Below, piece by piece: positions 1-64,000 of a stretch of DNA of 64,000 nucleotides. Location: assembly GCA_019637095.1 (NCBI GenBank), contig JAHBWG010000003.1:62001-126000 (forward strand), given 5' to 3'. The stretch comes from Sandaracinaceae bacterium. GTDB lineage: Bacteria; Myxococcota_A; Polyangia; Polyangiales; Sandaracinaceae. Made by a program: the position numbers and the translations under genes. The stretch's first letter is position 1. The number at the start of each line of letters is the position of its first letter. The notes beneath the pieces are model-generated. The model made no database searches and was not told the DNA's origin. It saw only the letters and a program-made list of their open reading frames with translations.

Positions 1-1
1 C

Positions 2-1360
2 GGCGCGCTCGTCACGCTCGGCTCGCCGATCGACAAGTTCCTCACCCTCTGGTGGTACGGCTACCGCCACCTCGCTCACCCCGACGACTGGATGCGCGAC
101 GCGCGCGAGCTCCCGCGCATCGCCCACTTCAACTACTGCGAGGAGCAGGACCCGGTCGGACATCACCTCGACTTCGCGGCGACGTCCTCGGCGTACGGCC
201 GCCTGTTCTCGCGGCAGGAGGATCGGGTGTACGTCCGCTACGCGATCCCCGGCCTCGCGCACCTCGCGTACTGGCAGGACGCCGACCTCTTCCGCTGGAT
301 CCTCGCCCGCGCGATCGATGGCGAGCCGCCCTCGCCCGACGAGCCGCCGCTGCGGTTCTTCGACCTGCGGATCTACGCCGCGATCCTGCGCTTCAACTAC
401 CTAGTCCCGCCGACCGCGACCGCGCTGGCGCTCGCGGGGCTCCTGGCGTGGGCGCGGCACGATCCGGGCGTCGGCAGCGGCGCGATCGCCGGGGCCGCGG
501 CCGTGGCGGCCGGCTGGTTCGGCAAGCAGGCGATCGACCTGTCGGTGTGGTGGCGCCAGCTCCTCGCGGCGAAGCGCAAGGGCGACGAGGCCGCGAGCGA
601 CGCGCGGGCGGGCGAGCGGCGGGTCGACGCGCGCCCGCTCGACGCGCCGCGAGAGGTCCAGCAGGCCATCGTGCCGCGCGCGGGCGAGCGGATCTCGCGG
701 GTCCCGCGAGAGGCACCCGCGGGGATGGGCGAGCGCGTCGTGCGCACGCTCGCAGGCGCGAGCGCGGAGGAGACGCGCGACCTCGTCGCGCGGCGGCTCG
801 CGGGGCGCGCGTTCCGGTTCGTCGCGCTGCCGGGGCTCACGCTCGCGTGCTTCGCGGCCGCGATCCTCGTCGGCGGCGCGTGGTGGCGCGCGAGCGAGGG
901 CGGCGCGGGCCTCTCCTTGCGCGCCGAGCACGTCGCGCTCGCGCTCTCCTCGCTCGGCACGCTCGCGGCGTGGCGGCTCGTGATCAAGCCACGGATCAAG
1001 GCCTGGCAGGAGCGGCCCTTCTTCTCGACGCGCGCGCTCGCCGCCCTCGGCGCGGGCGCGGCGGTCGTGGTCGCGGCGTGGGCGGTCGCGCGGCTCGAGC
1101 TCGCCCCGCGCCTCGACGAGGCCGAGCCGAGCGTGCTCGCGCCGCTCGCGCTCTGGGCCGACAAGGCCGTCCTGCACGCCGGCGCGGAGGTCTTCGCGCT
1201 CTTCACGATCCTCGGGACGGCGTTCGTGTACACGATGCTGCGCCTCGCCGACGTGCGCCGCCGCCTCGCGGTCCGCGCGGCGCCGACCAGCTTCGACGAG
1301 TACGTCCGCGTGCGCCTGCCGCGGCCGGCGCCGCCGGCGCGGCCCGCCGAAGAGGAGTGA
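2..1360 (+). CDS. Multi-pass membrane protein with hydrolase-like N-terminus (5' truncated)
   Basis: The frame is open from the first base of the window to the TGA at 1358-1360, so the real start lies upstream. The visible N-terminus (GALVTLGSPIDK) resembles the strand and nucleophile-elbow neighbourhood of an alpha/beta hydrolase or lipase, which is only a hint. The rest carries about six hydrophobic segments, two near residues 130-180, two near 275-325 and two near 340-410, separated by a charged Arg-rich loop. It is therefore probably an inner-membrane protein of unknown function. The Coq4-like gene converges on it with a 3-base gap. Function is not assignable from this fragment. Confidence 0.7.
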   Translation, partial: GALVTLGSPIDKFLTLWWYGYRHLAHPDDWMRDARELPRIAHFNYCEEQDPVGHHLDFAATSSAYGRLFSRQEDRVYVRYAIPGLAHLAYWQDADLFRWILARAIDGEPPSPDEPPLRFFDLRIYAAILRFNYLVPPTATALALAGLLAWARHDPGVGSGAIAGAAAVAAGWFGKQAIDLSVWWRQLLAAKRKGDEAASDARAGERRVDARPLDAPREVQQAIVPRAGERISRVPREAPAGMGERVVRTLAGASAEETRDLVARRLAGRAFRFVALPGLTLACFAAAILVGGAWWRASEGGAGLSLRAEHVALALSSLGTLAAWRLVIKPRIKAWQERPFFSTRALAALGAGAAVVVAAWAVARLELAPRLDEAEPSVLAPLALWADKAVLHAGAEVFALFTILGTAFVYTMLRLADVRRRLAVRAAPTSFDEYVRVRLPRPAPPARPAEEE

Positions 1361-1363
1361 CGC

Positions 1364-2047
1364 TCACGCCGCGTGCGCGAGCTCGGGCGCGAGCGCCGCG
1401 TCGACGTCGTCTAGCGCGAGGCCGAGCTCCGCCCGCAGCTCGCGCAGCGGCTGCTCCCAGCGCGCCGCGAACGCGAGCCCGAAGAGCGGGCGCGCGCGCG
1501 CGCCGAGCATCCACCCGCGCGCGATCTCGTTCATGCGCGGGCGCACGTCGTCCATGCCCTTGAACAGCGTGTTCGCCATCCCGACGGTGAGCAGCAAGAC
1601 GGGCAGCGGCCCCTCGAGCTGCGCGACGTAGAACGCCTGCAGGCCGAGCTCGCCCGCGACGTCGGTGTCGAAGCCGGTGACGACGTGCCAGAGGTCGTGC
1701 GTCTCGCGCAGGTGGTTGCGCACGAAGTCGAGGTCCGACTCGCCGTCGACGAGGAGGAGGTCCTCGTGCCGGAGCCCGCGCGCGCGCATGAAGTCCGCGT
1801 AGGCGCGGCCGACCGTGCCCTCGGGCAGCCTCGCGAGCGCGTCCTGATCGACGGCGCCGAGGCGGGGCTTGTCGGCGAGCGCGCGGCCGAGCACCGGGTC
1901 GGCGCGCAGGCGCTCCATCATCTCGCGCACCTTGGGCGACTGCTCCGAGAGGTCCGCGAGGACGAACACCTCGTCGAGCCGCGTGGGGTCGGCGACGATC
2001 CGAACGACGGCTCGGATGGCACGGTACGCTTCGAGGGGACCCAGCAT
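1364..2047 (-). CDS. Coq4-like ubiquinone biosynthesis protein
   Basis: This 227-residue protein carries the Coq4 signature HDLWHVVTG at residues 117-125 with the downstream Glu at 133. That is the HDxxHx(11)E metal-binding pattern of the family. Coq4 acts on the C1 position of quinone precursors and scaffolds the ubiquinone biosynthesis complex in eukaryotes; bacterial homologues are less studied. The start was set by a strong AAGGAGGT site 6 bases upstream of the ATG at 2047, although an in-frame start exists at 2074. It is divergent from a TetR gene with a palindrome in the gap, so repression by that regulator is likely. No other quinone biosynthesis gene is adjacent. Confidence 0.85.
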   Translation of the reverse strand: MLGPLEAYRAIRAVVRIVADPTRLDEVFVLADLSEQSPKVREMMERLRADPVLGRALADKPRLGAVDQDALARLPEGTVGRAYADFMRARGLRHEDLLLVDGESDLDFVRNHLRETHDLWHVVTGFDTDVAGELGLQAFYVAQLEGPLPVLLLTVGMANTLFKGMDDVRPRMNEIARGWMLGARARPLFGLAFAARWEQPLRELRAELGLALDDVDAALAPELAHAA

Positions 2048-2053
2048 CGCTCT

Positions 2054-2061
2054 ACCTCCTT
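2054..2061 (-). promoter_or_regulatory. Ribosome binding site of the Coq4-like gene
   Basis: The minus strand reads AAGGAGGT six bases before ATG at 2047. This is one of the best Shine-Dalgarno matches in the window and favours the shorter start over 2074. Confidence 0.75.
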
Positions 2062-2075
2062 GCTCGCGACCCAAT

Positions 2076-2095
2076 ATGCGAGCTATTGCTCACAT
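2076..2095. promoter_or_regulatory. Palindromic candidate operator between Coq4-like and TetR genes
   Basis: ATGCGAGC (2076-2083) and GCTCACAT (2088-2095) form 8-bp arms with one mismatch around the spacer TATT. The site is A/T richer than its surroundings and lies in the divergent gap between a TetR-family gene and the gene it probably controls, the usual operator position. The TetR assignment is inference. Confidence 0.55.
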
Positions 2096-2128
2096 TCACT
2101 ACTCGCGTTTCGATCACGGGCGACGCAC

Positions 2129-2773
2129 ATGGCGCAGAGAGTCCGCACCACCCCCAGAAAACGGCCCCGACAGGACCGCTCCAAGGCGACCGTCGACGCG
2201 ATCCTCGCGGCGACCGCTCAGGTTCTCGTGAAGGACGGCTACGACCGCACGAGCACGAACCGCGTCGCCGAGCGCGCCGGCGTCTCGGTCGGCTCGGTCT
2301 ACCAGTACTTCCCGAACAAGGAGGCGCTCGTCGGCGAGCTCGTCGACCGCTACTCGCGCGAGATCCTCGATCTGTTGCTCGGCGAGCTCGCGACCCTCGC
2401 GAGCCACCCGCCGGAGATCGTCGCGCCGCGGCTCGTCGCGACGATGGTGCGCATCAAGCAGCAGGACCCGCTCCTCGCGCGCGTGCTGCGCGAGCAGATC
2501 CCCCGGGTCGGGCGCATGCAGCGCTACGAGAAGCAGCTCGGCGAGATCGTGGCCGCCGTCGCCGCCTACCTCGACGGGCACCGCGCGCGGCTGCGGCACG
2601 ACGACGTCGAGGTCGCGGCGTTCATCGCCGTGCACACCGTCGACGCCGCGACGCACGCGGGCGTGTGCGCCGGCGAGCTCGACGCCGACACGCTGACGCG
2701 CCACGTGACGGACCTCGCGCTCGCGTACCTCTTGCGCGACCCGGAGGCGGCTCAGCGGCGGGTCAAGGTGTAG
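2129..2773 (+). CDS. TetR/AcrR family transcriptional regulator
   Basis: The protein has 214 residues. The N-terminal TetR helix-turn-helix spans about residues 18-65 and includes the typical GVSVGSVYQYFPNKEAL recognition-helix region. The C-terminal all-helical ligand-binding domain is of the AefR-like sort. The ATG at 2129 follows the divergent gap shared with the Coq4-like gene, so autoregulation and control of that gene are likely. Its last 22 bases overlap the 3' end of the convergent lipoprotein gene. The ligand is unknown. Confidence 0.9.
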   Translation: MAQRVRTTPRKRPRQDRSKATVDAILAATAQVLVKDGYDRTSTNRVAERAGVSVGSVYQYFPNKEALVGELVDRYSREILDLLLGELATLASHPPEIVAPRLVATMVRIKQQDPLLARVLREQIPRVGRMQRYEKQLGEIVAAVAAYLDGHRARLRHDDVEVAAFIAVHTVDAATHAGVCAGELDADTLTRHVTDLALAYLLRDPEAAQRRVKV

Positions 2774-3204
2774 ACGCGCTCGACGATCCCCTGCCGGTCG
2801 AAGCCGACGACCATCGTCGGGCCCCACGGGACCCCGTCGCGCTGCCCGATCTCGTAGACCCAGTCGGTCGCGTTGAAGCCGCGCTGGGCGCAGATGGGGC
2901 GCGCGGCGCACTCGTCGCCGCGGCCGAGCGCGGCCTCGACCTCGTGGCGGCGCATCCCGTCGAGGAGGTTCGCGTCCCGCGCGCTCTCGACGAGGCGGTT
3001 GTGATCCTCGAGCGCCTCCCGGTCGCCGGGCGCGAGCTCCGCGCTCCGCGCCTCGCGCAGGCGGCTGAAGGTACCCTCGCGATCGACCGGCGCGCCGCCA
3101 CACCCGGCGGCCAGCGCGACGGCCAGGGCGAACAGCGCGCAGGGAGCGGCCCCAGGCGAACGAAGCAACCGAGCCGAACCAAGCAACCGAGGCATCCGAG
3201 GCAT
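2752..3204 (-). CDS. Small lipoprotein of unknown function
   Basis: This 150-residue protein starts with a signal peptide ending in a lipobox (LAAGC, Cys about residue 35), so it is probably an outer- or inner-membrane lipoprotein. The mature part is charged, has two further Cys near its middle (ECAARPIC) and ends with a sequence that looks like a small beta fold. I recognise no family. The ATG at 3204 was chosen; a second ATG at 3195 is possible and there is no strong ribosome binding site. The 3' end overlaps tetR tail to tail. It is divergent from the acyl-CoA dehydrogenase gene. Confidence 0.75.
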   Translation of the reverse strand: MPRMPRLLGSARLLRSPGAAPCALFALAVALAAGCGGAPVDREGTFSRLREARSAELAPGDREALEDHNRLVESARDANLLDGMRRHEVEAALGRGDECAARPICAQRGFNATDWVYEIGQRDGVPWGPTMVVGFDRQGIVERVYTLTRR

Positions 3205-3249
3205 GCGGCCGACTCTACCGCGAACCGAGCCGTGATAGCGTGGCGCGCG

Positions 3250-4401
3250 ATGGATCGGAGCCTGTTCGAGGACCACCACGCGCTGTTCCGCGCCAACGTC
3301 CGGGCCTTCCTCGAGCGCGAGGTCGTCCCGCACCAGGAGCGCTGGCGTCGAGAGGGCATGGTCGACCGCGAGGCGTGGCGCGCCGCGGGGACCGCTGGCT
3401 TGCTCGCGCCGTGGCTCGAGGAGCGCTGGGGCGGCCAGGGGGGAGACTTCCTGCACTCGGCGGTGGTGATCGAGGAGGCGGCGCGGATCTACGAGACCGG
3501 CTTCGCGCTCTCGCTCCACTCGGACATCATCGTCCCCTACCTGCACGAGTTCGGGACCGACGCGCAGAAGGAGCGCTGGCTCCCCGGGTGCGCGTCGGGC
3601 GACGTGGTCACCGCCATCGCGATGACCGAGCCGGGCACCGGCTCGGACCTCGCCGCCGTGCGCACGACGGCGCGCCGCGACGGCGACGACTTCGTGATCG
3701 ACGGCGCCAAGACCTTCATCTCGAACGGGATCCTCTGCGACCTCTGCATCGTCGTCGCCAAGACGGACATCGCGCCGGACGACCCGCACCGCAGCCTCTC
3801 GCTCTTCCTCGTCGAGGCGGACCGCCCCGGGTTCATCAAGGGCAAGAAGCTCGCGAAGATGGGGATGGCGTCGCAGGACACCGCCGAGCTCGCGTTCGAG
3901 GGCTGCCGGATCCCGCAATCCAACTTGCTGGGCCGCGAAGGCGCGGGCTTCTTCATGCTGATGAAGAAGCTCCAGCAGGAGCGCCTCGTCGTCGCGATGA
4001 GCGCGCAGGCGATGGCCGAGCGCGTGCTCGAGGACACCCTCGCCTACGTGAAGGAGCGCCGCGCGTTCGGGCGGCCGATCGCGGCGTTCCAGAACACCCA
4101 GTTCGAGCTCGTCGACTGCGCCACCGAGGTCGAGGTCGGCCGCGCCTTCCTCGATCGCCTCGTCGCCGAGCACGTCCGCGGCAAGCCGCTCGTGAAGGAG
4201 TGCTCGATGGCCAAGCTCTGGCAGACGGAGATGGCGCAGCGGGTCGTCGACCGCTGCCTCCAGCTCTTCGGCGGATACGGCTACATGCTCGAGTACCCGG
4301 TCAGCCGCGCGTTCATGGACGCGCGCGTCCAGCGCATCTACGCGGGCACGAACGAGATCATGAAGGTGATCATCGCCAAGCAGCTGGGGCTCGGCGTTTG
4401 A
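3250..4401 (+). CDS. Acyl-CoA dehydrogenase, long-chain (LCAD) type
   Basis: This 383-residue flavoprotein oxidises acyl-CoA to trans-2-enoyl-CoA, passing electrons to an electron-transfer flavoprotein. The FAD-binding MTEPGTGSDL and the C-terminal GGYGYMLEYP and IYAGTNEIMK motifs are all present. The Ala where medium-chain enzymes have the catalytic Glu (IYEGT) is typical of LCAD/IVD members. These take the base from another helix, probably the Glu in QQERLV. Length is normal for the family. The stop codon overlaps the TTG start of the bestrophin gene, so the two are probably co-translated. Confidence 0.92.
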   Translation: MDRSLFEDHHALFRANVRAFLEREVVPHQERWRREGMVDREAWRAAGTAGLLAPWLEERWGGQGGDFLHSAVVIEEAARIYETGFALSLHSDIIVPYLHEFGTDAQKERWLPGCASGDVVTAIAMTEPGTGSDLAAVRTTARRDGDDFVIDGAKTFISNGILCDLCIVVAKTDIAPDDPHRSLSLFLVEADRPGFIKGKKLAKMGMASQDTAELAFEGCRIPQSNLLGREGAGFFMLMKKLQQERLVVAMSAQAMAERVLEDTLAYVKERRAFGRPIAAFQNTQFELVDCATEVEVGRAFLDRLVAEHVRGKPLVKECSMAKLWQTEMAQRVVDRCLQLFGGYGYMLEYPVSRAFMDARVQRIYAGTNEIMKVIIAKQLGLGV

Positions 4402-5429
4402 TCGTCCTGGACGACAAGAAGTCGTGGCTGCGCACGCTCTACGCGTGGAAGGGCACGGCGCTCCAGCGCTCGTGGAAGCGCGTCGCGTTCACGACGACCT
4501 CCTCGATGGTCATCACGTACGTCGACCTCGGCCAGGGCGGGCGCTGGACCTTCCACGAGGACCTCACGATCGTGCCGTTCTCGCTCGTCGCGGTGGCGCT
4601 CGGCATCTTCCTCGGCTTCCGCAACAACACCAGCTACGACCGCTTCTGGGAGGGCCGCAAGCTCTGGGGCGCGATGGTCAACACCACGCGCTCGGTCACG
4701 CGGCAGATCCTCACGCTCATCGGCCCGATCCAGAAGAAGTTCGAGGGCAAGCTCACCGACGGCATCCGCAGCTACTACTACGGCGAGCTCCCGACGGCGG
4801 CCGAGCGCCTCGACGATCCCGAGCTCGAGGAGATCCTCCAGTTCCATCGCGAGATGGTCTACCGGGTCGCGGCGTACGCGCACGCGGTGCGGCTGCACCT
4901 GCGCGATCAGCGAGACCTCACCGAGCTGCGTCGCCTGCTCCCGGACGACGAGGTCGACCAGCTCCTCGACGAGCGCAACCCGCCCAACGCGATCCTGCAG
5001 ACCCTGGGCGACCGCTTCCGCGAGGCGTGGCTCCGCGGCTGGATCCACTCGCACCACCTCGTCGTGCTCGAGGGCTCGCTCACCGACTTCTCGAACATCC
5101 AGGGCGGGTGCGAGCGCATCAAGAACACGCCGATCCCGTTCAGCTACAGCGTGCTCACCCACCGGATCGTGGCCCTCTACTGCACCGCCTTGCCCTTCGG
5201 CATCGTGAACCAGACGGAGTGGTTCACGCCGCTCGTCGTCGCGATCATCTCCTACGCGTTCTTCGGCCTCGACGCGGTCGGCAGCGAGATCGACGACCCG
5301 TTCGGCACCGATCCGAACGACCTCCCGCTCCTCAGCATCACGACCATGATCGAGGGCAACCTGCGCCAGCGGATCGGCGACGAGGATCTGCCGGCGCCCA
5401 TCCAGCCGGTCGACGGGGTCCTGCAGTAG
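4398..5429 (+). CDS. Bestrophin family anion channel
   Basis: The 343-residue protein matches the bestrophin/UPF0187 family. It has an early transmembrane hairpin, the conserved FRNNTSYDRFWEGRKLWG region near residues 70-90 and a late IPFSYSVLTHR block, followed by the C-terminal membrane pair. Prokaryotic members form pentameric ion channels. No ATG fits; the TTG at 4398 overlaps the TGA of the preceding acyl-CoA dehydrogenase gene, implying translational coupling. A very long inverted repeat begins at the stop codon. Confidence 0.88.
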   Translation: MIVLDDKKSWLRTLYAWKGTALQRSWKRVAFTTTSSMVITYVDLGQGGRWTFHEDLTIVPFSLVAVALGIFLGFRNNTSYDRFWEGRKLWGAMVNTTRSVTRQILTLIGPIQKKFEGKLTDGIRSYYYGELPTAAERLDDPELEEILQFHREMVYRVAAYAHAVRLHLRDQRDLTELRRLLPDDEVDQLLDERNPPNAILQTLGDRFREAWLRGWIHSHHLVVLEGSLTDFSNIQGGCERIKNTPIPFSYSVLTHRIVALYCTALPFGIVNQTEWFTPLVVAIISYAFFGLDAVGSEIDDPFGTDPNDLPLLSITTMIEGNLRQRIGDEDLPAPIQPVDGVLQ

Positions 5430-5500
5430 GGGACGATCCTCGTCGTCTCGTCATTCGCGAGGCGCGCGCGAGAATGACGAGATGACGAGGATCGTCCCCT
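5428..5500. terminator. Long inverted repeat between convergent genes, probable bidirectional terminator
   Basis: Two 29-base arms, 5428-5456 and 5472-5500, match at 28 of 29 positions around a 15-base G+C-rich loop. The outer part is AGGGGACGATCCTCGTC and its complement. The repeat starts inside the bestrophin stop codon and ends inside the tyrS stop codon, so it fills the whole intergenic space. There is no T-run. The arm length is well above an ordinary terminator. Confidence 0.7.
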
Positions 5501-6780
5501 CATCCCCGGACGCGGACGAGGTGGTAGGTGCGCTTGCCGGCGCGCAGGACGATCATGGTCTCGGTGCCGAGGTCGGCGAGGTCGAGGCGGGCGGCGGCGT
5601 CGGCGCGGCGGAGGTTGTTGACGTAGACGCCGCCCTGCTCGACGAGGCGGCGCGCGGCGCCCTTGCTCTTGACGAGCCCCGCGCGGGCGAGGAGGTCCGC
5701 GAGCTCGACGCCGCGCTCGAGCTCGGCGCGCGACAGCTCGCTCGACGGCACCTCGCTGAGGAGCGGCGCGAGGTCCGCGTCCGAGAGCGACTCGAGGGAG
5801 CCGCCGAACATCACCTCGCTCGCCGCGAGCGCGCGGCGCAGCGCGTCCTCGCCGTGGACCCAGCGCGTGACCTCCTCGGCGAGCGCGCGCTGCGCGGCGC
5901 GCTTCTCGGGCGCGGCGCGGTGCTCGGCGAAGAGCGCCGCGAGCTCGTCGAGCGGCCGGAACGAGTAGACGTGGAGCAGGCGCTCGACGTCGGCGTCCGC
6001 CGTGTTCCAGAGGTGCTGGTAGAACGCGTACGGCGAGGTGCGCTCCGGGTCGAGCCAGACGCGAAGCCCGGAAGACGTCTTGCCCATCTTCTGCCCGCTC
6101 GCGTCGAGCAGGAGCGGCGTCGTCAGACCGTAGAGCGGCGGCCCGCCGACCTTGCGCGAGAGCTCGCAGCCCGCGGTGATGTTGCCCCACTGGTCGGAGC
6201 CGCCGATCTGCAGCCGGCACCCGTGCGCGCGCGCGAGGTGCAGGAAGTCGTAGGCCTGCAGCAGCATGTAGCTGAACTCCGTGTAGCTGATGCCGCGCTC
6301 GGCGGCCTCGAGCCGGCTCTTCACGGAGTCCTTCGCGATCATGTAGTTGACCGTCAGGTGCTTGCCGACGTCGCGGAGCACCTCGAGGAAGCCGAGCGTG
6401 CCGAGCCAGTCCGCGTTGTTCACGAGCGTCGCCGCGTGCGGCCCCTCGAAGTCCAGCAGGCGCGAGAGCTGTGCGCGCATGCCCGCGACGTTCTGGGCCA
6501 GCGTGTCCGCGTCGAGGAGGTTGCGCTCGTCGGAGCGGCCGGACGGATCGCCCACCATCCCCGTCGCGCCGCCGACGAGCACGATCGGCCGGTGCCCCGC
6601 GCGCTGCAGGCGCGCCTGCACGACCACCTGGTAGAGGCTCCCGAGGTGGAGGCTCGGCGCGGTCGGGTCGTAGCCGGTGTAGAAGGTCACCGGCCCGGCC
6701 GAGAGCCGCTCGCGCAGCGCGTCGCGGTTCGTGACGTCCTGGATCAGGCCGCGGGCCTCGAGCTCGTCGAGAAGGTGCAT
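5500..6780 (-). CDS. tyrS: Tyrosyl-tRNA synthetase
   Basis: This 426-residue class I synthetase charges tRNA-Tyr. The HIGH-type motif is HLGSL near residue 45, the KMSKS motif is KMGKT near 232, and the tyrosine-binding YxxLQAYD and QIGGSDQWGN stretches are intact. A C-terminal S4 RNA-binding domain occupies about residues 360-426. Length is normal for the bacterial enzyme. It starts at ATG 6780. No tRNA or T-box-like leader is visible upstream. Confidence 0.96.
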   Translation of the reverse strand: MHLLDELEARGLIQDVTNRDALRERLSAGPVTFYTGYDPTAPSLHLGSLYQVVVQARLQRAGHRPIVLVGGATGMVGDPSGRSDERNLLDADTLAQNVAGMRAQLSRLLDFEGPHAATLVNNADWLGTLGFLEVLRDVGKHLTVNYMIAKDSVKSRLEAAERGISYTEFSYMLLQAYDFLHLARAHGCRLQIGGSDQWGNITAGCELSRKVGGPPLYGLTTPLLLDASGQKMGKTSSGLRVWLDPERTSPYAFYQHLWNTADADVERLLHVYSFRPLDELAALFAEHRAAPEKRAAQRALAEEVTRWVHGEDALRRALAASEVMFGGSLESLSDADLAPLLSEVPSSELSRAELERGVELADLLARAGLVKSKGAARRLVEQGGVYVNNLRRADAAARLDLADLGTETMIVLRAGKRTYHLVRVRG

Positions 6781-6819
6781 GGCGCGCGGAGCTTTGCGGC
6801 ACTCGGGCGCGAGGGCAAC

Positions 6820-7662
6820 TCACAGGGGGCGGCCGAGGTTCATGATCAGCTCCTCGATCTGATCGCGGTCGGCCCCGCGCGCGCTCGGGAGCGCCGCCTC
6901 GCACGCCGCGCGGATCACCGCGCGCGCCGGCTCGTAGCCGTTGCGTCCGGCGAAGCGCGCCCAGTCCGCGAGCACCGGCGCGGGCCGCGCGGCTCGCGCG
7001 GCGGCGACCTCGAACGCGCGCGAGCCGACCTCCGGCCGGCCGAGCTCCGCCTGCGCCTTGGCGTACCAGAAGAGGGCCTCGTGCCCCGCGCCCGGCGCGC
7101 GCGCCTCGAGCGCCTGCCACACGAACCGCGCGATCGCCGGCTCGCCGCGCACGCGGTGGTAGTAGCGGCCGAGCACCCAGAGCGCCTCGATCGACGCGTC
7201 GTCGTCATCCGGGCCCCAGCTCGCGCGCTCGAGCCACGCGACGCCCTCGTCGGGCGCGCGCGAGAGGAGCGCCTCGCCGAGCGCGCGCATCGCGCGCGGC
7301 GCGCCCGACGCGGCCGCGGCGCGCAGGCCCGGGATCGGATCGTCGGACGCGACCGCCGCGCGCGCGGCGGCGATCCACGCGCGCGGCGCCTCGTAGCCGA
7401 CGACGCGCCCGACCTCGGCGCCGTCCGGCGCGAGCACCACCACCGTCGGCAGATCGAGGATCGCGAACCGCCGCGCGAGCGCCGGCGCCGCGTCGAAGTC
7501 GGCGCCCACCGTCTCGAGCCCATCGAAGATCGCGCGGCCCTCGGCCGTCGCGAGCACCTCGCGCTCGAGGTGCCCGCACATCGAGCACCACGGCGCCCCG
7601 AACTTCACCGCGACGCGGCGGTCCCCGCCGAGCCGGTCCTCGAGCGCGACCTCCTCGAACAC
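6820..7662 (-). CDS. Thioredoxin-like protein with C-terminal helical repeats
   Basis: The 280-residue product has an N-terminal thioredoxin fold with the active-site motif WCSMC near residue 22 and the cis-Pro region LPTVVVL near 65. This is followed by about 150 residues of Ala-rich helical repeats resembling Sel1/TPR units. The CSMC centre retains both cysteines, so redox activity is possible. No signal peptide is seen. The start is taken as the GTG at 7662, 11 bases after the stop of the FHA-sigma54 gene, and the two are probably co-transcribed. The start is uncertain by a few codons. Confidence 0.75.
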   Translation of the reverse strand: MFEEVALEDRLGGDRRVAVKFGAPWCSMCGHLEREVLATAEGRAIFDGLETVGADFDAAPALARRFAILDLPTVVVLAPDGAEVGRVVGYEAPRAWIAAARAAVASDDPIPGLRAAAASGAPRAMRALGEALLSRAPDEGVAWLERASWGPDDDDASIEALWVLGRYYHRVRGEPAIARFVWQALEARAPGAGHEALFWYAKAQAELGRPEVGSRAFEVAAARAARPAPVLADWARFAGRNGYEPARAVIRAACEAALPSARGADRDQIEELIMNLGRPL

Positions 7663-7673
7663 CGGCGCGCCGC

Positions 7674-9098
<1,425 letters not shown>

Positions 9099-9149
9099 GC
9101 CAGAGAGAGGGGACCGTAGCACTTTTCGCGGATGTTCGGGACGCTCGCT

Positions 9150-9165
9150 CCGACCGCTCGGTCGG
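9150..9165. promoter_or_regulatory. Perfect 7-2-7 palindrome upstream of HEAT gene
   Basis: CCGACCG and CGGTCGG flank CT, ending 18 bases before the HEAT-repeat gene start and within the 85-base divergent gap with the FHA-sigma54 gene. It could be an operator or a 5' leader hairpin; nothing in the sequence decides between them. Confidence 0.35.
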
Positions 9166-9183
9166 CGTACGCTCCTCCCCGCC

Positions 9184-9813
9184 ATGCAGCCGAACGCCTT
9201 GCTCGAACGGATCTTCGAAGCCGACCGCCGCGCCCTCGAGGCCGAGGAGGCGCTCCTGGGCGAGCCGTCGGACGAGGTGGCCGCGCTCCTCGCCGGCGCG
9301 GTCGACGAGGCGCTCGACCTCGACGACGAGGAGGAGGCGGAGCTGCGGCTCCGGCGCCTCGCGGACCTCTGCGCGCAGGTGCCGGGCGCCCGCATGGCCG
9401 ACGCGCTGATCGCGATCCTCGACCACGCGGAGCCGACCGTGCGCGCGGTCGCCGGCGAGGCGCTCCTCGACGTGGCGTTCGAGCGCTTCAAGGAGGTCGC
9501 GCGGGCGATCGAACGCGCGCTCGACCGCGACCACGCGGGCCTCGCGATGCAGGAGCTGCCGTTCGTGCTGACCGAGATCCGCGATCCCGACCCGATCCCG
9601 CTGGTCGTCCGGTTCCTCGCGCACCCGGATCCGAACGTGATCGCGGCGGCGATCGAGGCGCTCGCGGCCTACGGCGATCCCGGCGCCGCGCCGCACCTCG
9701 AGGCGCTCCTCGAGGACGAGCGCGAGGCGACGCTCGAGGACGTCGACGACGGCCCGACGCGGATCGGCGAGCTCGCCGCGGCCGCGCTCGAGGAGCTCGG
9801 CATCGAGTCCTGA
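9184..9813 (+). CDS. HEAT-repeat protein
   Basis: This 209-residue acidic protein is built of repeated helical pairs of HEAT type, for instance AVAGEALLDVAFERFKEV and NVIAAAIEALAAYGD. It probably mediates protein-protein contacts. No signal peptide or membrane segment is seen. ATG at 9184; its TGA overlaps the ATG of the following methyltransferase by one base, so they form a two-gene unit. Confidence 0.75.
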   Translation: MQPNALLERIFEADRRALEAEEALLGEPSDEVAALLAGAVDEALDLDDEEEAELRLRRLADLCAQVPGARMADALIAILDHAEPTVRAVAGEALLDVAFERFKEVARAIERALDRDHAGLAMQELPFVLTEIRDPDPIPLVVRFLAHPDPNVIAAAIEALAAYGDPGAAPHLEALLEDEREATLEDVDDGPTRIGELAAAALEELGIES

Positions 9814-10655
9814 TGGCGGCGCCGCGGCTCAAGAGCTCGCCCCGCATGGCGGCGGTCACCACCGCGAACGACGCGGCGGTCTACGACGCGCACGTCGTGC
9901 CGCGCTACAGCGCGCTCTTCGGCCGGCTGCTCCTCGCGCACGTGCCCGAGCGCGAGCGGGTGCAGGTGCTCGACGTGGGCTGCGGGACGGGGCACCCCGC
10001 GCTCGAGATCCTCTCGCGCATCGATCCGGGCGGGCGGGTGATCGCGATCGATCCCGACGCGGCGCTGCTCGACGTCGCGCGGCGACGCGCGCTCGACGAC
10101 GCGGGGCGGCGGATCTTCTTCAAGGTCGCGAGCGCCGAGGAGCTCGACTTCGGCAGCGAGGTCTTCGACGTCGTGACCGGCAACCTCGCGATGGGCGCGT
10201 GGACGGCGCCCGAGCGCGCGCTCGCGGAGCTCTCGCGGGTGCTCGTCGAGGGCGGGCGCCTGCTCTTGACCCAGGCGCTCGAGGGGACCTTCGAAGAGGT
10301 GTTCGACATGTTCCGCGAGCTCGCGCTGCGGCGCGACGACGCCGCGCTGTCCGCGCGGATCGAGCGCGTGGCGCTGCGCTACCCGAGCGCGCAGACGCTC
10401 GAGGCGGTGATCGCGAACGCGGGCTTCGGCGACGTCCGGGTCAAGACCGAGGAGTTCCAGCTCCCGTTCGGCTCGGCCAAGGAGGTCCTCGCGGACCCGA
10501 TGCTGCGCTTCGTCGCGGTGCCGGAGTGGCGGTGGATCGCCGGCTTCGACGAAGACGGCCTGCTCGAGGAGGCGGTCCGCCAGCTCGACACCTACTTCGG
10601 CGGCGGACCGCTCACCCTGCGCGTCCACGCCGGCCTCGTCATCGCGCGCGCGTGA
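9813..10655 (+). CDS. Class I SAM-dependent methyltransferase
   Basis: The 280-residue protein carries SAM-binding motif I as VLDVGCGTGHPALE near residue 50 and an acidic motif II (VIAIDPDAALLD) of the UbiE/Methyltransf_11 type. The C-terminal half is helical and probably holds the acceptor. The substrate is not predictable. Its ATG at 9813 shares one base with the stop of the HEAT-repeat gene. A second in-frame ATG at 9846 would remove 11 residues. It converges with the CPBP protease gene. Confidence 0.85.
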   Translation: MAAPRLKSSPRMAAVTTANDAAVYDAHVVPRYSALFGRLLLAHVPERERVQVLDVGCGTGHPALEILSRIDPGGRVIAIDPDAALLDVARRRALDDAGRRIFFKVASAEELDFGSEVFDVVTGNLAMGAWTAPERALAELSRVLVEGGRLLLTQALEGTFEEVFDMFRELALRRDDAALSARIERVALRYPSAQTLEAVIANAGFGDVRVKTEEFQLPFGSAKEVLADPMLRFVAVPEWRWIAGFDEDGLLEEAVRQLDTYFGGGPLTLRVHAGLVIARA

Positions 10656-10660
10656 GCGCG

Positions 10661-11473
10661 TCATTCTTCCGGCACCGCGTCCGCCGGCGCTGCGCCGAAC
10701 GTCCGGCGGTCGAACGCCACGAGGAGCGCCGCGAGCCCGAGGTACGAGGCCGTCGCGATCGTGAGGGGCGCGAGCTCGCCCGCGGCCTGGCTCGTGTTGG
10801 AGAGGTGCGCGCCGACGTGCAGCAGCACCGCGAGGAGCAGGCTCCCGCCGGTCCGCTGGTAGACCCACGTGAACATCACGCTGCCCGCGAGGAAGTAGGG
10901 GAGCATGATCGCCATCTCGATCGGCGTGGTGCCGACCGAGATCAGCATCGGCAGGTGCCAGAGCGCCCAGAAGAGACCGAGCACGAGGCTCGCGCCCAGC
11001 GCGCCGTAGCGAGGGATCAACCGCGGCAGCGCGTAGCCGCGCCAGCCGATCTCCTCGCCGATGGGGACGAGGAGGGCCCCGAGCACGGCGGTCCCGCTCG
11101 CGGGTAGCCAGAGCCAGGGGCCGCCCTCGTTGCCCGGGACCAGCGCGTAGGCGGCGCGCCCGACGAGGAAGGTCAGCGTGGGCAGCCCGAGCGCGGCGAG
11201 GTACCAGCGCGGACCCACCCGCCAGGCGAGGAGCCCGCGCAGCAGCGCGCGCACGCGGGGCCACCCGCCCTCGCGCCGGCTCGCCACGACCGCCGCGATC
11301 GCGGGCCCGAAGATCGCGAGCGGCGCGCCCGCCATGAGCTCCTCGGCCGGTCCGTCGATCGCGCCGAGCGCCGCGAGCGACGGCGGGATCAGCGGGACCC
11401 ACGTCACCACGAAGGCCAGGGCGAAGAAGAGCGCGGTGCCGGCGAGACCTCGCGAGGGCGATCGCCGGGTCAA
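10661..11473 (-). CDS. CPBP family intramembrane glutamic endopeptidase
   Basis: The 270-residue protein is multi-pass and has the three CPBP (CAAX protease and bacteriocin-processing/Abi) motifs. These are EEIGWRGYALPRL (EExxxR) near residue 145, FWALWHLP (FxxxH) near 175 and the later HVGAH. Such proteins are membrane proteases of prenylated or other substrates. No ATG fits; the TTG at 11473 overlaps the TGA of the upstream phosphoesterase gene, implying translational coupling in the operon P460, phosphoesterase, CPBP. Confidence 0.88.
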   Translation of the reverse strand: MTRRSPSRGLAGTALFFALAFVVTWVPLIPPSLAALGAIDGPAEELMAGAPLAIFGPAIAAVVASRREGGWPRVRALLRGLLAWRVGPRWYLAALGLPTLTFLVGRAAYALVPGNEGGPWLWLPASGTAVLGALLVPIGEEIGWRGYALPRLIPRYGALGASLVLGLFWALWHLPMLISVGTTPIEMAIMLPYFLAGSVMFTWVYQRTGGSLLLAVLLHVGAHLSNTSQAAGELAPLTIATASYLGLAALLVAFDRRTFGAAPADAVPEE

Positions 11474-12897
11474 TGGAAGTTGTCGCGACAGATCTGCTGG
11501 CGCGCCTCGTCGATCGGCGCCGGCGCGAGCGTCGGCGGCTCGAGGCGCGGCGGCGCGTCGAAGTCGAACATGTCGAGCAGCGGCCAGGCGTTCGCGTCGC
11601 GACCGCTCAGCGCGGGCAACAGGTAGCGCGCCTGCAGGAGGCGCAGGACGCTCGCGAGGTCGGTGACGTGCGGGCTCACGTGGCCGCGGCGCGCGTAGGG
11701 GCTCACGACCCACAGCGGCACCCGGAAGCCGAGCCGATCGAAGTCGCCCGCCGCGGAGCCGGCGCCGCGATCCGGCGGGAAGTCGTTCGGGTGGCACGCC
11801 TCGGGCGGCGGCACGTGGTCGTAGAAGCCGCCGTGCTCGTCGTAGGTGACGATGAGCGCGGTGCGCGCCCAGAGCGGGCTCGCCATCACGCGGGTCACCA
11901 CCTCGCGCACCCAGGCCTGCCCGAGCTGCGGGTTCGCGGGCGGGTGCTCGTCGGTCGCCTCGACGCCCGCCGCGAAGTCCCACACCGGATCGAGGTACGA
12001 GACGGAGGGCAACGTGCCCGCCTCGAGCTGCGCCCAGAACTCGTCGATCGGCTGCACGCGCGCGCGCCGCTGCGGGCGCAGCGCGTAGTGCGGGTAGCCG
12101 CCGAAGACGAACGGCACCGACGCGTGGAACACGCCCCAGCTCACCCCGGCGCGTTCGAGCTGCTCGAACACGACGTGGTCTCCGTCCGCCGGGATGCGCC
12201 CCGTGTCGACCGCGCCGTTGCTGATGCGGCCGAACGAGGTGCCCGAAAGGAGATAGAAGCGGTTCACCCACGTCGGCCCGAGCATCGAGCAGTGGTGGTG
12301 ATCGCTGAACGCGAACGTGCGCGCGAGATCCCAGTAGAAGGGCAGATCGGTCTCGTCGAGGTAGCCCATCGCGCGGCGGCCGTTCGGCTGGTTCGTGACG
12401 ACGAAGCCGTCGTTGGCGCCCCCGTTGTACTGGCGGTGCGAGCCGTTCCAGGAGTGCGAGACGTCGACGATGCAGTAGTCGGTCGTGTGGAACGGCTCGA
12501 CGGGGGTGCCGGCGGCGTCGGGGTTCTGCGCGCCCTCGGGGAGGCCATCGACCCCCGGCATCGTGCCGAAGTAGTGGTCGAAGCTGCGGTTCTCCTGGAG
12601 CAGGATGATGAAGTGATCGATGCGGATGTCCTCGCCGATCGGGAGCTCCGCGCCGAGCGTCTGCCACGGCATCGCGCCGCGGGAGTAGGCGCACGAGGTG
12701 CGGCCCGCGGATGCCTCGGACTCGGGGATGCGCGTGATCGCGCCCGCGTCGTAGCTCGGGCCGGCGTCGGTGCCGGCGTCGTGGCCCGCGTCGTGGCCGG
12801 CGCCGCCGTCCTCGGGGGACGCGCCGTCGCAGCCGGCGGCGAGCAGCGCGAGCGCGGCGAGCGCGGCGGGCGGGCGGAGCGGAAGCGCAGCGAGCAT
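11470..12897 (-). CDS. Phospholipase C/acid phosphatase family lipoprotein (phosphoesterase)
   Basis: This 475-residue protein starts with a signal peptide and lipobox LLAAGC, followed by a His-Asp-Ala-Gly linker. The phosphoesterase domain (PF04185 type, as in AcpA and phospholipase C) fills about residues 90-445, with the hallmark QENRSFDHYFG near 100, the metal-ligand stretch DEHGGFYDHV near 355 and a C-terminal tail. It probably hydrolyses phosphate esters at the cell surface. It begins four bases after the P460 stop and its stop overlaps the CPBP start. Confidence 0.9.
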   Translation of the reverse strand: MLAALPLRPPAALAALALLAAGCDGASPEDGGAGHDAGHDAGTDAGPSYDAGAITRIPESEASAGRTSCAYSRGAMPWQTLGAELPIGEDIRIDHFIILLQENRSFDHYFGTMPGVDGLPEGAQNPDAAGTPVEPFHTTDYCIVDVSHSWNGSHRQYNGGANDGFVVTNQPNGRRAMGYLDETDLPFYWDLARTFAFSDHHHCSMLGPTWVNRFYLLSGTSFGRISNGAVDTGRIPADGDHVVFEQLERAGVSWGVFHASVPFVFGGYPHYALRPQRRARVQPIDEFWAQLEAGTLPSVSYLDPVWDFAAGVEATDEHPPANPQLGQAWVREVVTRVMASPLWARTALIVTYDEHGGFYDHVPPPEACHPNDFPPDRGAGSAAGDFDRLGFRVPLWVVSPYARRGHVSPHVTDLASVLRLLQARYLLPALSGRDANAWPLLDMFDFDAPPRLEPPTLAPAPIDEARQQICRDNFH

Positions 12898-12901
12898 CGG
12901 A

Positions 12902-13465
12902 TCACCTCGAGGGAGCGAGCGCGCTCAGCGCGAGCGCGGGGCTCAGGACGGAGTCGTCGTCCGTCGCCGAGCCGTGGCAGTGGTTGCAGCTCAGGATCGC
13001 ACCGCCTTCGGGCGGTGTGTAGCCGTCTCCGTCGGCGGGGCCCTCGCCGCGCCAGCGGATCGACGGCGCGCGACCCGGCGCGAGCGCGAGGTCGAAGAAC
13101 TCCCAGCCGCGCGCGCCCTCGGCGTTGTAGCCGGCGCCGCGCTTGACCATCGCGTGCACCTCCGGCGCGCTCGGGTCGCCGCGCCGCGTCTCGACGCGCA
13201 CGATCCGGGTGCCGACGGGGAACTCGCGCGCGCCCGCGGGCGGGCGGCGGTCGAGGTAGATCGCGCTCTCCCCGAAGTGCGTCGGCGGCACCGGATCGAT
13301 CCCGCGCTCGAAGCGCTCCCACTCGCGGAAGCGCGCGAAGTCGGCGGCGAACGCGATGTAGGGCGCCTCGAGCGCGTCGCGCGCGCCCTCGGGCGCGTCC
13401 GGCTCGCCGCACCCGGCGAGCGCGGCGGCGACGAGCAGGCAGGGCGCGCGGCGAGCGACGAGCAC
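12902..13465 (-). CDS. Cytochrome P460 family protein, lipoprotein-like
   Basis: The 187-residue product has a short leader ending in LAGC, so it is probably lipid-anchored. A P460-type domain follows: FREWERFERG near residue 45, a central RIVRVE strand, MVKRGAGYN, WEFFDLAL, and a C-terminal heme site CNHCH. P460 proteins are monoheme enzymes related to hydroxylamine oxidation or NO chemistry, but many members are uncharacterised. The GTG at 13465 lies two bases after a GAGGAG stretch, so the exact start is uncertain. It is the first gene of the P460-phosphoesterase-CPBP operon and divergent from the quinone oxidoreductase. Confidence 0.82.
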   Translation of the reverse strand: MLVARRAPCLLVAAALAGCGEPDAPEGARDALEAPYIAFAADFARFREWERFERGIDPVPPTHFGESAIYLDRRPPAGAREFPVGTRIVRVETRRGDPSAPEVHAMVKRGAGYNAEGARGWEFFDLALAPGRAPSIRWRGEGPADGDGYTPPEGGAILSCNHCHGSATDDDSVLSPALALSALAPSR

Positions 13466-13574
13466 GGCTCCTCGTCGTAGCGCCGAACCGCGGGCGCGCG
13501 CAACGCGCCCCGGGTCACGATCGCGCGACGACGGCGCTTTGCAAACGACGGTTCCCGTCCCACGATCGTGCCCG

Positions 13575-14552
13575 ATGCCGAACGCGATCCGCTTCCACGC
13601 CCACGGCGGGCCCGAGGTGCTCCGGCTCGAGGGCGTCACCGTGGGCGCCCCCGGGCCCGGCGAGGCGCGCGTGCGCCACACCGCCATCGGGCTGAACTTC
13701 ATCGACACCTACCACCGCACCGGCCTCTACGCGGTCGACGGGCTTCCGTCCGGGATCGGGATGGAGGCGGCGGGCGTGATCGAGGCGCTCGGCGACGGGG
13801 TGACCGACCTCGCGGTCGGCCAGCGCGTCGCGTACGCGTCGGGCCCGCTCGGCGCGTACGCCGAGGTGCGCGTCATCCGCGCGGATCGCCTCGTGCCGAT
13901 CCCCGACGGGGTGAGCGACGAGGTCGCGGCCGCGGCGCTCCTCAAGGGGATGACCGTCGAGTATCTCGTGCGACGCACCTACCCGGTGAAGCGCGGCGAG
14001 ACGGTCCTGTGGCACGCGGCGGCGGGCGGCGTGGGGCTGCTCGCGATGCAGTGGCTCGCGCACCTCGGCGCGACGGTGATCGGCACGGCGAGCACCGACG
14101 ACAAGGCGGCGCTCGCGCGCGCGCACGGCGCGGACCACGTGATCGTCTACACGCGCGAGGACTTCGTGGCGCGCGTGCGCGAGCTGACCGGCGGCGCGGG
14201 CGTGCCCGTCGTGTACGACTCGGTCGGCAAGACGACGTTCCGGGGCTCGCTCGCGTGCCTGCGCCCGCGCGGCCTCTACGTCGGGTTCGGCAACGCGTCG
14301 GGCAAGCCCGAGCCGTTCGACGTGACCGAGCTCGCCCGCCTCGGCTCGCTCTACATGACGCGGCCCACCCTGATGACCTACACCGCGAGCCGCGCCGAGC
14401 TGCTCGCGAGCGCGCGCGCGCTCTTCGACGTGATCGCGAGCGGCGCGGTCGACGTCGAGGTGCGGCAGCGCTTCGCGCTCGCCGACGCGGCCGAGGCGCA
14501 CCGCGCGCTCGAGGCGCGCGAGACGATGGGCTCCTCGGTCCTCGTGCCGTGA
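13575..14552 (+). CDS. qor: NADPH:quinone oxidoreductase (zeta-crystallin type)
   Basis: The 325-residue protein is a zinc-free medium-chain dehydrogenase/reductase of the QOR class. The substrate-side GLNFIDTYHRTGLY near residue 40, the AAAGGVGLLAMQ nucleotide-binding loop near 148 and the C-terminal strand are all conserved. It transfers hydride from NADPH to quinones. An ATG 12 codons further upstream is possible but gives no conserved residues. It is divergent from the P460 gene and lies upstream of the foreign-looking Fic gene. Confidence 0.92.
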   Translation: MPNAIRFHAHGGPEVLRLEGVTVGAPGPGEARVRHTAIGLNFIDTYHRTGLYAVDGLPSGIGMEAAGVIEALGDGVTDLAVGQRVAYASGPLGAYAEVRVIRADRLVPIPDGVSDEVAAAALLKGMTVEYLVRRTYPVKRGETVLWHAAAGGVGLLAMQWLAHLGATVIGTASTDDKAALARAHGADHVIVYTREDFVARVRELTGGAGVPVVYDSVGKTTFRGSLACLRPRGLYVGFGNASGKPEPFDVTELARLGSLYMTRPTLMTYTASRAELLASARALFDVIASGAVDVEVRQRFALADAAEAHRALEARETMGSSVLVP

Positions 14553-14596
14553 CCCGGCGGTTGCCGCCCCGCCGGGGATCGTGCTCAGATCATGCC

Positions 14597-15943
14597 ATGC
14601 TGGCAGGAACTCCTTACGCCCTCGCGCCGGCGAGCGCCTCAGCGATCGACGAGGAGCTGCGGAGGCTCTCGGGCCGCGTCGAGCTACTCCGCGGGGCGAA
14701 CACGCTCACACCGGACACACTGCGCGACTACTACGGGGAGCGCCGCTTCGAGCAGATCGCAGAGTCGAACGCACTCGAAGGCAGTCCGTTTGGAGTCCGC
14801 GAGACGCAGCTCGCCATTGTGAGGGGGATCACCCTCACCGGGCACGACCCCGCTTGGTCACGAGATGCTCGGGCCTTGCACGCCGCACTCGAGAAGATGG
14901 TCGAACTCGCTGCGCGCACGGCCGGTCCGACAACGATTGGCGAGCTTCATGTCATTCACCAACAGCTCTTCGGAGACCGCCCCGGCGGTGGTGTGTTCAG
15001 GAGAGTGCCGGTGGTGATCGGCGGCGCAGCGCACACCCCCCCGTCGACGTGGCAAGAGGTCATGACCGCGATGGAGGCGTGGGAGAGATGGTCAGCCGAC
15101 AACTCACACCTTCCCGCTCCCTTTCGTGCTGTCGTCCTCCATGCCTGGCTGGTGCACGTGCATCCGTACATCGACGGTAACGGGAGAACGGCACGCGCAG
15201 TAACGAACCTGGAGCTCATCCGGGCGGGCTACCCGCCCATCATCGTTCGGCGCAAGGACCGTGAACGTTACTACGCCGCGCTCGCCGAATCGGATGAGGG
15301 CGGCGACCTCGGGCCGTTGTTCGAGCTCTTCCTCGCCCGAATCGACGATGCCTTGCGGGATCTAATCCGAAGCGCGGAAAGACGACAAGGCTACGATGAG
15401 GTGCAGGCCAAGCTTCGCTCCGCGTACGAGCGCCGCCTCGATATCTGGGACCGCGCCGTCGACCTGTTCGCGTCGATCCTCACGGAACAACTCGCGGCGG
15501 CGGCCGGGACCCTCGCCACGGCTTCGCTGCATCCGCTCCGAGAGCATCTCGAGCTAGACGATTTCATCGCGCTCTGCAACGGACAGCCATCTGGTAACAC
15601 ATGGCGATTCACAATCGCCATCGAGGTTCCGGGCCTCGGGAAAGGACGCTACTTGGCGTGGACGGGGTATCGAAGCCATGAGATGCGACGCACGACCGAC
15701 GTAAGCCAGCCCGGGCCTTCCTTGTTCTTCTCGATCGAGACGCCGAGAGCCTACCCGCGATGGAAGCTCGCGAACGAACGAGCTCCCGGAGTCCTCGAGA
15801 TGACGGTCGCGCTTCCCGGGGCCGATGCATGGTACTGCCGCGCGTGGAGTGGGGAGATTGACAGGCTCGGACCGAGCGATGCCGCAGCTCGCATCGCTGC
15901 GGCGGTCGTCGCGGCCGCCGCCGACGGAACGGGCATTGCGTAG
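14597..15943 (+). CDS. Fic family protein (class II, autoinhibited AMPylase type)
   Basis: This 448-residue protein has the Fic catalytic motif HPYIDGNGRTAR at residues 189-200, containing the catalytic His and the nucleotide-binding GNGR. The N-terminal helix at 57-62 reads SNALEG, which matches the S/TxxxEG/N inhibitory motif of class II Fic enzymes. Such proteins usually transfer AMP to Ser/Thr/Tyr side chains. The C-terminal 170 residues form a domain I do not recognise. The gene is visibly lower in G+C and codon bias than its neighbours, suggesting recent acquisition. No antitoxin-like gene is beside it. Confidence 0.9.
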   Translation: MLAGTPYALAPASASAIDEELRRLSGRVELLRGANTLTPDTLRDYYGERRFEQIAESNALEGSPFGVRETQLAIVRGITLTGHDPAWSRDARALHAALEKMVELAARTAGPTTIGELHVIHQQLFGDRPGGGVFRRVPVVIGGAAHTPPSTWQEVMTAMEAWERWSADNSHLPAPFRAVVLHAWLVHVHPYIDGNGRTARAVTNLELIRAGYPPIIVRRKDRERYYAALAESDEGGDLGPLFELFLARIDDALRDLIRSAERRQGYDEVQAKLRSAYERRLDIWDRAVDLFASILTEQLAAAAGTLATASLHPLREHLELDDFIALCNGQPSGNTWRFTIAIEVPGLGKGRYLAWTGYRSHEMRRTTDVSQPGPSLFFSIETPRAYPRWKLANERAPGVLEMTVALPGADAWYCRAWSGEIDRLGPSDAAARIAAAVVAAAADGTGIA

Positions 15944-15949
15944 GCGGCG

Positions 15950-17536
15950 GTGACGTCGTTCCGTGCGCTGGTCGACACCTCCGGGCGCGTCGCGGCGACG
16001 CGCTCGCGGCGCGAGAAAGAGGCCCTGCTCGCCGCGCTGCTGACCCGGCTCGCGCCCGACGAGATCGCGCCGGGCATCGCGTACGTCTCGGGCGCGCTGC
16101 CGCAGGGGCGCATCGGCGTGGGCTGGGCCGCGCTGCGCGACCTCGACGCGGGACCGCCCGCGGCGGCGCCGAGCCTCGCGATCCGCGAGGTGCACGCGCG
16201 GCTCGACGCGCTCGCGGCGATCGAGGGCGCGGGCAGCAAGCGGCGGCGCGAGGAGGCGCTCGGCGCGCTGTTCGCGCGCGCGACCGCGGACGAGCGACGC
16301 TTCCTCGTCGCGCTGCTCGGCGGCGAGCTGCGGCAGGGCGCGCAGACCGCGCTCGTGCTCGAGGCCGCCGCGCGCGCGAGCGGGATCGACGCGGCGACGC
16401 TCCGGCGCGCCGCGATGCTCGCCGGCGACGCGGCGCAGGTCGCGACCGCGGCGCTGACCGAGGGCGAGGCCGCGCTCGCGCGCTTCCGGCTCACCCCGCT
16501 CACGCCCATCCTGCCGATGCTCGCGTCGCCGTCGGAGGGCGTCGACGACGCGCTCGGCGCGCTCGGCGCCGCGGCGCTCGAGGTGAAGCTCGACGGCGCC
16601 CGCGTACAGATCCACAAGGCGGGCGCCGAGGTGCGCGTGTGGAGCCGCAAGCTCCACGACGTGACCGATCGCGTGCCCGAGATCGTCGAGGCGGTCGCGG
16701 CGCTGCCCGCGCGCGAGCTCATCCTCGACGGCGAGGCGATCGCCCTCGACGCCGACGGCAGGCCGCACCCGTTCCAGACGACGATGCGGCGCTTCGGCCG
16801 GCGCACGAACGTCGCGGCGATGCGCGAGACGCTGCCGCTCGCGCACCTGGCGTTCGATCTCCTGTTCCTCGACGGCGCGCCGCTGCTCGACGCGCCGGCC
16901 TGCGAGCGCTTCGCGGCGCTCGACGCGGTGGTGCCGGCCGCCGCGCGCGTCGAGCGCCGCGTGACCGACGACCCGGACGAGGCCGCCCGCTTCTACGACG
17001 AGGTGCTCGCGCGCGGCCACGAGGGGCTGATGGCCAAGCGCCTCGACGCGCCCTACGAGGCCGGCCGGCGCGGCGCGGCGTGGCTCAAGGTCAAGCCCGC
17101 GCACACGCTCGACCTGGTGGTGATCGCGGTCGAGGACGGATCGGGCCGCCGGCGCGGGTGGCTGAGCAACCTGCACCTCGCCGCGCGCGAGCCGCGCGAC
17201 GGAACGTTCGTGATGCTCGGCAAGACGTTCAAGGGCATGACCGACGAGCTGCTCGCGTGGCAGACCGAGCGCCTCGGCGCGCTCGCGCTCGGCCGCGACG
17301 GGCACGTGACGCACGTGCGCCCGGAGCTGGTCGTCGAGATCGCGCTCGCCGGCGTGCAAGCGAGCCCGATCTACCCGGCGGGGCTCGCGCTGCGCTTCGC
17401 GCGCGTGCGGCGCTACCGCCCCGACAAGTCCGCCCGCGACGCCGCCACGATCGACGAGGTCCGCGCGCTCTTCGACGCCGGCCCCTCGGGCGCTGCCGGG
17501 GCCTCCCCGGCGGACCCGGCGCGGCGTTCGCGCTAG
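15950..17536 (+). CDS. ATP-dependent DNA ligase
   Basis: The 528-residue protein is a LigB/archaeal-type ATP-dependent ligase. The N-terminal DNA-binding domain (1-190) is followed by the adenylation domain with the AMP-accepting Lys213 in EVKLDGARVQ, motif III LDGEAIAL, AFDLLFLDG, motif IV EGLMAKR and motif V AWLKVKP. A C-terminal OB domain is present. It joins nicks with ATP and is accessory to the usual NAD-dependent LigA. The start is GTG at 15950, six bases after the Fic stop. Its composition is normal for the genome, unlike the Fic gene. Confidence 0.94.
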   Translation: MTSFRALVDTSGRVAATRSRREKEALLAALLTRLAPDEIAPGIAYVSGALPQGRIGVGWAALRDLDAGPPAAAPSLAIREVHARLDALAAIEGAGSKRRREEALGALFARATADERRFLVALLGGELRQGAQTALVLEAAARASGIDAATLRRAAMLAGDAAQVATAALTEGEAALARFRLTPLTPILPMLASPSEGVDDALGALGAAALEVKLDGARVQIHKAGAEVRVWSRKLHDVTDRVPEIVEAVAALPARELILDGEAIALDADGRPHPFQTTMRRFGRRTNVAAMRETLPLAHLAFDLLFLDGAPLLDAPACERFAALDAVVPAAARVERRVTDDPDEAARFYDEVLARGHEGLMAKRLDAPYEAGRRGAAWLKVKPAHTLDLVVIAVEDGSGRRRGWLSNLHLAAREPRDGTFVMLGKTFKGMTDELLAWQTERLGALALGRDGHVTHVRPELVVEIALAGVQASPIYPAGLALRFARVRRYRPDKSARDAATIDEVRALFDAGPSGAAGASPADPARRSR

Positions 17537-17550
17537 GCTCCCGCTCGGTG

Positions 17551-18468
17551 ATGATGCGCGGGCTCTTCGTCGCGATCGGCTGGCTGGGCATCGTGGGCTG
17601 CACGAGCGGCCCGCGCGTCCTCGTGACGGTCGAGAGCGACCTCGCGATCCCCGACGCGCTCGACGAGGTCCGCGTGGAGATCGCGGGCCGCGCGGCGAGC
17701 GCGCCGCTCACGGCGCCGGGCGCGCTCCCGGCGACCCTGGAGCTCCGCGGCGCCAACGATCGCCTCGGCCCGTACGAGCTCGTCGTCGTCGGCTCGCGTG
17801 GCGGCGCCGAGATCGGCCGGGTGACGCGCGCGCTCACGTTCGAGGCCGACGCGACCACGCGGCTCACCGTGCGCCTCGACGGCTGCGGCGGGCGGATCTG
17901 CGGCGCCGACGAGCGGTGCGACGCGGGCGCGTGCGTGCCGCTCGAGATGCCCGACGCGGGGCCGGCGCCGGACGGCAGCGCGCCGCTCGATGCTGGCCCG
18001 GACGACGCCGGCCCGCACGACGCTGGCGCCGTGGCGCGCGACGCGTGCCTGCCGGAGCTGTGCAACGGCCTCGACGACGACTGCGACGGCGACGTCGACG
18101 AGGCCGGGTGCGAGCCGTGCGCGCGCAGCGTCTTCGAGCGACGCGACTACTTGTCTTGCGAGCTGCCGCGGCCGCAGGCCGAGGCGCGCGCCTACTGCCG
18201 CGCGCGGGGCTACGACCTCGTCTCGATCGCGAGCGCAGCGGAGAACACGCACGTGTCGGGCACACGGACGGGTGAGCCGTTCCTCGGCCTCGTGCGCGCG
18301 AGCGGGCAGGACTTCGTGTGGGTCGACGGCGACCCGGGCACGTACCGCAACTGGCAGGGCGCGGGCCCGGGCGCGCAGGACTGCGCGACGATGCGCATGA
18401 CCGGGTCCTGGGTCACCACCGACTGCGCGAGCGCGCGCCCGTTCGTCTGCGCGCTCCCGCGCCCGTGA
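17551..18468 (+). CDS. Lipoprotein with MopE-like motif and C-type lectin-like domain
   Basis: This 305-residue protein has a lipobox (GIVGC) and a beta-domain with Cys-rich end (about 20-130). A DAGP-type flexible linker is followed by the putative metal-binding motif CNGLDDDCDGDVDE near residue 170 and a C-terminal lectin-like fold. The lectin part has FVWVDGDPGTYRNW, DCATMRM and the closing Cys of CALPRP, as in sulfatase-modifying or C-type lectin folds. It is probably a surface-exposed binding protein. ATG ATG at 17551; convergent with the M28 peptidase with no gap. Confidence 0.8.
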   Translation: MMRGLFVAIGWLGIVGCTSGPRVLVTVESDLAIPDALDEVRVEIAGRAASAPLTAPGALPATLELRGANDRLGPYELVVVGSRGGAEIGRVTRALTFEADATTRLTVRLDGCGGRICGADERCDAGACVPLEMPDAGPAPDGSAPLDAGPDDAGPHDAGAVARDACLPELCNGLDDDCDGDVDEAGCEPCARSVFERRDYLSCELPRPQAEARAYCRARGYDLVSIASAAENTHVSGTRTGEPFLGLVRASGQDFVWVDGDPGTYRNWQGAGPGAQDCATMRMTGSWVTTDCASARPFVCALPRP

Positions 18469-19488
18469 TCAGGCGAGGCCCGACTCGAGCCCCGCGATCA
18501 GCATCGCGAGCTCCGCGTGGCGCCCGCTCGGGATCGTGCGGTCGCGCCCGACCTGAGCGCGCAGGTCGCGCGCGAGCGCGAGCCCGACGCGGGCCTGTGG
18601 GCTCACCTCCGCGAGCGGACCGAGCACGCTCAGGAGCGACTCGAGCGTCGACAGATCGTCGATCGCGCGCACGAACCGGAAGGGGCGCTCGTCGCGGCGG
18701 CAGGTCGCGCGGACGAACCGCTCGAGCCAGCGCGCGGTCGCGGCCATCTTGTCCCACGCGAGCGCCGCGGGGACGTCGTCCGGCGTGTGGTAGACGCGCG
18801 AGCGCCCGTTCGTGAGCAGCAGGAACGGCCGCTCACGATCCCAGAACGCGGCGTAGTCGCTGAGCGGCGGGATGATCTCGGCGTCGGCCGGCCGCACGAA
18901 GACGCCGGGCTCGCTCGTATCGATCAGCACGTCGCGCGTGCCGGGGCTGCGCTCCGCGCCGAGCGCGAACACCGTGTCGCGCACCTCGGAGGGCAGCTCC
19001 TCGCCGCCGAGCGCGTGCCCGACCAGGTCCATGCACACCATCAGGTCGATGCGCTCGAGCGGGAGGGTCGGGTGCCTCGCGAAGTGCTCGCTCCCCATCG
19101 CGCGCGTGAGGAAGTACGGCGGCTCCTCCGCGTCGAACGCGGCGAGCACCACGCCGCGCCCCTCGGGCGGATCCGCCGCGAGCCGCCGCGCGACCTCGAC
19201 GAGGATGGCGACCGCCGCCGCGTTGTCGTCCGCGCCGCGGTAGATGCGCCCGCCCACCGCGCCGAGGTGATCGTAGTGCGCGGCGATCATCACCCAGCGG
19301 TCGATGTCGCCGCGGATCTCCGCGAGCACGTTCGCGCCGCGACAACGCGGGACCTCCTGCAGGAAGGGGTCGAGCCCCTCGTCCCGCAGCGCGTCGAGGA
19401 CGAGCGAGCGCGCGAGGGCGCCGCCCGGCGTGCCCGGCGCGCGGCCCGCGCACGCGTCGGAGCAGAGCGCCTCGACGAGGCGCCTCAC
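18469..19488 (-). CDS. M28 family zinc aminopeptidase
   Basis: The 339-residue protein keeps all expected M28 dinuclear-zinc ligands: HYDHLG (His), [10 protein letters not shown] (bridging Asp), DAEEPPYF (catalytic and ligand Glu pair), the Asp of MDLVGH and the late His of YHTPDD. The first 40 residues lack a signal peptide, so it may act in the cytosol or the true start may differ. Start GTG 19488 overlaps the stop of the FHA-LuxR gene (GTGA), implying co-translation. Peptide substrate unknown. Confidence 0.85.
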
Positions 19489-20042
19489 GTCGAGCCCGGC
19501 CGCAGGATGCCGGACTCGAGCGCGAAGGCGACGAGGTCCGCGCGCGAGTGCAGCCCGAGCTTGTCGCGGATGCGCGCGCGGTAGGTCTCCACCGTCTTGA
19601 CGCTGAGCCCGAGCGCGTCGGCCACCGCGCGCTGGGTCTCGCCCCGCGCGAGCCGCTCGAACACCTCGCGCTCGCGGCGGCTCAGGAGCGCGAGGCTCTC
19701 GTTGCCGCCGCGCGGGACCTTGGGGAGCGGCCGGGTCACCGACTGCGCCATGCTCGCGGTGCCCTGCTCGGCGAGCTCGAGGTCGTAGGTGCCGACCTGC
19801 ACGCGATCGCCGACGTCGATCCGGTTGCGGCCGTAGGCCCGCTCGCCGTTGACGCGCACGCCGTTGCGCGAGCCCTGATCGCTCAGCTCCACCTCGAAGT
19901 CGCTGACCCGCAGCGTCGCGTGGCGCCGCGAGACGGACTCGTCCGTGAGGCGGATCTCGCACGCGGGGTCCCGCCCGATCCGCCACGTCCCCGGGGTCAG
20001 CCGGATCTCCGAGTCGCCGAGCTTGAGGACGAAGCGCCGCAC
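19485..20042 (-). CDS. FHA-LuxR transcriptional regulator
   Basis: The 185-residue protein fuses an N-terminal FHA domain (residues 5-90, with WRIGRDP, SVSRRHA and [10 protein letters not shown]) to a C-terminal LuxR/GerE helix-turn-helix (115-175, [16 protein letters not shown] and [11 protein letters not shown]). It is therefore probably a DNA-binding protein whose activity depends on binding a phosphothreonine partner. The start is set at GTG 20042; upstream lie a palindrome and a TTGCGCA repeat. It is coupled to the M28 peptidase gene and divergent from a Cys-rich lipoprotein. Confidence 0.87.
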
Positions 20043-20051
20043 CGTGCGAAT

Positions 20052-20089
20052 GGTTGCGCAACCCGACGGGAACGCAACGAGATTGCGCA
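20052..20089. promoter_or_regulatory. Palindrome and TTGCGCA direct repeat upstream of FHA-LuxR gene
   Basis: A perfect 12-bp palindrome GGTTGCGCAACC (20052-20063) sits 10 bases from the GTG of the regulator. Its core TTGCGCA recurs at 20083-20089, 29 bases away. This is in the divergent gap with a lipoprotein gene and is a plausible binding site for the LuxR-type protein itself. Confidence 0.45.
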
Positions 20090-20150
20090 GCGTGCGGGCG
20101 CGGGGCGGACGCGCCGGCGGCTGGCCAGAACGGCGGCCGGTGGCATCATC

Positions 20151-20894
20151 ATGGCGATGAGGCACCTCGCGGGGTGGGCGTTCGCGGCGTTCCTGGCGGC
20201 GACGGGGTGCGGCGGCGGCAGCGTCCGGCCCGACGCAGGCTGTCGGCTCGAGTGCGCGGCGCCGCCGCCCGGCTGCGCGTGGGTCGGCGGCGACGGCTGC
20301 ACGAGCTGCGGCGCGCTCGAGTGCGCCGACGGCGGCGGCGAGGACGCGGGGTGCATGGCCTCGTGCCCCGCGCCGCCCACGGGGTGCCGGTACGTCGGCG
20401 GCGACCCCTGCGCGTGCGGCGCGCTCGAGTGCGACGACGTGCACTGCGCCGCGGCCGGCGAGGAGCACTTCCCCGCCTTCGCGCGTGAGTGCGAGCGCGC
20501 CGCCGACTGCGCGCTCGTCGAGCATCAGGTCGACTGCTGCGGCTCGCTCGCCGCGCGCGGCATCCGCGCCGACGAGGTCCCCGCCTTCGAGGTCGCCGAG
20601 GCGAGCTGTCGCGCGATGTACCCCGCCTGCGACTGCGCCGCGCGTCCGACGGTCGCCGACGACGAGACGGCCGGCGACGGAACGCGCGCCGCGCGCGCGG
20701 AGTGCGTCTCCGGGGCGTGCACGTCGACGTTCGGCCTCGCCGAGGGGGAGGTCTGCGGGGCCGAGGTCGGGGCGTGCGGCGCCGGCCTCGCGTGCTGCTA
20801 CCCGTGCGGGATCCCGGGCTGCGACTTCCGCTGCGTGCCCGCGTGCGACCCGAGCGAGCCCGGCTGCGCGGGCGGCTGCGTCCCGCGCCCCTAG
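20151..20894 (+). CDS. Cys-rich secreted lipoprotein
   Basis: The 247-residue protein has a signal peptide with lipobox AATGC and about 30 further cysteines in tandem short modules, including two related copies of an Ala-Pro-Pro-x-Gly-Cys unit. It is probably a disulfide-stabilised surface lipoprotein of a kind common in Myxococcota. No catalytic motif is visible. A second ATG at 20157 would shorten it by two residues. Divergent from the FHA-LuxR gene and possibly sharing its control region. Confidence 0.72.
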
Positions 20895-20941
20895 ACCCAG
20901 CTGGCAAGTCGCGCGCGCGCGGCGAGTACACTGGCCGCGCG

Positions 20942-21568
20942 ATGCTCCGGTCGGCCTCGTACTTCGCCGCCGCCAGCCACCTCGCGGCGCTGGCGTTCGC
21001 CGGCTTCGCGCTGGCCCCCGGGACCGCGCCCGACGACGTGCGCGCACGCGTGGCCTGGATCGCCGCGCACCCCGCGCGCTGGGCGGCGGGTTGGGGCGCA
21101 TTCATCGCCGCCGGGATCGGGCTCGTCGCGTGGGTCGTCCTCGTCCGGCGACGGCTCGATCCACGCGGCGCCGACGAGGCGCTCGGCGACGCGGTCGCGC
21201 TGAGCGTGGTCGGCCTCGGGCTCGAGAGCGCGGGGCACGGGGTGAGCGCGCTCGCGCTGCCGCACCTCGCGCGGCAGCTCGCGCTCGATGGCGTCGTCGC
21301 GGCGGAGGGCGCGGCGCGGCTCGCGAGCACCGTCCTCGCGCCGCTCGCGTTCGCCGCTGCCACGCTCCTCGTCGTACGCGCGCTCGCGGCGAGCGGCCTC
21401 GGCGGGCGCGCCGCGACCCTCGCGGGGTACGTCAATGTCGCGTGCGCGCTCGCGATGACGGCGGCCGGCCTGCTCGAGGCGGGCGCGCTGATCCCCGTCG
21501 CGACGGCGGGGGTCGTGCTCTCGCTCTCGGTCCTGACGCTCACGGTCGGGCGCGCCGCGGGCGCCTGA
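20942..21568 (+). CDS. Multi-pass membrane protein of unknown function
   Basis: The 208-residue product has about six hydrophobic segments, starting at residue 5 ([20 protein letters not shown]) and ending with [12 protein letters not shown]. It lacks recognisable catalytic residues; the overall pattern is like DUF4386-type proteins but that is only a guess. It begins 47 bases after the Cys-rich lipoprotein stop and converges with the coiled-coil gene. Confidence 0.65.
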
Positions 21569-21573
21569 GGATG

Positions 21574-22146
21574 TCAACGTCGCTTGCCGCGCTTGCGCGC
21601 GCGGCGGGTCTTCGCGAGCGTCGCGACCTCGCGGCGCTCGACCTCGACGCGGGCGCGAGCGGCCCGCGCGCGGCGCTCGGTCGCGCGCGCCGCGCTGCGC
21701 TCCGCCTCGAGCGCGTCGGGGGGCGCGGCGGGCGCGCGCGAACCGGCGGGCGTGAGGTACGCGAACAGCGCGGCGAGGAGCCCGAACAGCGCGACGGCGA
21801 TCCCGCCGCCCATCGCCCACGGGCCGGCGCCCGCGAATCGCTCGGCGACGAGGAGCCCCGCCGCGCACGCGACGAGGCCTCCGAGGACGACGGTGCGGCG
21901 CGGCGTGAAGAACGTCTTGCCCAGCGCGCGCGCGAGCTCGCGCTCGAGCCGGTCCCGGTCGCGCCGCAGCGCCGCCGCCTCCGCGCGGTAGCCGTTGCGC
22001 TCGGCGCGGGCCTGGTCGCGCTCCTCGCGCAGCGCCTCGACGCGCGCGCGCAGGTCCGCGTCGCCGTCGCCGAACGTGGCGAGCTCCGCCTCGAGCGCTT
22101 CGACGCGGCGCCGCAGCGTCTCCCGCTCGTCCCGATACCCGGCCAC
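21574..22146 (-). CDS. Coiled-coil membrane protein of unknown function
   Basis: The 190-residue protein has an Arg/Glu-rich coiled coil from about residue 5 to 75, then two adjacent transmembrane segments (GGLVACAAGLLVAERF and GGGIAVALFGLLAALFAYL), then a highly basic tail ending KTRRARKRGKRR. The tail probably lies in the cytosol and could bind nucleic acid or ribosomes. GTG at 22146 is chosen; in-frame starts as far as 22245 would run into the uvrA start. No family recognised. Confidence 0.6.
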   Translation of the reverse strand: MAGYRDERETLRRRVEALEAELATFGDGDADLRARVEALREERDQARAERNGYRAEAAALRRDRDRLERELARALGKTFFTPRRTVVLGGLVACAAGLLVAERFAGAGPWAMGGGIAVALFGLLAALFAYLTPAGSRAPAAPPDALEAERSAARATERRARAARARVEVERREVATLAKTRRARKRGKRR

Positions 22147-22218
22147 GCGACCGCCACGATACCGCCGCTCGCGCAGGGACCTCACCTGAACGGGTGTACA
22201 GACCCGCCTCGACGTGCT

Positions 22219-22225
22219 AAGGAGG
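22219..22225 (+). promoter_or_regulatory. Ribosome binding site of uvrA
   Basis: AAGGAGG lies 10 bases upstream of ATG 22236 and supports that start. Confidence 0.7.
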
Positions 22226-22235
22226 CGCTCCACCC

Positions 22236-25114
<2,879 letters not shown>

Positions 25115-25118
<4 letters not shown>

Positions 25119-25768
25119 GCAAGGTGAGCGTGCAGTACTTCTCGGACGTCCTCTGCGTCTGGGCATACGTCGGTCAGGTACGCCTCGACGAGCTCGAGTC
25201 CGCGTTCCGCGACGAGGTCGAGGTCGACTGCCACTTCATGACCGTGTTCGGTGATGCGCACGGGAAGTTGACGACCTCGTGGCGCGAGCGAGGCGGGCTC
25301 GCCGGCTACGCCGAGCACGTACGCTCGGTCGTCGCGCGCTTCGATCACGTCACGATCCACGCGGACGCCTGGGACCCGGTGGCCCCCGCCTCGTCGCTCG
25401 GCTGCCACGTCTTCTTGGCCGCGGTGAAGCTCCTCGACGCCGCGGTGTTCCGGCAGGTGGCCTGGCGCCTGCGCGAGGCGTTCTTCGCAGAGGGTCGCGA
25501 CATCGCTCAGCGCCGCGTACAGCTCGAGGTCGCCGAGTCGATCGGCCTGTCGGTCGCCGCGCTCGAGGCCTCGCTCTCGAGCGGGCGCGCGCACGCGGAG
25601 CTCTCGCGCGGGCTCGCCCTCGCGCGGAGCTACGGCGTCGAGACCAGCCCCACGTACGTCTTCGACGAGGGCCGGCAGCGCCTGAACGGCAACGTCGGCT
25701 ACCGCGTGATCGAGGCCAACGTCCGCGAGCTCTTGCGCACGCCCGAGCCCGGACAGTCCTGGTGCTAG
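25115..25768 (+). CDS. DsbA/FrnE-like thioredoxin-fold protein
   Basis: The 217-residue protein begins FSDVLCVWAYVGQ, the strand and first helix of a DsbA/FrnE or HCCA-isomerase fold. It ends with the SPTYVFDE cis-Pro region typical of FrnE. The usual CxxC centre reads CVWA, so the second cysteine is missing and ordinary disulfide exchange is unlikely. It may be a glutathione-type or chaperone-like member. ATG overlaps the uvrA stop (ATGA). Its codon use is slightly less G+C rich than its neighbours. A 21-bp inverted repeat follows. Confidence 0.82.
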
Positions 25769-25835
25769 AGCACCGATTCGTTTGGAAACCCGTCGCGCTC
25801 CGAGACTTCTCGGCTCTCCGAACGGATCGGTGCTC
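25768..25835. terminator. Large nested hairpin after the DsbA-like gene
   Basis: Arms 25768-25788 and 25815-25835 pair over 21 bases, with GAGCACCGAT and its complement at the outside and two T/G positions that would still pair in RNA. Inside lies a perfect six-base hairpin, CCGAGA and TCTCGG, at 25800-25813. It begins at the stop codon of the DsbA-like gene and ends 42 bases before the next start. It has no T-run. Confidence 0.6.
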
Positions 25836-25877
25836 GAGCGCTTGCGGCCGGGGCCGTCCGCGCCGACCATCGCGTGC

Positions 25878-27050
25878 ATGCGAGAGATCCACGACGCCGA
25901 CGCGCTCGCCGCCGCCCTCGCGAGCGGCGAGCCGCTCGCCGACACCGTCCTCTGGGGCCTCGACCTGCGCCCACACGCCGCGGCGCTCCGCGCGCGCGAC
26001 CTCTCGGACGCGGTGCTGCTCGGCTGCCGGCTCGATCCGGAGGACCTCGCGCACGCCGTCGTGAACGGCGCCCTCGTGTTCCCGCGCCTGCCCGACGCGC
26101 TGCCGTACGAGCCGTGGCGCGCGCGCCTCTACGCGGTCGAGGAGCTCTTCGACGCGTTCGATCCCCGCGAGCCCTGCACCTACTGCGACTGCGTCGACGC
26201 GCGCATCTACCGTCACTTCCGCGAGAGCGGCGGCGCGGACGAGCCCTCCCTCCTCGAGGCGCTCGCGCGCCGCCTCCACGATCACGGGATCTCCGAGGCG
26301 CTCGAGGCGCTGCTCGGCGCAGAGGCGCGCGTCGTGGCGTTCATGGGAGGCCACTCGATGCTGCGCAGCGAGCCCCGCTACCGCGAGGTCGCGCGGCTCG
26401 CGGGCCGCCTCGCCGCGCGCGGCTTCGTGATCGCGACGGGCGGCGGGCCGGGCGCGATGGAGGCCGCGAACCTCGGCGCGCGCTTCGGCGACGCGGCGAG
26501 CGCGCTCGACGACGCGATCGGGATGCTCGCCGGCGCGCCGAGCTACAAGAGCGAGCGCTGGCTCGCGGCGGCCTTCGAGGTGCGCGCCCGCTTCGCGGAC
26601 GTCCTCGCCGACGGCTCGCGCACGAGCCTCGGGGTGCCGACCTTCTTCTACGGCCACGAGCCGCCCAACGCGTTCGCGACGCACCACGCAAAGTACTTTG
26701 CCAACTGCACGCGCGAGGAGGGCCTCGTGAGCCTCGCCTCCCACGGCATCGTCTTCGCCCCGGGCAGCGCGGGCACGTTGCAGGAGATCTTCCAGGACGC
26801 GTGCCAGAACCACTACGGGACGGTGCGCGGGCTCGTCTCGCCGATGGCCCTCTACGACGTCGCGCATTGGACGGAGCGCCTGCCCGCGCTGCCGCTCCTT
26901 CGCGCGCTCGCGGAGGGGGGCGGCTGGGGCGACCGCGTGATCGCGAGCGACGATCCGGACGAGCTCATCGCGTTCCTCGAGCGGCACGGACCACGCGCGG
27001 CGGACCGCGCCGAGTGGTCGTTCTGTGCCGCGCACTGCGCCCCGCCGTGA
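25878..27050 (+). CDS. LOG-family-like Rossmann protein
   Basis: The 390-residue product has a Rossmann-type domain in its C-terminal two thirds. It contains GGHSMLRSEPRYREV, ATGGGPGAMEAANLGA near residue 190 and PGSAGTLQE near 300, the last being a variant of the PGGxGTxxE motif of LOG phosphoribohydrolases. The first 140 residues form an extra domain with a CTYCDC cluster. Nucleoside 5'-monophosphate hydrolysis as in PpnN or cytokinin activation is possible but not certain. Start ATG 25878; it is preceded by the nested hairpin. Confidence 0.75.
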   Translation: MREIHDADALAAALASGEPLADTVLWGLDLRPHAAALRARDLSDAVLLGCRLDPEDLAHAVVNGALVFPRLPDALPYEPWRARLYAVEELFDAFDPREPCTYCDCVDARIYRHFRESGGADEPSLLEALARRLHDHGISEALEALLGAEARVVAFMGGHSMLRSEPRYREVARLAGRLAARGFVIATGGGPGAMEAANLGARFGDAASALDDAIGMLAGAPSYKSERWLAAAFEVRARFADVLADGSRTSLGVPTFFYGHEPPNAFATHHAKYFANCTREEGLVSLASHGIVFAPGSAGTLQEIFQDACQNHYGTVRGLVSPMALYDVAHWTERLPALPLLRALAEGGGWGDRVIASDDPDELIAFLERHGPRAADRAEWSFCAAHCAPP

Positions 27051-27064
27051 GGCTCGCCCGGCCC

Positions 27065-27598
27065 TCACCAGCCGCCGACGCGGTGCTCGCGCAGGAGCGC
27101 GGCGAGCGCGACGACGCGCGCGTCCTCGTGCGCCGCGCCGAACGGCCACGCGACGCGCAGACGGCTGCCGTCTGCGCCGGCGATCTCGAGCGCCTCGGTG
27201 CCTGGGCCCTGCGCGACCCCCGTCGGTCGCGGCCCCGCGAGGATCGCCTCCGCGGCGGCGAGGATCGCCGCGAGCGCCTCGGGCGACGCGGTGCCCGAGG
27301 CCTGGTGCACGAAGGGCGAGGGCCCACCGCTCGCGTGCCCGCCCTCGATCGCGCCGGACGCGTCGAAGCGACAGTACGCCGAGCCCCCGTCCGCCGGTTG
27401 CACGTGGATCGCGACCGACGCGACCTCGACGCGCGCCGGCGCCCGCGGGGCCGTCTCAGCCGTCTCAGCCGTCTCGGCCGTCTCGGTCGCGCCCTCGGGC
27501 TCCACCGGCGCCGCCGCGGGCGCCGCCCCGCTCGGCTCCGCGCCGCCGCACCCCGTCACGACGAGGACCACCACGCACGCGAGCGGACGGATGCCCAT
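27065..27598 (-). CDS. Small lipoprotein with Glu-Thr-Ala repeats
   Basis: The 177-residue protein has a lipobox VVTGC at the end of a short signal peptide. An Ala-Pro-Glu linker with four copies of a 9-base unit encoding ETA follows, and then a compact domain of about 110 residues with no recognised motif. It is probably an outer-membrane lipoprotein. Strand switch: the LOG-like gene converges on it. Confidence 0.7.
   Translation of the reverse strand: MGIRPLACVVVLVVTGCGGAEPSGAAPAAAPVEPEGATETAETAETAETAPRAPARVEVASVAIHVQPADGGSAYCRFDASGAIEGGHASGGPSPFVHQASGTASPEALAAILAAAEAILAGPRPTGVAQGPGTEALEIAGADGSRLRVAWPFGAAHEDARVVALAALLREHRVGGW
27450..27487. repeat. Tandem 9-bp repeat encoding ETA units
   Basis: About four copies of GCCGTCTCA/G on the plus strand, encoding TETAETAETAETA in the lipoprotein. 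Copies differ at one third-position base (A or G). Confidence 0.7.
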
Positions 27599-27635
27599 GG
27601 CCCGAGCGTACCGCAGCGGCGCCCCGCGCGTCGCC

Positions 27636-28478
27636 TCACCGCCGCGCGGTCGACTCGTCGCGGACCGCCGCGAGCGCGGCGACGTGCGCGGGGCCGGTGC
27701 CGCAGCAGCCCCCGACGATCGTCGCCCCCGCCGCGACCCACGCGCGCGCGTGCGCCGCGTAGGCCTCGGGTGTGTCCGGCCGCGGCGTGAAGCCGTCCTC
27801 GTCGTTCGCGACGCCGCCGTTGGCGTAAGCGCCGAACGGCACGCCCGCGTCCGCGATCGCCTCGACGTACGCGCGCGTGCGCGCGCTCGGCGTGCAGTTC
27901 ACCAGCACCGCCGCGACGCCGAGGTCCACCGCGCGGCGCGCCGCGTCCGCCATCGCGGCCGGGCTCATGAGCGTCGCGTCGTAGCCCGCGCTGAGCGCGA
28001 GCCACGTCTCGAGCCGCGTCGCGCGCGCCGCGCGCACCGCGGCGAGCGCCTCGTCCGCGCAGGGGAACGTCTCGCAGAGCAAGAGATCGCAGCCCGCGTC
28101 CGCGAGGACCTCGGCGAGCCGGCCGTGCTCGCGCTCGACCGCGGGCCCGCCGCCGGGCGACAGGTCGGGCCGGTAGCAGTCGGCGAGCGGCGCGAGGCTG
28201 CCCGCCACCCGGTGCGCGCGCGGGACCGCCCCACGCGCGAGCGCCACCGCGTCGCGCGCCGCGCGCACCCAGCCCGCGCCGTACGCCCGCGGGCTCGCGC
28301 GGAACGTGTTGGCCGTATGCACGGTCGCGCCCGCGGCCGCGTAGTCGCGGTGGATCGCCGCCACGAGCGCCGGGGCCTCGGTGAGCGCCGACGCGCTCCA
28401 GCGCGGGAGCGCCGTCGACGCGCCGCGCCGCGCGAGCTCGGTCCCGAGCGGACCGTCGAGCACCGTGATCCGCGTCAT
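27636..28478 (-). CDS. Homocysteine S-methyltransferase
   Basis: The 280-residue barrel protein starts with VLDGPLGTELARRG and ends with the zinc site GGCCGTGP. With VNCTP this supplies the three cysteine ligands of the MmuM/Pfam S-methyl_trans family. It moves a methyl group from S-methylmethionine or a related donor to homocysteine, forming methionine. The ATG at 28478 has AGGGG upstream; an alternative ATG at 28499 would overlap the stop of the preceding membrane gene (ATGA) and add 7 residues. Confidence 0.9.
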   Translation of the reverse strand: MTRITVLDGPLGTELARRGASTALPRWSASALTEAPALVAAIHRDYAAAGATVHTANTFRASPRAYGAGWVRAARDAVALARGAVPRAHRVAGSLAPLADCYRPDLSPGGGPAVEREHGRLAEVLADAGCDLLLCETFPCADEALAAVRAARATRLETWLALSAGYDATLMSPAAMADAARRAVDLGVAAVLVNCTPSARTRAYVEAIADAGVPFGAYANGGVANDEDGFTPRPDTPEAYAAHARAWVAAGATIVGGCCGTGPAHVAALAAVRDESTARR

Positions 28479-28495
28479 CGCCCCTGGATCATGGC

Positions 28496-30124
28496 TCATA
28501 TCTCGAAGGCCATCGCCTCGAGCCGCGCGCCCTCGCGCACCTCGAGCAGCTCCGCGGCGAGCTCGGCGACCTCCGCCTCCATCCCCTGCTCGGCGAGCTC
28601 CACCTGCGTCTCGAGCAGCGCGGCGGCGAGCGCGAGCTGCTCCTCGAGCCCGTCGGCGAGCTCGTCGAGGCGGCGGTCGAGCTCGACGAGCTCGGCGCGC
28701 GTGCGCGCCACGAGCGCCCGCACCGCCGCCTCGTAGGCGTCGTCGAGTGACGCACGCGTGGGCTCGTCGACGACGTCCGGGAACATCCTCGCGATCACCG
28801 CGACCGTCCGCCAGAGCCCGTAGGCCGCGGCCGGATCCGGGCGCTCCGCGCGCAGCGCGGCGAGCCCCGTCTCGAGCCGGCGCCACGCCGCGCGCGTCCG
28901 CGCGAGCGCGACCTGGTAGTCCATCTCCTCGACGCGCGGCCAGAGCATGTGAAGCAAGGTGTGCTCCTGGCGCGTCGCCACGTCCTCGAGCCCCGCGCTC
29001 GACTCGGGCAGCCGCTCGAAGAGCTCGGCCGCGATCACGCGCGCGCGCTCGACGAGCGTCTCGCTCGCGAGCCGGCGCCGGAGCCGGCGCGCGGAGCGCG
29101 CGATGAGCAAGCGCGCTTGACGGCGCGCGATGTCGACCGCGTCGTCGATCGTCTTGGCGTACTCGCTCGCCCACCGGAAGAGCTCCTCGACGTGGTGCGC
29201 GCGGATCGCGTCGAGATCCGCCTGCCGGTGCGCGCGCAGCTCCTCGAGCCGGCGCATGTGCAGCTGCGAGCGCCGCCGCAGGAACAGGTACAGGCCGAAG
29301 TAGATGGCGCCGTAGACGGCGAGCCAGCCGCCGAGCGCGAGCGTCGTCGCGAGGTGCGGGTCGATGGCCTCGCCGATCGCGCCGAGCCGCGTGGCGAGGT
29401 GGGGCGGCGGGCCGAGCAGCGCCTCGGTCCAGTCGATGAGGCGCACGCGCAGCGAGAGCGCGATGTCGATCGCGATGGCCCCGAGGATCACGACGACGAG
29501 CGAGAGCCGGCGCAGGATCACGCCGATCGGGACCTCGGCGTTCTGGCTCATGCGCGCCACGTGGTGCGCGCTGTACACGACGTCCGCGGCGCCGAGCACG
29601 AACACGAGCGCGCGCCGCCAGAAGCCGTACCGGGACCGGACCTCGAGCGTGTAGAGGTCCTCCGCCGGCGGCCGCGGCGGGCGCAGCGCGGGGAACGTCA
29701 TCTCGAGGGCCACCTCGACCGGCTCGCCCTCGACCCGAGGCATCGCGAGCACGGCGAGCCGCCCCGCGCTCCCGCCGGTCTCGATCGCGCGCAGCCGCTC
29801 GAGGAACCACTCGCGCACGACGACTTGCTCGCGAAGGGCGCGGTCCATCGCCTCGAGCCGTGCCTCGGTGCGCCGGACGAACGCGACCGGATCCGCGTCG
29901 TCCCCACCCTCGCTGGCCTCCGACCAGCTCGCGCTCGCGCGCTCGGCCCACGCGCTCAGCGCCTCGCTCGTCGCGTCGCGGACCTTGCGCTCGGCCGCCG
30001 TGACGAGCTCCCCCTGCAGGCGCCGGAACCGGACGAACCACGCGACCTTGTGGACGAAGAACGCCAGCGCCAGCGACATCGCGACGTAGAACGCGATCAC
30101 GAGCGCGTGGACGAGACCCTCCAT
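28496..30124 (-). CDS. Membrane protein with helical bundle, function unknown
   Basis: The 542-residue protein has an N-terminal transmembrane helix, a soluble segment, a central group of about three membrane helices (170-265) and a long Arg/Glu/Ala-rich helical C-terminal part with coiled-coil character. No catalytic motif or known family was recognised. It lies directly upstream of the homocysteine methyltransferase and its stop may overlap that gene's start. A weak hairpin separates it from the PP2C gene. Confidence 0.7.
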   Translation of the reverse strand: MEGLVHALVIAFYVAMSLALAFFVHKVAWFVRFRRLQGELVTAAERKVRDATSEALSAWAERASASWSEASEGGDDADPVAFVRRTEARLEAMDRALREQVVVREWFLERLRAIETGGSAGRLAVLAMPRVEGEPVEVALEMTFPALRPPRPPAEDLYTLEVRSRYGFWRRALVFVLGAADVVYSAHHVARMSQNAEVPIGVILRRLSLVVVILGAIAIDIALSLRVRLIDWTEALLGPPPHLATRLGAIGEAIDPHLATTLALGGWLAVYGAIYFGLYLFLRRRSQLHMRRLEELRAHRQADLDAIRAHHVEELFRWASEYAKTIDDAVDIARRQARLLIARSARRLRRRLASETLVERARVIAAELFERLPESSAGLEDVATRQEHTLLHMLWPRVEEMDYQVALARTRAAWRRLETGLAALRAERPDPAAAYGLWRTVAVIARMFPDVVDEPTRASLDDAYEAAVRALVARTRAELVELDRRLDELADGLEEQLALAAALLETQVELAEQGMEAEVAELAAELLEVREGARLEAMAFEI

Positions 30125-30206
30125 CGGCGGCGTGCTCTAGCGCTGGCGCGCGCCGCCGTCGAACGAGGGCACGAGGAGCGCGCGCCCACCGCTCGAGGAC
30201 CGTCGA

Positions 30207-30221
30207 GGGTGCGAAGCACCC
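30207..30221 (-). terminator. Short hairpin downstream of the PP2C-CNBD gene
   Basis: GGGTGC and GCACCC pair around a three-base loop, 11 bases after the stop of the PP2C-CNBD gene on the minus strand. There is no T-run, so it may be a weak terminator or pause. Confidence 0.35.
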
Positions 30222-30231
30222 CTGCGCAAGC

Positions 30232-31533
30232 TCAGCGCCCTTCGAACGGGCTCGGGAACAGGCCGTACTTCTTCGTGTCGCGCCGGTCGACGATGGTGTC
30301 GCCGGCGACCCCCGCGAGGGCCTGCAGCGCGTAGAGGTCGTCGAGGCGCAGGCTCAGCGTCTGCGCGAGCCGCCAGAGGAACTTGCCGGCGATGATCTGA
30401 TCCGAGCGCATGATGTGGAAGAACGCGTCGCGCTCGAGCGCGAGCATCTGCGAGTCCTTGAGGCAGTGGACGGTGGCCGAGCGAGGGCGGCGGCTCAAGA
30501 GCGCCATCTCGCCGAAGTGGTCACCCGCACGAAGCAACGCGACTTGCGTCCCGCCGCGCGTGACCGCCGCGGCGCCGCGCACGATGACGAACAGCGTCTC
30601 GGCCTCTTCCCCCTCGCGCACGACCACGTCGCCCTTGGCGTAGTCGCGGTGCGAGGAGGCGTTGTTGACCTTCACGAGCTCCTTCATGTCGAGCTCGCTG
30701 AACAGGACGATGTGCCCGAGCGCGGCGAGCTCGGCCGTCACGCGGGTCGCGCGCTCGTCGGCCTGCTTCTCGTCCGAGGCGACCGCGCGGATGAGCAGCG
30801 TCGTGATGTTGTCGGCGCCGCCTCGTTCGTTCGCCGTGTCGATCAGCGCCTTGCAGATCGTCGCGAGGTCCTCGGGGCGGCGCATCGCGTTCGAGAGCTC
30901 GCCGTGGTCCTTCACGTAGCCGTGCAGGCCGTCGGAGCTGAGCAGGAGCGTGTCGCCGGGCAGGATGTCGAACACCAGCGTGTCGACGAGGACGGACGCG
31001 TTCGGGCCGACCGCGCGCGTCACGAGGTTGTGGTGCGGGCTCGCCTCGGCCTGCTCGGGGGTGAGCATCCCGCGGCGGATGGCCTCCTGGATGAACGTGT
31101 GGTCCTCGCTGAGCTGGTAGACCGCGCCGGCGCGGGAGAGGTAGAGGCGCGAGTCCCCGACGTGCCCCATGATCCCCTTGCCGCCCAGGACGAGCAGACC
31201 GACGCAGGTCGTGCCCATCCCGCGCTTGCTCTTGTCGTTGCGGCCGATGTCGTAGATGGCCGCCGAGGCCGCCTGGATCGCCTGGCGGAAGTACGTGGCC
31301 GCCTCGTCGGGCGACGCCTTGCCCGCCGCGACGGCGCGCAGGAGATCACGCCGCTGGAGGAGGTAGCTGCGCACGGTGTCCGCCGCGGTCTTGGAGGCGA
31401 TGTCGCCCGCGGCGTGCCCCCCCATTCCGTCGCAGACGAGGTAGAGGCCGAGCTCCGGGTCGACGAGGAAGTGATCCTCGTTGTGCTTGCGGACACTGCC
31501 GACGTCGCTGGCCCCTTGCGCGATGACGTTCAT
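30232..31533 (-). CDS. PP2C phosphatase fused to a cyclic nucleotide-binding domain
   Basis: The 433-residue protein has an N-terminal PP2C Ser/Thr phosphatase (about 1-250) with metal-binding Asp motifs (NEDHFLVD, VCDGMGGH, GHVGDSRLYL and ADNITTLLI). A C-terminal CNBD (about 280-395) has the phosphate-binding cassette FGEMALLSRRPRSATV. It probably dephosphorylates Ser/Thr-kinase targets under cyclic nucleotide control, or the CNBD may be structural. The membrane adenylyl cyclase lies 800 bases away on the other strand and could supply the ligand. Confidence 0.93.
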   Translation of the reverse strand: MNVIAQGASDVGSVRKHNEDHFLVDPELGLYLVCDGMGGHAAGDIASKTAADTVRSYLLQRRDLLRAVAAGKASPDEAATYFRQAIQAASAAIYDIGRNDKSKRGMGTTCVGLLVLGGKGIMGHVGDSRLYLSRAGAVYQLSEDHTFIQEAIRRGMLTPEQAEASPHHNLVTRAVGPNASVLVDTLVFDILPGDTLLLSSDGLHGYVKDHGELSNAMRRPEDLATICKALIDTANERGGADNITTLLIRAVASDEKQADERATRVTAELAALGHIVLFSELDMKELVKVNNASSHRDYAKGDVVVREGEEAETLFVIVRGAAAVTRGGTQVALLRAGDHFGEMALLSRRPRSATVHCLKDSQMLALERDAFFHIMRSDQIIAGKFLWRLAQTLSLRLDDLYALQALAGVAGDTIVDRRDTKKYGLFPSPFEGR

Positions 31534-31588
31534 CGCGGCGAGATTGCCCGAAGCCCGTCGCGCTGAGAAGCCGTCGCGCCCAGAAGCG

Positions 31589-32242
<654 letters not shown>

Positions 32243-32331
32243 GGGGCGAGTCTTTCGCCGCGCCGCCCGAGACGCAAGCGCGCCGGCGCCGGCCTGCAAC
32301 CGATCGCGCGCGCTGGTACCCTCGCGCTCCG

Positions 32332-33678
32332 TTGAGCCACGGCGACGAGAGGCCCTCGAGGGTCGCACCGCGCGGATCGCCGGACGCCGGCCACGGCGCG
32401 GAGCCCGAGCTCACGTGGTTCGGCGCGCTCCGCGACCCGGGACGCGAGCGCGAGCTGCGCGCCTCCCGCTTCGAGAACGAGCTCCGCCGGACCCTGCGCA
32501 TCTCCGCCTGGGCGGCCGCCCTCATCTACCTCCTCTTCGGCGCGCTCGACGCGCTCGTCGTCCCCGACGTCCTGTCGCTGGCGTGGACGCTCCGCTACGG
32601 CGTCGCGGCGCCGGTCGCGATCGCGCTCGCCATCCTCGCCTCGACCCGCTACGCGGAGCGGGCGCTGATCCCGATCGGCGTCCTGCACAGCCTCCTCGGG
32701 CCCGCGCTCTTTCTCACCGTGGGCGAGCTCGCCGCGGACCCGGGCGGCCTGCTCTACACGCTGTGGGGCGCGGTGCTCTTCCCGCTGCTGGTCCCGCAGC
32801 TCACGCGCCTGGGCGTCGTGCCGAGCCTCGTCGTCGGCGCGCTCGTCCTGGGCTACCTCATCCTGCTCGACGCGCTCGTGACCCCCCGCCCGCTGGAGGA
32901 GCGGGTGTTCGTCGTCCTCTTCTTCGTGGTCGGCTGCGGCTTCGGCGCGTGGGCCACCTACCAGGCGGAAGTCGCCGCCCGCCGGAGCTTCCACAAGGAG
33001 AAGATCATCGAGTGGCAGCTCGACGAGCTCGCGCGCGAGCGAGAGACGTCGGAGCGGCTGCTGTTGAACGTGCTCCCGGCGTCGATCGCCGCGCGCCTGC
33101 GCTCGAACGACGGCACCATCGCCGACCGCTTCGACGAGGTCACCGTCCTGTTCGCGGACCTCGCCGGCTTCACCCGCTACACCACGCGCGTCGCGCCGGA
33201 GGCCCTGGTCGCGCAGCTCGACACGATCTTCTCGCGCTTCGACGCGATCGCCGATGAGCTCGGGCTCGAGAAGATCAAGACCATCGGGGACGCGTACATG
33301 GTGGCCGCCGGGCTGCCGGAGCCGCACCCCGACGGCCCCGGCGCGATGGCGCAGATGGCGTTGCGCATGCTCGACGCGCTCGCCGAGCTCGCTCCGGAGG
33401 CGGGTGAGCGCCTCTCGCTGCGCGTGGGGATCCACACCGGCCCCGCGATCGCGGGGGTCATCGGCCGGCGCAAGTTCATCTACGATCTCTGGGGCGACAC
33501 CGTGAACACCGCGAGCCGCATGGAGTCGCACGGCGAGCCGGGCCGGATCCAGGTCTCCGAGGCGACCGCGTCGCGCCTGCGCGACCGCTACGCGCTCGAG
33601 CCCCGCGGGCCGATCGAGCTGCGAGGCAGGGGCCGCGTCGAGGCCTTCTGGCTCATGGGAGCGAAGCCCGCCCCGTGA
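32332..33678 (+). CDS. Membrane-bound class III adenylyl cyclase
   Basis: The 448-residue protein has about six transmembrane helices (60-205) followed by a linker helix and a cyclase catalytic domain (260-440). It contains VTVLFADLAGFT (metal Asp), KTIGDAYMVA (substrate Lys and metal Asp) and FIYDLWGDTVNTASRM (Asp at the base-recognition position, transition-state Asn and Arg). This pattern indicates ATP as substrate, giving cAMP. The only fitting start is TTG at 32332. Its stop overlaps the GTG of the TonB receptor gene (GTGA). Confidence 0.9.
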   Translation: MSHGDERPSRVAPRGSPDAGHGAEPELTWFGALRDPGRERELRASRFENELRRTLRISAWAAALIYLLFGALDALVVPDVLSLAWTLRYGVAAPVAIALAILASTRYAERALIPIGVLHSLLGPALFLTVGELAADPGGLLYTLWGAVLFPLLVPQLTRLGVVPSLVVGALVLGYLILLDALVTPRPLEERVFVVLFFVVGCGFGAWATYQAEVAARRSFHKEKIIEWQLDELARERETSERLLLNVLPASIAARLRSNDGTIADRFDEVTVLFADLAGFTRYTTRVAPEALVAQLDTIFSRFDAIADELGLEKIKTIGDAYMVAAGLPEPHPDGPGAMAQMALRMLDALAELAPEAGERLSLRVGIHTGPAIAGVIGRRKFIYDLWGDTVNTASRMESHGEPGRIQVSEATASRLRDRYALEPRGPIELRGRGRVEAFWLMGAKPAP

Positions 33679-35882
33679 GGCGCGTGACCGCCGCGCTCGC
33701 GCTCGCCGCGCTCGCGCTCGCCGCGCTCGCCGCGCCCGCCGCCGCGCAGCCCGAGGAGGCAGCCGGCGAGGAGCTCGGCGTCGAGGCGCGCCTCGCCGCG
33801 CCCGACGATCCGACCGCGGACCGCGCGCGCACGACGGTGAGCCGCGACGAGATCGAGGAGTCGCTCCCGCGCTCCGCGCCGGACGCGCTGCGCGCAGTGC
33901 CCGGCGTGAGCGTGCAGCAGACCTCGCACGGTCAGGCGAGCCCCTACCTGCGCGGGCTGACGGGGCAACGCGTCGTGCACCTCTTCGATGGGATCCGCCT
34001 CAACACGGGGATCTACCGCCAGGGCCCGAACCAGTACTTCTTCACCGTCGACTCGCTCACGCTCGAGCGGCTCGAGGTGGTGCGCGGGAGCGCGTCGACG
34101 GTGTGGGGCGCGGACGCGCTCGGCGGCGCGATCCTCGCGGTGCCGCGCGAGCGCCGCCCCAACGCGAGCCTCGACGGCGTGTACTTCGAGCCCGCGCTGA
34201 CCACGCGCTTCCGCTCGGCGGACCTCGAGTGGGGCGGGCGCGCGGAGCTCGGCGCGGATCTCGGCGATCGCGTCTCGTTCCTCGGCGGCGTCGCGTTCCG
34301 ATCCGTCTCCCCGCTCGCGAGCGGCGGCGTGGTCGGCAGCCCGATCGACGGGCGGCGCGCGCTCGTCCCGCGCTTCACCGAGGAGCTCGAGGGGCGCCCG
34401 ATGGACGAGTGGCGCACGCAGGTCGGCACCGGCTTCGAGGAGCTCACCTTCGACGGCCGCCTCGTCTACCGCATCGCGCCGCGCCTGCGCCTCGTCGGCG
34501 CGCTCTACGGCTACCGGCAAGCGAACGCGCCGCGCACCGATCAGTGCCCGCCGCCGGAGGCGCCCGCGGACGAGTGCTCGACGGTGCGAGAGCAGTTCCG
34601 CACGCTGGGCTACGTGGCGCTGCGCGGCGACGCCGGCCGCGAGATCCAGGACCTCGACGTGAACGTGAGCTTCCAACGGCACCACGAGCGCCGCGACACG
34701 GTGCGTCCGCGCTCGAACGTGCGCTTCGACTGGATCGACGACGTCGACACCTACGGCTTCGCCGCGCGCGCGGCCACGCCGGTGGCGCACCTCGGCGACG
34801 AGGCCTGGCTGCGCCTGCGCTACGGCTTCGACGCCTACCGCGATCAGGTCGGCTCGCAGGCCTGGCAGACGCTCACCGACCTCGACCTCGTGCTGCCGCT
34901 CTCGCGCGGGCAGTACGCGGACCGCTCCACGTACGCGACGCTCGGAACGCACCTGACGCTCGAGGCGCAGCCGGTGCGCGGCCTGATCCTGCGCAGCGGC
35001 GGCCGCTTCGGCCTCGTGGGCGTGCGCGCGTCGGGCGACGCGGAGTCCGGCACGCGCGCCGTGCGCGACGACTTCGGCGTCGGCGTCGGCCGGCTCGGCG
35101 CAGAGATCCGGCCGAGCCGCGAGCTCGCCGTGCTCGTGTCGGTCGACCAGGGCTTCCGCGCGCCGAACCTCGACGATCTCACCTCGCGGCAGCAGACGGG
35201 GCCGGGCTTCCAGTTCGAGAACCCGGAGCTGCGCCCCGAGCGCTCGACGAGCTTCGATCTCGGCCTGCAACTTCGCTTGCCATCGATCAGCATCGACGCG
35301 CACGCGTTCGCGCTCTTGATCGAGGACGGGATCGTGCGCGCCCTGCGGACCGCGGACGACTGCCCGCCGAGCACGCCGGCGTGCCGCGCCTCGCGGGTCC
35401 ACCTGCAGCTCGTGAACGCCCGCGGGCTCGGGACGATGTTCGGCGCGGAGGGTGGCGTGACCCTGCACCTGCCCGAGGGCGTGACCGCGCGCGCGACGGT
35501 GGCGTACGCGTGGGGCGAGGAGCCCGATCCGGGCGACGCGGGGCGCGTGCCGATGTCGCGCGTGCCGCCGCTGATGGGCACCGTCGAGGGCCGCTGGCGC
35601 CACGCGGAGACGGGGATCTACGCCGGCGCGATCCTGCGCTGGGCCGCGACGCAGGACCGGCTCGCGCCGAGCGACGTGGCGGACGCGCGCATCCCGCTCG
35701 GCGGCACGCCCGGCTGGGCGACGGTCGACCTCGCGGGCGGGTGGCGGCTCGACGATCACGTCCTCTTGAGCCTGGTCGTCGAGAACCTCTTCGACGTCGC
35801 GTATCGGATCCACGGCTCGAGCATCAACGCGCCCGGCGTCGGCGTGATGGCCGCCGCCACGGTTCGGCTCTGGCCGTTCTGA
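33675..35882 (+). CDS. TonB-dependent outer membrane receptor
   Basis: The 735-residue product has a signal peptide ending at AAAQ, a plug domain (residues 50-160, with DALRAVPGVSVQQTS, VVHLFDGIRLNT and RLEVVRGSASTVWGADALGG) and a C-terminal beta-barrel closing with the aromatic WPF. It probably imports a siderophore or another large substrate across the outer membrane. GTG at 33675 overlaps the adenylyl cyclase stop, so the two may be co-translated. A Fur-box-like site lies right behind the gene. Confidence 0.93.
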   Translation: MRRVTAALALAALALAALAAPAAAQPEEAAGEELGVEARLAAPDDPTADRARTTVSRDEIEESLPRSAPDALRAVPGVSVQQTSHGQASPYLRGLTGQRVVHLFDGIRLNTGIYRQGPNQYFFTVDSLTLERLEVVRGSASTVWGADALGGAILAVPRERRPNASLDGVYFEPALTTRFRSADLEWGGRAELGADLGDRVSFLGGVAFRSVSPLASGGVVGSPIDGRRALVPRFTEELEGRPMDEWRTQVGTGFEELTFDGRLVYRIAPRLRLVGALYGYRQANAPRTDQCPPPEAPADECSTVREQFRTLGYVALRGDAGREIQDLDVNVSFQRHHERRDTVRPRSNVRFDWIDDVDTYGFAARAATPVAHLGDEAWLRLRYGFDAYRDQVGSQAWQTLTDLDLVLPLSRGQYADRSTYATLGTHLTLEAQPVRGLILRSGGRFGLVGVRASGDAESGTRAVRDDFGVGVGRLGAEIRPSRELAVLVSVDQGFRAPNLDDLTSRQQTGPGFQFENPELRPERSTSFDLGLQLRLPSISIDAHAFALLIEDGIVRALRTADDCPPSTPACRASRVHLQLVNARGLGTMFGAEGGVTLHLPEGVTARATVAYAWGEEPDPGDAGRVPMSRVPPLMGTVEGRWRHAETGIYAGAILRWAATQDRLAPSDVADARIPLGGTPGWATVDLAGGWRLDDHVLLSLVVENLFDVAYRIHGSSINAPGVGVMAAATVRLWPF

Positions 35883-35894
35883 GCGCCCTCGCAT

Positions 35895-35919
35895 AGAATG
35901 AGAATCGATGTCATTCTCA
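35895..35919. promoter_or_regulatory. Fur-box-like inverted repeat over the start of a lipoprotein gene
   Basis: AGAATGA (35895-35901) pairs with TCATTCT (35911-35917), and TGAGAAT (35899-35905) pairs with ATTCTCA (35913-35919). The overlapping repeats with GAATGAGAAT units resemble a Fur box. A possible -10 (TAGAAT, 35894-35899) is embedded and the ATG at 35908 lies in the site, so the transcript could be almost leaderless. The A/T-rich block stands out from its surroundings. Confidence 0.55.
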
Positions 35920-37080
35920 AGCTCTCGGTTCGCTCCTCTTCTGGCGATCGGCGCGCTGTGGGTCGCGTCCCTCACGGCTTGCGAGACCCCGCCGCCGGGC
36001 GGCGACGGCGGCCTCGGCGACTCCGGAGCGGCCAGCGACGCGGGCCCGAGCACCGACGGCGGCGATCGGGTCGACGGCGGCGGCGAGGGCGCGCGGTGCG
36101 AGGGGCTCGCCGCCGACCCGCCGGCGACGGAGTGCGCGCCCGCCGCGACGGACTACGCGCCGGGCGCCGGGACGTGGCCCGCGTGCGTCTCGGACGCAGG
36201 CGAGTATGTCCGCATCCAGCCCGGCGTCAGCTCGATCGCGCGGGTGATGGCCTACGAAGAGATCCGCGCGCTGCTCTTCGATCCGCGCCGTGACCCGAGC
36301 CCGATGCAGTTCCTCGACGCGCGCCTGATCTACCAGCGCGACGAGGGCCTCGACTCGCGCGTGGTGCGCCGGTACGACCCGCACTACGCCGTCCCCGACG
36401 GCACCGACTGCGCGATCGACGGCGTCCCGGAGGCCCACCCGGACTACTGCGTCGGGCCCGCGCGCCTGGGGCCCCTCTTGCTCGCGTCGTTCGCGGCGGG
36501 GATCTCCGGTGACGCCGCGGAGCCGGCGCGCGCGCACGCCGCGCGGATCGAGGCGGCGCTGCTCTGGTTCCTCGCCGTCTCGACGTACAAGGAGACGCTC
36601 ACCTGCACGACGACCGCGCGCGACTGCGACTCCGGGTACGCGTACTACGCGGGCGGCGAGCCGGCGCGCGGCGGGATCGGGCTCGCGGGCGAGGTCGCGC
36701 GGGTGAACGCCGCCGCCCACGATCGCGCGTGGGATGGGCTGCTCGCGGTGCGCTGCTGGCGCGATCTCGATCCGGCCGACACGGCGACCGATACGGCGCT
36801 GCGCGATCGGGCGCGCGAGCAGCTCGACCGCGCAGTCGTCGAGGGCGTCGCGGCGATCCTGCGCGACCGGCTCACGCGCGCGTGTGCCGCGGGCGCCGCG
36901 GAGCTCGCCTACCACTGGGCGTTCGCGAAGACCCTCGCGCCGCTCTTCGACCGCGCGGTCCGCGCGCGCGACGCCAGCGCGGCAGACGCGCTGGCCGCAG
37001 CGCTCGCGCCGAGCACGGCCGCCGACGCGGACGTCGCCGCCGCCGTCGCGGCGATCGACGCCGCGTTCGACTGTCGTTGA
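35908..37080 (+). CDS. Iron-regulated-type lipoprotein beside the TonB receptor
   Basis: This 390-residue lipoprotein has a signal peptide with a lipobox (SLTAC, Cys about 25), then a Gly/Asp-rich linker and a large helical domain with several Cys. No family is certain; position and a Fur-like site over its start suggest a partner in metal uptake with the TonB receptor. ATG at 35908 is only 25 bases after the receptor stop. It converges with the LysM-M23 gene. Confidence 0.75.
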   Translation: MSFSSSRFAPLLAIGALWVASLTACETPPPGGDGGLGDSGAASDAGPSTDGGDRVDGGGEGARCEGLAADPPATECAPAATDYAPGAGTWPACVSDAGEYVRIQPGVSSIARVMAYEEIRALLFDPRRDPSPMQFLDARLIYQRDEGLDSRVVRRYDPHYAVPDGTDCAIDGVPEAHPDYCVGPARLGPLLLASFAAGISGDAAEPARAHAARIEAALLWFLAVSTYKETLTCTTTARDCDSGYAYYAGGEPARGGIGLAGEVARVNAAAHDRAWDGLLAVRCWRDLDPADTATDTALRDRAREQLDRAVVEGVAAILRDRLTRACAAGAAELAYHWAFAKTLAPLFDRAVRARDASAADALAAALAPSTAADADVAAAVAAIDAAFDCR

Positions 37081-37088
37081 GCCTCGCG

Positions 37089-38213
37089 TCAGCGCGCGCG
37101 GCCGCGGCGGCGGTGCTCGCGCGCGTACCCGGGGTGCCGGCGGTCGTCGCGCGCGAGGCACTGCACCGCGGCGGGCCGGCGCTCTCCGTCCCAGACCGCC
37201 TCCGGGCCCTCGGGCTCGGTCCCGTTCGCGCGCACGATCCGCGGCGAGAAGAGCGGCGTCGGGTCGCAGTGGCGTCCCTCGTAGACGAGGATGAAGTGGA
37301 CGTGCGGGCCGCGCGCGAAGCCGGTCTGTCCGACCTCGGCGATCGCCTGGCCGCGCTCGACGAGCTGGCCCGGCACGACGAGGTTCACGCGGTTGTGCGC
37401 GTAGGCGGTCACCCAACCCGTCGGGTGCACGATCATCACGATGTTGCCGTAGCCGCGCACCTCGTGGCCCGCGTACGCGACGAGCCCGCGCTCCGAGGCG
37501 CGCACCGTGGTCCGCTCCGGCGCGCCGATGTCGACCGCGAGGTGGTAGCCGCCCGCGCCCGAGCCCCAGCCGCGGAGGTAGCGGCCTCCGTCGACGGGCA
37601 TGAGGAGCGTCCCCTCGATCCCGTCGAGCGCGCCGGCCGCGGTGACCCACGCCGGGTCCGGCGTCTCTCGCAAGAGACGTTGCGCCACGCGCTCGCCGCC
37701 GACGCCGAGCGCCTGCGCCTGCTCCGCCGCCGGCGCCGCGATCTCGGTCTCCGGCGTCGGGTCGGCGACGGTCACGGGGTTGCCCTGCGTGGTGATCGCG
37801 CGCAGCGCCGCGCCGCTCTGTCCAGGCGCCGGGATGAGGAGCTCCGCGCCGGGTCGCAGCGAGTGGCCCTGCATGCGGTTGGCGGCGCGGATATCGTCGA
37901 CGCTCACGCGGTAGCGGCGGGCGATGCGAGTCAGCGTGTCTCCTTCGCGCACGCGATGGCGGCGCCCGCGCCCGTCGGCCCAGCGGCCGCGGCCCGGCGG
38001 GCCCGGGATCGTGAGCTGCGCTCCCTCCCGCACGCGGGTGCTGCGCAGCCGGTTGGCCTCTTGGAGCGCCTCGACGGTGACGCCGTGACGGCGCGCGATC
38101 CGCAGGAGGCTGTCGCCGGGGCGCACGACGTACGTTCGCTGCTGCGCGCTCCCGGCGGAGGCCGCGCACCACACTGCGGCGGCCGCGAGGAACGCTCGGA
38201 GGGCACTCGACAT
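37089..38213 (-). CDS. LysM-domain M23 family metallopeptidase
   Basis: The 374-residue secreted protein has a signal peptide, two LysM peptidoglycan-binding domains (about 27-70 and 85-128) and a C-terminal M23/LytM domain. The domain keeps the zinc ligands in YHLAVDIG (HxxxD) and GPHVHF (HxH), so it is probably an active peptidoglycan endopeptidase rather than a degenerate activator. The last 60 residues are basic and lack a clear motif. Start ATG at 38213. Confidence 0.92.
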   Translation of the reverse strand: MSSALRAFLAAAAVWCAASAGSAQQRTYVVRPGDSLLRIARRHGVTVEALQEANRLRSTRVREGAQLTIPGPPGRGRWADGRGRRHRVREGDTLTRIARRYRVSVDDIRAANRMQGHSLRPGAELLIPAPGQSGAALRAITTQGNPVTVADPTPETEIAAPAAEQAQALGVGGERVAQRLLRETPDPAWVTAAGALDGIEGTLLMPVDGGRYLRGWGSGAGGYHLAVDIGAPERTTVRASERGLVAYAGHEVRGYGNIVMIVHPTGWVTAYAHNRVNLVVPGQLVERGQAIAEVGQTGFARGPHVHFILVYEGRHCDPTPLFSPRIVRANGTEPEGPEAVWDGERRPAAVQCLARDDRRHPGYAREHRRRGRAR

Positions 38214-38326
38214 CGCGGCTCCGAACCTGACGCCGCGCGCGCGTGCCCGCAAGCGCAGCGCCCCGGACGGCTCGCGTACGGTCGACGCTCGGGCGCCCAC
38301 GCGCTCGCGCGCGCTCCGAGGCCAGC

Positions 38327-39445
38327 TCACCCTCGGCGGGGCGCGCGGTTGTCGCGGCTCGCCTCCGCGGGCGCGCCGCAGTGCGGGCAGCTCAAGAGCT
38401 CCATCGCGAACGGCCCCTGGCAGTACGTGCAGAAGATGCGGCCCGCGATGCTGTTCGGGTCGACGAGCTGCATCTCCGGGTAGTTCTGCTCGAGCTCCGC
38501 CGTGCTCATGCGGTCGTTCTCTTCCGAGGGCGACCACACGACCTCGAGCGCGCCGAGCTGATCGGCGGTGAGGGCGGCGCGGTTGTCGAGCGCGGCGCGG
38601 AGCTGGTTCGCGTCCGCGCCCTGCATCGGCTGGAGCGCCCGGTACGCCGCGACGATCACGCTCACGACGACGGTGCCCTCGCCCTCGTTCTTGTGCGCCT
38701 GCATCGGCCCCGCGTCCTGTTGCTGGACGCCGCCGCCCCAGCCCGCGCGCACGGTCTCCTTCTGGAAGCGCGAGCGCTGCGACATCGCGATCTGGCGGAA
38801 CTGCTGCTCGGCCGACTGCGGCGCGATGGGCCCGAACGACTCCTGCGAGACGTAGAGCCAGCTCATCTCCGCGCGGCGCAGCGCGAGCACCGTCTCGCGC
38901 AGGAGGTTCGCGAGCCCCTGCGGCGAGGAGGTGTCGCCGCTCTGCGCGAGACGTGTCAACGTCGCTTGCACATCACGCCTCGCGCGCCAGTCGATGCCGA
39001 TGCTCAGGCGAGAGACGTACATCGCGTCGGGGCCGTGGTAGGCGGCCGGCCCGGGCGGCGCGCCGGGCGCGGCCGCCGCGCCGCCGCCCTTCTTCTTGAA
39101 GAGGTTGGCGACGATCACGAGCCCGACGATGCCGCCGATGAACAGGAAGCAGCAGAGCCCGCCCATGAGGCCGCCGCCCCCGCCCCCGCCGCCGCCGGAC
39201 GACGAGTAGCCGCCGGAGCTGCTCGAGCCGCCCCAGCTCGAGCTCGAGCTCGAGCCGCCGCCCCAGCTCCCGCTCGAGCCGCTCGAGCCGCCGCCCCAGC
39301 TCCCGCTCGAGCCGCTCGACTCGCTCGAGCGCCCGAAGCTGCCGCCGCCGAAGCTGCCGCCCGAAGACTGGGCCACCGCGTCGCCGCCGACGAGGAGCAG
39401 CGACAACAGGACCGCGAACAGGACCGTCCACACCCTCGCGTTCAT
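38327..39445 (-). CDS. DUF1517-type membrane protein with zinc ribbon
   Basis: The 372-residue protein has a signal peptide, a Gly/Ser-rich stretch with repeated 11-residue units (39257-39322), one membrane helix after poly-Gly, then a domain resembling DUF1517 (LSIGIDWRARRDVQATLTRL). A C-terminal zinc-ribbon-like CTYC and CPHC pair follows. Membrane-anchored, function unknown; DUF1517 proteins occur in cyanobacteria, plastids and various bacteria. Start ATG at 39445. Confidence 0.8.
   Translation of the reverse strand: MNARVWTVLFAVLLSLLLVGGDAVAQSSGGSFGGGSFGRSSESSGSSGSWGGGSSGSSGSWGGGSSSSSSWGGSSSSGGYSSSGGGGGGGGGLMGGLCCFLFIGGIVGLVIVANLFKKKGGGAAAAPGAPPGPAAYHGPDAMYVSRLSIGIDWRARRDVQATLTRLAQSGDTSSPQGLANLLRETVLALRRAEMSWLYVSQESFGPIAPQSAEQQFRQIAMSQRSRFQKETVRAGWGGGVQQQDAGPMQAHKNEGEGTVVVSVIVAAYRALQPMQGADANQLRAALDNRAALTADQLGALEVVWSPSEENDRMSTAELEQNYPEMQLVDPNSIAGRIFCTYCQGPFAMELLSCPHCGAPAEASRDNRAPRRG
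39257..39322. repeat. 33-bp tandem repeat encoding Gly/Ser units
   Basis: Two copies of a 33-base unit encode GSSGSWGGGSS, followed by diverged Ser-rich copies. The repeat is inside the DUF1517-type gene. Confidence 0.6.
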
Positions 39446-39510
39446 GAGCGCGAGTATGCCTCGCTTCGCGCGCACCCGAGCCGCGATTCTCCGCGGCTCG
39501 GGGCGACGCG

Positions 39511-41646
39511 TCAGCGGATCTCCTGGAGGTTCAGCCCGCCCGCGTAGGCGTAGCTGACGAACGCGTCGAACCCGTAGACGGTCAGGCCCACCGGCTCGCT
39601 CGCGACGACCGTGTGGTAGCCGTCGTTCTGCTCGCCCTCGAGCACCCGGACGTTGGGCAGCCCGATGACCTCGGGGAACGAGAACTGGCAGCGGTACACG
39701 AGCCAGTCGGGCGGCGGGTCGCCCATGCGGCGCGGGATTCCGTCGGCCGGGCCGAGGCGGCAGCGCCCCTCGGCGAGCCACATCTGGATGTCGCGCCCGT
39801 CGAGGATCACCGTCGCGACCGCCGGGGCCACGATCGTCGCGAAGTCGAACGCGTAGAGGCTGGGCGTCAAGAAGACGTACTCGCGACGGTACTGCTCGGC
39901 CGGCGGGACGGCGATGATCGCCGGGTCGCCGCCCGGGTACTGGTTGATGATCCCGACCGCCTCCTGGCTCGGCAGCGCCTGCAGCACGGCGACCGCGCGG
40001 TCCGCCGTCATCTCGAAGTCCTGGTTCGCCAGGAGGATCACGCTCTGGAACTGCTCGAGGGTGACCATGTCGTCGGGCGGCGCGAGCGTCGTCTGGATCG
40101 TGGTCGTGCCCGTCTCGACCGCGACGACGCGGACGAACTCCGGCTCGTTGAACTCGCCGACGCTGTCGCGCGTCGGGTCGACGAACGACGCGTTCAGCGC
40201 GACCGAGCGCGGCGGCATGCGGCCGATGAAGAAGCGGCGCCCGAGGGTGTCGTTCGGGAACAGCTGCTCCTCGAGGTGGTCGGCGCAGCACTGGCGGTTC
40301 GCGAGCGTGTTGAAGCGCGGCGCGTCCGACGCCTCGGAGCCGACGAACACGCCCACGGGGTGCGTCGCGTCGACGAGCGTGCCCGTGAAGTCGGCGTTGA
40401 AGCCCTGCGTCTCGATGTTGATGACGTCGAACGGGCCGATGTCGAAGTCCCACACGTCGCCTTCCACCGCGTTGGGGCGCGTGCCGAGGCCGACCACGTT
40501 GCGCACCGCGGGGCCGAACGTGACGCGGACCTGGGTCCCCACCGACGCGCCGACGATCGTCATGAACGCGCGCAGGTCCTCGTCGTCCCGCGTCGGGTCG
40601 AAGTCCTCGTTCGGGTTGGTGCTGTGCGCGATGGTCTGCGGCCAGCCGACGACCGTGTACGTGCTGCCGATCGCCGAGGTCGGCAGGAGCAGCGACGCGT
40701 CGTTCGAGAAGACGCCGACGTTGTCGAGCGGGTTGAACTGGTAGGCGATGATCGGCAGGACCGAGCGGACGCGGTAGGCGTTCGACGTCAGCGCGGAGTG
40801 GGTGCCGTCGTTCATGCCGTTGGTGCCGGCGCGGTTGCGGCAGCGGCAGTCGCGGTGCATGCCGCCGACGGGCGGCGGGTCCTCGACGCGCGCGCTGCCC
40901 GCGCACCAGCAGGCCTCGCCGACGTTGCACTCGCTCGAGGCCCCGCAGGGCGCGAACGAGCTCGAACCGTCGACCTCCCGGCGCGGCAGATCGAGCACCT
41001 CGAGATCGCCCGGGAGCACGGTGACGCGCTCGACCTCGCGCAAGACCGGCGTCGCGCCGACCGGCGCGTCGTTCTGCTCGACGACGACCTCGGTCGGGTA
41101 CGGGCTCGGGTTCGAGACGACGATGCTGTACTGCTGCCCCGCCGCGTCGCGCCCGACGCCGAGCGCCGCGTTGTCGAGGTCGACCCCGAAGAACTCGCAG
41201 CCCTGGTAGGAGCGGGCCTCGATCGCGAGCTGGCAGAGGTTGCGGCACTGGCCCAGGTCGCAGACCTCGCCCGCCGCGATGTCGCACTCCTCGACGACGG
41301 TGAAGCCGGTGCCGTCGGAGTTGCACTGCACGACGTCGCCGTCGCGGCAGAAGATCTCGTCGGGCCGGCAGACCCGGCAGCCGAGCCCGAGCACGCAGAG
41401 GTTGTTGCCGTCGGTGCGGCGGTCGCAGTCGTCCGCGACCGCGCTGAGGAACTCGGCGTCCCGCACGCAGGAGAGGTGGACGTTGCCCTGGCAGGTCATC
41501 GAGTCGAGGTCGATGCAAACGAACCCGCCGCCGTCGCGCACGGGCGTCGGGCCGCCGTCGCGCGCAGGAGGCGGCCCGCCCGTGTCACAGCCCGGGAGCG
41601 CGAGGAGCCCGACGAGAACCAGCGAAGCGAAGTAGCGAACCTTCAA
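39511..41646 (-). CDS. IgGFc-binding-type lipoprotein
   Basis: This 711-residue lipoprotein has a lipobox ALPGC, a Cys-rich domain (residues 45-150 with several CxxC-like pairs) and a large domain of the IgGFc-binding N-terminal type (about 160-700). Recognisable blocks are HRDCRCRNR, NTLANRQCCADHLEEQLFP, RRFFIGRMPP and VYGFDAFVSYAYAGGL. The family is known from surface proteins and human FcGBP; the role in bacteria is unclear but adhesion or complex binding is likely. It lies upstream of an IPT/TIG lipoprotein on the same strand. Confidence 0.82.
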   Translation of the reverse strand: MKVRYFASLVLVGLLALPGCDTGGPPPARDGGPTPVRDGGGFVCIDLDSMTCQGNVHLSCVRDAEFLSAVADDCDRRTDGNNLCVLGLGCRVCRPDEIFCRDGDVVQCNSDGTGFTVVEECDIAAGEVCDLGQCRNLCQLAIEARSYQGCEFFGVDLDNAALGVGRDAAGQQYSIVVSNPSPYPTEVVVEQNDAPVGATPVLREVERVTVLPGDLEVLDLPRREVDGSSSFAPCGASSECNVGEACWCAGSARVEDPPPVGGMHRDCRCRNRAGTNGMNDGTHSALTSNAYRVRSVLPIIAYQFNPLDNVGVFSNDASLLLPTSAIGSTYTVVGWPQTIAHSTNPNEDFDPTRDDEDLRAFMTIVGASVGTQVRVTFGPAVRNVVGLGTRPNAVEGDVWDFDIGPFDVINIETQGFNADFTGTLVDATHPVGVFVGSEASDAPRFNTLANRQCCADHLEEQLFPNDTLGRRFFIGRMPPRSVALNASFVDPTRDSVGEFNEPEFVRVVAVETGTTTIQTTLAPPDDMVTLEQFQSVILLANQDFEMTADRAVAVLQALPSQEAVGIINQYPGGDPAIIAVPPAEQYRREYVFLTPSLYAFDFATIVAPAVATVILDGRDIQMWLAEGRCRLGPADGIPRRMGDPPPDWLVYRCQFSFPEVIGLPNVRVLEGEQNDGYHTVVASEPVGLTVYGFDAFVSYAYAGGLNLQEIR

Positions 41647-41768
41647 GTGAACCCCCGTGGGTGAGCCGCGAGATCGCGCTCAGCATAGCCGACGCGGCGC
41701 CGCGGACCCACCCCGCCCCGCAGGGCGCGGCGACCGCCGCGGCGCGCGCTCGGCGGATCGCGCGCGGC

Positions 41769-43871
41769 TCAGCGCTGCGCCGTGTAGAAGTCGACCGCCC
41801 AGCGGCTCCAGAACCGGCTGTCGAGGTAGTCGTACCGGAAGTTGTCGAACTCGAAGCCCGGGATCGAGACGGCGAACACCGCCCAGGTGATGAAGCCGGG
41901 CGTGAGGTCGTCGATCCCCTCGATGCTGCTCAGGTCCGGGATCGGCGCCTCGCGGACGTCGCCGGGCACGAACATGCGCCACCCCGGGTTCCCGGTCGCG
42001 TCGACCAGGATGATGATGTTGAGGTCCGGCGTCGCGCCGTCGGCCGTCCAGCGGAGCACGCGGTCCGCGGGGAGCCGCTCACCGCTCGCCGGCGCCGTCG
42101 GCACCGGGATCCCGACGAACCCGCCGATCCGCAGGGTCGCGTCGATGGCCGTGACGCCGGTCTCGACCGCCACCGTGTACGGCTGGCTGTCGAAGCTGCC
42201 CGTGAACCAGCCCGCCTCCACGCGGAAGCGCCCGTCGACCAGCGCGCCTTCGAGGCTCGGCTCGGGGATGAACCGGATCGCGCGCGACGCGTCGCGGCGG
42301 CGCACCGTGTTGAGGTCCACGTCGTTGACCACGTTGACGATCACGCCCTCGCCGCCGAGGTCGAGGTCCGCGCGCAGCCGGAAGCGGTCCGGCCCGAGGC
42401 GCGTGGCCTCCGGCAGCTCCGTGAGCTCCACCTCGAGGTAGTGGTCGAGGGGGATGTTCATCACGACGTCGACGCCCGTCACCGTCTGCCCGGGCCCGGC
42501 GAGGACGCTGCGCGCGACGCCCATCACGTACGGGATGAACCGTCCGTCGCGATCGTTCTCGAGGCCCGCGAGCGCGTAGACCGCGAGGCCCGCCGGACGC
42601 GCGAAGATCGAGTACGGGTAGCCGAAGCGCCCGGTCGGCGACTCGAGCACGCGGTGGATCGAGCCGCCCGCGCCCGGATCGGGGTTCGCGTACCGCGGGT
42701 CGCGCGTGACCGCGTAGATGTTCATCGACGTCGTGTAGACGTAGGCGACGCGGGTCCAGCCTTCGCGCGCCTCCGGCACGTTGCCCCACGGGTTCGGGCC
42801 CATCTCGTTGGGGCCGTACCAGATCAGCTCGCCCTCGATGAACGCGCCGTTGCGGCCGCGGCCGGGCGGCGGCGGCTCCGGCTCCCCCTCGCCGCACATC
42901 GGATCCATCCACGGGATCAGGAAGACGGTGACGTCGCGCGCGTCGAAGGCGACGACCGACGTGCGCTCGTAGCAGAACTTCGAGATGTGCACGGTGGCCG
43001 GGGGCATGACGTCCGGCCCGGAGAAGGTGATCTGCCCGAGGCTGTCCGTGAGGCCCTGGTGGACGGTGCTCAGGTCCTCGCCGACGATCGCGTACGCGTC
43101 GTTCACGGGCGCGCCGGTCATCGCGTCGATCACCGTGAGGTTGATCGCGCCCGAGATCGGGCCGCCGCCGAGGCCGCCCGAGAACGGATCCGTCGAGTCG
43201 AAGTACGTGAAGCCGTCCGTCGCCGTCGTCTCGCGCGCGTCCTCCGCGGCGATGACCGTGACGTCGACCGTGCCGGCGACCGCCGGCGGGACGCGGCAGG
43301 TGATCACGGCGGGCGACACGACGTTCACGTCGGTGCACGCGCCGCGGCCGACGGTGACGCGGTCGCCCGCGGCGAAGCTCGTCCCGCGGCCGGTGATCGT
43401 GATGAACGTCCCGCCCGCGACGGCGCCGGAGTTGGGATCGACCGTGATCGGCTCGTACGCGTAGCCGTCCGTGAGCGTGACCGTCTCGCCCGCGACGGTG
43501 ACCTCGACGTCCACCACGCCCACCTCGCCGGCGGGCACGACGACCTCGAGGCGGCGGTCGTCGATGAGGCGGTGGTCGGCCGGCTGCACGTCGAGCCCGC
43601 CGAAGCGGACCTGCGACTCGCGATCGAAGCCGCGGCCGCGCAGCACGACGCGGTTGCCGCCCGAGTAGGGCCCGTAGGGCGGCACGACGCGGTCGAGCAG
43701 GAGCGAGCCCTCCCCGATGCCGGTGTCGGGCAGCCCGGTGCCGCCGTCGGGGATCACGGGGCCCGAGTCGACCAGCACGACGTCGGCGTCCGGCAGGCCC
43801 GGCCCGCCGTCGCAGCCGACCACGATCGAGAGGAGCAAGGCCGGAGCAACCGGAAGCAATCGTCGGGACAT
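41769..43871 (-). CDS. IPT/TIG-domain lipoprotein
   Basis: The 700-residue lipoprotein has a lipobox (IVVGC), an acidic linker and two IPT/TIG-like domains (about 60-145 with PYGPYSGGNRVVLRGRGFD, and 145-225 with PNSGAVAGGTFITITG). A carboxypeptidase-regulatory-like module follows (near AINLTVIDAMTGAPVNDAYA), then a large C-terminal beta region of unknown family. It is probably a surface protein for adhesion or substrate binding. ATG at 43871 is well placed behind AGGAG (43881-43885); a start at 43955 is unlikely. Confidence 0.83.
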   Translation of the reverse strand: MSRRLLPVAPALLLSIVVGCDGGPGLPDADVVLVDSGPVIPDGGTGLPDTGIGEGSLLLDRVVPPYGPYSGGNRVVLRGRGFDRESQVRFGGLDVQPADHRLIDDRRLEVVVPAGEVGVVDVEVTVAGETVTLTDGYAYEPITVDPNSGAVAGGTFITITGRGTSFAAGDRVTVGRGACTDVNVVSPAVITCRVPPAVAGTVDVTVIAAEDARETTATDGFTYFDSTDPFSGGLGGGPISGAINLTVIDAMTGAPVNDAYAIVGEDLSTVHQGLTDSLGQITFSGPDVMPPATVHISKFCYERTSVVAFDARDVTVFLIPWMDPMCGEGEPEPPPPGRGRNGAFIEGELIWYGPNEMGPNPWGNVPEAREGWTRVAYVYTTSMNIYAVTRDPRYANPDPGAGGSIHRVLESPTGRFGYPYSIFARPAGLAVYALAGLENDRDGRFIPYVMGVARSVLAGPGQTVTGVDVVMNIPLDHYLEVELTELPEATRLGPDRFRLRADLDLGGEGVIVNVVNDVDLNTVRRRDASRAIRFIPEPSLEGALVDGRFRVEAGWFTGSFDSQPYTVAVETGVTAIDATLRIGGFVGIPVPTAPASGERLPADRVLRWTADGATPDLNIIILVDATGNPGWRMFVPGDVREAPIPDLSSIEGIDDLTPGFITWAVFAVSIPGFEFDNFRYDYLDSRFWSRWAVDFYTAQR

Positions 43872-43880
43872 GAGCTCAAT

Positions 43881-43885
43881 CTCCT
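43881..43885 (-). promoter_or_regulatory. Ribosome binding site of the IPT/TIG lipoprotein
   Basis: AGGAG lies nine bases before ATG 43871 on the minus strand and decides that start over the longer frame beginning at 43955. Confidence 0.65.
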
Positions 43886-44045
43886 GGAACGGGTACGGTC
43901 GCCGCCATCGAACCGCATCGCGGGCCGATGGACGCACGCCCCCGTGCAGACCCATCCGGCCTGCGCCAGTATCGAACAGCCGGATACGGTGTCAAGCCGG
44001 GCCGCGCGCTGGCCCTCGACGCGTTACCCTGCCGCCCGCGCCCGC

Positions 44046-45149
44046 ATGAAGCTGCTCCGCCTCGTCCTCAGCGATCTGCACCTCGGAACCGGGAGCCGAC
44101 TCGGCGAGGGCAACGTGTTCGAGGACTTCCACCACGACGACGCGCTCGCCGAGCTGCTCGCGCACTACGACGCGGAGGCCGGCCCGGACGGTGAGATCGA
44201 GCTGATCATGAACGGCGACATCTTCGACCTGCTGAAGGTGAAGATCGCCGGCGTCTGGCCCACCGAGATCACCGACGCGATCGCGACCGACAAGCTGCGC
44301 CAGTGCCTCGACGGACACCCGAAGGTGGTCCACGCGCTTCGGGAGTTCCTCGCGAAGGAGCGGCGGCGGATGGTGTTCCTGCCGGGCAACCACGATCTCG
44401 ACATGTGGTTCCCGGGCCCGCAAGAGCTCTTGCGCAGGATGATCGCCCCGGAGGCGGCCGGCGAGCGCGTCACGTTCATCACGTCGAGCGACACCTACTA
44501 CCTGCCCGAGGGGATCCAGATCCGGCACGGGCACCAGCTCGAGCACATCCACCGCGTCGACTACGACCGCATGACGCGCAAGAAGCGCGACGGGACCGAG
44601 ATCCTCGACCTGCCCTGGGGCACGCTCTGGATCCTCGAGGTGATGAACCCGGCCAAGGCGATGCGCTCCTACGTGGACCGCATCCAGCCGCTGAGCCGCT
44701 TCCTCGTCGCGGCGCTGCTCTTCGACACGACGTTCGTGCTGCGCTTCCTCTACCACTCCGCGCGCTACTGGCTGCGCTGGCGGCTGTTCAACCTGGAGGC
44801 ATGGCGGGAGCGCCTGCGCTCGGTGCCCGAGATGCTGCGCCAGGAGATCTTCGCGCTCGGCGGGTTCGACGAGGCGGCGGTGCGCGCGCTCAAGAAGCTG
44901 CGCGGCGTCAACACGCTGATCGTCGGCCACAGCCACGGCCCGCGCTACCGGCAGCTCCCGGACGGAAAGCTGCTGATCAACACGGGCACGTGGATGCGGA
45001 TGATCAACCTCGACATCCACCACCTCGGGCAGGACAGCGGCCTGACCTACTGCCGCATCGAGTACGACGAGGACGGCCGCCCGACCGTGAGCCTCCTGCG
45101 CTGGCTCGGGACGCGCCGGCCCTACGAGGTCATCCCCTACGCGGACTGA
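44046..45149 (+). CDS. Calcineurin-like metallophosphoesterase
   Basis: The 367-residue protein has the dinuclear metal motifs of the superfamily: SDLHLG (start), MNGDIFDLL, LPGNHDLDMW, HGHQ and the late GHSHGPRY. An amphipathic hydrophobic stretch around residues 215-250 (RFLVAALLFDTTFVLRFLY) lies between the GNHD and GHSH motifs and could touch the membrane. LpxH-like lipid phosphate hydrolysis is possible, but the substrate is unknown. Start ATG 44046. It is divergent from the IPT/TIG gene. Confidence 0.88.
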   Translation: MKLLRLVLSDLHLGTGSRLGEGNVFEDFHHDDALAELLAHYDAEAGPDGEIELIMNGDIFDLLKVKIAGVWPTEITDAIATDKLRQCLDGHPKVVHALREFLAKERRRMVFLPGNHDLDMWFPGPQELLRRMIAPEAAGERVTFITSSDTYYLPEGIQIRHGHQLEHIHRVDYDRMTRKKRDGTEILDLPWGTLWILEVMNPAKAMRSYVDRIQPLSRFLVAALLFDTTFVLRFLYHSARYWLRWRLFNLEAWRERLRSVPEMLRQEIFALGGFDEAAVRALKKLRGVNTLIVGHSHGPRYRQLPDGKLLINTGTWMRMINLDIHHLGQDSGLTYCRIEYDEDGRPTVSLLRWLGTRRPYEVIPYAD

Positions 45150-45196
45150 ACGTCAGACGGTTCGATGCGCGCGTGGGCCTGGGGTAGACTCGCGCC

Positions 45197-46357
45197 ATGC
45201 AGCGTCACTTGCCTTGGTTCATGGGCCTCGCGCTCGCGCTCGGCGGATGCGACGACGGCGGCGTCGACCCCGAGACCGACGGAGGCCGCGCCCGCCGCGA
45301 CGCGGGGACCACCGCGCCGCGCGACGCGGGCAGCGTCGACGCGAACAACCCGTTGACGAACCCGGACGACGGACCGCCCGCCGGCAACCCGGACGGCCGC
45401 TGCACGATCCCGGTCGAGGCCGGCCCCGAGGACGTGAGCCGCCCCGACCGCGTCGTCGGCACGGGCACCGCCGCGAGCTGCACCGCGGACGCGTTCATCG
45501 CCGCGGTCGCGCAGGGCGGCGTCATCGTCTTCGACTGCGGGCCCGAGCCCGTCACCATCACGCTCGATCGGCCGGCGCGGATCTTCAACGACACCGGCCC
45601 GCGGATCGTGATCGACGGCGGCGGCCTCGTGACCCTCTCGGGCGGCGGCCGCACGCGCATCCTCTACATGAACACCTGCGACGAGGCCCAGCGCTGGACG
45701 ACGCCGCACTGCCAGAACCAGGACCACCCGCAGCTCACCGTCCAGAACCTCACGTTCATCGACGCGGACTCGCGCAGCGAGGGCGAGTACGACGGCGGCG
45801 GCGCGATCTGGGTGCGCGGCGGGCGCTTCAAGATCGTCAACTCCCGCTTCTTCAACAACGTCTGTCACGACGAGGGCCCCGACGTCGGCGGCGCCGCGGT
45901 GCGCGTGTTCTCGCAGTACGAGGACCAGCCCGTCTACGTCGTGAACAGCACCTTCGGCGGCGCCGAGGGCTTCGGCAACACTTGCTCCAACGGCGGCGGT
46001 GTCAGCAGCATCGGCGTGTCCTGGACGATCCTGAACAGCCTCTTCACGCACAACCGCGCGGTCGGTCGCGGCGGCAACCCGAGCATGCCCGGCACGCCCG
46101 GCGGCGGCAGCGGCGGCGCGATCTACAACGACGGCAACACGATGACGCTGTCCCTGTGCGGCACGCGCATCGAGGACAACGAGGTCGTGCAGCACGGCAG
46201 CGCGATCTTCTTCGTGTCGAACGACCACTCGGGCGACATCCGCATCGACCGCTCGCGCATCACGAACAACCGCGGCGGCTCGTGGTACACGCAGTACCCG
46301 CAGATCTCGGCGCACGACGACACGCCCATCGTGGTCACCGACTCGGTGGTCGAGTAG
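45197..46357 (+). CDS. Beta-helix lipoprotein
   Basis: The 386-residue protein has a lipobox (ALGGC), a DAG linker and a right-handed beta-helix-like body. In the body, repeated strands such as LTVQNLTFIDADS, FKIVNSRFFNN, VYVVNSTFGGAE and WTILNSLFTHNRA are spaced by turns. This resembles polymorphic outer-membrane-type or pectate-lyase folds. No catalytic residues are obvious; it is probably a surface adhesin or glycan binder. Followed after 9 bases by the CBM9-like lipoprotein. Confidence 0.8.
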   Translation: MQRHLPWFMGLALALGGCDDGGVDPETDGGRARRDAGTTAPRDAGSVDANNPLTNPDDGPPAGNPDGRCTIPVEAGPEDVSRPDRVVGTGTAASCTADAFIAAVAQGGVIVFDCGPEPVTITLDRPARIFNDTGPRIVIDGGGLVTLSGGGRTRILYMNTCDEAQRWTTPHCQNQDHPQLTVQNLTFIDADSRSEGEYDGGGAIWVRGGRFKIVNSRFFNNVCHDEGPDVGGAAVRVFSQYEDQPVYVVNSTFGGAEGFGNTCSNGGGVSSIGVSWTILNSLFTHNRAVGRGGNPSMPGTPGGGSGGAIYNDGNTMTLSLCGTRIEDNEVVQHGSAIFFVSNDHSGDIRIDRSRITNNRGGSWYTQYPQISAHDDTPIVVTDSVVE

Positions 46358-46366
46358 GCACGTCCG

Positions 46367-47794
46367 GTGCGCGCGCTCGTGACGGGGTGCCTGGTCCTCT
46401 CGCTCGCGGCGTGCGACGAGCGCGAGCGCCCTCCCCCGCCGCCGCGGCACGACGCGGGGCCGATGACGCCGCGCGACGCCGGCGTCGCGCCGAGCCGCGA
46501 CGCGGGCAGCCCGCCGACGATCGACGGAGTGCTCGAGGACTGGGAGTGGATGGGCGCAGAGGACGCGCGCTCCGAGCACCCGAGCGACGCCGAGGGCAGC
46601 GCGCTGCGGCGCCTCGTCGCCCGCGTGCGAGACGGCGCGCTCTACGTCGGCGTCGCCGGCTCGCTCACGCCCGGCGACGCGATCGTGCTCTACGTCGACC
46701 ACTCGCTCGGGCAGCCGGGCGGCGTGGACGACCTGCGAACCCTCAGCGATCGGGACGGGCCGCTCGACGCCGCGATCGCGAGCGCGGAGGGCACGCCCAC
46801 CGGGTTCCGCGCCGACTTCGCGTGGGGCACCACCGTGATGCCCCACGGGAGCGTGGGGCTCGACGAGGCCGCGGGCTGGCGACGCCTCGCCGACGCGGCC
46901 GCCTTCACGTCGATCGACGCCGCGGACGCGCCGACGGTGTGCACGGCGAGCGCGTGCGAGACGAGCATCCCGCTCGCGACGCTCGGCGGGACGCGGCCGC
47001 GCACGCTGGCGCTCTTCGCGCGCCTCGTGCGCGCCGGCGGCGGCTGGGCGAACCAGACCCTGCCGATGGACATGCCCGACATGCCGGGCCGCGTGAGCGC
47101 GCTCTACACGCTCGAGGACGGAGCCGCGATGCCCGACGCGGGCGTGCCGGACGCGGGGCGGGCCGACGGCGGCGGGCCCGGCGGCGTCGTGATCGACGGC
47201 CAGCTCGCCGCTGGCGAGTGGGACGGGGCCTCGCGCTACGATCAGTCGATCGTCGCGATCGCGCCGTTCACGGGCGCGCGCGCCGAGACGCTCCTCGTGG
47301 AGCGCACCGCGAGCTCGCTGCGCTTCGCCATCGTGGGCGCCCTCGGCGCGGGCCACGCGTTCGTCGTGTACATCGACGACGACGTCGGCGGCCCCGACGG
47401 CCTCGCGAGCCCGACGCCGCTCGACGACCTCGCGAGCCCGCTCCACGTCGCGCTCAGCAAGGCGCTCCTCACGCCGCCGGACCTGCGCCTCGACGCCGCG
47501 TGGGGGACGCTCGACATGGACCGCGTAGCCGGCCCGAGCGACAGCCGCATGGGCTTCCGCTCGCTGGACGATCCGACGCGCTTCACCGTCTTGCCCGGCG
47601 CGTCCGCGTGCGGGCCGGAGGTGTGCGAGGCGGAGATCGCGCTCGCCGACCTCGGCGTGCGCGCGGGCGCCGAGATCGGGCTGTTCGTCCGCCTCGTGTC
47701 GGCGTCGTCCGAGGCGTTCTCCAACCAGACGCTGCCCGCGGACGACGCGTTCTCGCCCGAGGTCGTCAGCGTGTACGTCACGCTGCGGCCGTGA
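46367..47794 (+). CDS. Lipoprotein with two CBM9/DOMON-like domains
   Basis: The 475-residue protein begins with a lipobox (SLAAC, GTG start at 46367) and Asp-Ala-Gly linkers. Two related beta-sandwich units follow, each starting with a PTIDGVLEDWEW or VVIDGQLAAGEW block and containing VLYVDHSLGQPGG or VVYIDDDVGGPDG. This internal duplication resembles family-9 carbohydrate-binding or DOMON domains. Probably a surface binding protein. Its stop overlaps the GTG of the next gene (GTGA). Confidence 0.75.
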   Translation: MRALVTGCLVLSLAACDERERPPPPPRHDAGPMTPRDAGVAPSRDAGSPPTIDGVLEDWEWMGAEDARSEHPSDAEGSALRRLVARVRDGALYVGVAGSLTPGDAIVLYVDHSLGQPGGVDDLRTLSDRDGPLDAAIASAEGTPTGFRADFAWGTTVMPHGSVGLDEAAGWRRLADAAAFTSIDAADAPTVCTASACETSIPLATLGGTRPRTLALFARLVRAGGGWANQTLPMDMPDMPGRVSALYTLEDGAAMPDAGVPDAGRADGGGPGGVVIDGQLAAGEWDGASRYDQSIVAIAPFTGARAETLLVERTASSLRFAIVGALGAGHAFVVYIDDDVGGPDGLASPTPLDDLASPLHVALSKALLTPPDLRLDAAWGTLDMDRVAGPSDSRMGFRSLDDPTRFTVLPGASACGPEVCEAEIALADLGVRAGAEIGLFVRLVSASSEAFSNQTLPADDAFSPEVVSVYVTLRP

Positions 47795-49167
47795 CGCGCG
47801 CCGCGCTCGTCGCCCTCGGCGGGCTCGCCCTGGCCGCGCTCGCCGCGCCGCTCGCGAGCGCACAAGACGCGCGAGACGCACAAAACGTGTTGCAGGTGGA
47901 GCTCGAGGCGCCGCCCGCGCTGCGCCGCGGCGACCGCACCGAGATCGTCGTGCGCGTGCGCGGCGCGGGCGAGCACCCGGTGCTCGTCACGCCGTCGAGC
48001 GAGGGCACCGCGATCGAGGTCGTGCGCGGCCGCCTGATGCGCGCGGACGCGGCGGACGCGAGGGCCGAGGTCCTGGAGCTGCGGGTGCCGATCGTCGCGC
48101 GCGACGCGGGCACCGCGGTGGTGCGCGTGCGGGTCGCGGGCTACGCGTGCGCGGCGCGCTGCCGCGCGGTGCGCGCGGAGGCCTCGCTCGTCGTCGAGGT
48201 CGCGGCGGCGGCGCGCGGCAAGGCCAAGCAGGCGCGCACCTCGTCCTTGAGCTGGGTGCGGCTCGAGGGCGCCGGCGAGTGCGTCGCGTCGAGCGCGCTC
48301 GCGCGCGCGGTCGAGGCGCGCCTGGGCCGCTCCGTGTTCGTGTCCGCCGCCGGCGCGGGCGTCGCCGTCGAGGGCCGCGCGGAGCGCACGAGCGGCGGCT
48401 GGCGCGCGGTGATCGACGTCGTCGACGCGGACGGCGCCCGCCTGGGCGAGCGCACGCTCGAGAGCGCGGAGCCGACCTGCGCGCAGCTCGGCGAGCTCGC
48501 CGCGGTGACCATCGCGCTGATGATCGATCCGCTCACCGCGCCGGAGCCGGAGCCCGCGCGCGAGCCGGCGCCGGACCCGGAGCCGGAGCCGCGGGTGATC
48601 GTGCGCACCGTGGAGGTGCCCGTGCCCGTCGAGGTCTCGACGCCGGCGCCGCGCTGGCGCGTGGAGGTCGACGCCACCCTCGTCGGCAGCGTCGGCGTCG
48701 TGCCGACCCCGATGGTCGGCGGGCTGAGCACCCTCCTCGTGGAGCCGCCGGGCTTCGTCCCGATCGCGATCGAGGGCGCGCTCTTCCCCTTCTCGCGCGC
48801 GGACACCGCGAACGGCCACGCGGACTTCTTGCACGTGCACGCCGGCCTGCAGATCTGCCCGCTCTGGGTGCGCGAGCGCGGCCTCGCGCTGCACGGCTGC
48901 GTCGGCGCGGACGCGGGCGCGGTGATCGTCGTCGGAGGCGACCTCGCGATCGCCGAGCGCGAGCGCCTGATCGGCCAAGCGCACGCGGCCGTGCGCGGCC
49001 ACTGGGACGTGATCGGCCCGCTGACGATCCGCGCCGCCTTGCACCTGCTCGTCCCGTTCCGGCACGACCCGTTCGTCGCGAGCGCGGGCGGCGTGCTCAC
49101 GCAGGTGTACCGCCCGGAGCCCGTCGCCGCGATGCTGGACCTCGGCGTCGGCCTGCACTTCGATTGA
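47791..49167 (+). CDS. Outer-membrane-associated protein of unknown function
   Basis: The 458-residue protein has a signal peptide (ending PLASAQ), two beta-sandwich-like regions, a Pro/Glu-rich stretch (PEPEPAREPAPDPEPEP, about 250-275) and a C-terminal series of amphipathic strands that could form a small barrel. The middle contains a pattern I have seen in Myxococcota (GECVASSALARAVEARLGR, then TIALMIDP) but cannot name. GTG at 47791 is coupled to the previous gene. It precedes the ECF sigma gene by 51 bases. Confidence 0.68.
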   Translation: MTRAALVALGGLALAALAAPLASAQDARDAQNVLQVELEAPPALRRGDRTEIVVRVRGAGEHPVLVTPSSEGTAIEVVRGRLMRADAADARAEVLELRVPIVARDAGTAVVRVRVAGYACAARCRAVRAEASLVVEVAAAARGKAKQARTSSLSWVRLEGAGECVASSALARAVEARLGRSVFVSAAGAGVAVEGRAERTSGGWRAVIDVVDADGARLGERTLESAEPTCAQLGELAAVTIALMIDPLTAPEPEPAREPAPDPEPEPRVIVRTVEVPVPVEVSTPAPRWRVEVDATLVGSVGVVPTPMVGGLSTLLVEPPGFVPIAIEGALFPFSRADTANGHADFLHVHAGLQICPLWVRERGLALHGCVGADAGAVIVVGGDLAIAERERLIGQAHAAVRGHWDVIGPLTIRAALHLLVPFRHDPFVASAGGVLTQVYRPEPVAAMLDLGVGLHFD

Positions 49168-49218
49168 CCCGCGCGCGACGGATCAGAACGAGCGCGCGCC
49201 GCCCCCACTCACCCTTCG

Positions 49219-49746
49219 ATGCACGCCGCCGCCGAGCCCGGGCCGCCCACGTTCGCCGCGATCTTCGCGGCGCACGCGCCGCTCGTCTGGCGCGCGCTGC
49301 GCCGCCTCGGCGTGCGCGAGGCGGACGTGGAGGATCTGTCGCAGGAGGTGTTCGTGATCGTCCACCGCAAGCTCCCCGAGTTCGAGGGGCGCTCGGCGCT
49401 GAGCACCTGGATCTACGGCATCTGCGTGCGGGTGGCGTCGGACCATCGCAAGCGCGCGCACGTGCGCCGCGAGCAGCCGACCGACCGCGTGCCCGACGAG
49501 CGGCAGAGCGCGCCGCAGCTCGAGGCGCTCGCGCGGCGCGAGGCGCGCGCGCTCCTCGACCGCGCGCTCGACGCGCTCGACGACGACAAGCGCGCCGTCT
49601 TCGTGCTCTACGAGATCGAGGAGCTCGACATGCCGCACGTCGCCGAGGCGCTCGGCTGCCCGCTCCAGACCGCCTACTCGCGCCTCTACGCGGCGCGCAA
49701 GGTCGTCGCCGCCGAGGTGACGAGGATCGCGGAGGAGGGGCGATGA
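49219..49746 (+). CDS. ECF-type RNA polymerase sigma factor
   Basis: The 175-residue protein has sigma region 2 (VWRALRRLGVREADVEDLSQEVFVIVH near 24-50, with WIYGICVRVASDHRK) and region 4 (IEELDMPHVAEALGCPLQTAYSRLYAARK near 130-160). It is a typical group 4 sigma factor. ATG at 49743 of the following TM-protein gene overlaps its stop (ATGA), so they form a regulator pair. No promoter for it is identifiable. Confidence 0.92.
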   Translation: MHAAAEPGPPTFAAIFAAHAPLVWRALRRLGVREADVEDLSQEVFVIVHRKLPEFEGRSALSTWIYGICVRVASDHRKRAHVRREQPTDRVPDERQSAPQLEALARREARALLDRALDALDDDKRAVFVLYEIEELDMPHVAEALGCPLQTAYSRLYAARKVVAAEVTRIAEEGR

Positions 49747-50474
49747 CCGATCCGCCGCGCCTGCTCGACGACCCGACGACGGACGATGCGCTCCGCGACG
49801 CGCTCGCCGCCGGGCGCGCGGAGCACCCGACCGAGGCGCAGCTCGAGGCGCTCGCCGCGCGGCTCGGCCCGCTCCTCGGCGGCCCGGGCGGCGACGGCGG
49901 CGGCACAGAGGGCGCGCCGATCGACCCGAGCCCCGCGCTCGCCGGCACCAAGGCCGCGCTCGCCGCCAAGGCGCTCGTCGGCCTCGGGCTCGCCGCGGGG
50001 CTCGCCGCGGTCGCCGTGTGGGTCGCCTCGCCCGAGCCCGCGTCCGCCCCGCCCCCCCCGCGCCCCGCGCCCGTCGCGTCGGTGGAGCCGCCCCCGCCGG
50101 AGCCCGCGGCGCCGCCGCCCGGGCTCGACGTGCCCGAGGACCTCGCGGCGGACGAGCCCGCCGAGCCCGTGGCCCGCGCCAGGGCGGAGCGGCCGCGCCC
50201 CGCCTACGAGGTCGACCCGGCGGCCGAGCTCGACGTGCTTCGACGATCGCAAGACGCGTTGCGCACCGACCCGAGCGGCGCGCTCGCCCTCGCGCGCGAG
50301 CACGAGCGGCGCTTCGGCCCGGCGGCGACGCTCGCGCAGGAGCGCGAGGTCGTCGCCATCGACGCGCTCGTGCGCCTCGGCCGCTCCGCCGACGCGCGCG
50401 CGCGCGCCGACGCGTTCCGCGCGCGCTGGCCGCGCTCCGCCCACCTGCGGCGCATCGACGTCCTGCTCGAGTGA
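49743..50474 (+). CDS. Probable anti-sigma-type membrane protein
   Basis: This 243-residue protein has an N-terminal cytosolic segment (about 1-65), one transmembrane helix (ALVGLGLAAGLAAVAVWV, about 80), a Pro/Ala-rich spacer and a periplasmic TPR-like helical domain. The order and the overlap with the ECF gene suggest that it binds and inhibits the sigma factor, but no zinc-binding HxxxCxxC anti-sigma motif is seen. Function by context only. Confidence 0.65.
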   Translation: MTDPPRLLDDPTTDDALRDALAAGRAEHPTEAQLEALAARLGPLLGGPGGDGGGTEGAPIDPSPALAGTKAALAAKALVGLGLAAGLAAVAVWVASPEPASAPPPPRPAPVASVEPPPPEPAAPPPGLDVPEDLAADEPAEPVARARAERPRPAYEVDPAAELDVLRRSQDALRTDPSGALALAREHERRFGPAATLAQEREVVAIDALVRLGRSADARARADAFRARWPRSAHLRRIDVLLE

Positions 50475-50516
50475 AGCGCCCGTCGATGACTCGGACCGAC
50501 GTCTCGAGCGCGGAGG

Positions 50517-51257
50517 TCAGCGCAGCAGCGCGCAGTACACGTCCTGGGCGCTGCCCGCCGGCCCACACCGGCAGGGATCGGTCCGGCAGTCGCAGTCGAA
50601 CGACGCGCACTGCACGTCGGCGCCGCAGGGGGCGCCCGGGCTCAGGCGCTCGACGCACTCCGCGCGCGTGGGCATGGTCAGGACGCAGGCGAGTGGCTCC
50701 GCGCAGTCGGCGAAGCCGAAACAGGCCCCGCCGGCCGACGCGCGCGCGAGGCAGCGCCACTCCATCAGGCTCGTGGTCGGTCGGCAGGCGAGGTCCCCGA
50801 CGCACGAGTAGAACCGAGGCACGTCGAGCTCGCCCTCGGCGAACCGCTCCGGGAAGAGCGGGTTGCACAGCTCGCCCTCGGCGACGGTGCCGCGCAGGGG
50901 CGCGGTGAGGCCGTCGTCGGCGTTCTGCCAGCGCACGATCGCCGGATCGCAGGTGTCCACCATGCGCCGCGCGACCGCGAGCTGATGCCCGGCCTCGACG
51001 GGGTCGTACCCCGTCCGCCCGTCGCCGAGCAGGGGCACGAGCACGCGGGCGCAGTACGCGCCGAGCAGGGAGATGCACGCGTCGCGCGACGGAAGCTCGG
51101 AGCTCGGACAACACCCGGCGACGCCGTCGCACAGGATGGCGGCGTAGACGCCGCAGAACGCGTCGGCGCCGACCGGCTCGGCCCGGTGCGCCTCCGGCGC
51201 GTGGACGACGGCGCAGCCGGCGGTCGCGCAGAGCGCGAGCGCGAAGGCCGCCCTCAA
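50517..51257 (-). CDS. Cys-rich lipoprotein
   Basis: The 246-residue protein has a lipobox (ATAGC) and about 25 Cys, ending in the dense cluster CDCRTDPCRCG. Pairs such as CGVYAAILCDGVAGCC and CLARASAGGACFGFADC indicate disulfide-linked surface modules. Function unknown. No ATG fits; TTG at 51257 overlaps the TGA of the upstream TPR gene (TTGA), the same arrangement as in the bestrophin and CPBP genes. Confidence 0.7.
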   Translation of the reverse strand: MRAAFALALCATAGCAVVHAPEAHRAEPVGADAFCGVYAAILCDGVAGCCPSSELPSRDACISLLGAYCARVLVPLLGDGRTGYDPVEAGHQLAVARRMVDTCDPAIVRWQNADDGLTAPLRGTVAEGELCNPLFPERFAEGELDVPRFYSCVGDLACRPTTSLMEWRCLARASAGGACFGFADCAEPLACVLTMPTRAECVERLSPGAPCGADVQCASFDCDCRTDPCRCGPAGSAQDVYCALLR

Positions 51258-52162
51258 TAGCGCCCCCCCGCCACGATCCCGGCGAGCGTGGGCCCGACCA
51301 GGGGCCCGACATAGGCGGCGACGCCATCGTCCGGCGGTCGCGCGCTCTGGGCGGCGAGCACGAGCGCGAGCCCGGCGACGGCGAGCGCCCCGCCCGCGAT
51401 CCAGCTCGCGTCCGCCGCGGTGTTGAGCGCGGCGAGCGTCGCGGTGTCCGACTCGCGACATACCCGGCCGGCGTCGCGACCGCAGCGCTCCGCGAGGCTC
51501 GCGTCCTCGGCCGCGCCGAGCCCGGCGAGCACCCCGAACCCCGCGAGGGCGACCGCCGCGGCGACGAGCGCGCCGATCCCGGTGACCCAGAGCGCGTCGG
51601 AGGTCGCTCGCGCGTCCTCGCGGCGCGCACGCTCCGCGGCCTCGGCCGCGGCGGCGGCGCGCACGGCCGCCTCTCGCTGCGCGCGCTCGGCGGAGAGCTC
51701 CGCGGCCGCCGCCTCGCGAGCCCGCCGCGCCTCGGCCTCGCGCGTGTCGTCCGCGAGGCGGTCCTGCTCGATCCGCAGCCGCAGGCGTTCGAGCCGGAGC
51801 TCGAGCGCCTCGCGCCGCGTCGCGTCGGGGCTCCCGTCGCGCAGGTAGCCCTCGAGGGCCTCGGCCGCCTCGGCGAGCGCGCCGTTGCGCTCCTGCGACG
51901 AGTAGATGTTGTAGAGCAGGTCCGCGTGCCGGGTCAGCGCGTAGGCGGCGCGGAACTCCGCCGCGGCCTCCGTGTAGTCGCCGCGCTCGAAGGCGGCAGT
52001 GCCGCGGTCGAAGTGCTCGCGTGCGATCCGCCGGTCCTGCTCCGAGAGCGGCTGCGCGAGCGCGACCGACGGCCCAGCCACGAGCACGATCCAAACCACC
52101 GCGACGGCGACGCGCACCCGCGCAAGGTACGCGGGAAGCGGGGCTCGCTTCAACGCGCTCAT
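51254..52162 (-). CDS. Secreted TPR and coiled-coil protein
   Basis: The 302-residue product has an N-terminal membrane or signal segment (VAVAVVWIVLVAGPSVALAQ), a TPR region (REHFDRGTAAFERGDYTEAAAEFRAAY and LLYNIYSSQERNGALAEAAEALEGYL), a long Arg/Ala/Glu coiled coil (130-200) and a hydrophobic C-terminal half. It is probably periplasmic, tethered to the membrane, and may act in an envelope complex with the downstream Cys-rich lipoprotein. ATG 52162; an earlier start is possible. Confidence 0.7.
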   Translation of the reverse strand: MSALKRAPLPAYLARVRVAVAVVWIVLVAGPSVALAQPLSEQDRRIAREHFDRGTAAFERGDYTEAAAEFRAAYALTRHADLLYNIYSSQERNGALAEAAEALEGYLRDGSPDATRREALELRLERLRLRIEQDRLADDTREAEARRAREAAAAELSAERAQREAAVRAAAAAEAAERARREDARATSDALWVTGIGALVAAAVALAGFGVLAGLGAAEDASLAERCGRDAGRVCRESDTATLAALNTAADASWIAGGALAVAGLALVLAAQSARPPDDGVAAYVGPLVGPTLAGIVAGGRY

Positions 52163-52261
52163 CGACACGCGCCCGAGCGCGCTCGTCGATGCTCGGCCCG
52201 CGGGCGGCGCGTCGGCGGACGTGGTGGAAAGCTGGCGTGCCGTGTGTAAGGTATACGCGTC

Positions 52262-53356
52262 ATGCCCAACGCGACGATCAGCCGGCTGCGCGCGCGGCGC
52301 GAAGCGCGCGGGCTCTCGCAGATCGCGCTCGCGGAGCGCGCGCAGCTCACGCGGCAGAGCGTCGGCGCGATCGAGGCGGGCCGCGCGGTGCCCTCCGTCG
52401 ACGCCGCGCTGCGACTCGCCCGCGCGCTCGACGCGACGGTGGAGGAGCTGTTCGCGGGGCCGGCGCCCGCGCCGGAGGTGCTGCGCGCGGCGCTGCCCGC
52501 CGGCGTGGCGCCGGGCGCGCGGGTGGCGCTCGGGCACGTCCGCGGGCGCTGGGTCGCGCACGCGCTGACGCGTGACCGGCTCGCGCGGGCGGCCGATGGT
52601 GTCGCGGTCGAGGGCGGCGTCTCGCCGCTCTCGCGGCTCGAGCCCGCGCGCGACGGGCTCCTGGTCGCTGGCTGCGCCGCGGGGCTCGGCCTGCTCACGG
52701 ACCGGCTCGAGGCGACGCGCGGCGCGGGTCGCTTCGTGTGGCTGCCGGCGTCGAGCGGGGCCGCCCTCGACGCGGTGGCGAGCGGCCGCGCGCACGTCGC
52801 CGGCGTGCACCTGGTCGACCCGAGGACCGGCGAGGCCAACGTCGAGGACGCGCGGCGCGCGGCGCGCGAGGCGCTCGTGCTCGTCACCCTCGCGCGCTGG
52901 GAGCTGGGCCTCGTCACGCGCGCAGGCGACGCGCGGCGCGTGCGCGGCGTCGCGGACCTCACCGATCCGCGCGTGCGCCTCGTCGCGCGCGAGCCGGGGG
53001 CGGGCGCGCAGCGGGTCCTCGAGCGCGCGCTCCGGGCCGCGGGCGTGCCGCTCGCGAGGGCGCGGCGCGGCGCGCTGCGCGCCGACGGCCACCTCGAGCT
53101 CGCGAGCGCGGTCGCGATGGGCGCCGCCGACGCGGGGGTCGCGAGCCGCGACGCCGCGATCGCGTACGGGCTGCGGTTCCTCCCGATCACCGAGGAGCGC
53201 TACGACCTCGCCGTCCCGCGCTCGCTGATCGCAGACCCTCGCCTGGCCCGCCTGCTCGACGCGCTCACGTGGAGCGCGGTGCGGCGCGAGCTCGCCGCGC
53301 TCGGCTACGACGTCGGGCCGGCGGGCGAGCGCGTCGCCGAGGTAGGCGCCGCGTGA
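52262..53356 (+). CDS. XRE-type regulator with periplasmic-binding-protein-like sensor domain
   Basis: The 364-residue protein fuses an XRE helix-turn-helix (5-65, SQIALAERAQLTRQSVGAIE) to a PBP-like domain of the PF12727 type (about 75-335). That domain ends in FLPITEERYDLAVP. The arrangement is typical of regulators next to molybdate transport genes, where the PBP-like part probably senses molybdate or molybdenum cofactor. It is coupled to modA (GTGA). It is the first gene of the operon. Confidence 0.85.
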   Translation: MPNATISRLRARREARGLSQIALAERAQLTRQSVGAIEAGRAVPSVDAALRLARALDATVEELFAGPAPAPEVLRAALPAGVAPGARVALGHVRGRWVAHALTRDRLARAADGVAVEGGVSPLSRLEPARDGLLVAGCAAGLGLLTDRLEATRGAGRFVWLPASSGAALDAVASGRAHVAGVHLVDPRTGEANVEDARRAAREALVLVTLARWELGLVTRAGDARRVRGVADLTDPRVRLVAREPGAGAQRVLERALRAAGVPLARARRGALRADGHLELASAVAMGAADAGVASRDAAIAYGLRFLPITEERYDLAVPRSLIADPRLARLLDALTWSAVRRELAALGYDVGPAGERVAEVGAA

Positions 53357-54144
53357 GCGCGGGCCGCGTGGCGGCGCGCTGCGCCCTGGCGCTCGCCCTC
53401 GCGGCGGCCTGCCGGGGCGAGCCCGCACCCGAGCCGCCGCCGATCCGCGTCGCGGCCGCGGCGGATCTCGCGCTCGCGTTCGAGGAGCTCGGGCGCGCGT
53501 TCGAGCGCGAGCACGGCGCGCGCGTCACCTTCTCGTTCGGCTCGACCGGCCTGCTCGCGGCGCAGATCGAGCAGGGCGCACCGTTCGACCTGTTCGCGGC
53601 CGCGAACGTCGCGTTCGTCGACCGCGTCGTCGCGCGGGGCGCGTGCGACGGCCGGACGCAGACACCGTATGCGCGCGGCCGCATCGCCGTGTGGTCGCGG
53701 CGCGGTCGGGTCGCGCCGCCCGCGCGCCTCGAGGAGCTCGCGGACCCGCGCTTCGCGCGCGTCGCGATCGCCAACCCCGAGCACGCGCCGTACGGCCAGG
53801 CCGCGAAGCAGGCGCTGGAGCGCGCGGGCGTGTGGGCCACCGTCGCGCCGCGGCTCGTCCAGGGCGAGAACGTCCGACACACGCTCCAGCTCGCGACCAC
53901 CGGCAACGCCGACGCCGCGATCGTCGCCCTCTCGCTCGTGAGCGCGGACCGCGAGCACCCCTGGCTGCTCGTCGACGAGGCGCTCCACGCGCCGATCGAG
54001 CAAGCGCTCGTCGCCTGCGACGGCGGGGCGGACCGCGCGGGCGGCGAGGCGTTCGCGCGCTTCGTCGGGTCACCGGAGGGGCGCGCGATCATGAGGCGCC
54101 ATGGGTTCCTCCTGCCCGGCGAGCGGCTCGACGAGGGGTCGTGA
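53353..54144 (+). CDS. modA: Molybdate ABC transporter substrate-binding protein
   Basis: The 263-residue lipoprotein-type binding protein has an N-terminal leader with Cys (LAAAC), the ligand-binding AAAADLALAFEELG block, FSFGSTGLLAAQIEQGAPFDLFAAAN and the late FVGSPEGRAIMRRHGF helix. All are typical of ModA. It captures molybdate or tungstate in the periplasm. GTG at 53353 overlaps the XRE-PBP stop; its own stop overlaps modB. Length is normal. Confidence 0.93.
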   Translation: MSAGRVAARCALALALAAACRGEPAPEPPPIRVAAAADLALAFEELGRAFEREHGARVTFSFGSTGLLAAQIEQGAPFDLFAAANVAFVDRVVARGACDGRTQTPYARGRIAVWSRRGRVAPPARLEELADPRFARVAIANPEHAPYGQAAKQALERAGVWATVAPRLVQGENVRHTLQLATTGNADAAIVALSLVSADREHPWLLVDEALHAPIEQALVACDGGADRAGGEAFARFVGSPEGRAIMRRHGFLLPGERLDEGS

Positions 54145-54806
54145 GCTGGGCGCCGCTGATCCTCTCGTTCGAGGTCGCGGCGATCGCGACGCTGCTCGCC
54201 GGCGCGCTCGGCGCCGGGCTCGCGGGCGCGATGGCGCGCGCGCGCTTCCCGGGGCGCGATCTGCTCGAGGTGGCGATCACGGCGCCGATGGTGCTGCCGC
54301 CGACGGTGCTCGGCTACTACCTCCTGATCGTGCTCGGGCGCGAGAGCGCGCTCGGCCGCGTGTACGAGGCGGTGCTCGGCGCGCCGCTCGTGTTCACGCC
54401 GGCGGCGGCGGTCCTCGCCGCGACGCTCGGCGCGCTGCCCTTCGTCGTGAAGAGCGCCCGCGCCGCGATGGAGGACGTCGACCCCGCGCTCACCGGCGCG
54501 GCGGCGACGCTCGGCGCCTCGCCGCTGCGCGTGTTCTTCACGATCGTGCTCCCCCTGAGCCGCAACGGCCTGCTCGCCGGCCTCACGCTCGGCTTCGCGC
54601 GCGCGCTCGGCGACTTCGGCGTGACGCTCATGGTCGCCGGCAACCTCCCGGGCCACACGCAGACCGGCGCGCTCGCGATCTACGACGCCGTCCAGGCCGG
54701 GCGCGACGCCGACGCGGCGGGCATGGCCGCCGTGATGAGCGCCGTCGCGGTCGTCGCGCTCTACGCGGGCACCAAGCTCGTGCGGCGGAGGACCCCTGCG
54801 TTCTGA
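54141..54806 (+). CDS. modB: Molybdate ABC transporter permease
   Basis: The 221-residue permease has about five transmembrane helices and the EAA-type loop GAAATLGASPLRVFFTIVLP that contacts the ATPase. It forms the channel with ModC. GTG at 54141 overlaps the modA stop (GTGA). The gap to modC is 19 bases. Confidence 0.93.
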   Translation: MSWAPLILSFEVAAIATLLAGALGAGLAGAMARARFPGRDLLEVAITAPMVLPPTVLGYYLLIVLGRESALGRVYEAVLGAPLVFTPAAAVLAATLGALPFVVKSARAAMEDVDPALTGAAATLGASPLRVFFTIVLPLSRNGLLAGLTLGFARALGDFGVTLMVAGNLPGHTQTGALAIYDAVQAGRDADAAGMAAVMSAVAVVALYAGTKLVRRRTPAF

Positions 54807-54825
54807 AGGCGACGCGCGCCTCGCG

Positions 54826-55479
54826 GTGACGGCACGGGTCGAGGGCGCGCACCCCGCGCGCCCGCGCCTCGACGTCGCGCTCCGCTTCGACGCGGGCGTG
54901 ACGGCGATCGTGGGCCCCTCGGGCGCCGGCAAGAGCACGCTGCTAGCGGCGATCGCAGGCCTCGTGCGCCCGTCGTCGGGACGGATCGTGCTCGACGGCC
55001 TCCCGCTCTTCGACGCGGGCCCGCGTGTGTTCGTCCCGGCGCACCGGCGGCGCGTCGCCCTCGTGTTCCAGTCGCTCGCGCTCTTCCCGCACCTCTGTGC
55101 GTGGCAGAACGTCGCGTACGGGATCGACGCGCCGCGCCGCGCGCGGAGGGAGCGCGCGCTCTCTTGGCTCGCACGCACCCGCGCCGAAGCGCTCGCCGAG
55201 CGCCTCCCCGCGACCCTCTCCGGCGGCGAGGCGCAGCGGGTCGCGCTCGCGCGCGCGCTCGCGTCCGAGCCGCGGGCGCTGCTGCTCGACGAGCCGTTCT
55301 CCGCGCTCGATCCGGCGCTGCGCGAGGCCCTCGGCGACGACGTGCGCGCGCTCGTGACGGAGCTGTCGATCCCGGCGCTGCTCGTGACCCACCACCGCGA
55401 GGACGCGGCGCGGCTCGGGGCGCGCCTCGTCGCGCTGTCGGGCGGCCGTCTGGTCGACCCGATCGCCCGTCCATGGTAG
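54826..55479 (+). CDS. modC: Molybdate ABC transporter ATPase, short form
   Basis: The 217-residue ATPase has Walker A GPSGAGKST, signature LSGGEAQRVAL, Walker B ALLLDEPFSALD and the switch His in VTHHRED. It ends about residue 217, so it lacks the C-terminal TOBE/Mop domain of canonical ModC (about 350 residues). Because the XRE-PBP protein at the operon start may sense molybdate, the missing Mop domain could reflect a different way of regulating uptake. GTG at 54826. Confidence 0.9.
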   Translation: MTARVEGAHPARPRLDVALRFDAGVTAIVGPSGAGKSTLLAAIAGLVRPSSGRIVLDGLPLFDAGPRVFVPAHRRRVALVFQSLALFPHLCAWQNVAYGIDAPRRARRERALSWLARTRAEALAERLPATLSGGEAQRVALARALASEPRALLLDEPFSALDPALREALGDDVRALVTELSIPALLVTHHREDAARLGARLVALSGGRLVDPIARPW

Positions 55480-55490
55480 CCGGCGCCCCT

Positions 55491-56591
55491 ATGGGAACCG
55501 ACGCGGTGCTGCTCGTCGTCTACGTCACCAGCGCGCTGTCCGCGAGCTTCCTCTGCTCGATCCTCGAGGCGGCGCTCCTGTCCGTCCGCGACCTCGAGCT
55601 GCTCCAGCGCGCGGACCAGGGCGACGGAGGCGCGGCGCGCCTCCTGGCGATCAAGCGCGACCGCATCGACGACGCCATCAGCGCAATCCTCACCGTGAAC
55701 ACGATCGCGCACACCGTCGGCGCCACGCTCGCCGGCGCGCAGGCCGCGCTCGTCTTCGGCGACGCCTGGGTCGGCGTGTTCTCCGGCGTCCTCACGCTCC
55801 TGGTCCTGGTCCTCACCGAGATCATCCCCAAGACCCTGGGGACCGTGCACGCCTCGCGCCTCGTCGGCTTCGTCGGGCTCACGACCGCCCTGATGATGAA
55901 GGCCGCGACGCCGCTCCTGCTCGTCACGCGCCTGCTCACGCGCTTGCTCACCCGCGGCAAGAAGGAGGACGAGGTGTCCCACCGCGAGGTCGCCGCGCTG
56001 ATCGGCATCGCAGCGCGACAAGGCACCTTGCGACAGGACATCTCGACCGCGCTCTCGAACCTCCTGCGCTTCGACGAGGTCCGCGTCTCGGACATCATGA
56101 CCCCGCGCACGGTCCTCTCGATGCAGCCGATCGACGCGACGGTCGAGGACCTCCTGAAGGACGAGTCGCGCGGGATGTTCAGCCGCGTGCCGCTCTACGA
56201 GGGCACCCCCGATCAGGTCCGCGGCTACGTGATCGCGCGGGAGGTCCTCTCGGAGGCGGCGCGCACCGAGGATCGGACGAGGCCGCTGCGCGCGCACCTG
56301 CGCCCGGTGAAGTTCGTGCCCGAGACGTGGAAGCTCGCCGAGCTGCTCCACCGCCTCCTCGAGTGGCGCGAGCACATGGCCCTCGCGGTCGACGAGTTCG
56401 GCGGGGTGAGCGGGCTCGTCACCCTCGAGGACGCGGTCGAGACCATCCTCGGGCGCGAGATCCTCGACGAGCTCGACCGGGTCGCGGACCTGCGCGCCCT
56501 CGCGATCGAGCTGCGCGATCGCCGGATGAAGCGGCACGAGCTCGCGGTCGCGCCCGCCGAGCCCGCGGCCGAACCTCCCCCCGGCGCGTGA
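55491..56591 (+). CDS. CNNM/DUF21 transporter with CBS domains
   Basis: The 366-residue membrane protein has a DUF21 transmembrane domain with four helices (about 5-150), including the EIIPKTLGTVHA conserved stretch, and a pair of CBS domains (VSDIMTPRTVLSMQP and FGGVSGLVTLEDAVETILG). It resembles CNNM/CorC/hemolysin-type magnesium or cation transporters. The start is ATG 55491; ATG 55473 would overlap the modC stop. A short hairpin follows directly. Confidence 0.88.
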   Translation: MGTDAVLLVVYVTSALSASFLCSILEAALLSVRDLELLQRADQGDGGAARLLAIKRDRIDDAISAILTVNTIAHTVGATLAGAQAALVFGDAWVGVFSGVLTLLVLVLTEIIPKTLGTVHASRLVGFVGLTTALMMKAATPLLLVTRLLTRLLTRGKKEDEVSHREVAALIGIAARQGTLRQDISTALSNLLRFDEVRVSDIMTPRTVLSMQPIDATVEDLLKDESRGMFSRVPLYEGTPDQVRGYVIAREVLSEAARTEDRTRPLRAHLRPVKFVPETWKLAELLHRLLEWREHMALAVDEFGGVSGLVTLEDAVETILGREILDELDRVADLRALAIELRDRRMKRHELAVAPAEPAAEPPPGA

Positions 56592-56594
56592 CGC

Positions 56595-56610
56595 GCCGCC
56601 GTTCGGCGGC
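56595..56610 (+). terminator. Short hairpin behind the CNNM gene
   Basis: GCCGCCG and CGGCGGC pair around TT, four bases past the stop of the CNNM gene. There is no T-run. Confidence 0.4.
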
Positions 56611-56694
56611 CGTTGCAGCGTGTTGCACCAGCGTGCGCCGCCGCGCGATTCTCGCAGAGAGGCCCCTGGCGCGCGCCTTGACGTAGGGCCTCGC

Positions 56695-58140
56695 ATGCGA
56701 GCTGCGCTCTACACCCTCGTCGCCGTCTCCGTCGGCTGCCAGAGCGGCGCGCCCGGCGTGTCGCGCGCGCGCGCCCGCCGCGACGACGGCGCCGACGTCC
56801 ACCTCGACGCCCTGCACTTCGAGACGAGCCCGGGCGGCGCCCCCGAGGTCGACGTCGCGTGGCTTCGCGCGTACGCCGGCCGGGTCCGGCTCGTCGACGT
56901 GCGCGAGGAGCCCGAGATCCGAGCGTCCGGCTCGATCGACGGCGCCGAGCACGTCCCGCTCGCGGAGCTCGCCGAGGCGGCGAGCGACTGGCCGCGCGAC
57001 GCGCCGGTGGTCGTCGTCTGTCGCTCCGGTCGCCGCTCCGCCCGCGCGGTCGCGACGCTCGAGCAGCTCGGGCTGACCCGCGCCGCGTCGCTCACCGGCG
57101 GCGTCCTGAGCTGGCAGCAGGCGGGCGCGCCGCTCGTCCCGATCCCGACGCGACGCGCCGCTCCGACGCCCACCCTGCCCGCCGGCCCGCTCTCGAGCGC
57201 GCGCCTCGAGGAGGCGCTGCGCCTCGCGCCCCCGCGCTCGGTGCGGGCGGCCGCGCTCCTGCTCCACGGCACCGAGTCGTGCATCGACGGACGCGAGGGG
57301 CACGCGGTGCTCGGCACGCCCGGCGGCGACGCGGGCGAGCTCCTGCTCGCGCTCGCGACGATCGAGGCGCTCGTGAGCGAGCGGCGAGGCGCGCCGTTCG
57401 AGCTCGACGCCGCCGCGCACGGACCGGGCTCGATCCCCGCGCTGTTCGACGCCTACGTGGCGAGCTTCGGCCGCGTCTACTTCCACACGGACGAGGAGGC
57501 CCTGCGGCGCTTGGGCGACGCGCTCGACGCCGACCCGCGCTTCGCCGCGCTCGTGCGCGACGCCGACGTCGAGGGGATCGAGGCGCTGGTGCGCCATCCT
57601 CCCGTCGCGCTGCGCGACGCGCTGCTCGAGCACCTGCTCGAGCCGGCGCACGTCGGGTGCGGCCACCTGCGCCTCGTGCTGACGCGCCCCGACGAGTACG
57701 GCGTGCGGCCGGCGCTCTGGCGCGCGGTCGCGGGGCAGCTCTACCGCGCCCTGTTCACGCGGCCCGAGCTCGTCGACTTCGTGATCCTCGTCGGCGAGCA
57801 CCACGAGGAGGCGATCGTCGAGGTGCGCCTCGAGGACGACGTCCACGCGTTCACCAACGTCCCGGCGATCCCGCCCAGCCTCGGCGGACACTCGGTGTTC
57901 GTGAGCCACCCGCAGGTCGCCGCGTTCGTGCGCGGCCAGCACGCGCGCTTCCTGTTCCACGAGGTCCCGGCGCTGCGCGCGCACGGCGTGACGCCCGAGG
58001 CGCTCGAGACGGAGCTGCACGCGCGCGCCGCGCGCCAGCTGGAGGCGACGCTCGGCCACCTCGCGGTCGACCTGCCGGTGTTCGAGCTGCGGGTCGAGCG
58101 CGACGGAACGAGCGTCGTGGCGAGGCGCGGCGGCGCGTGA
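56695..58140 (+). CDS. Rhodanese-domain lipoprotein with unknown C-terminal domain
   Basis: The 481-residue protein has a leader with Cys in VSVGC (possible lipobox). A rhodanese domain (about 50-150) with the active-site loop VVCRSGRRSARAV follows, where the Cys could carry persulfide sulfur. About 300 more residues are rich in acidic helices and match nothing I can recognise. It may be a sulfur-handling surface protein. ATG 56695. No partner gene is clear. Confidence 0.72.
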   Translation: MRAALYTLVAVSVGCQSGAPGVSRARARRDDGADVHLDALHFETSPGGAPEVDVAWLRAYAGRVRLVDVREEPEIRASGSIDGAEHVPLAELAEAASDWPRDAPVVVVCRSGRRSARAVATLEQLGLTRAASLTGGVLSWQQAGAPLVPIPTRRAAPTPTLPAGPLSSARLEEALRLAPPRSVRAAALLLHGTESCIDGREGHAVLGTPGGDAGELLLALATIEALVSERRGAPFELDAAAHGPGSIPALFDAYVASFGRVYFHTDEEALRRLGDALDADPRFAALVRDADVEGIEALVRHPPVALRDALLEHLLEPAHVGCGHLRLVLTRPDEYGVRPALWRAVAGQLYRALFTRPELVDFVILVGEHHEEAIVEVRLEDDVHAFTNVPAIPPSLGGHSVFVSHPQVAAFVRGQHARFLFHEVPALRAHGVTPEALETELHARAARQLEATLGHLAVDLPVFELRVERDGTSVVARRGGA

Positions 58141-58187
58141 CCCGCAACGCGCCTTGCGCACTCTAGCGACGCGTCGCGCGGCGACGG

Positions 58188-58766
58188 TCAGTTCGGCGCG
58201 CCGACGCGGACCGACGGCGCGAGGACCAGCCGGTCGAACGTGCGATCGAGCGTGTTGCTGCGGAAGCCGTGCATCACCGAGCCCGTGGCCTCGACCTGCT
58301 CGCCGATCGCGATCGCCCTCTGGCTCACCGCGACCCACTGCATCCCGGTCTCGGTCTCGACCCTCATGTACGTGTAGCCCGCGGCGTCCATCGTCTCGCG
58401 CACGGTGCCGGAGACGGTCGCGCCGGCCGAAGGCTCGTCGTGCGCAGGCCCGCGGTCGGCCGCGGGGAGGCCGTCGACCGCGGGGTGACCGGGCGGCAGC
58501 CCGCCCGCGCCGTGCGCGGCCGGCCCGACCGGCGGGTGGCCCGGCGGCAGCTCGGTGTGCTCGTCGTACCCGCCGCCGTGGGCGGCGGCCGGCCCGAGCG
58601 TGTGCCCCTCCGGCAGCCAATCGGCCAGCGACGGCGCGGGGCTGCCCGGATCGCGCTCAGCCTGCGCCAGCGGCTCGCTCGCCGAGGCCGTGGGCTCGGC
58701 GCCACAGCCGAGGGCGAGCACCGCCGAGAGCAGGAGGACGGTCTTGCAGATCGAGGTTGCGGACAC
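58188..58766 (-). CDS. Lipoprotein with OB-fold-like C-terminal domain
   Basis: The 192-residue lipoprotein has a lipobox (VLALGC), a Pro/His/Gly-rich middle (PPGHPPVG repeated) and a C-terminal domain beginning with GATVSGTVRETMDAAGYTYM. This resembles the NrfJ/OB-fold-like proteins that accompany cytochromes. GTG at 58766 is supported by AAGGGAG (58774-58780). The triheme cytochrome fragment lies 227 bases away, divergent. Assignment of the fold is tentative. Confidence 0.6.
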   Translation of the reverse strand: MSATSICKTVLLLSAVLALGCGAEPTASASEPLAQAERDPGSPAPSLADWLPEGHTLGPAAAHGGGYDEHTELPPGHPPVGPAAHGAGGLPPGHPAVDGLPAADRGPAHDEPSAGATVSGTVRETMDAAGYTYMRVETETGMQWVAVSQRAIAIGEQVEATGSVMHGFRSNTLDRTFDRLVLAPSVRVGAPN

Positions 58767-58773
58767 GAGCGCG

Positions 58774-58780
58774 CTCCCTT
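58774..58780 (-). promoter_or_regulatory. Ribosome binding site of the OB-fold-like lipoprotein
   Basis: AAGGGAG on the minus strand lies seven bases before the GTG at 58766. Confidence 0.6.
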
Positions 58781-58993
58781 TCTCGCCCGAGCGCCGGCGG
58801 CCTCGGAGGGCCGGACGACGACGCGGCGTCGCTGCTCGAGATACCCCCAGACGCGGCGAAAGCAACCCGAGCGCAGGGCACGGCGCTCGCGACGCGGACC
58901 GAGCCGTCGCGCGGCCGCCGCGCGCGTGGAGGGATCGTCCCGTCGCGCCCTGTGGTTTTTTTCGCGCGTGCGTGGCGCCCAGGGACCGGGTGA

Positions 58994-59353
58994 GTAGCTA
59001 GCCGATGCCGTGCTCGCCGCTACGCGGCTTGCACGAGCTGCCACGGCGAGGCGCAGTACCGCGAGCCGCGAGCGCACGTCGAGGCGCGGACCCCCGCGGG
59101 CGCGCACGCCGGGCTCGAGGACGCCGCGCTCGTCTGCACCGTCTGCCACATGGTGCCCACCGCGCTCGGCGGCGCGGCGCGGCGCGGGCTCTTGGACGAG
59201 CGCCCCGTCGGAGCCCCTCCCGTGCAGTACTACCTCGGCGATCTCGCCAGCCACCGCTACCGCACGTCCGGCTTCGCCGCCGCCGCCGAGCAGCCCGCGT
59301 CGGTGACGCGGACCTGCGCCCCCTGCCACGCCCTGGTGCTCCCGAACCCCTGA
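58994..59353 (+). pseudogene. Triheme cytochrome c remnant without a start codon
   Basis: In one frame, between the TGA at 58991 and the stop at 59351, three CxxCH heme-binding motifs appear: CTSCH (59030-59044), CTVCH (59135-59149) and CAPCH (59315-59329). The frame has no ATG, GTG or TTG before the ATG at 59150, which would drop the first two hemes, and no signal peptide. This suggests a gene that lost its 5' end, or a start in another frame joined by a frameshift. The neighbouring OB-fold-like lipoprotein and carbonic anhydrase may once have formed one cluster. Confidence 0.6.
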
Positions 59354-59365
59354 CCGCTCCCTCCC

Positions 59366-60037
59366 ATGTCCAAGCGCGCCAAGCTCGCGATCGCCGCTGC
59401 CCTGCTGCTCCTCGGGGTGGCGGTGCTCGGCGCGGGCGAGGACGTGCGCTTCACGCTCGGAGGGGCGCTGGTGGACGTCGGCTACTTCGTGCAGGATCCG
59501 ATCGACGAGCCGGAGGACATCACGCCGTCCGAGGTCCTCTCGGAGGTGCACGCGCACAACGAGCTCGCCGCGTCGCTGCGCCAGCACTTCCCGCGCACGC
59601 ACCACCACCCGCTCGTCGCGATGGTCGTGTGCATGGACTCGCGCCTCGACACCAACGAGCTGCTCGGCGACACGCGCCAGTACTACTACGTGCTGCGCAC
59701 CGCCGGCTCGCTGCTGAGCGAGCGCGAGGAGGAGATGCTCGAGCTCGCCGTCGCGGGCGGCGTGAAGGTCATCCTGCTCACCACGCACACCGACTGCGCG
59801 GCCGAGCGCGCCGCCGCCGATCCGGTGCAGCGCGCGCGCTATCCGCACCTGACGGCGGGGGTCGACCGACGAGCCGCGCACCGCGCGGAGCTGCTCGCGC
59901 GCCCCGCGATCGCCGCGCGGATCCAGAGCGGCGAGCTGATCGTCGAGGAGGCGAGGATCGACACGCACACCGGGCGGCTCGCGGTCCTGTCGAGCCTGCC
60001 GCGGGGGTACGAGGAGGGGCACGCGCACCCGCCGTAG
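59366..60037 (+). CDS. Beta-type carbonic anhydrase, exported
   Basis: The 223-residue protein has an N-terminal hydrophobic segment (AKLAIAAALLLLGVAVLGAG) that probably anchors or exports it. The body has zinc ligands of a beta-carbonic anhydrase: Cys in VVCMDSRLD and His and Cys in THTDC. The fold then has a reduced C-terminus. It hydrates carbon dioxide, here apparently outside the cytosol. ATG at 59366, 12 bases after the cytochrome stop. Confidence 0.82.
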   Translation: MSKRAKLAIAAALLLLGVAVLGAGEDVRFTLGGALVDVGYFVQDPIDEPEDITPSEVLSEVHAHNELAASLRQHFPRTHHHPLVAMVVCMDSRLDTNELLGDTRQYYYVLRTAGSLLSEREEEMLELAVAGGVKVILLTTHTDCAAERAAADPVQRARYPHLTAGVDRRAAHRAELLARPAIAARIQSGELIVEEARIDTHTGRLAVLSSLPRGYEEGHAHPP

Positions 60038-60044
60038 CGCCGAG

Positions 60045-60437
60045 TCAACGCGCGGTGGCATCCGCCGCGCGCACCTCCCACCCCGCTGCGATCGCGTAGC
60101 CGCCGTCGGCGGTCTCGACGACGTCGCGCAGGCCGAGCTCGCGCAGGCGGCTGATCGCCACCTGCAGCCGCCGCTGGCCCGACGCCCCGACCGTCCGCTC
60201 GCCGGGCCAGCCCGCCTCGAGGAGCGCGTCGACGGAGACGGCGCGCGAGCTCGCGCGCGCGAGCACCGGCTCCGCGAGCCGCGCGAGGAGGCGCGCGAGG
60301 AGCCGCCGCGCGCGCAGGTCGATGGCGACGCCGCCCTCGACTCGCGCGAGCGCGCCGTCGGACGCGAGGTGGAGGATCTGCGCCGGCGCGAGCGCGCGCG
60401 CCGACCACGCGCGGATCAGGCGCGCGGCCAGCCGCAC
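60045..60437 (-). pseudogene. C-terminal winged-helix part of the regulator, out of frame
   Basis: This frame encodes a domain of the myxobacterial C-terminal winged-helix sort: GGVAIDLRARRLLARLLARL, SVDALLEAGWPGERTVG, RRLQVAISRLRELGL, DVVETADGGYAI. In relatives such a domain ends the ATPase/TPR protein. Here it is in a different frame from the ATPase, shifted by one base near 60437-60500. A GTG at 60437 could start it as a separate small protein of 130 residues overlapping the ATPase stop. Confidence 0.6.
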
Positions 60438-62674
60438 GTCGCTCGCCGCCCGGCGGCCCCATCGCCCGCGCGCGCCGCCGTCGGCTCGGCCGCCGCGAGC
60501 GCTTCGACGCGCGCGCGCGCGTCCGGCGCGCCGCCGCCCGCCGCCACGTCGAGCGCGAGCGTCGTCGCCTCGTCGAGCAGGCGCACGGCGTGGCGAAAGT
60601 TCGACGGCGGCAACGCGGCGGCGGCCGCGCGCGCGCGCTCCCGCTCGGCGAGCTCCGCCTGTTCGCGCGTGGCGAGCAGGAACGCGAAGATCGCGCCGAG
60701 CATCGCGCGGAACGGCACGGCGAGCGCGGGGCCGAGCGCGTCGAGCGCCTCGAGGGCGCCGGCGGCGGCGACGTCGCCGCGCTCGAAGCCGGCCAGCGCC
60801 GCGTACGCGCGCGAGATGCGCACGAGCGTCACCGCGCCACACGCGAGCGCCGCGGCGGTCGCGACGCGGTGGAGCGCGACCGCGGCCTCGAGATCTCCCT
60901 CGACGTGCGCCTGCATCGCCCACTCGGCGTCGAGGTACGCCGAGAGGTACGACGGCTCCTCCGCCGCGAGGAGCGGCCGCGCGCGATCGCGCGCCACCTC
61001 GGCCTCGGCGCGCCGCCCCATCTCGAGCAGGTGCATGCTCCACTCCGCCAGCGTGGCGCCGCGCCCCTCGTCGTCGGGGATCGCCGCGTGCGCGTCGTGC
61101 GCGCTCCGGTACGCCTCGTCCGCCAGCTCCGCCTCGCCCGCCCGCCGGAGCAACGTCGCGCGCACGCGCAGGCAGCTCGCCCGGAGCGCCGGATCGCGCG
61201 CCTCTCGCAGCGCGGCGTCGATCGCCGCGAGCGCCTCGCTCGGCCGCCCCACCTGGCTGAGCGCGTGGGCGCGCGTCCGGAGCGCGGCGGCCAGCCGATC
61301 CGGCGCCGCCGCCTCGCGCGCGAGCCGCTCCGCGCGATCGAGCGCGTCCGTCTCGAGCGCGCCCTGCCGCGCCCTCCAGCGCGCCTGCGTCTCGAACAGC
61401 GCCGAGGCCAGCGCCGCGTCGAGCGCGTCCGCGTGAGGCGCCAGGTCCGCGAGGCGCGCGAGGTGCGGGCGCGACGGACCGCCCGACCACCGCACGCGAT
61501 CGAGCGCGAGGAGCGCGCGCGCCGCGAGCTCGAGGTGCCCGGCCGCGATCGCGAAGTCGAACGCCGCCTCGAGCTCGGGCACGTACGGCGCGAGCGCGCG
61601 GCGCCTCGAGCCGGTCGTCGTCAGGCTCGCGCCGCTCGTCTGCTCCGCGCGCTCGACGACGACGCGCGCGTGACGCTCGGACAGGGCCGCGTCGGGGTGC
61701 GCGGGCATGCGCGCGCCGACCTGCTCGCGGATCAACCGCAGGAGCCGCAGCACGCGCGCCCCCGAGGGCAGCGCCTCGACGCGCAGGCAGGAGAAGGCGC
61801 TCAGCACCTCGACCAGCTCGACGACGGGCGGCTCGCGCGCGCCGAGCACCGCCTCGGCGAGCTCGAGCGGGAAGCGCCCGCGAAACACCGAGAGGTCGGC
61901 GAGCGCACGCCGCGCGGCCGGATCGAGCGCCGCCCACGTCGCGTCGAACGCGCGCCCGACCGCGTCGAGGGTCGCCGAGGCGCCGGCGAGCTCGAGCCGC
62001 GCGCGGAGCGATGCCGTCCCGACCAGGTGCTCGCGCCGCACCGCGAGCTCGATCGCGAGGGGGAGCCCGTCGATCGCGGCCAGGATCGCGACGAGGTCCG
62101 CGCGCTCCGCCTCCGACAGGACGCGGCCGGGCGAGAGGCGAGCCGCGTGCGCGAGCCACAGGCGCGAGGCGGGCGCGGTGTCGAGCTCCGCCTCCGTCGC
62201 CGGGGTCGCGAGCGGACCGACCTCGACGCGCGCCGCGCCAGGCTCGGCGAGGCGGTGGCGGCTCGTGACGAGCGTCGTGTCTCCCCCCGCGCGCTGGACG
62301 AGGGCCGCGAGGCGGCCCGCCGCGTCGAGCACCGCGTCCGCTCCGTCGAGCACGAGCGCGGTCGCGTCCGCCGCCTCGAGCGCGAGCCGGAGCGTGCTCT
62401 CGGCGTCGTCGTCGGGGCCGCCTCGGCCGCCGACCCCCGCGGACTCGAGGATCCGCGCCCACGCCTCGTCGAGCCCGCTCGCGTCGTGCACGTCGGCGAC
62501 GAGGCAGCGCGCGCTCGCCGCGCAGAAGGCGCGCACGAGCGCCGACTTGCCGCACCCACCGACGCCGTGGACGCCGACGAGCGCCGCCCCGCTCGCCACC
62601 GCGGCGTCGAGCCGCGCGAGCTCGGCCTCCCGGCCCACGAGGATCTCCCGCGGCCTCTCGACGGCGCGCCCCAT
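60416..62674 (-). CDS. ATPase-TPR regulator, frameshifted before its DNA-binding domain
   Basis: The 752-residue product has an N-terminal STAND/NB-ARC-like ATPase: EILVGREAELARLD, Walker A GVGGCGKSALVR near 40, ALVLDGADAVL, TLVTSRHRL and the GLPLAIELAVR block. A long helical TPR region follows from about 320. It ends abruptly after AAEPTAARAGDG in a run of low-complexity residues. The winged-helix domain follows in another frame, so the chromosomal copy lacks its DNA-binding part unless a frameshift restores it. Start ATG 62674. Confidence 0.8.
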   Translation of the reverse strand: MGRAVERPREILVGREAELARLDAAVASGAALVGVHGVGGCGKSALVRAFCAASARCLVADVHDASGLDEAWARILESAGVGGRGGPDDDAESTLRLALEAADATALVLDGADAVLDAAGRLAALVQRAGGDTTLVTSRHRLAEPGAARVEVGPLATPATEAELDTAPASRLWLAHAARLSPGRVLSEAERADLVAILAAIDGLPLAIELAVRREHLVGTASLRARLELAGASATLDAVGRAFDATWAALDPAARRALADLSVFRGRFPLELAEAVLGAREPPVVELVEVLSAFSCLRVEALPSGARVLRLLRLIREQVGARMPAHPDAALSERHARVVVERAEQTSGASLTTTGSRRRALAPYVPELEAAFDFAIAAGHLELAARALLALDRVRWSGGPSRPHLARLADLAPHADALDAALASALFETQARWRARQGALETDALDRAERLAREAAAPDRLAAALRTRAHALSQVGRPSEALAAIDAALREARDPALRASCLRVRATLLRRAGEAELADEAYRSAHDAHAAIPDDEGRGATLAEWSMHLLEMGRRAEAEVARDRARPLLAAEEPSYLSAYLDAEWAMQAHVEGDLEAAVALHRVATAAALACGAVTLVRISRAYAALAGFERGDVAAAGALEALDALGPALAVPFRAMLGAIFAFLLATREQAELAERERARAAAAALPPSNFRHAVRLLDEATTLALDVAAGGGAPDARARVEALAAAEPTAARAGDGAAGRRATCGWPRA

Positions 62675-62788
62675 CTTCGATCCCGCCGAGCGTACCACCC
62701 GGCGGGGCGGGCCACGCGCCGCCGCGCGAGATGGGATGTGAGCGGATGTGATTGGCTGCCCGGGAGCGCCGGTGGAACTCATGACGAC

Positions 62789-62977
62789 ATGGCCAAGACA
62801 CCCCTCCCCGAGAAGCCGTTGCCGGCCGTCGCCCGCACGTCGGCCACCCCGGAGGCGTCGCCGCGCCCGACGCGGGCGGCTCCCGTGACGCACCCCGCCG
62901 ACCGGGACCTGGTGTGGGCGTTCCTCACGACCTTCCGCCTCTCGGCGGCGCTCCTGCTCGTGGGGGTCTGGGCGTGA
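62789..62977 (+). CDS. Small protein with C-terminal membrane helix
   Basis: This 62-residue product has a Pro/Thr/Ala-rich N-terminus and one hydrophobic segment near its end (DLVWAFLTTFRLSAALLLVG). ATG 62789. It overlaps the next small gene by four bases (GTGA). The family is unknown; conservation in relatives would confirm it. Confidence 0.45.
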   Translation: MAKTPLPEKPLPAVARTSATPEASPRPTRAAPVTHPADRDLVWAFLTTFRLSAALLLVGVWA

Positions 62978-63162
62978 CGGGGGCGCGGGACGGCGGCGCC
63001 GCGAGCCCCGGCTGGCCCCACTACGACGCGATGTACCGCGTCGCCGCCGGGCTCTTCCCGCGCGCGTCCCTCGAGGCCGCGCCCGAGCGAGACGCCCGCG
63101 CCCGGGCCGACGCGGCCGTGCGCACGCCGCCGAAGCGGGCGCGCGCGCGGGGCCACGCGTGA
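62974..63162 (+). CDS. Small basic protein of unknown function
   Basis: This 62-residue product contains GWPHYDAMYRVAAGLFPRA and a basic C-terminus (PKRARARGHA). No signal peptide. GTG at 62974 overlaps the preceding stop and its own stop overlaps the next GTG at 63159, so it is probably translated as part of a coupled triple. Confidence 0.45.
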   Translation: MTGARDGGAASPGWPHYDAMYRVAAGLFPRASLEAAPERDARARADAAVRTPPKRARARGHA

Positions 63163-64000
63163 GGCGCTGGGGCGCGGCGGCGCTCGCGCTCGTGATCGGC
63201 CTCGGGTGCGACGACGCGGGCGGAGCCCTCCCCGAGGATCCGGGGCTCGCGGTGCTGCGGCCGCGGTCGGCGCCGATCGAGCACGTCGGCATGAGCTCGA
63301 GCCGGGCGGTCGGCGCCGAGGCGGACGCCCTCGACGTGCTCGGTCCGCTCTTCGGCCGCGACGGCCGCTTCCACGACGCCTATGTGCTCGAGCCGGGCCT
63401 GCGCGTCACGAGCGCCCCCGATCCGCGGACGCCCGAGCAGGCGGTCGTCACGCTGGCGATGGACCCGGCGGACGGCGGCGCGGCGCGCACGATCCTGCGG
63501 GTCCCCGTCTCGCTCGAGTACGGGCGCGTGTTCCTCGAGACGGTGCGAGCCGCGCTCGCGCGCGCCGAGGAGCTCGCGGCGAACGACCCGCGCGCGGCGC
63601 AGCCGTGGCAGCTCGAGTACCGCGTGATCAGCCCGCAGGGCGGCGCGCTCGTGGCGCGCGTCTCCCACGACGGCGCCGCGGCCGACCTCACGCTCGAGAC
63701 GGAGAGCCCGCGCACCTCGCTGCGCCGCGGCGAGGTCAACCAGCCCGCCTTCGAGGGCGCGCCGCACGAGGTCATCGGAGGCACGGTGCACTTCGAGCTG
63801 TCGCGCGACGAGTTCGACTTCTTCACCTCGCGCGCGTACGGCGTGAGCCACGGCCGCGAGCAGAACTTCTCCGACTTCCGCCTCCAGCCGCACGACTGGC
63901 TGCGCCTGACGGTGACCCCGCAGATCGACGACGGCGTCGTCGACGTCGCCTTCGAGGTCGTCACGCGCGAGGGCGGCCGCGTCGCGTTCGCGCACGCGCC
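63159..64000 (+). CDS. Lipoprotein of unknown function (3' truncated by window)
   Basis: The frame starts at GTG 63159, which overlaps the preceding stop, and stays open to the end of the window. The first 17 residues end in GLGC, a lipobox. The following 260 residues are rich in beta strands (VVTLAMDPADGG, ILRVPVSLEYGRVF, GTVHFELSRDEFDFF, RLTVTPQIDDGVVDVAFEVV) and suggest a surface domain of unknown type. It shares its operon with two tiny genes. Confidence 0.65.
   Translation, partial: MRRWGAAALALVIGLGCDDAGGALPEDPGLAVLRPRSAPIEHVGMSSSRAVGAEADALDVLGPLFGRDGRFHDAYVLEPGLRVTSAPDPRTPEQAVVTLAMDPADGGAARTILRVPVSLEYGRVFLETVRAALARAEELAANDPRAAQPWQLEYRVISPQGGALVARVSHDGAAADLTLETESPRTSLRRGEVNQPAFEGAPHEVIGGTVHFELSRDEFDFFTSRAYGVSHGREQNFSDFRLQPHDWLRLTVTPQIDDGVVDVAFEVVTREGGRVAFAHA

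Follow-up and report, generated by a model that had tools for sequence, protein, structure and literature searches.

A STAND-type regulator gene split by a net one-base frame change ahead of its winged-helix-like tail: a probable indel in a normally fused gene

The window analysed here is a stretch of 64,000 bases (G000:C121:62001-126000) from a draft genome of 9.25 Mb that is in 197 contigs and is 96% complete. On its reverse strand, a long ATPase-TPR frame runs into a shorter frame for a DNA-binding part, which lies -1 (equivalently +2) to the first and has its stop at 60045-60047. The features are listed below by window position.

60416..62674, reverse strand: ATPase-TPR part (P0001), STAND-type, with its likely start at the ATG of 62674 and its TGA stop at 60416-60418
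62537-62575 (within), reverse strand: GVGGCGKS (Walker A)
62327-62362 (within), reverse strand: LVLDGAD (Walker B-like)
62249-62275 (within), reverse strand: TSR (sensor-like)
62042-62068 (within), reverse strand: GLPLA (GxPLA)
60446..60484, reverse strand: interval holding the frame change, net -1 (mod 3), from codon usage, best at 60458-60460
60457..60460, reverse strand: GGGG at the best switch point, beside a short inverted repeat at 60445-60457 (by eye)
60045..60452, reverse strand: C-terminal winged-helix-like (wHTH) DNA-binding part (P0002), -1 frame, stop codon included
60435..60437, reverse strand: GTG codon in the wHTH frame, in what is the linker of fused relatives
59366-60037: carbonic anhydrase (Pro_CA match), between the regulator and the cytochrome remnant
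59003-59353, forward strand: what remains of a multihaem cytochrome c, its last 110 or so amino acids, with CxxCH motifs

P0001 is called STAND-type here, and is not Pfam-certified, because its matches to AAA_16 (E 4.8e-6, 27.6 bits against a cut-off of 32.6) and nSTAND6 (13.8 bits against 27.7) are both below the cut-off. The intact relative L026 likewise stays under the AAA_16 cut-off, at 30.0 bits. The Walker A, Walker B-like, TSR and GxPLA motifs that mark a STAND P-loop ATPase regulator are all present. The tail, P0002, is called winged-helix-like since its match to Trans_reg_C (PF00486) is also below the cut-off (E 0.011, 16.2 bits against 26.2). Indeed, tails of this kind mostly escape Pfam, with a Trans_reg_C match at E of 0.05 or less in 3 of the 19 members of the tail alignment A1, which is made up of 18 relatives and the window. 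A single-sequence AlphaFold model of the tail has helices and then two short strands, with a mean pLDDT of just 44.4, and a search for solved structures with the A1 profile returned no credible relative.

The AfsR/SARP and MalT-like regulators also have a STAND ATPase with a TPR or MalT-like region behind it, and the paralogue L013 has weak matches to AfsR (E 1.1e-7, far under the cut-off) and to TPR_MalT (E 1.6e-8). The OmpR-like and BTAD domains of AfsR are N-terminal, and MalT has a LuxR-type HTH at the C-terminus. In the window regulator it is a wHTH that is C-terminal, and there is no Pfam match to an N-terminal OmpR-like or BTAD domain in P0001.

The original prediction had the ATPase-TPR frame ending at 60416 and the winged-helix tail continuing one base back, and this is borne out by the stop codons and by a flip in codon usage. 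At 74.7% G+C open frames by themselves say little, and the wHTH frame chances to stay open as far back as 62801. The frame change was instead placed with a codon model, which was first trained on the 64-kb window and then retrained on 437 kb of G000. With the window-trained model, most 60-nt blocks down to about 60490 have scores between +0.5 and +0.7 nats per codon in the ATPase frame, and two blocks near 60640 fall to 0.16-0.32 nats per codon. The wHTH frame scores mostly +0.35 to +0.65 nats per codon in such blocks after about 60450, and the alternative frame is negative in nearly all blocks on either side of the junction.

With the 437-kb-trained model the likelihood of the switch peaks at 60460 (best 60458-60460) and the 95% set is 60446-60484, which is compatible both with the GGGG at 60457-60460, the only homopolymer of at least four bases in 60416-60520, and with the short inverted repeat that adjoins it. 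A switch at the GTG at 60437 is 5.8 nats worse than the best site, one near the stop (60419) 7.0 nats worse, and one in the 14-nt CG tract at 60508-60521 is 11.6 nats worse. When the 14 same-strand abutting frame changes from the segmentation of the window were tested, this junction was unique in the pattern of its coding signal, which switches well ahead of both the stop of the upstream frame and the first start of the downstream one, with an overlap of the two that then exceeds 4 bases.

Homologues were sought in G000 itself and 37 relatives, making 38 genomes from one order, with 10 of them in the same family and no second one from the genus. Matches to P0001 number 62, in 19 of the genomes, and those to P0002 number 96, in 18. 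A same-strand wHTH match lies downstream of 44 of the 62 ATPase matches, and in 43 of these 44 pairs the two parts are in one frame, the sole exception being the window copy. Several of the 18 unpaired ATPase matches are at contig ends. In one relative, L053 (G022:C93), the two parts are in frame with each other, but there are internal in-frame stop codons. The regulators with the same domain order (paralogues L012, L013, L015 and L016; relatives L026, L028, L029 and others) are each one open frame, of 851-1375 amino acids for most of those translated, whereas in the window copy a net -1 change breaks the frame. The best of these matches have 31-37% identity over the matched ATPase-TPR part and 34-42% over the aligned tails.

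On a profile of the C-terminal ends of 18 relatives, picked by hand out of 35 wHTH loci and including L021, the upstream part of which aligns poorly, the two pieces from the window are consecutive and lie end to end. Positions 6-260 are matched by the ATPase frame (27.4 bits) and positions 261-388 by the wHTH frame (122.6 bits). As the match on the ATPase side is weak and of low complexity, the join can be placed only to within about ten residues. The window gene is thus disrupted relative to its intact homologues. Homologues in which the two domains are separate genes, which the original prediction had named as evidence against it, were looked for in this set and were not found. Outside it, a nearest-locus search of genome contigs returned only two distant loci, with 27 and 29% identity, a plasmid search with the locus gave no match, and this regulator family was not found in literature searched on STAND and winged-helix regulators, frameshifting, and indels or pseudogenes in MAGs.

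That the relatives are fused, that the codon switch is sharp and that the split is not conserved together make it very probable, from sequence comparison, that a gene which is normally fused here carries a one-off indel, whether a real mutation or a consensus error.

The GTG at 60437 had been put forward as a start from which the DNA-binding part could be translated separately. There would then be two real, overlapping and translationally coupled genes, the ATPase-TPR gene ending at 60416 and the gene for a small DNA-binding protein starting at the GTG, with an overlap of 22 bases. The GTG is there, the overlap would be a short one, adjacent frames in L084 likewise overlap by 22 bases, and the codon evidence taken by itself prefers a frameshift to two genes by a modest 6.6-6.7 nats. 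Against this, the wHTH frame already codes upstream of the GTG and the ATPase frame does not, with scores of +2.3 and -3.5 nats respectively over the seven codons of 60460-60437. The residues just before the GTG also match the linker of the fused relatives: the column of A1 for Asp 11, which directly precedes the GTG, has a letter in 13 of the 18 relatives, and this is Asp in eight and Glu in two, while 14 relatives have a letter in the column of the GTG, Val in six of them. No Shine-Dalgarno-like AGGAGG is apparent by eye in the 25 bases before the GTG.

Free-standing wHTH genes were also looked for, 26 of the 96 P0002 matches being in frames of less than 520 amino acids, of which 18 were inspected. 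No free-standing wHTH gene is present among the 18. Five of these frames run off a contig or the edge of the fetched sequence, one (L024) repeats the tail of the L023 gene, and one is the stop-bearing L053/L068. In the remaining eleven the wHTH is fused to an N-terminal part of another kind, which by eye is presumably FHA-like, kinase-like, TPR or a short ATPase. With both the coding signal of the wHTH frame and its homology beginning upstream of the GTG, separate translation from this codon is disfavoured, and the two-gene arrangement is very unlikely. Since it falls in a part of the fused proteins that shows some conservation, the GTG is probably an internal codon of the fused protein and not a dedicated start.

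Frameshifting that is programmed, or slippage that is phase variable, would give both a truncated and a full-length regulator from the locus. Programmed frameshifting would require just the -1 relation that the frames have here, the RNA downstream is very stable (-62.8 kcal/mol) and there is the 14-nt CG tract. Yet there is no slippery heptamer of the form X_XXY_YYZ in the ATPase frame in 60416-60520, where the best candidate has two mismatches. The downstream fold is ordinary for its composition given a z of -1.12, 20 of 200 shuffles being at least as stable, and none of the other 43 paired matches has a frame transition at this place, the window itself being the one split pair in 44. Programmed frameshifting, offered as one of the possible causes in the original prediction, is unsupported by these data and was rejected on motif, structure and conservation; slippage in the CG tract was set aside on its codon score as a switch site. 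Recoding in either form is extremely improbable here. The same low probability attaches to a functional split, in which an ATPase-TPR form without its DNA-binding domain would be kept and the full regulator made through occasional frameshifting or reversible slippage in a G+C-rich tract; were this so, the output of the regulator would be on in a fraction of cells.

Of the causes first suggested, gene decay and sequencing or assembly error both survive. A consensus error in the draft assembly would mean that the organism has an ordinary fused gene, the frame change being present in the published sequence only. The assembly is in many contigs, the best switch point coincides with a GGGG that has an inverted repeat next to it, in DNA of very high G+C, which is a typical context for errors, and the other 43 pairs are all in frame across the join. 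There are 418 GGGG or CCCC runs in the window, by which the switch point is estimated to fall on such a run by coincidence about one time in seven. Codon usage is intact on both sides of the junction, which is in keeping with an error and which would make any real indel recent.

The GeneTack study (Antonov et al., PMC3711429) predicted 206,991 frame changes in 1106 genomes, of which 104,260 were singletons. Its authors expect singletons with homology (BLAST) support to be, in general, mostly sequencing errors, but hold that for a singleton close to the 3' end an indel mutation is the likelier cause. The window case is like these singletons, as described there, in being found in one genome only and bridged by homologous proteins, and is distinct from them only in its place between two domains.

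A globally error-prone assembly was considered and rejected, with no excess of frame changes visible in G000 over the single-contig G001. Unexplained frame changes, counted where the LLR exceeded 5 and the overlap exceeded 4, number 10 for the 835,934 bases taken from G000, against 9 for 400,000 bases from G001, and nothing in this marks the G000 assembly as unusually indel-prone, though both lists include false positives. When five of the G000 cases were inspected by eye, two looked like true frameshifts and the others doubtful or ordinary. The lack of a visible excess, and the finding of one such case in 64 kb, weigh against a consensus error, which is a quite possible explanation though a somewhat doubtful one.

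The neighbourhood has a bearing on the other explanation. The multihaem cytochrome c frame beyond the carbonic anhydrase has no start codon, while in three of the four other genomes with a match (L155, L156, L158) the homologous frames are of 716-800 amino acids, the fourth match, of 315 amino acids, being cut by a contig edge. The other parts of the cytochrome were found nowhere in G000. This remnant suggests that there has been real decay in the neighbourhood, and slightly favours a real indel in the regulator, but it could itself be a misjoin. A recent real indel at about 60446-60484, in the DNA of the cell, is the preferred explanation, though on the whole evenly balanced between likely and unlikely.

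In the case of a real indel, the ancestral locus would have held a single gene encoding a fused STAND ATPase-TPR-winged-helix regulator of this large-genome lineage. One recent indel in the interval of about 60446-60484 would have put the last 135 or so codons out of frame, and translation would pass through a short stretch of stray codons to the stop at 60416. The sensor/ATPase part would then be made without its DNA-binding output and, with the indel present in the cell, the function of the regulator would presumably be abolished.

The split looks like the result of a recent mutation of the ordinary sort or of a slip in sequencing, with no new mechanism. Its consequence is mainly one of annotation, where the locus should be treated as one disrupted gene, neither as two genes nor as a case of recoding. 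A more useful by-product may be the recognition of the wHTH-like tail, which scores below the Pfam cut-off and is fused to several kinds of N-terminal part. It is common to proteins that are quite different at their N-terminal ends (L055, L056, L057, L069, L075, L079, L022, L150-L153 and others), the partners being ATPase-TPR or, by eye, FHA-like, kinase-like and TPR parts, and looks like a shared output module in this bacterial order.

Other irregularities were seen elsewhere in this genome. On the same contig as the window, at about position 9362 of L090 (G000:C121:174362), a second large regulator, BTAD/AAA by eye, has an apparent frameshift that separates its N-terminal part from its ATPase domain. 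Another apparent frameshift, at about position 17883 of L092 (G000:C1:17883), is near the start of a gene that is Uma2-like by eye. At L023/L024 (G000:C5), the wHTH tail of a paralogue is repeated about 2 kb away with identical protein sequence, which would be either a duplication or an assembly artefact.
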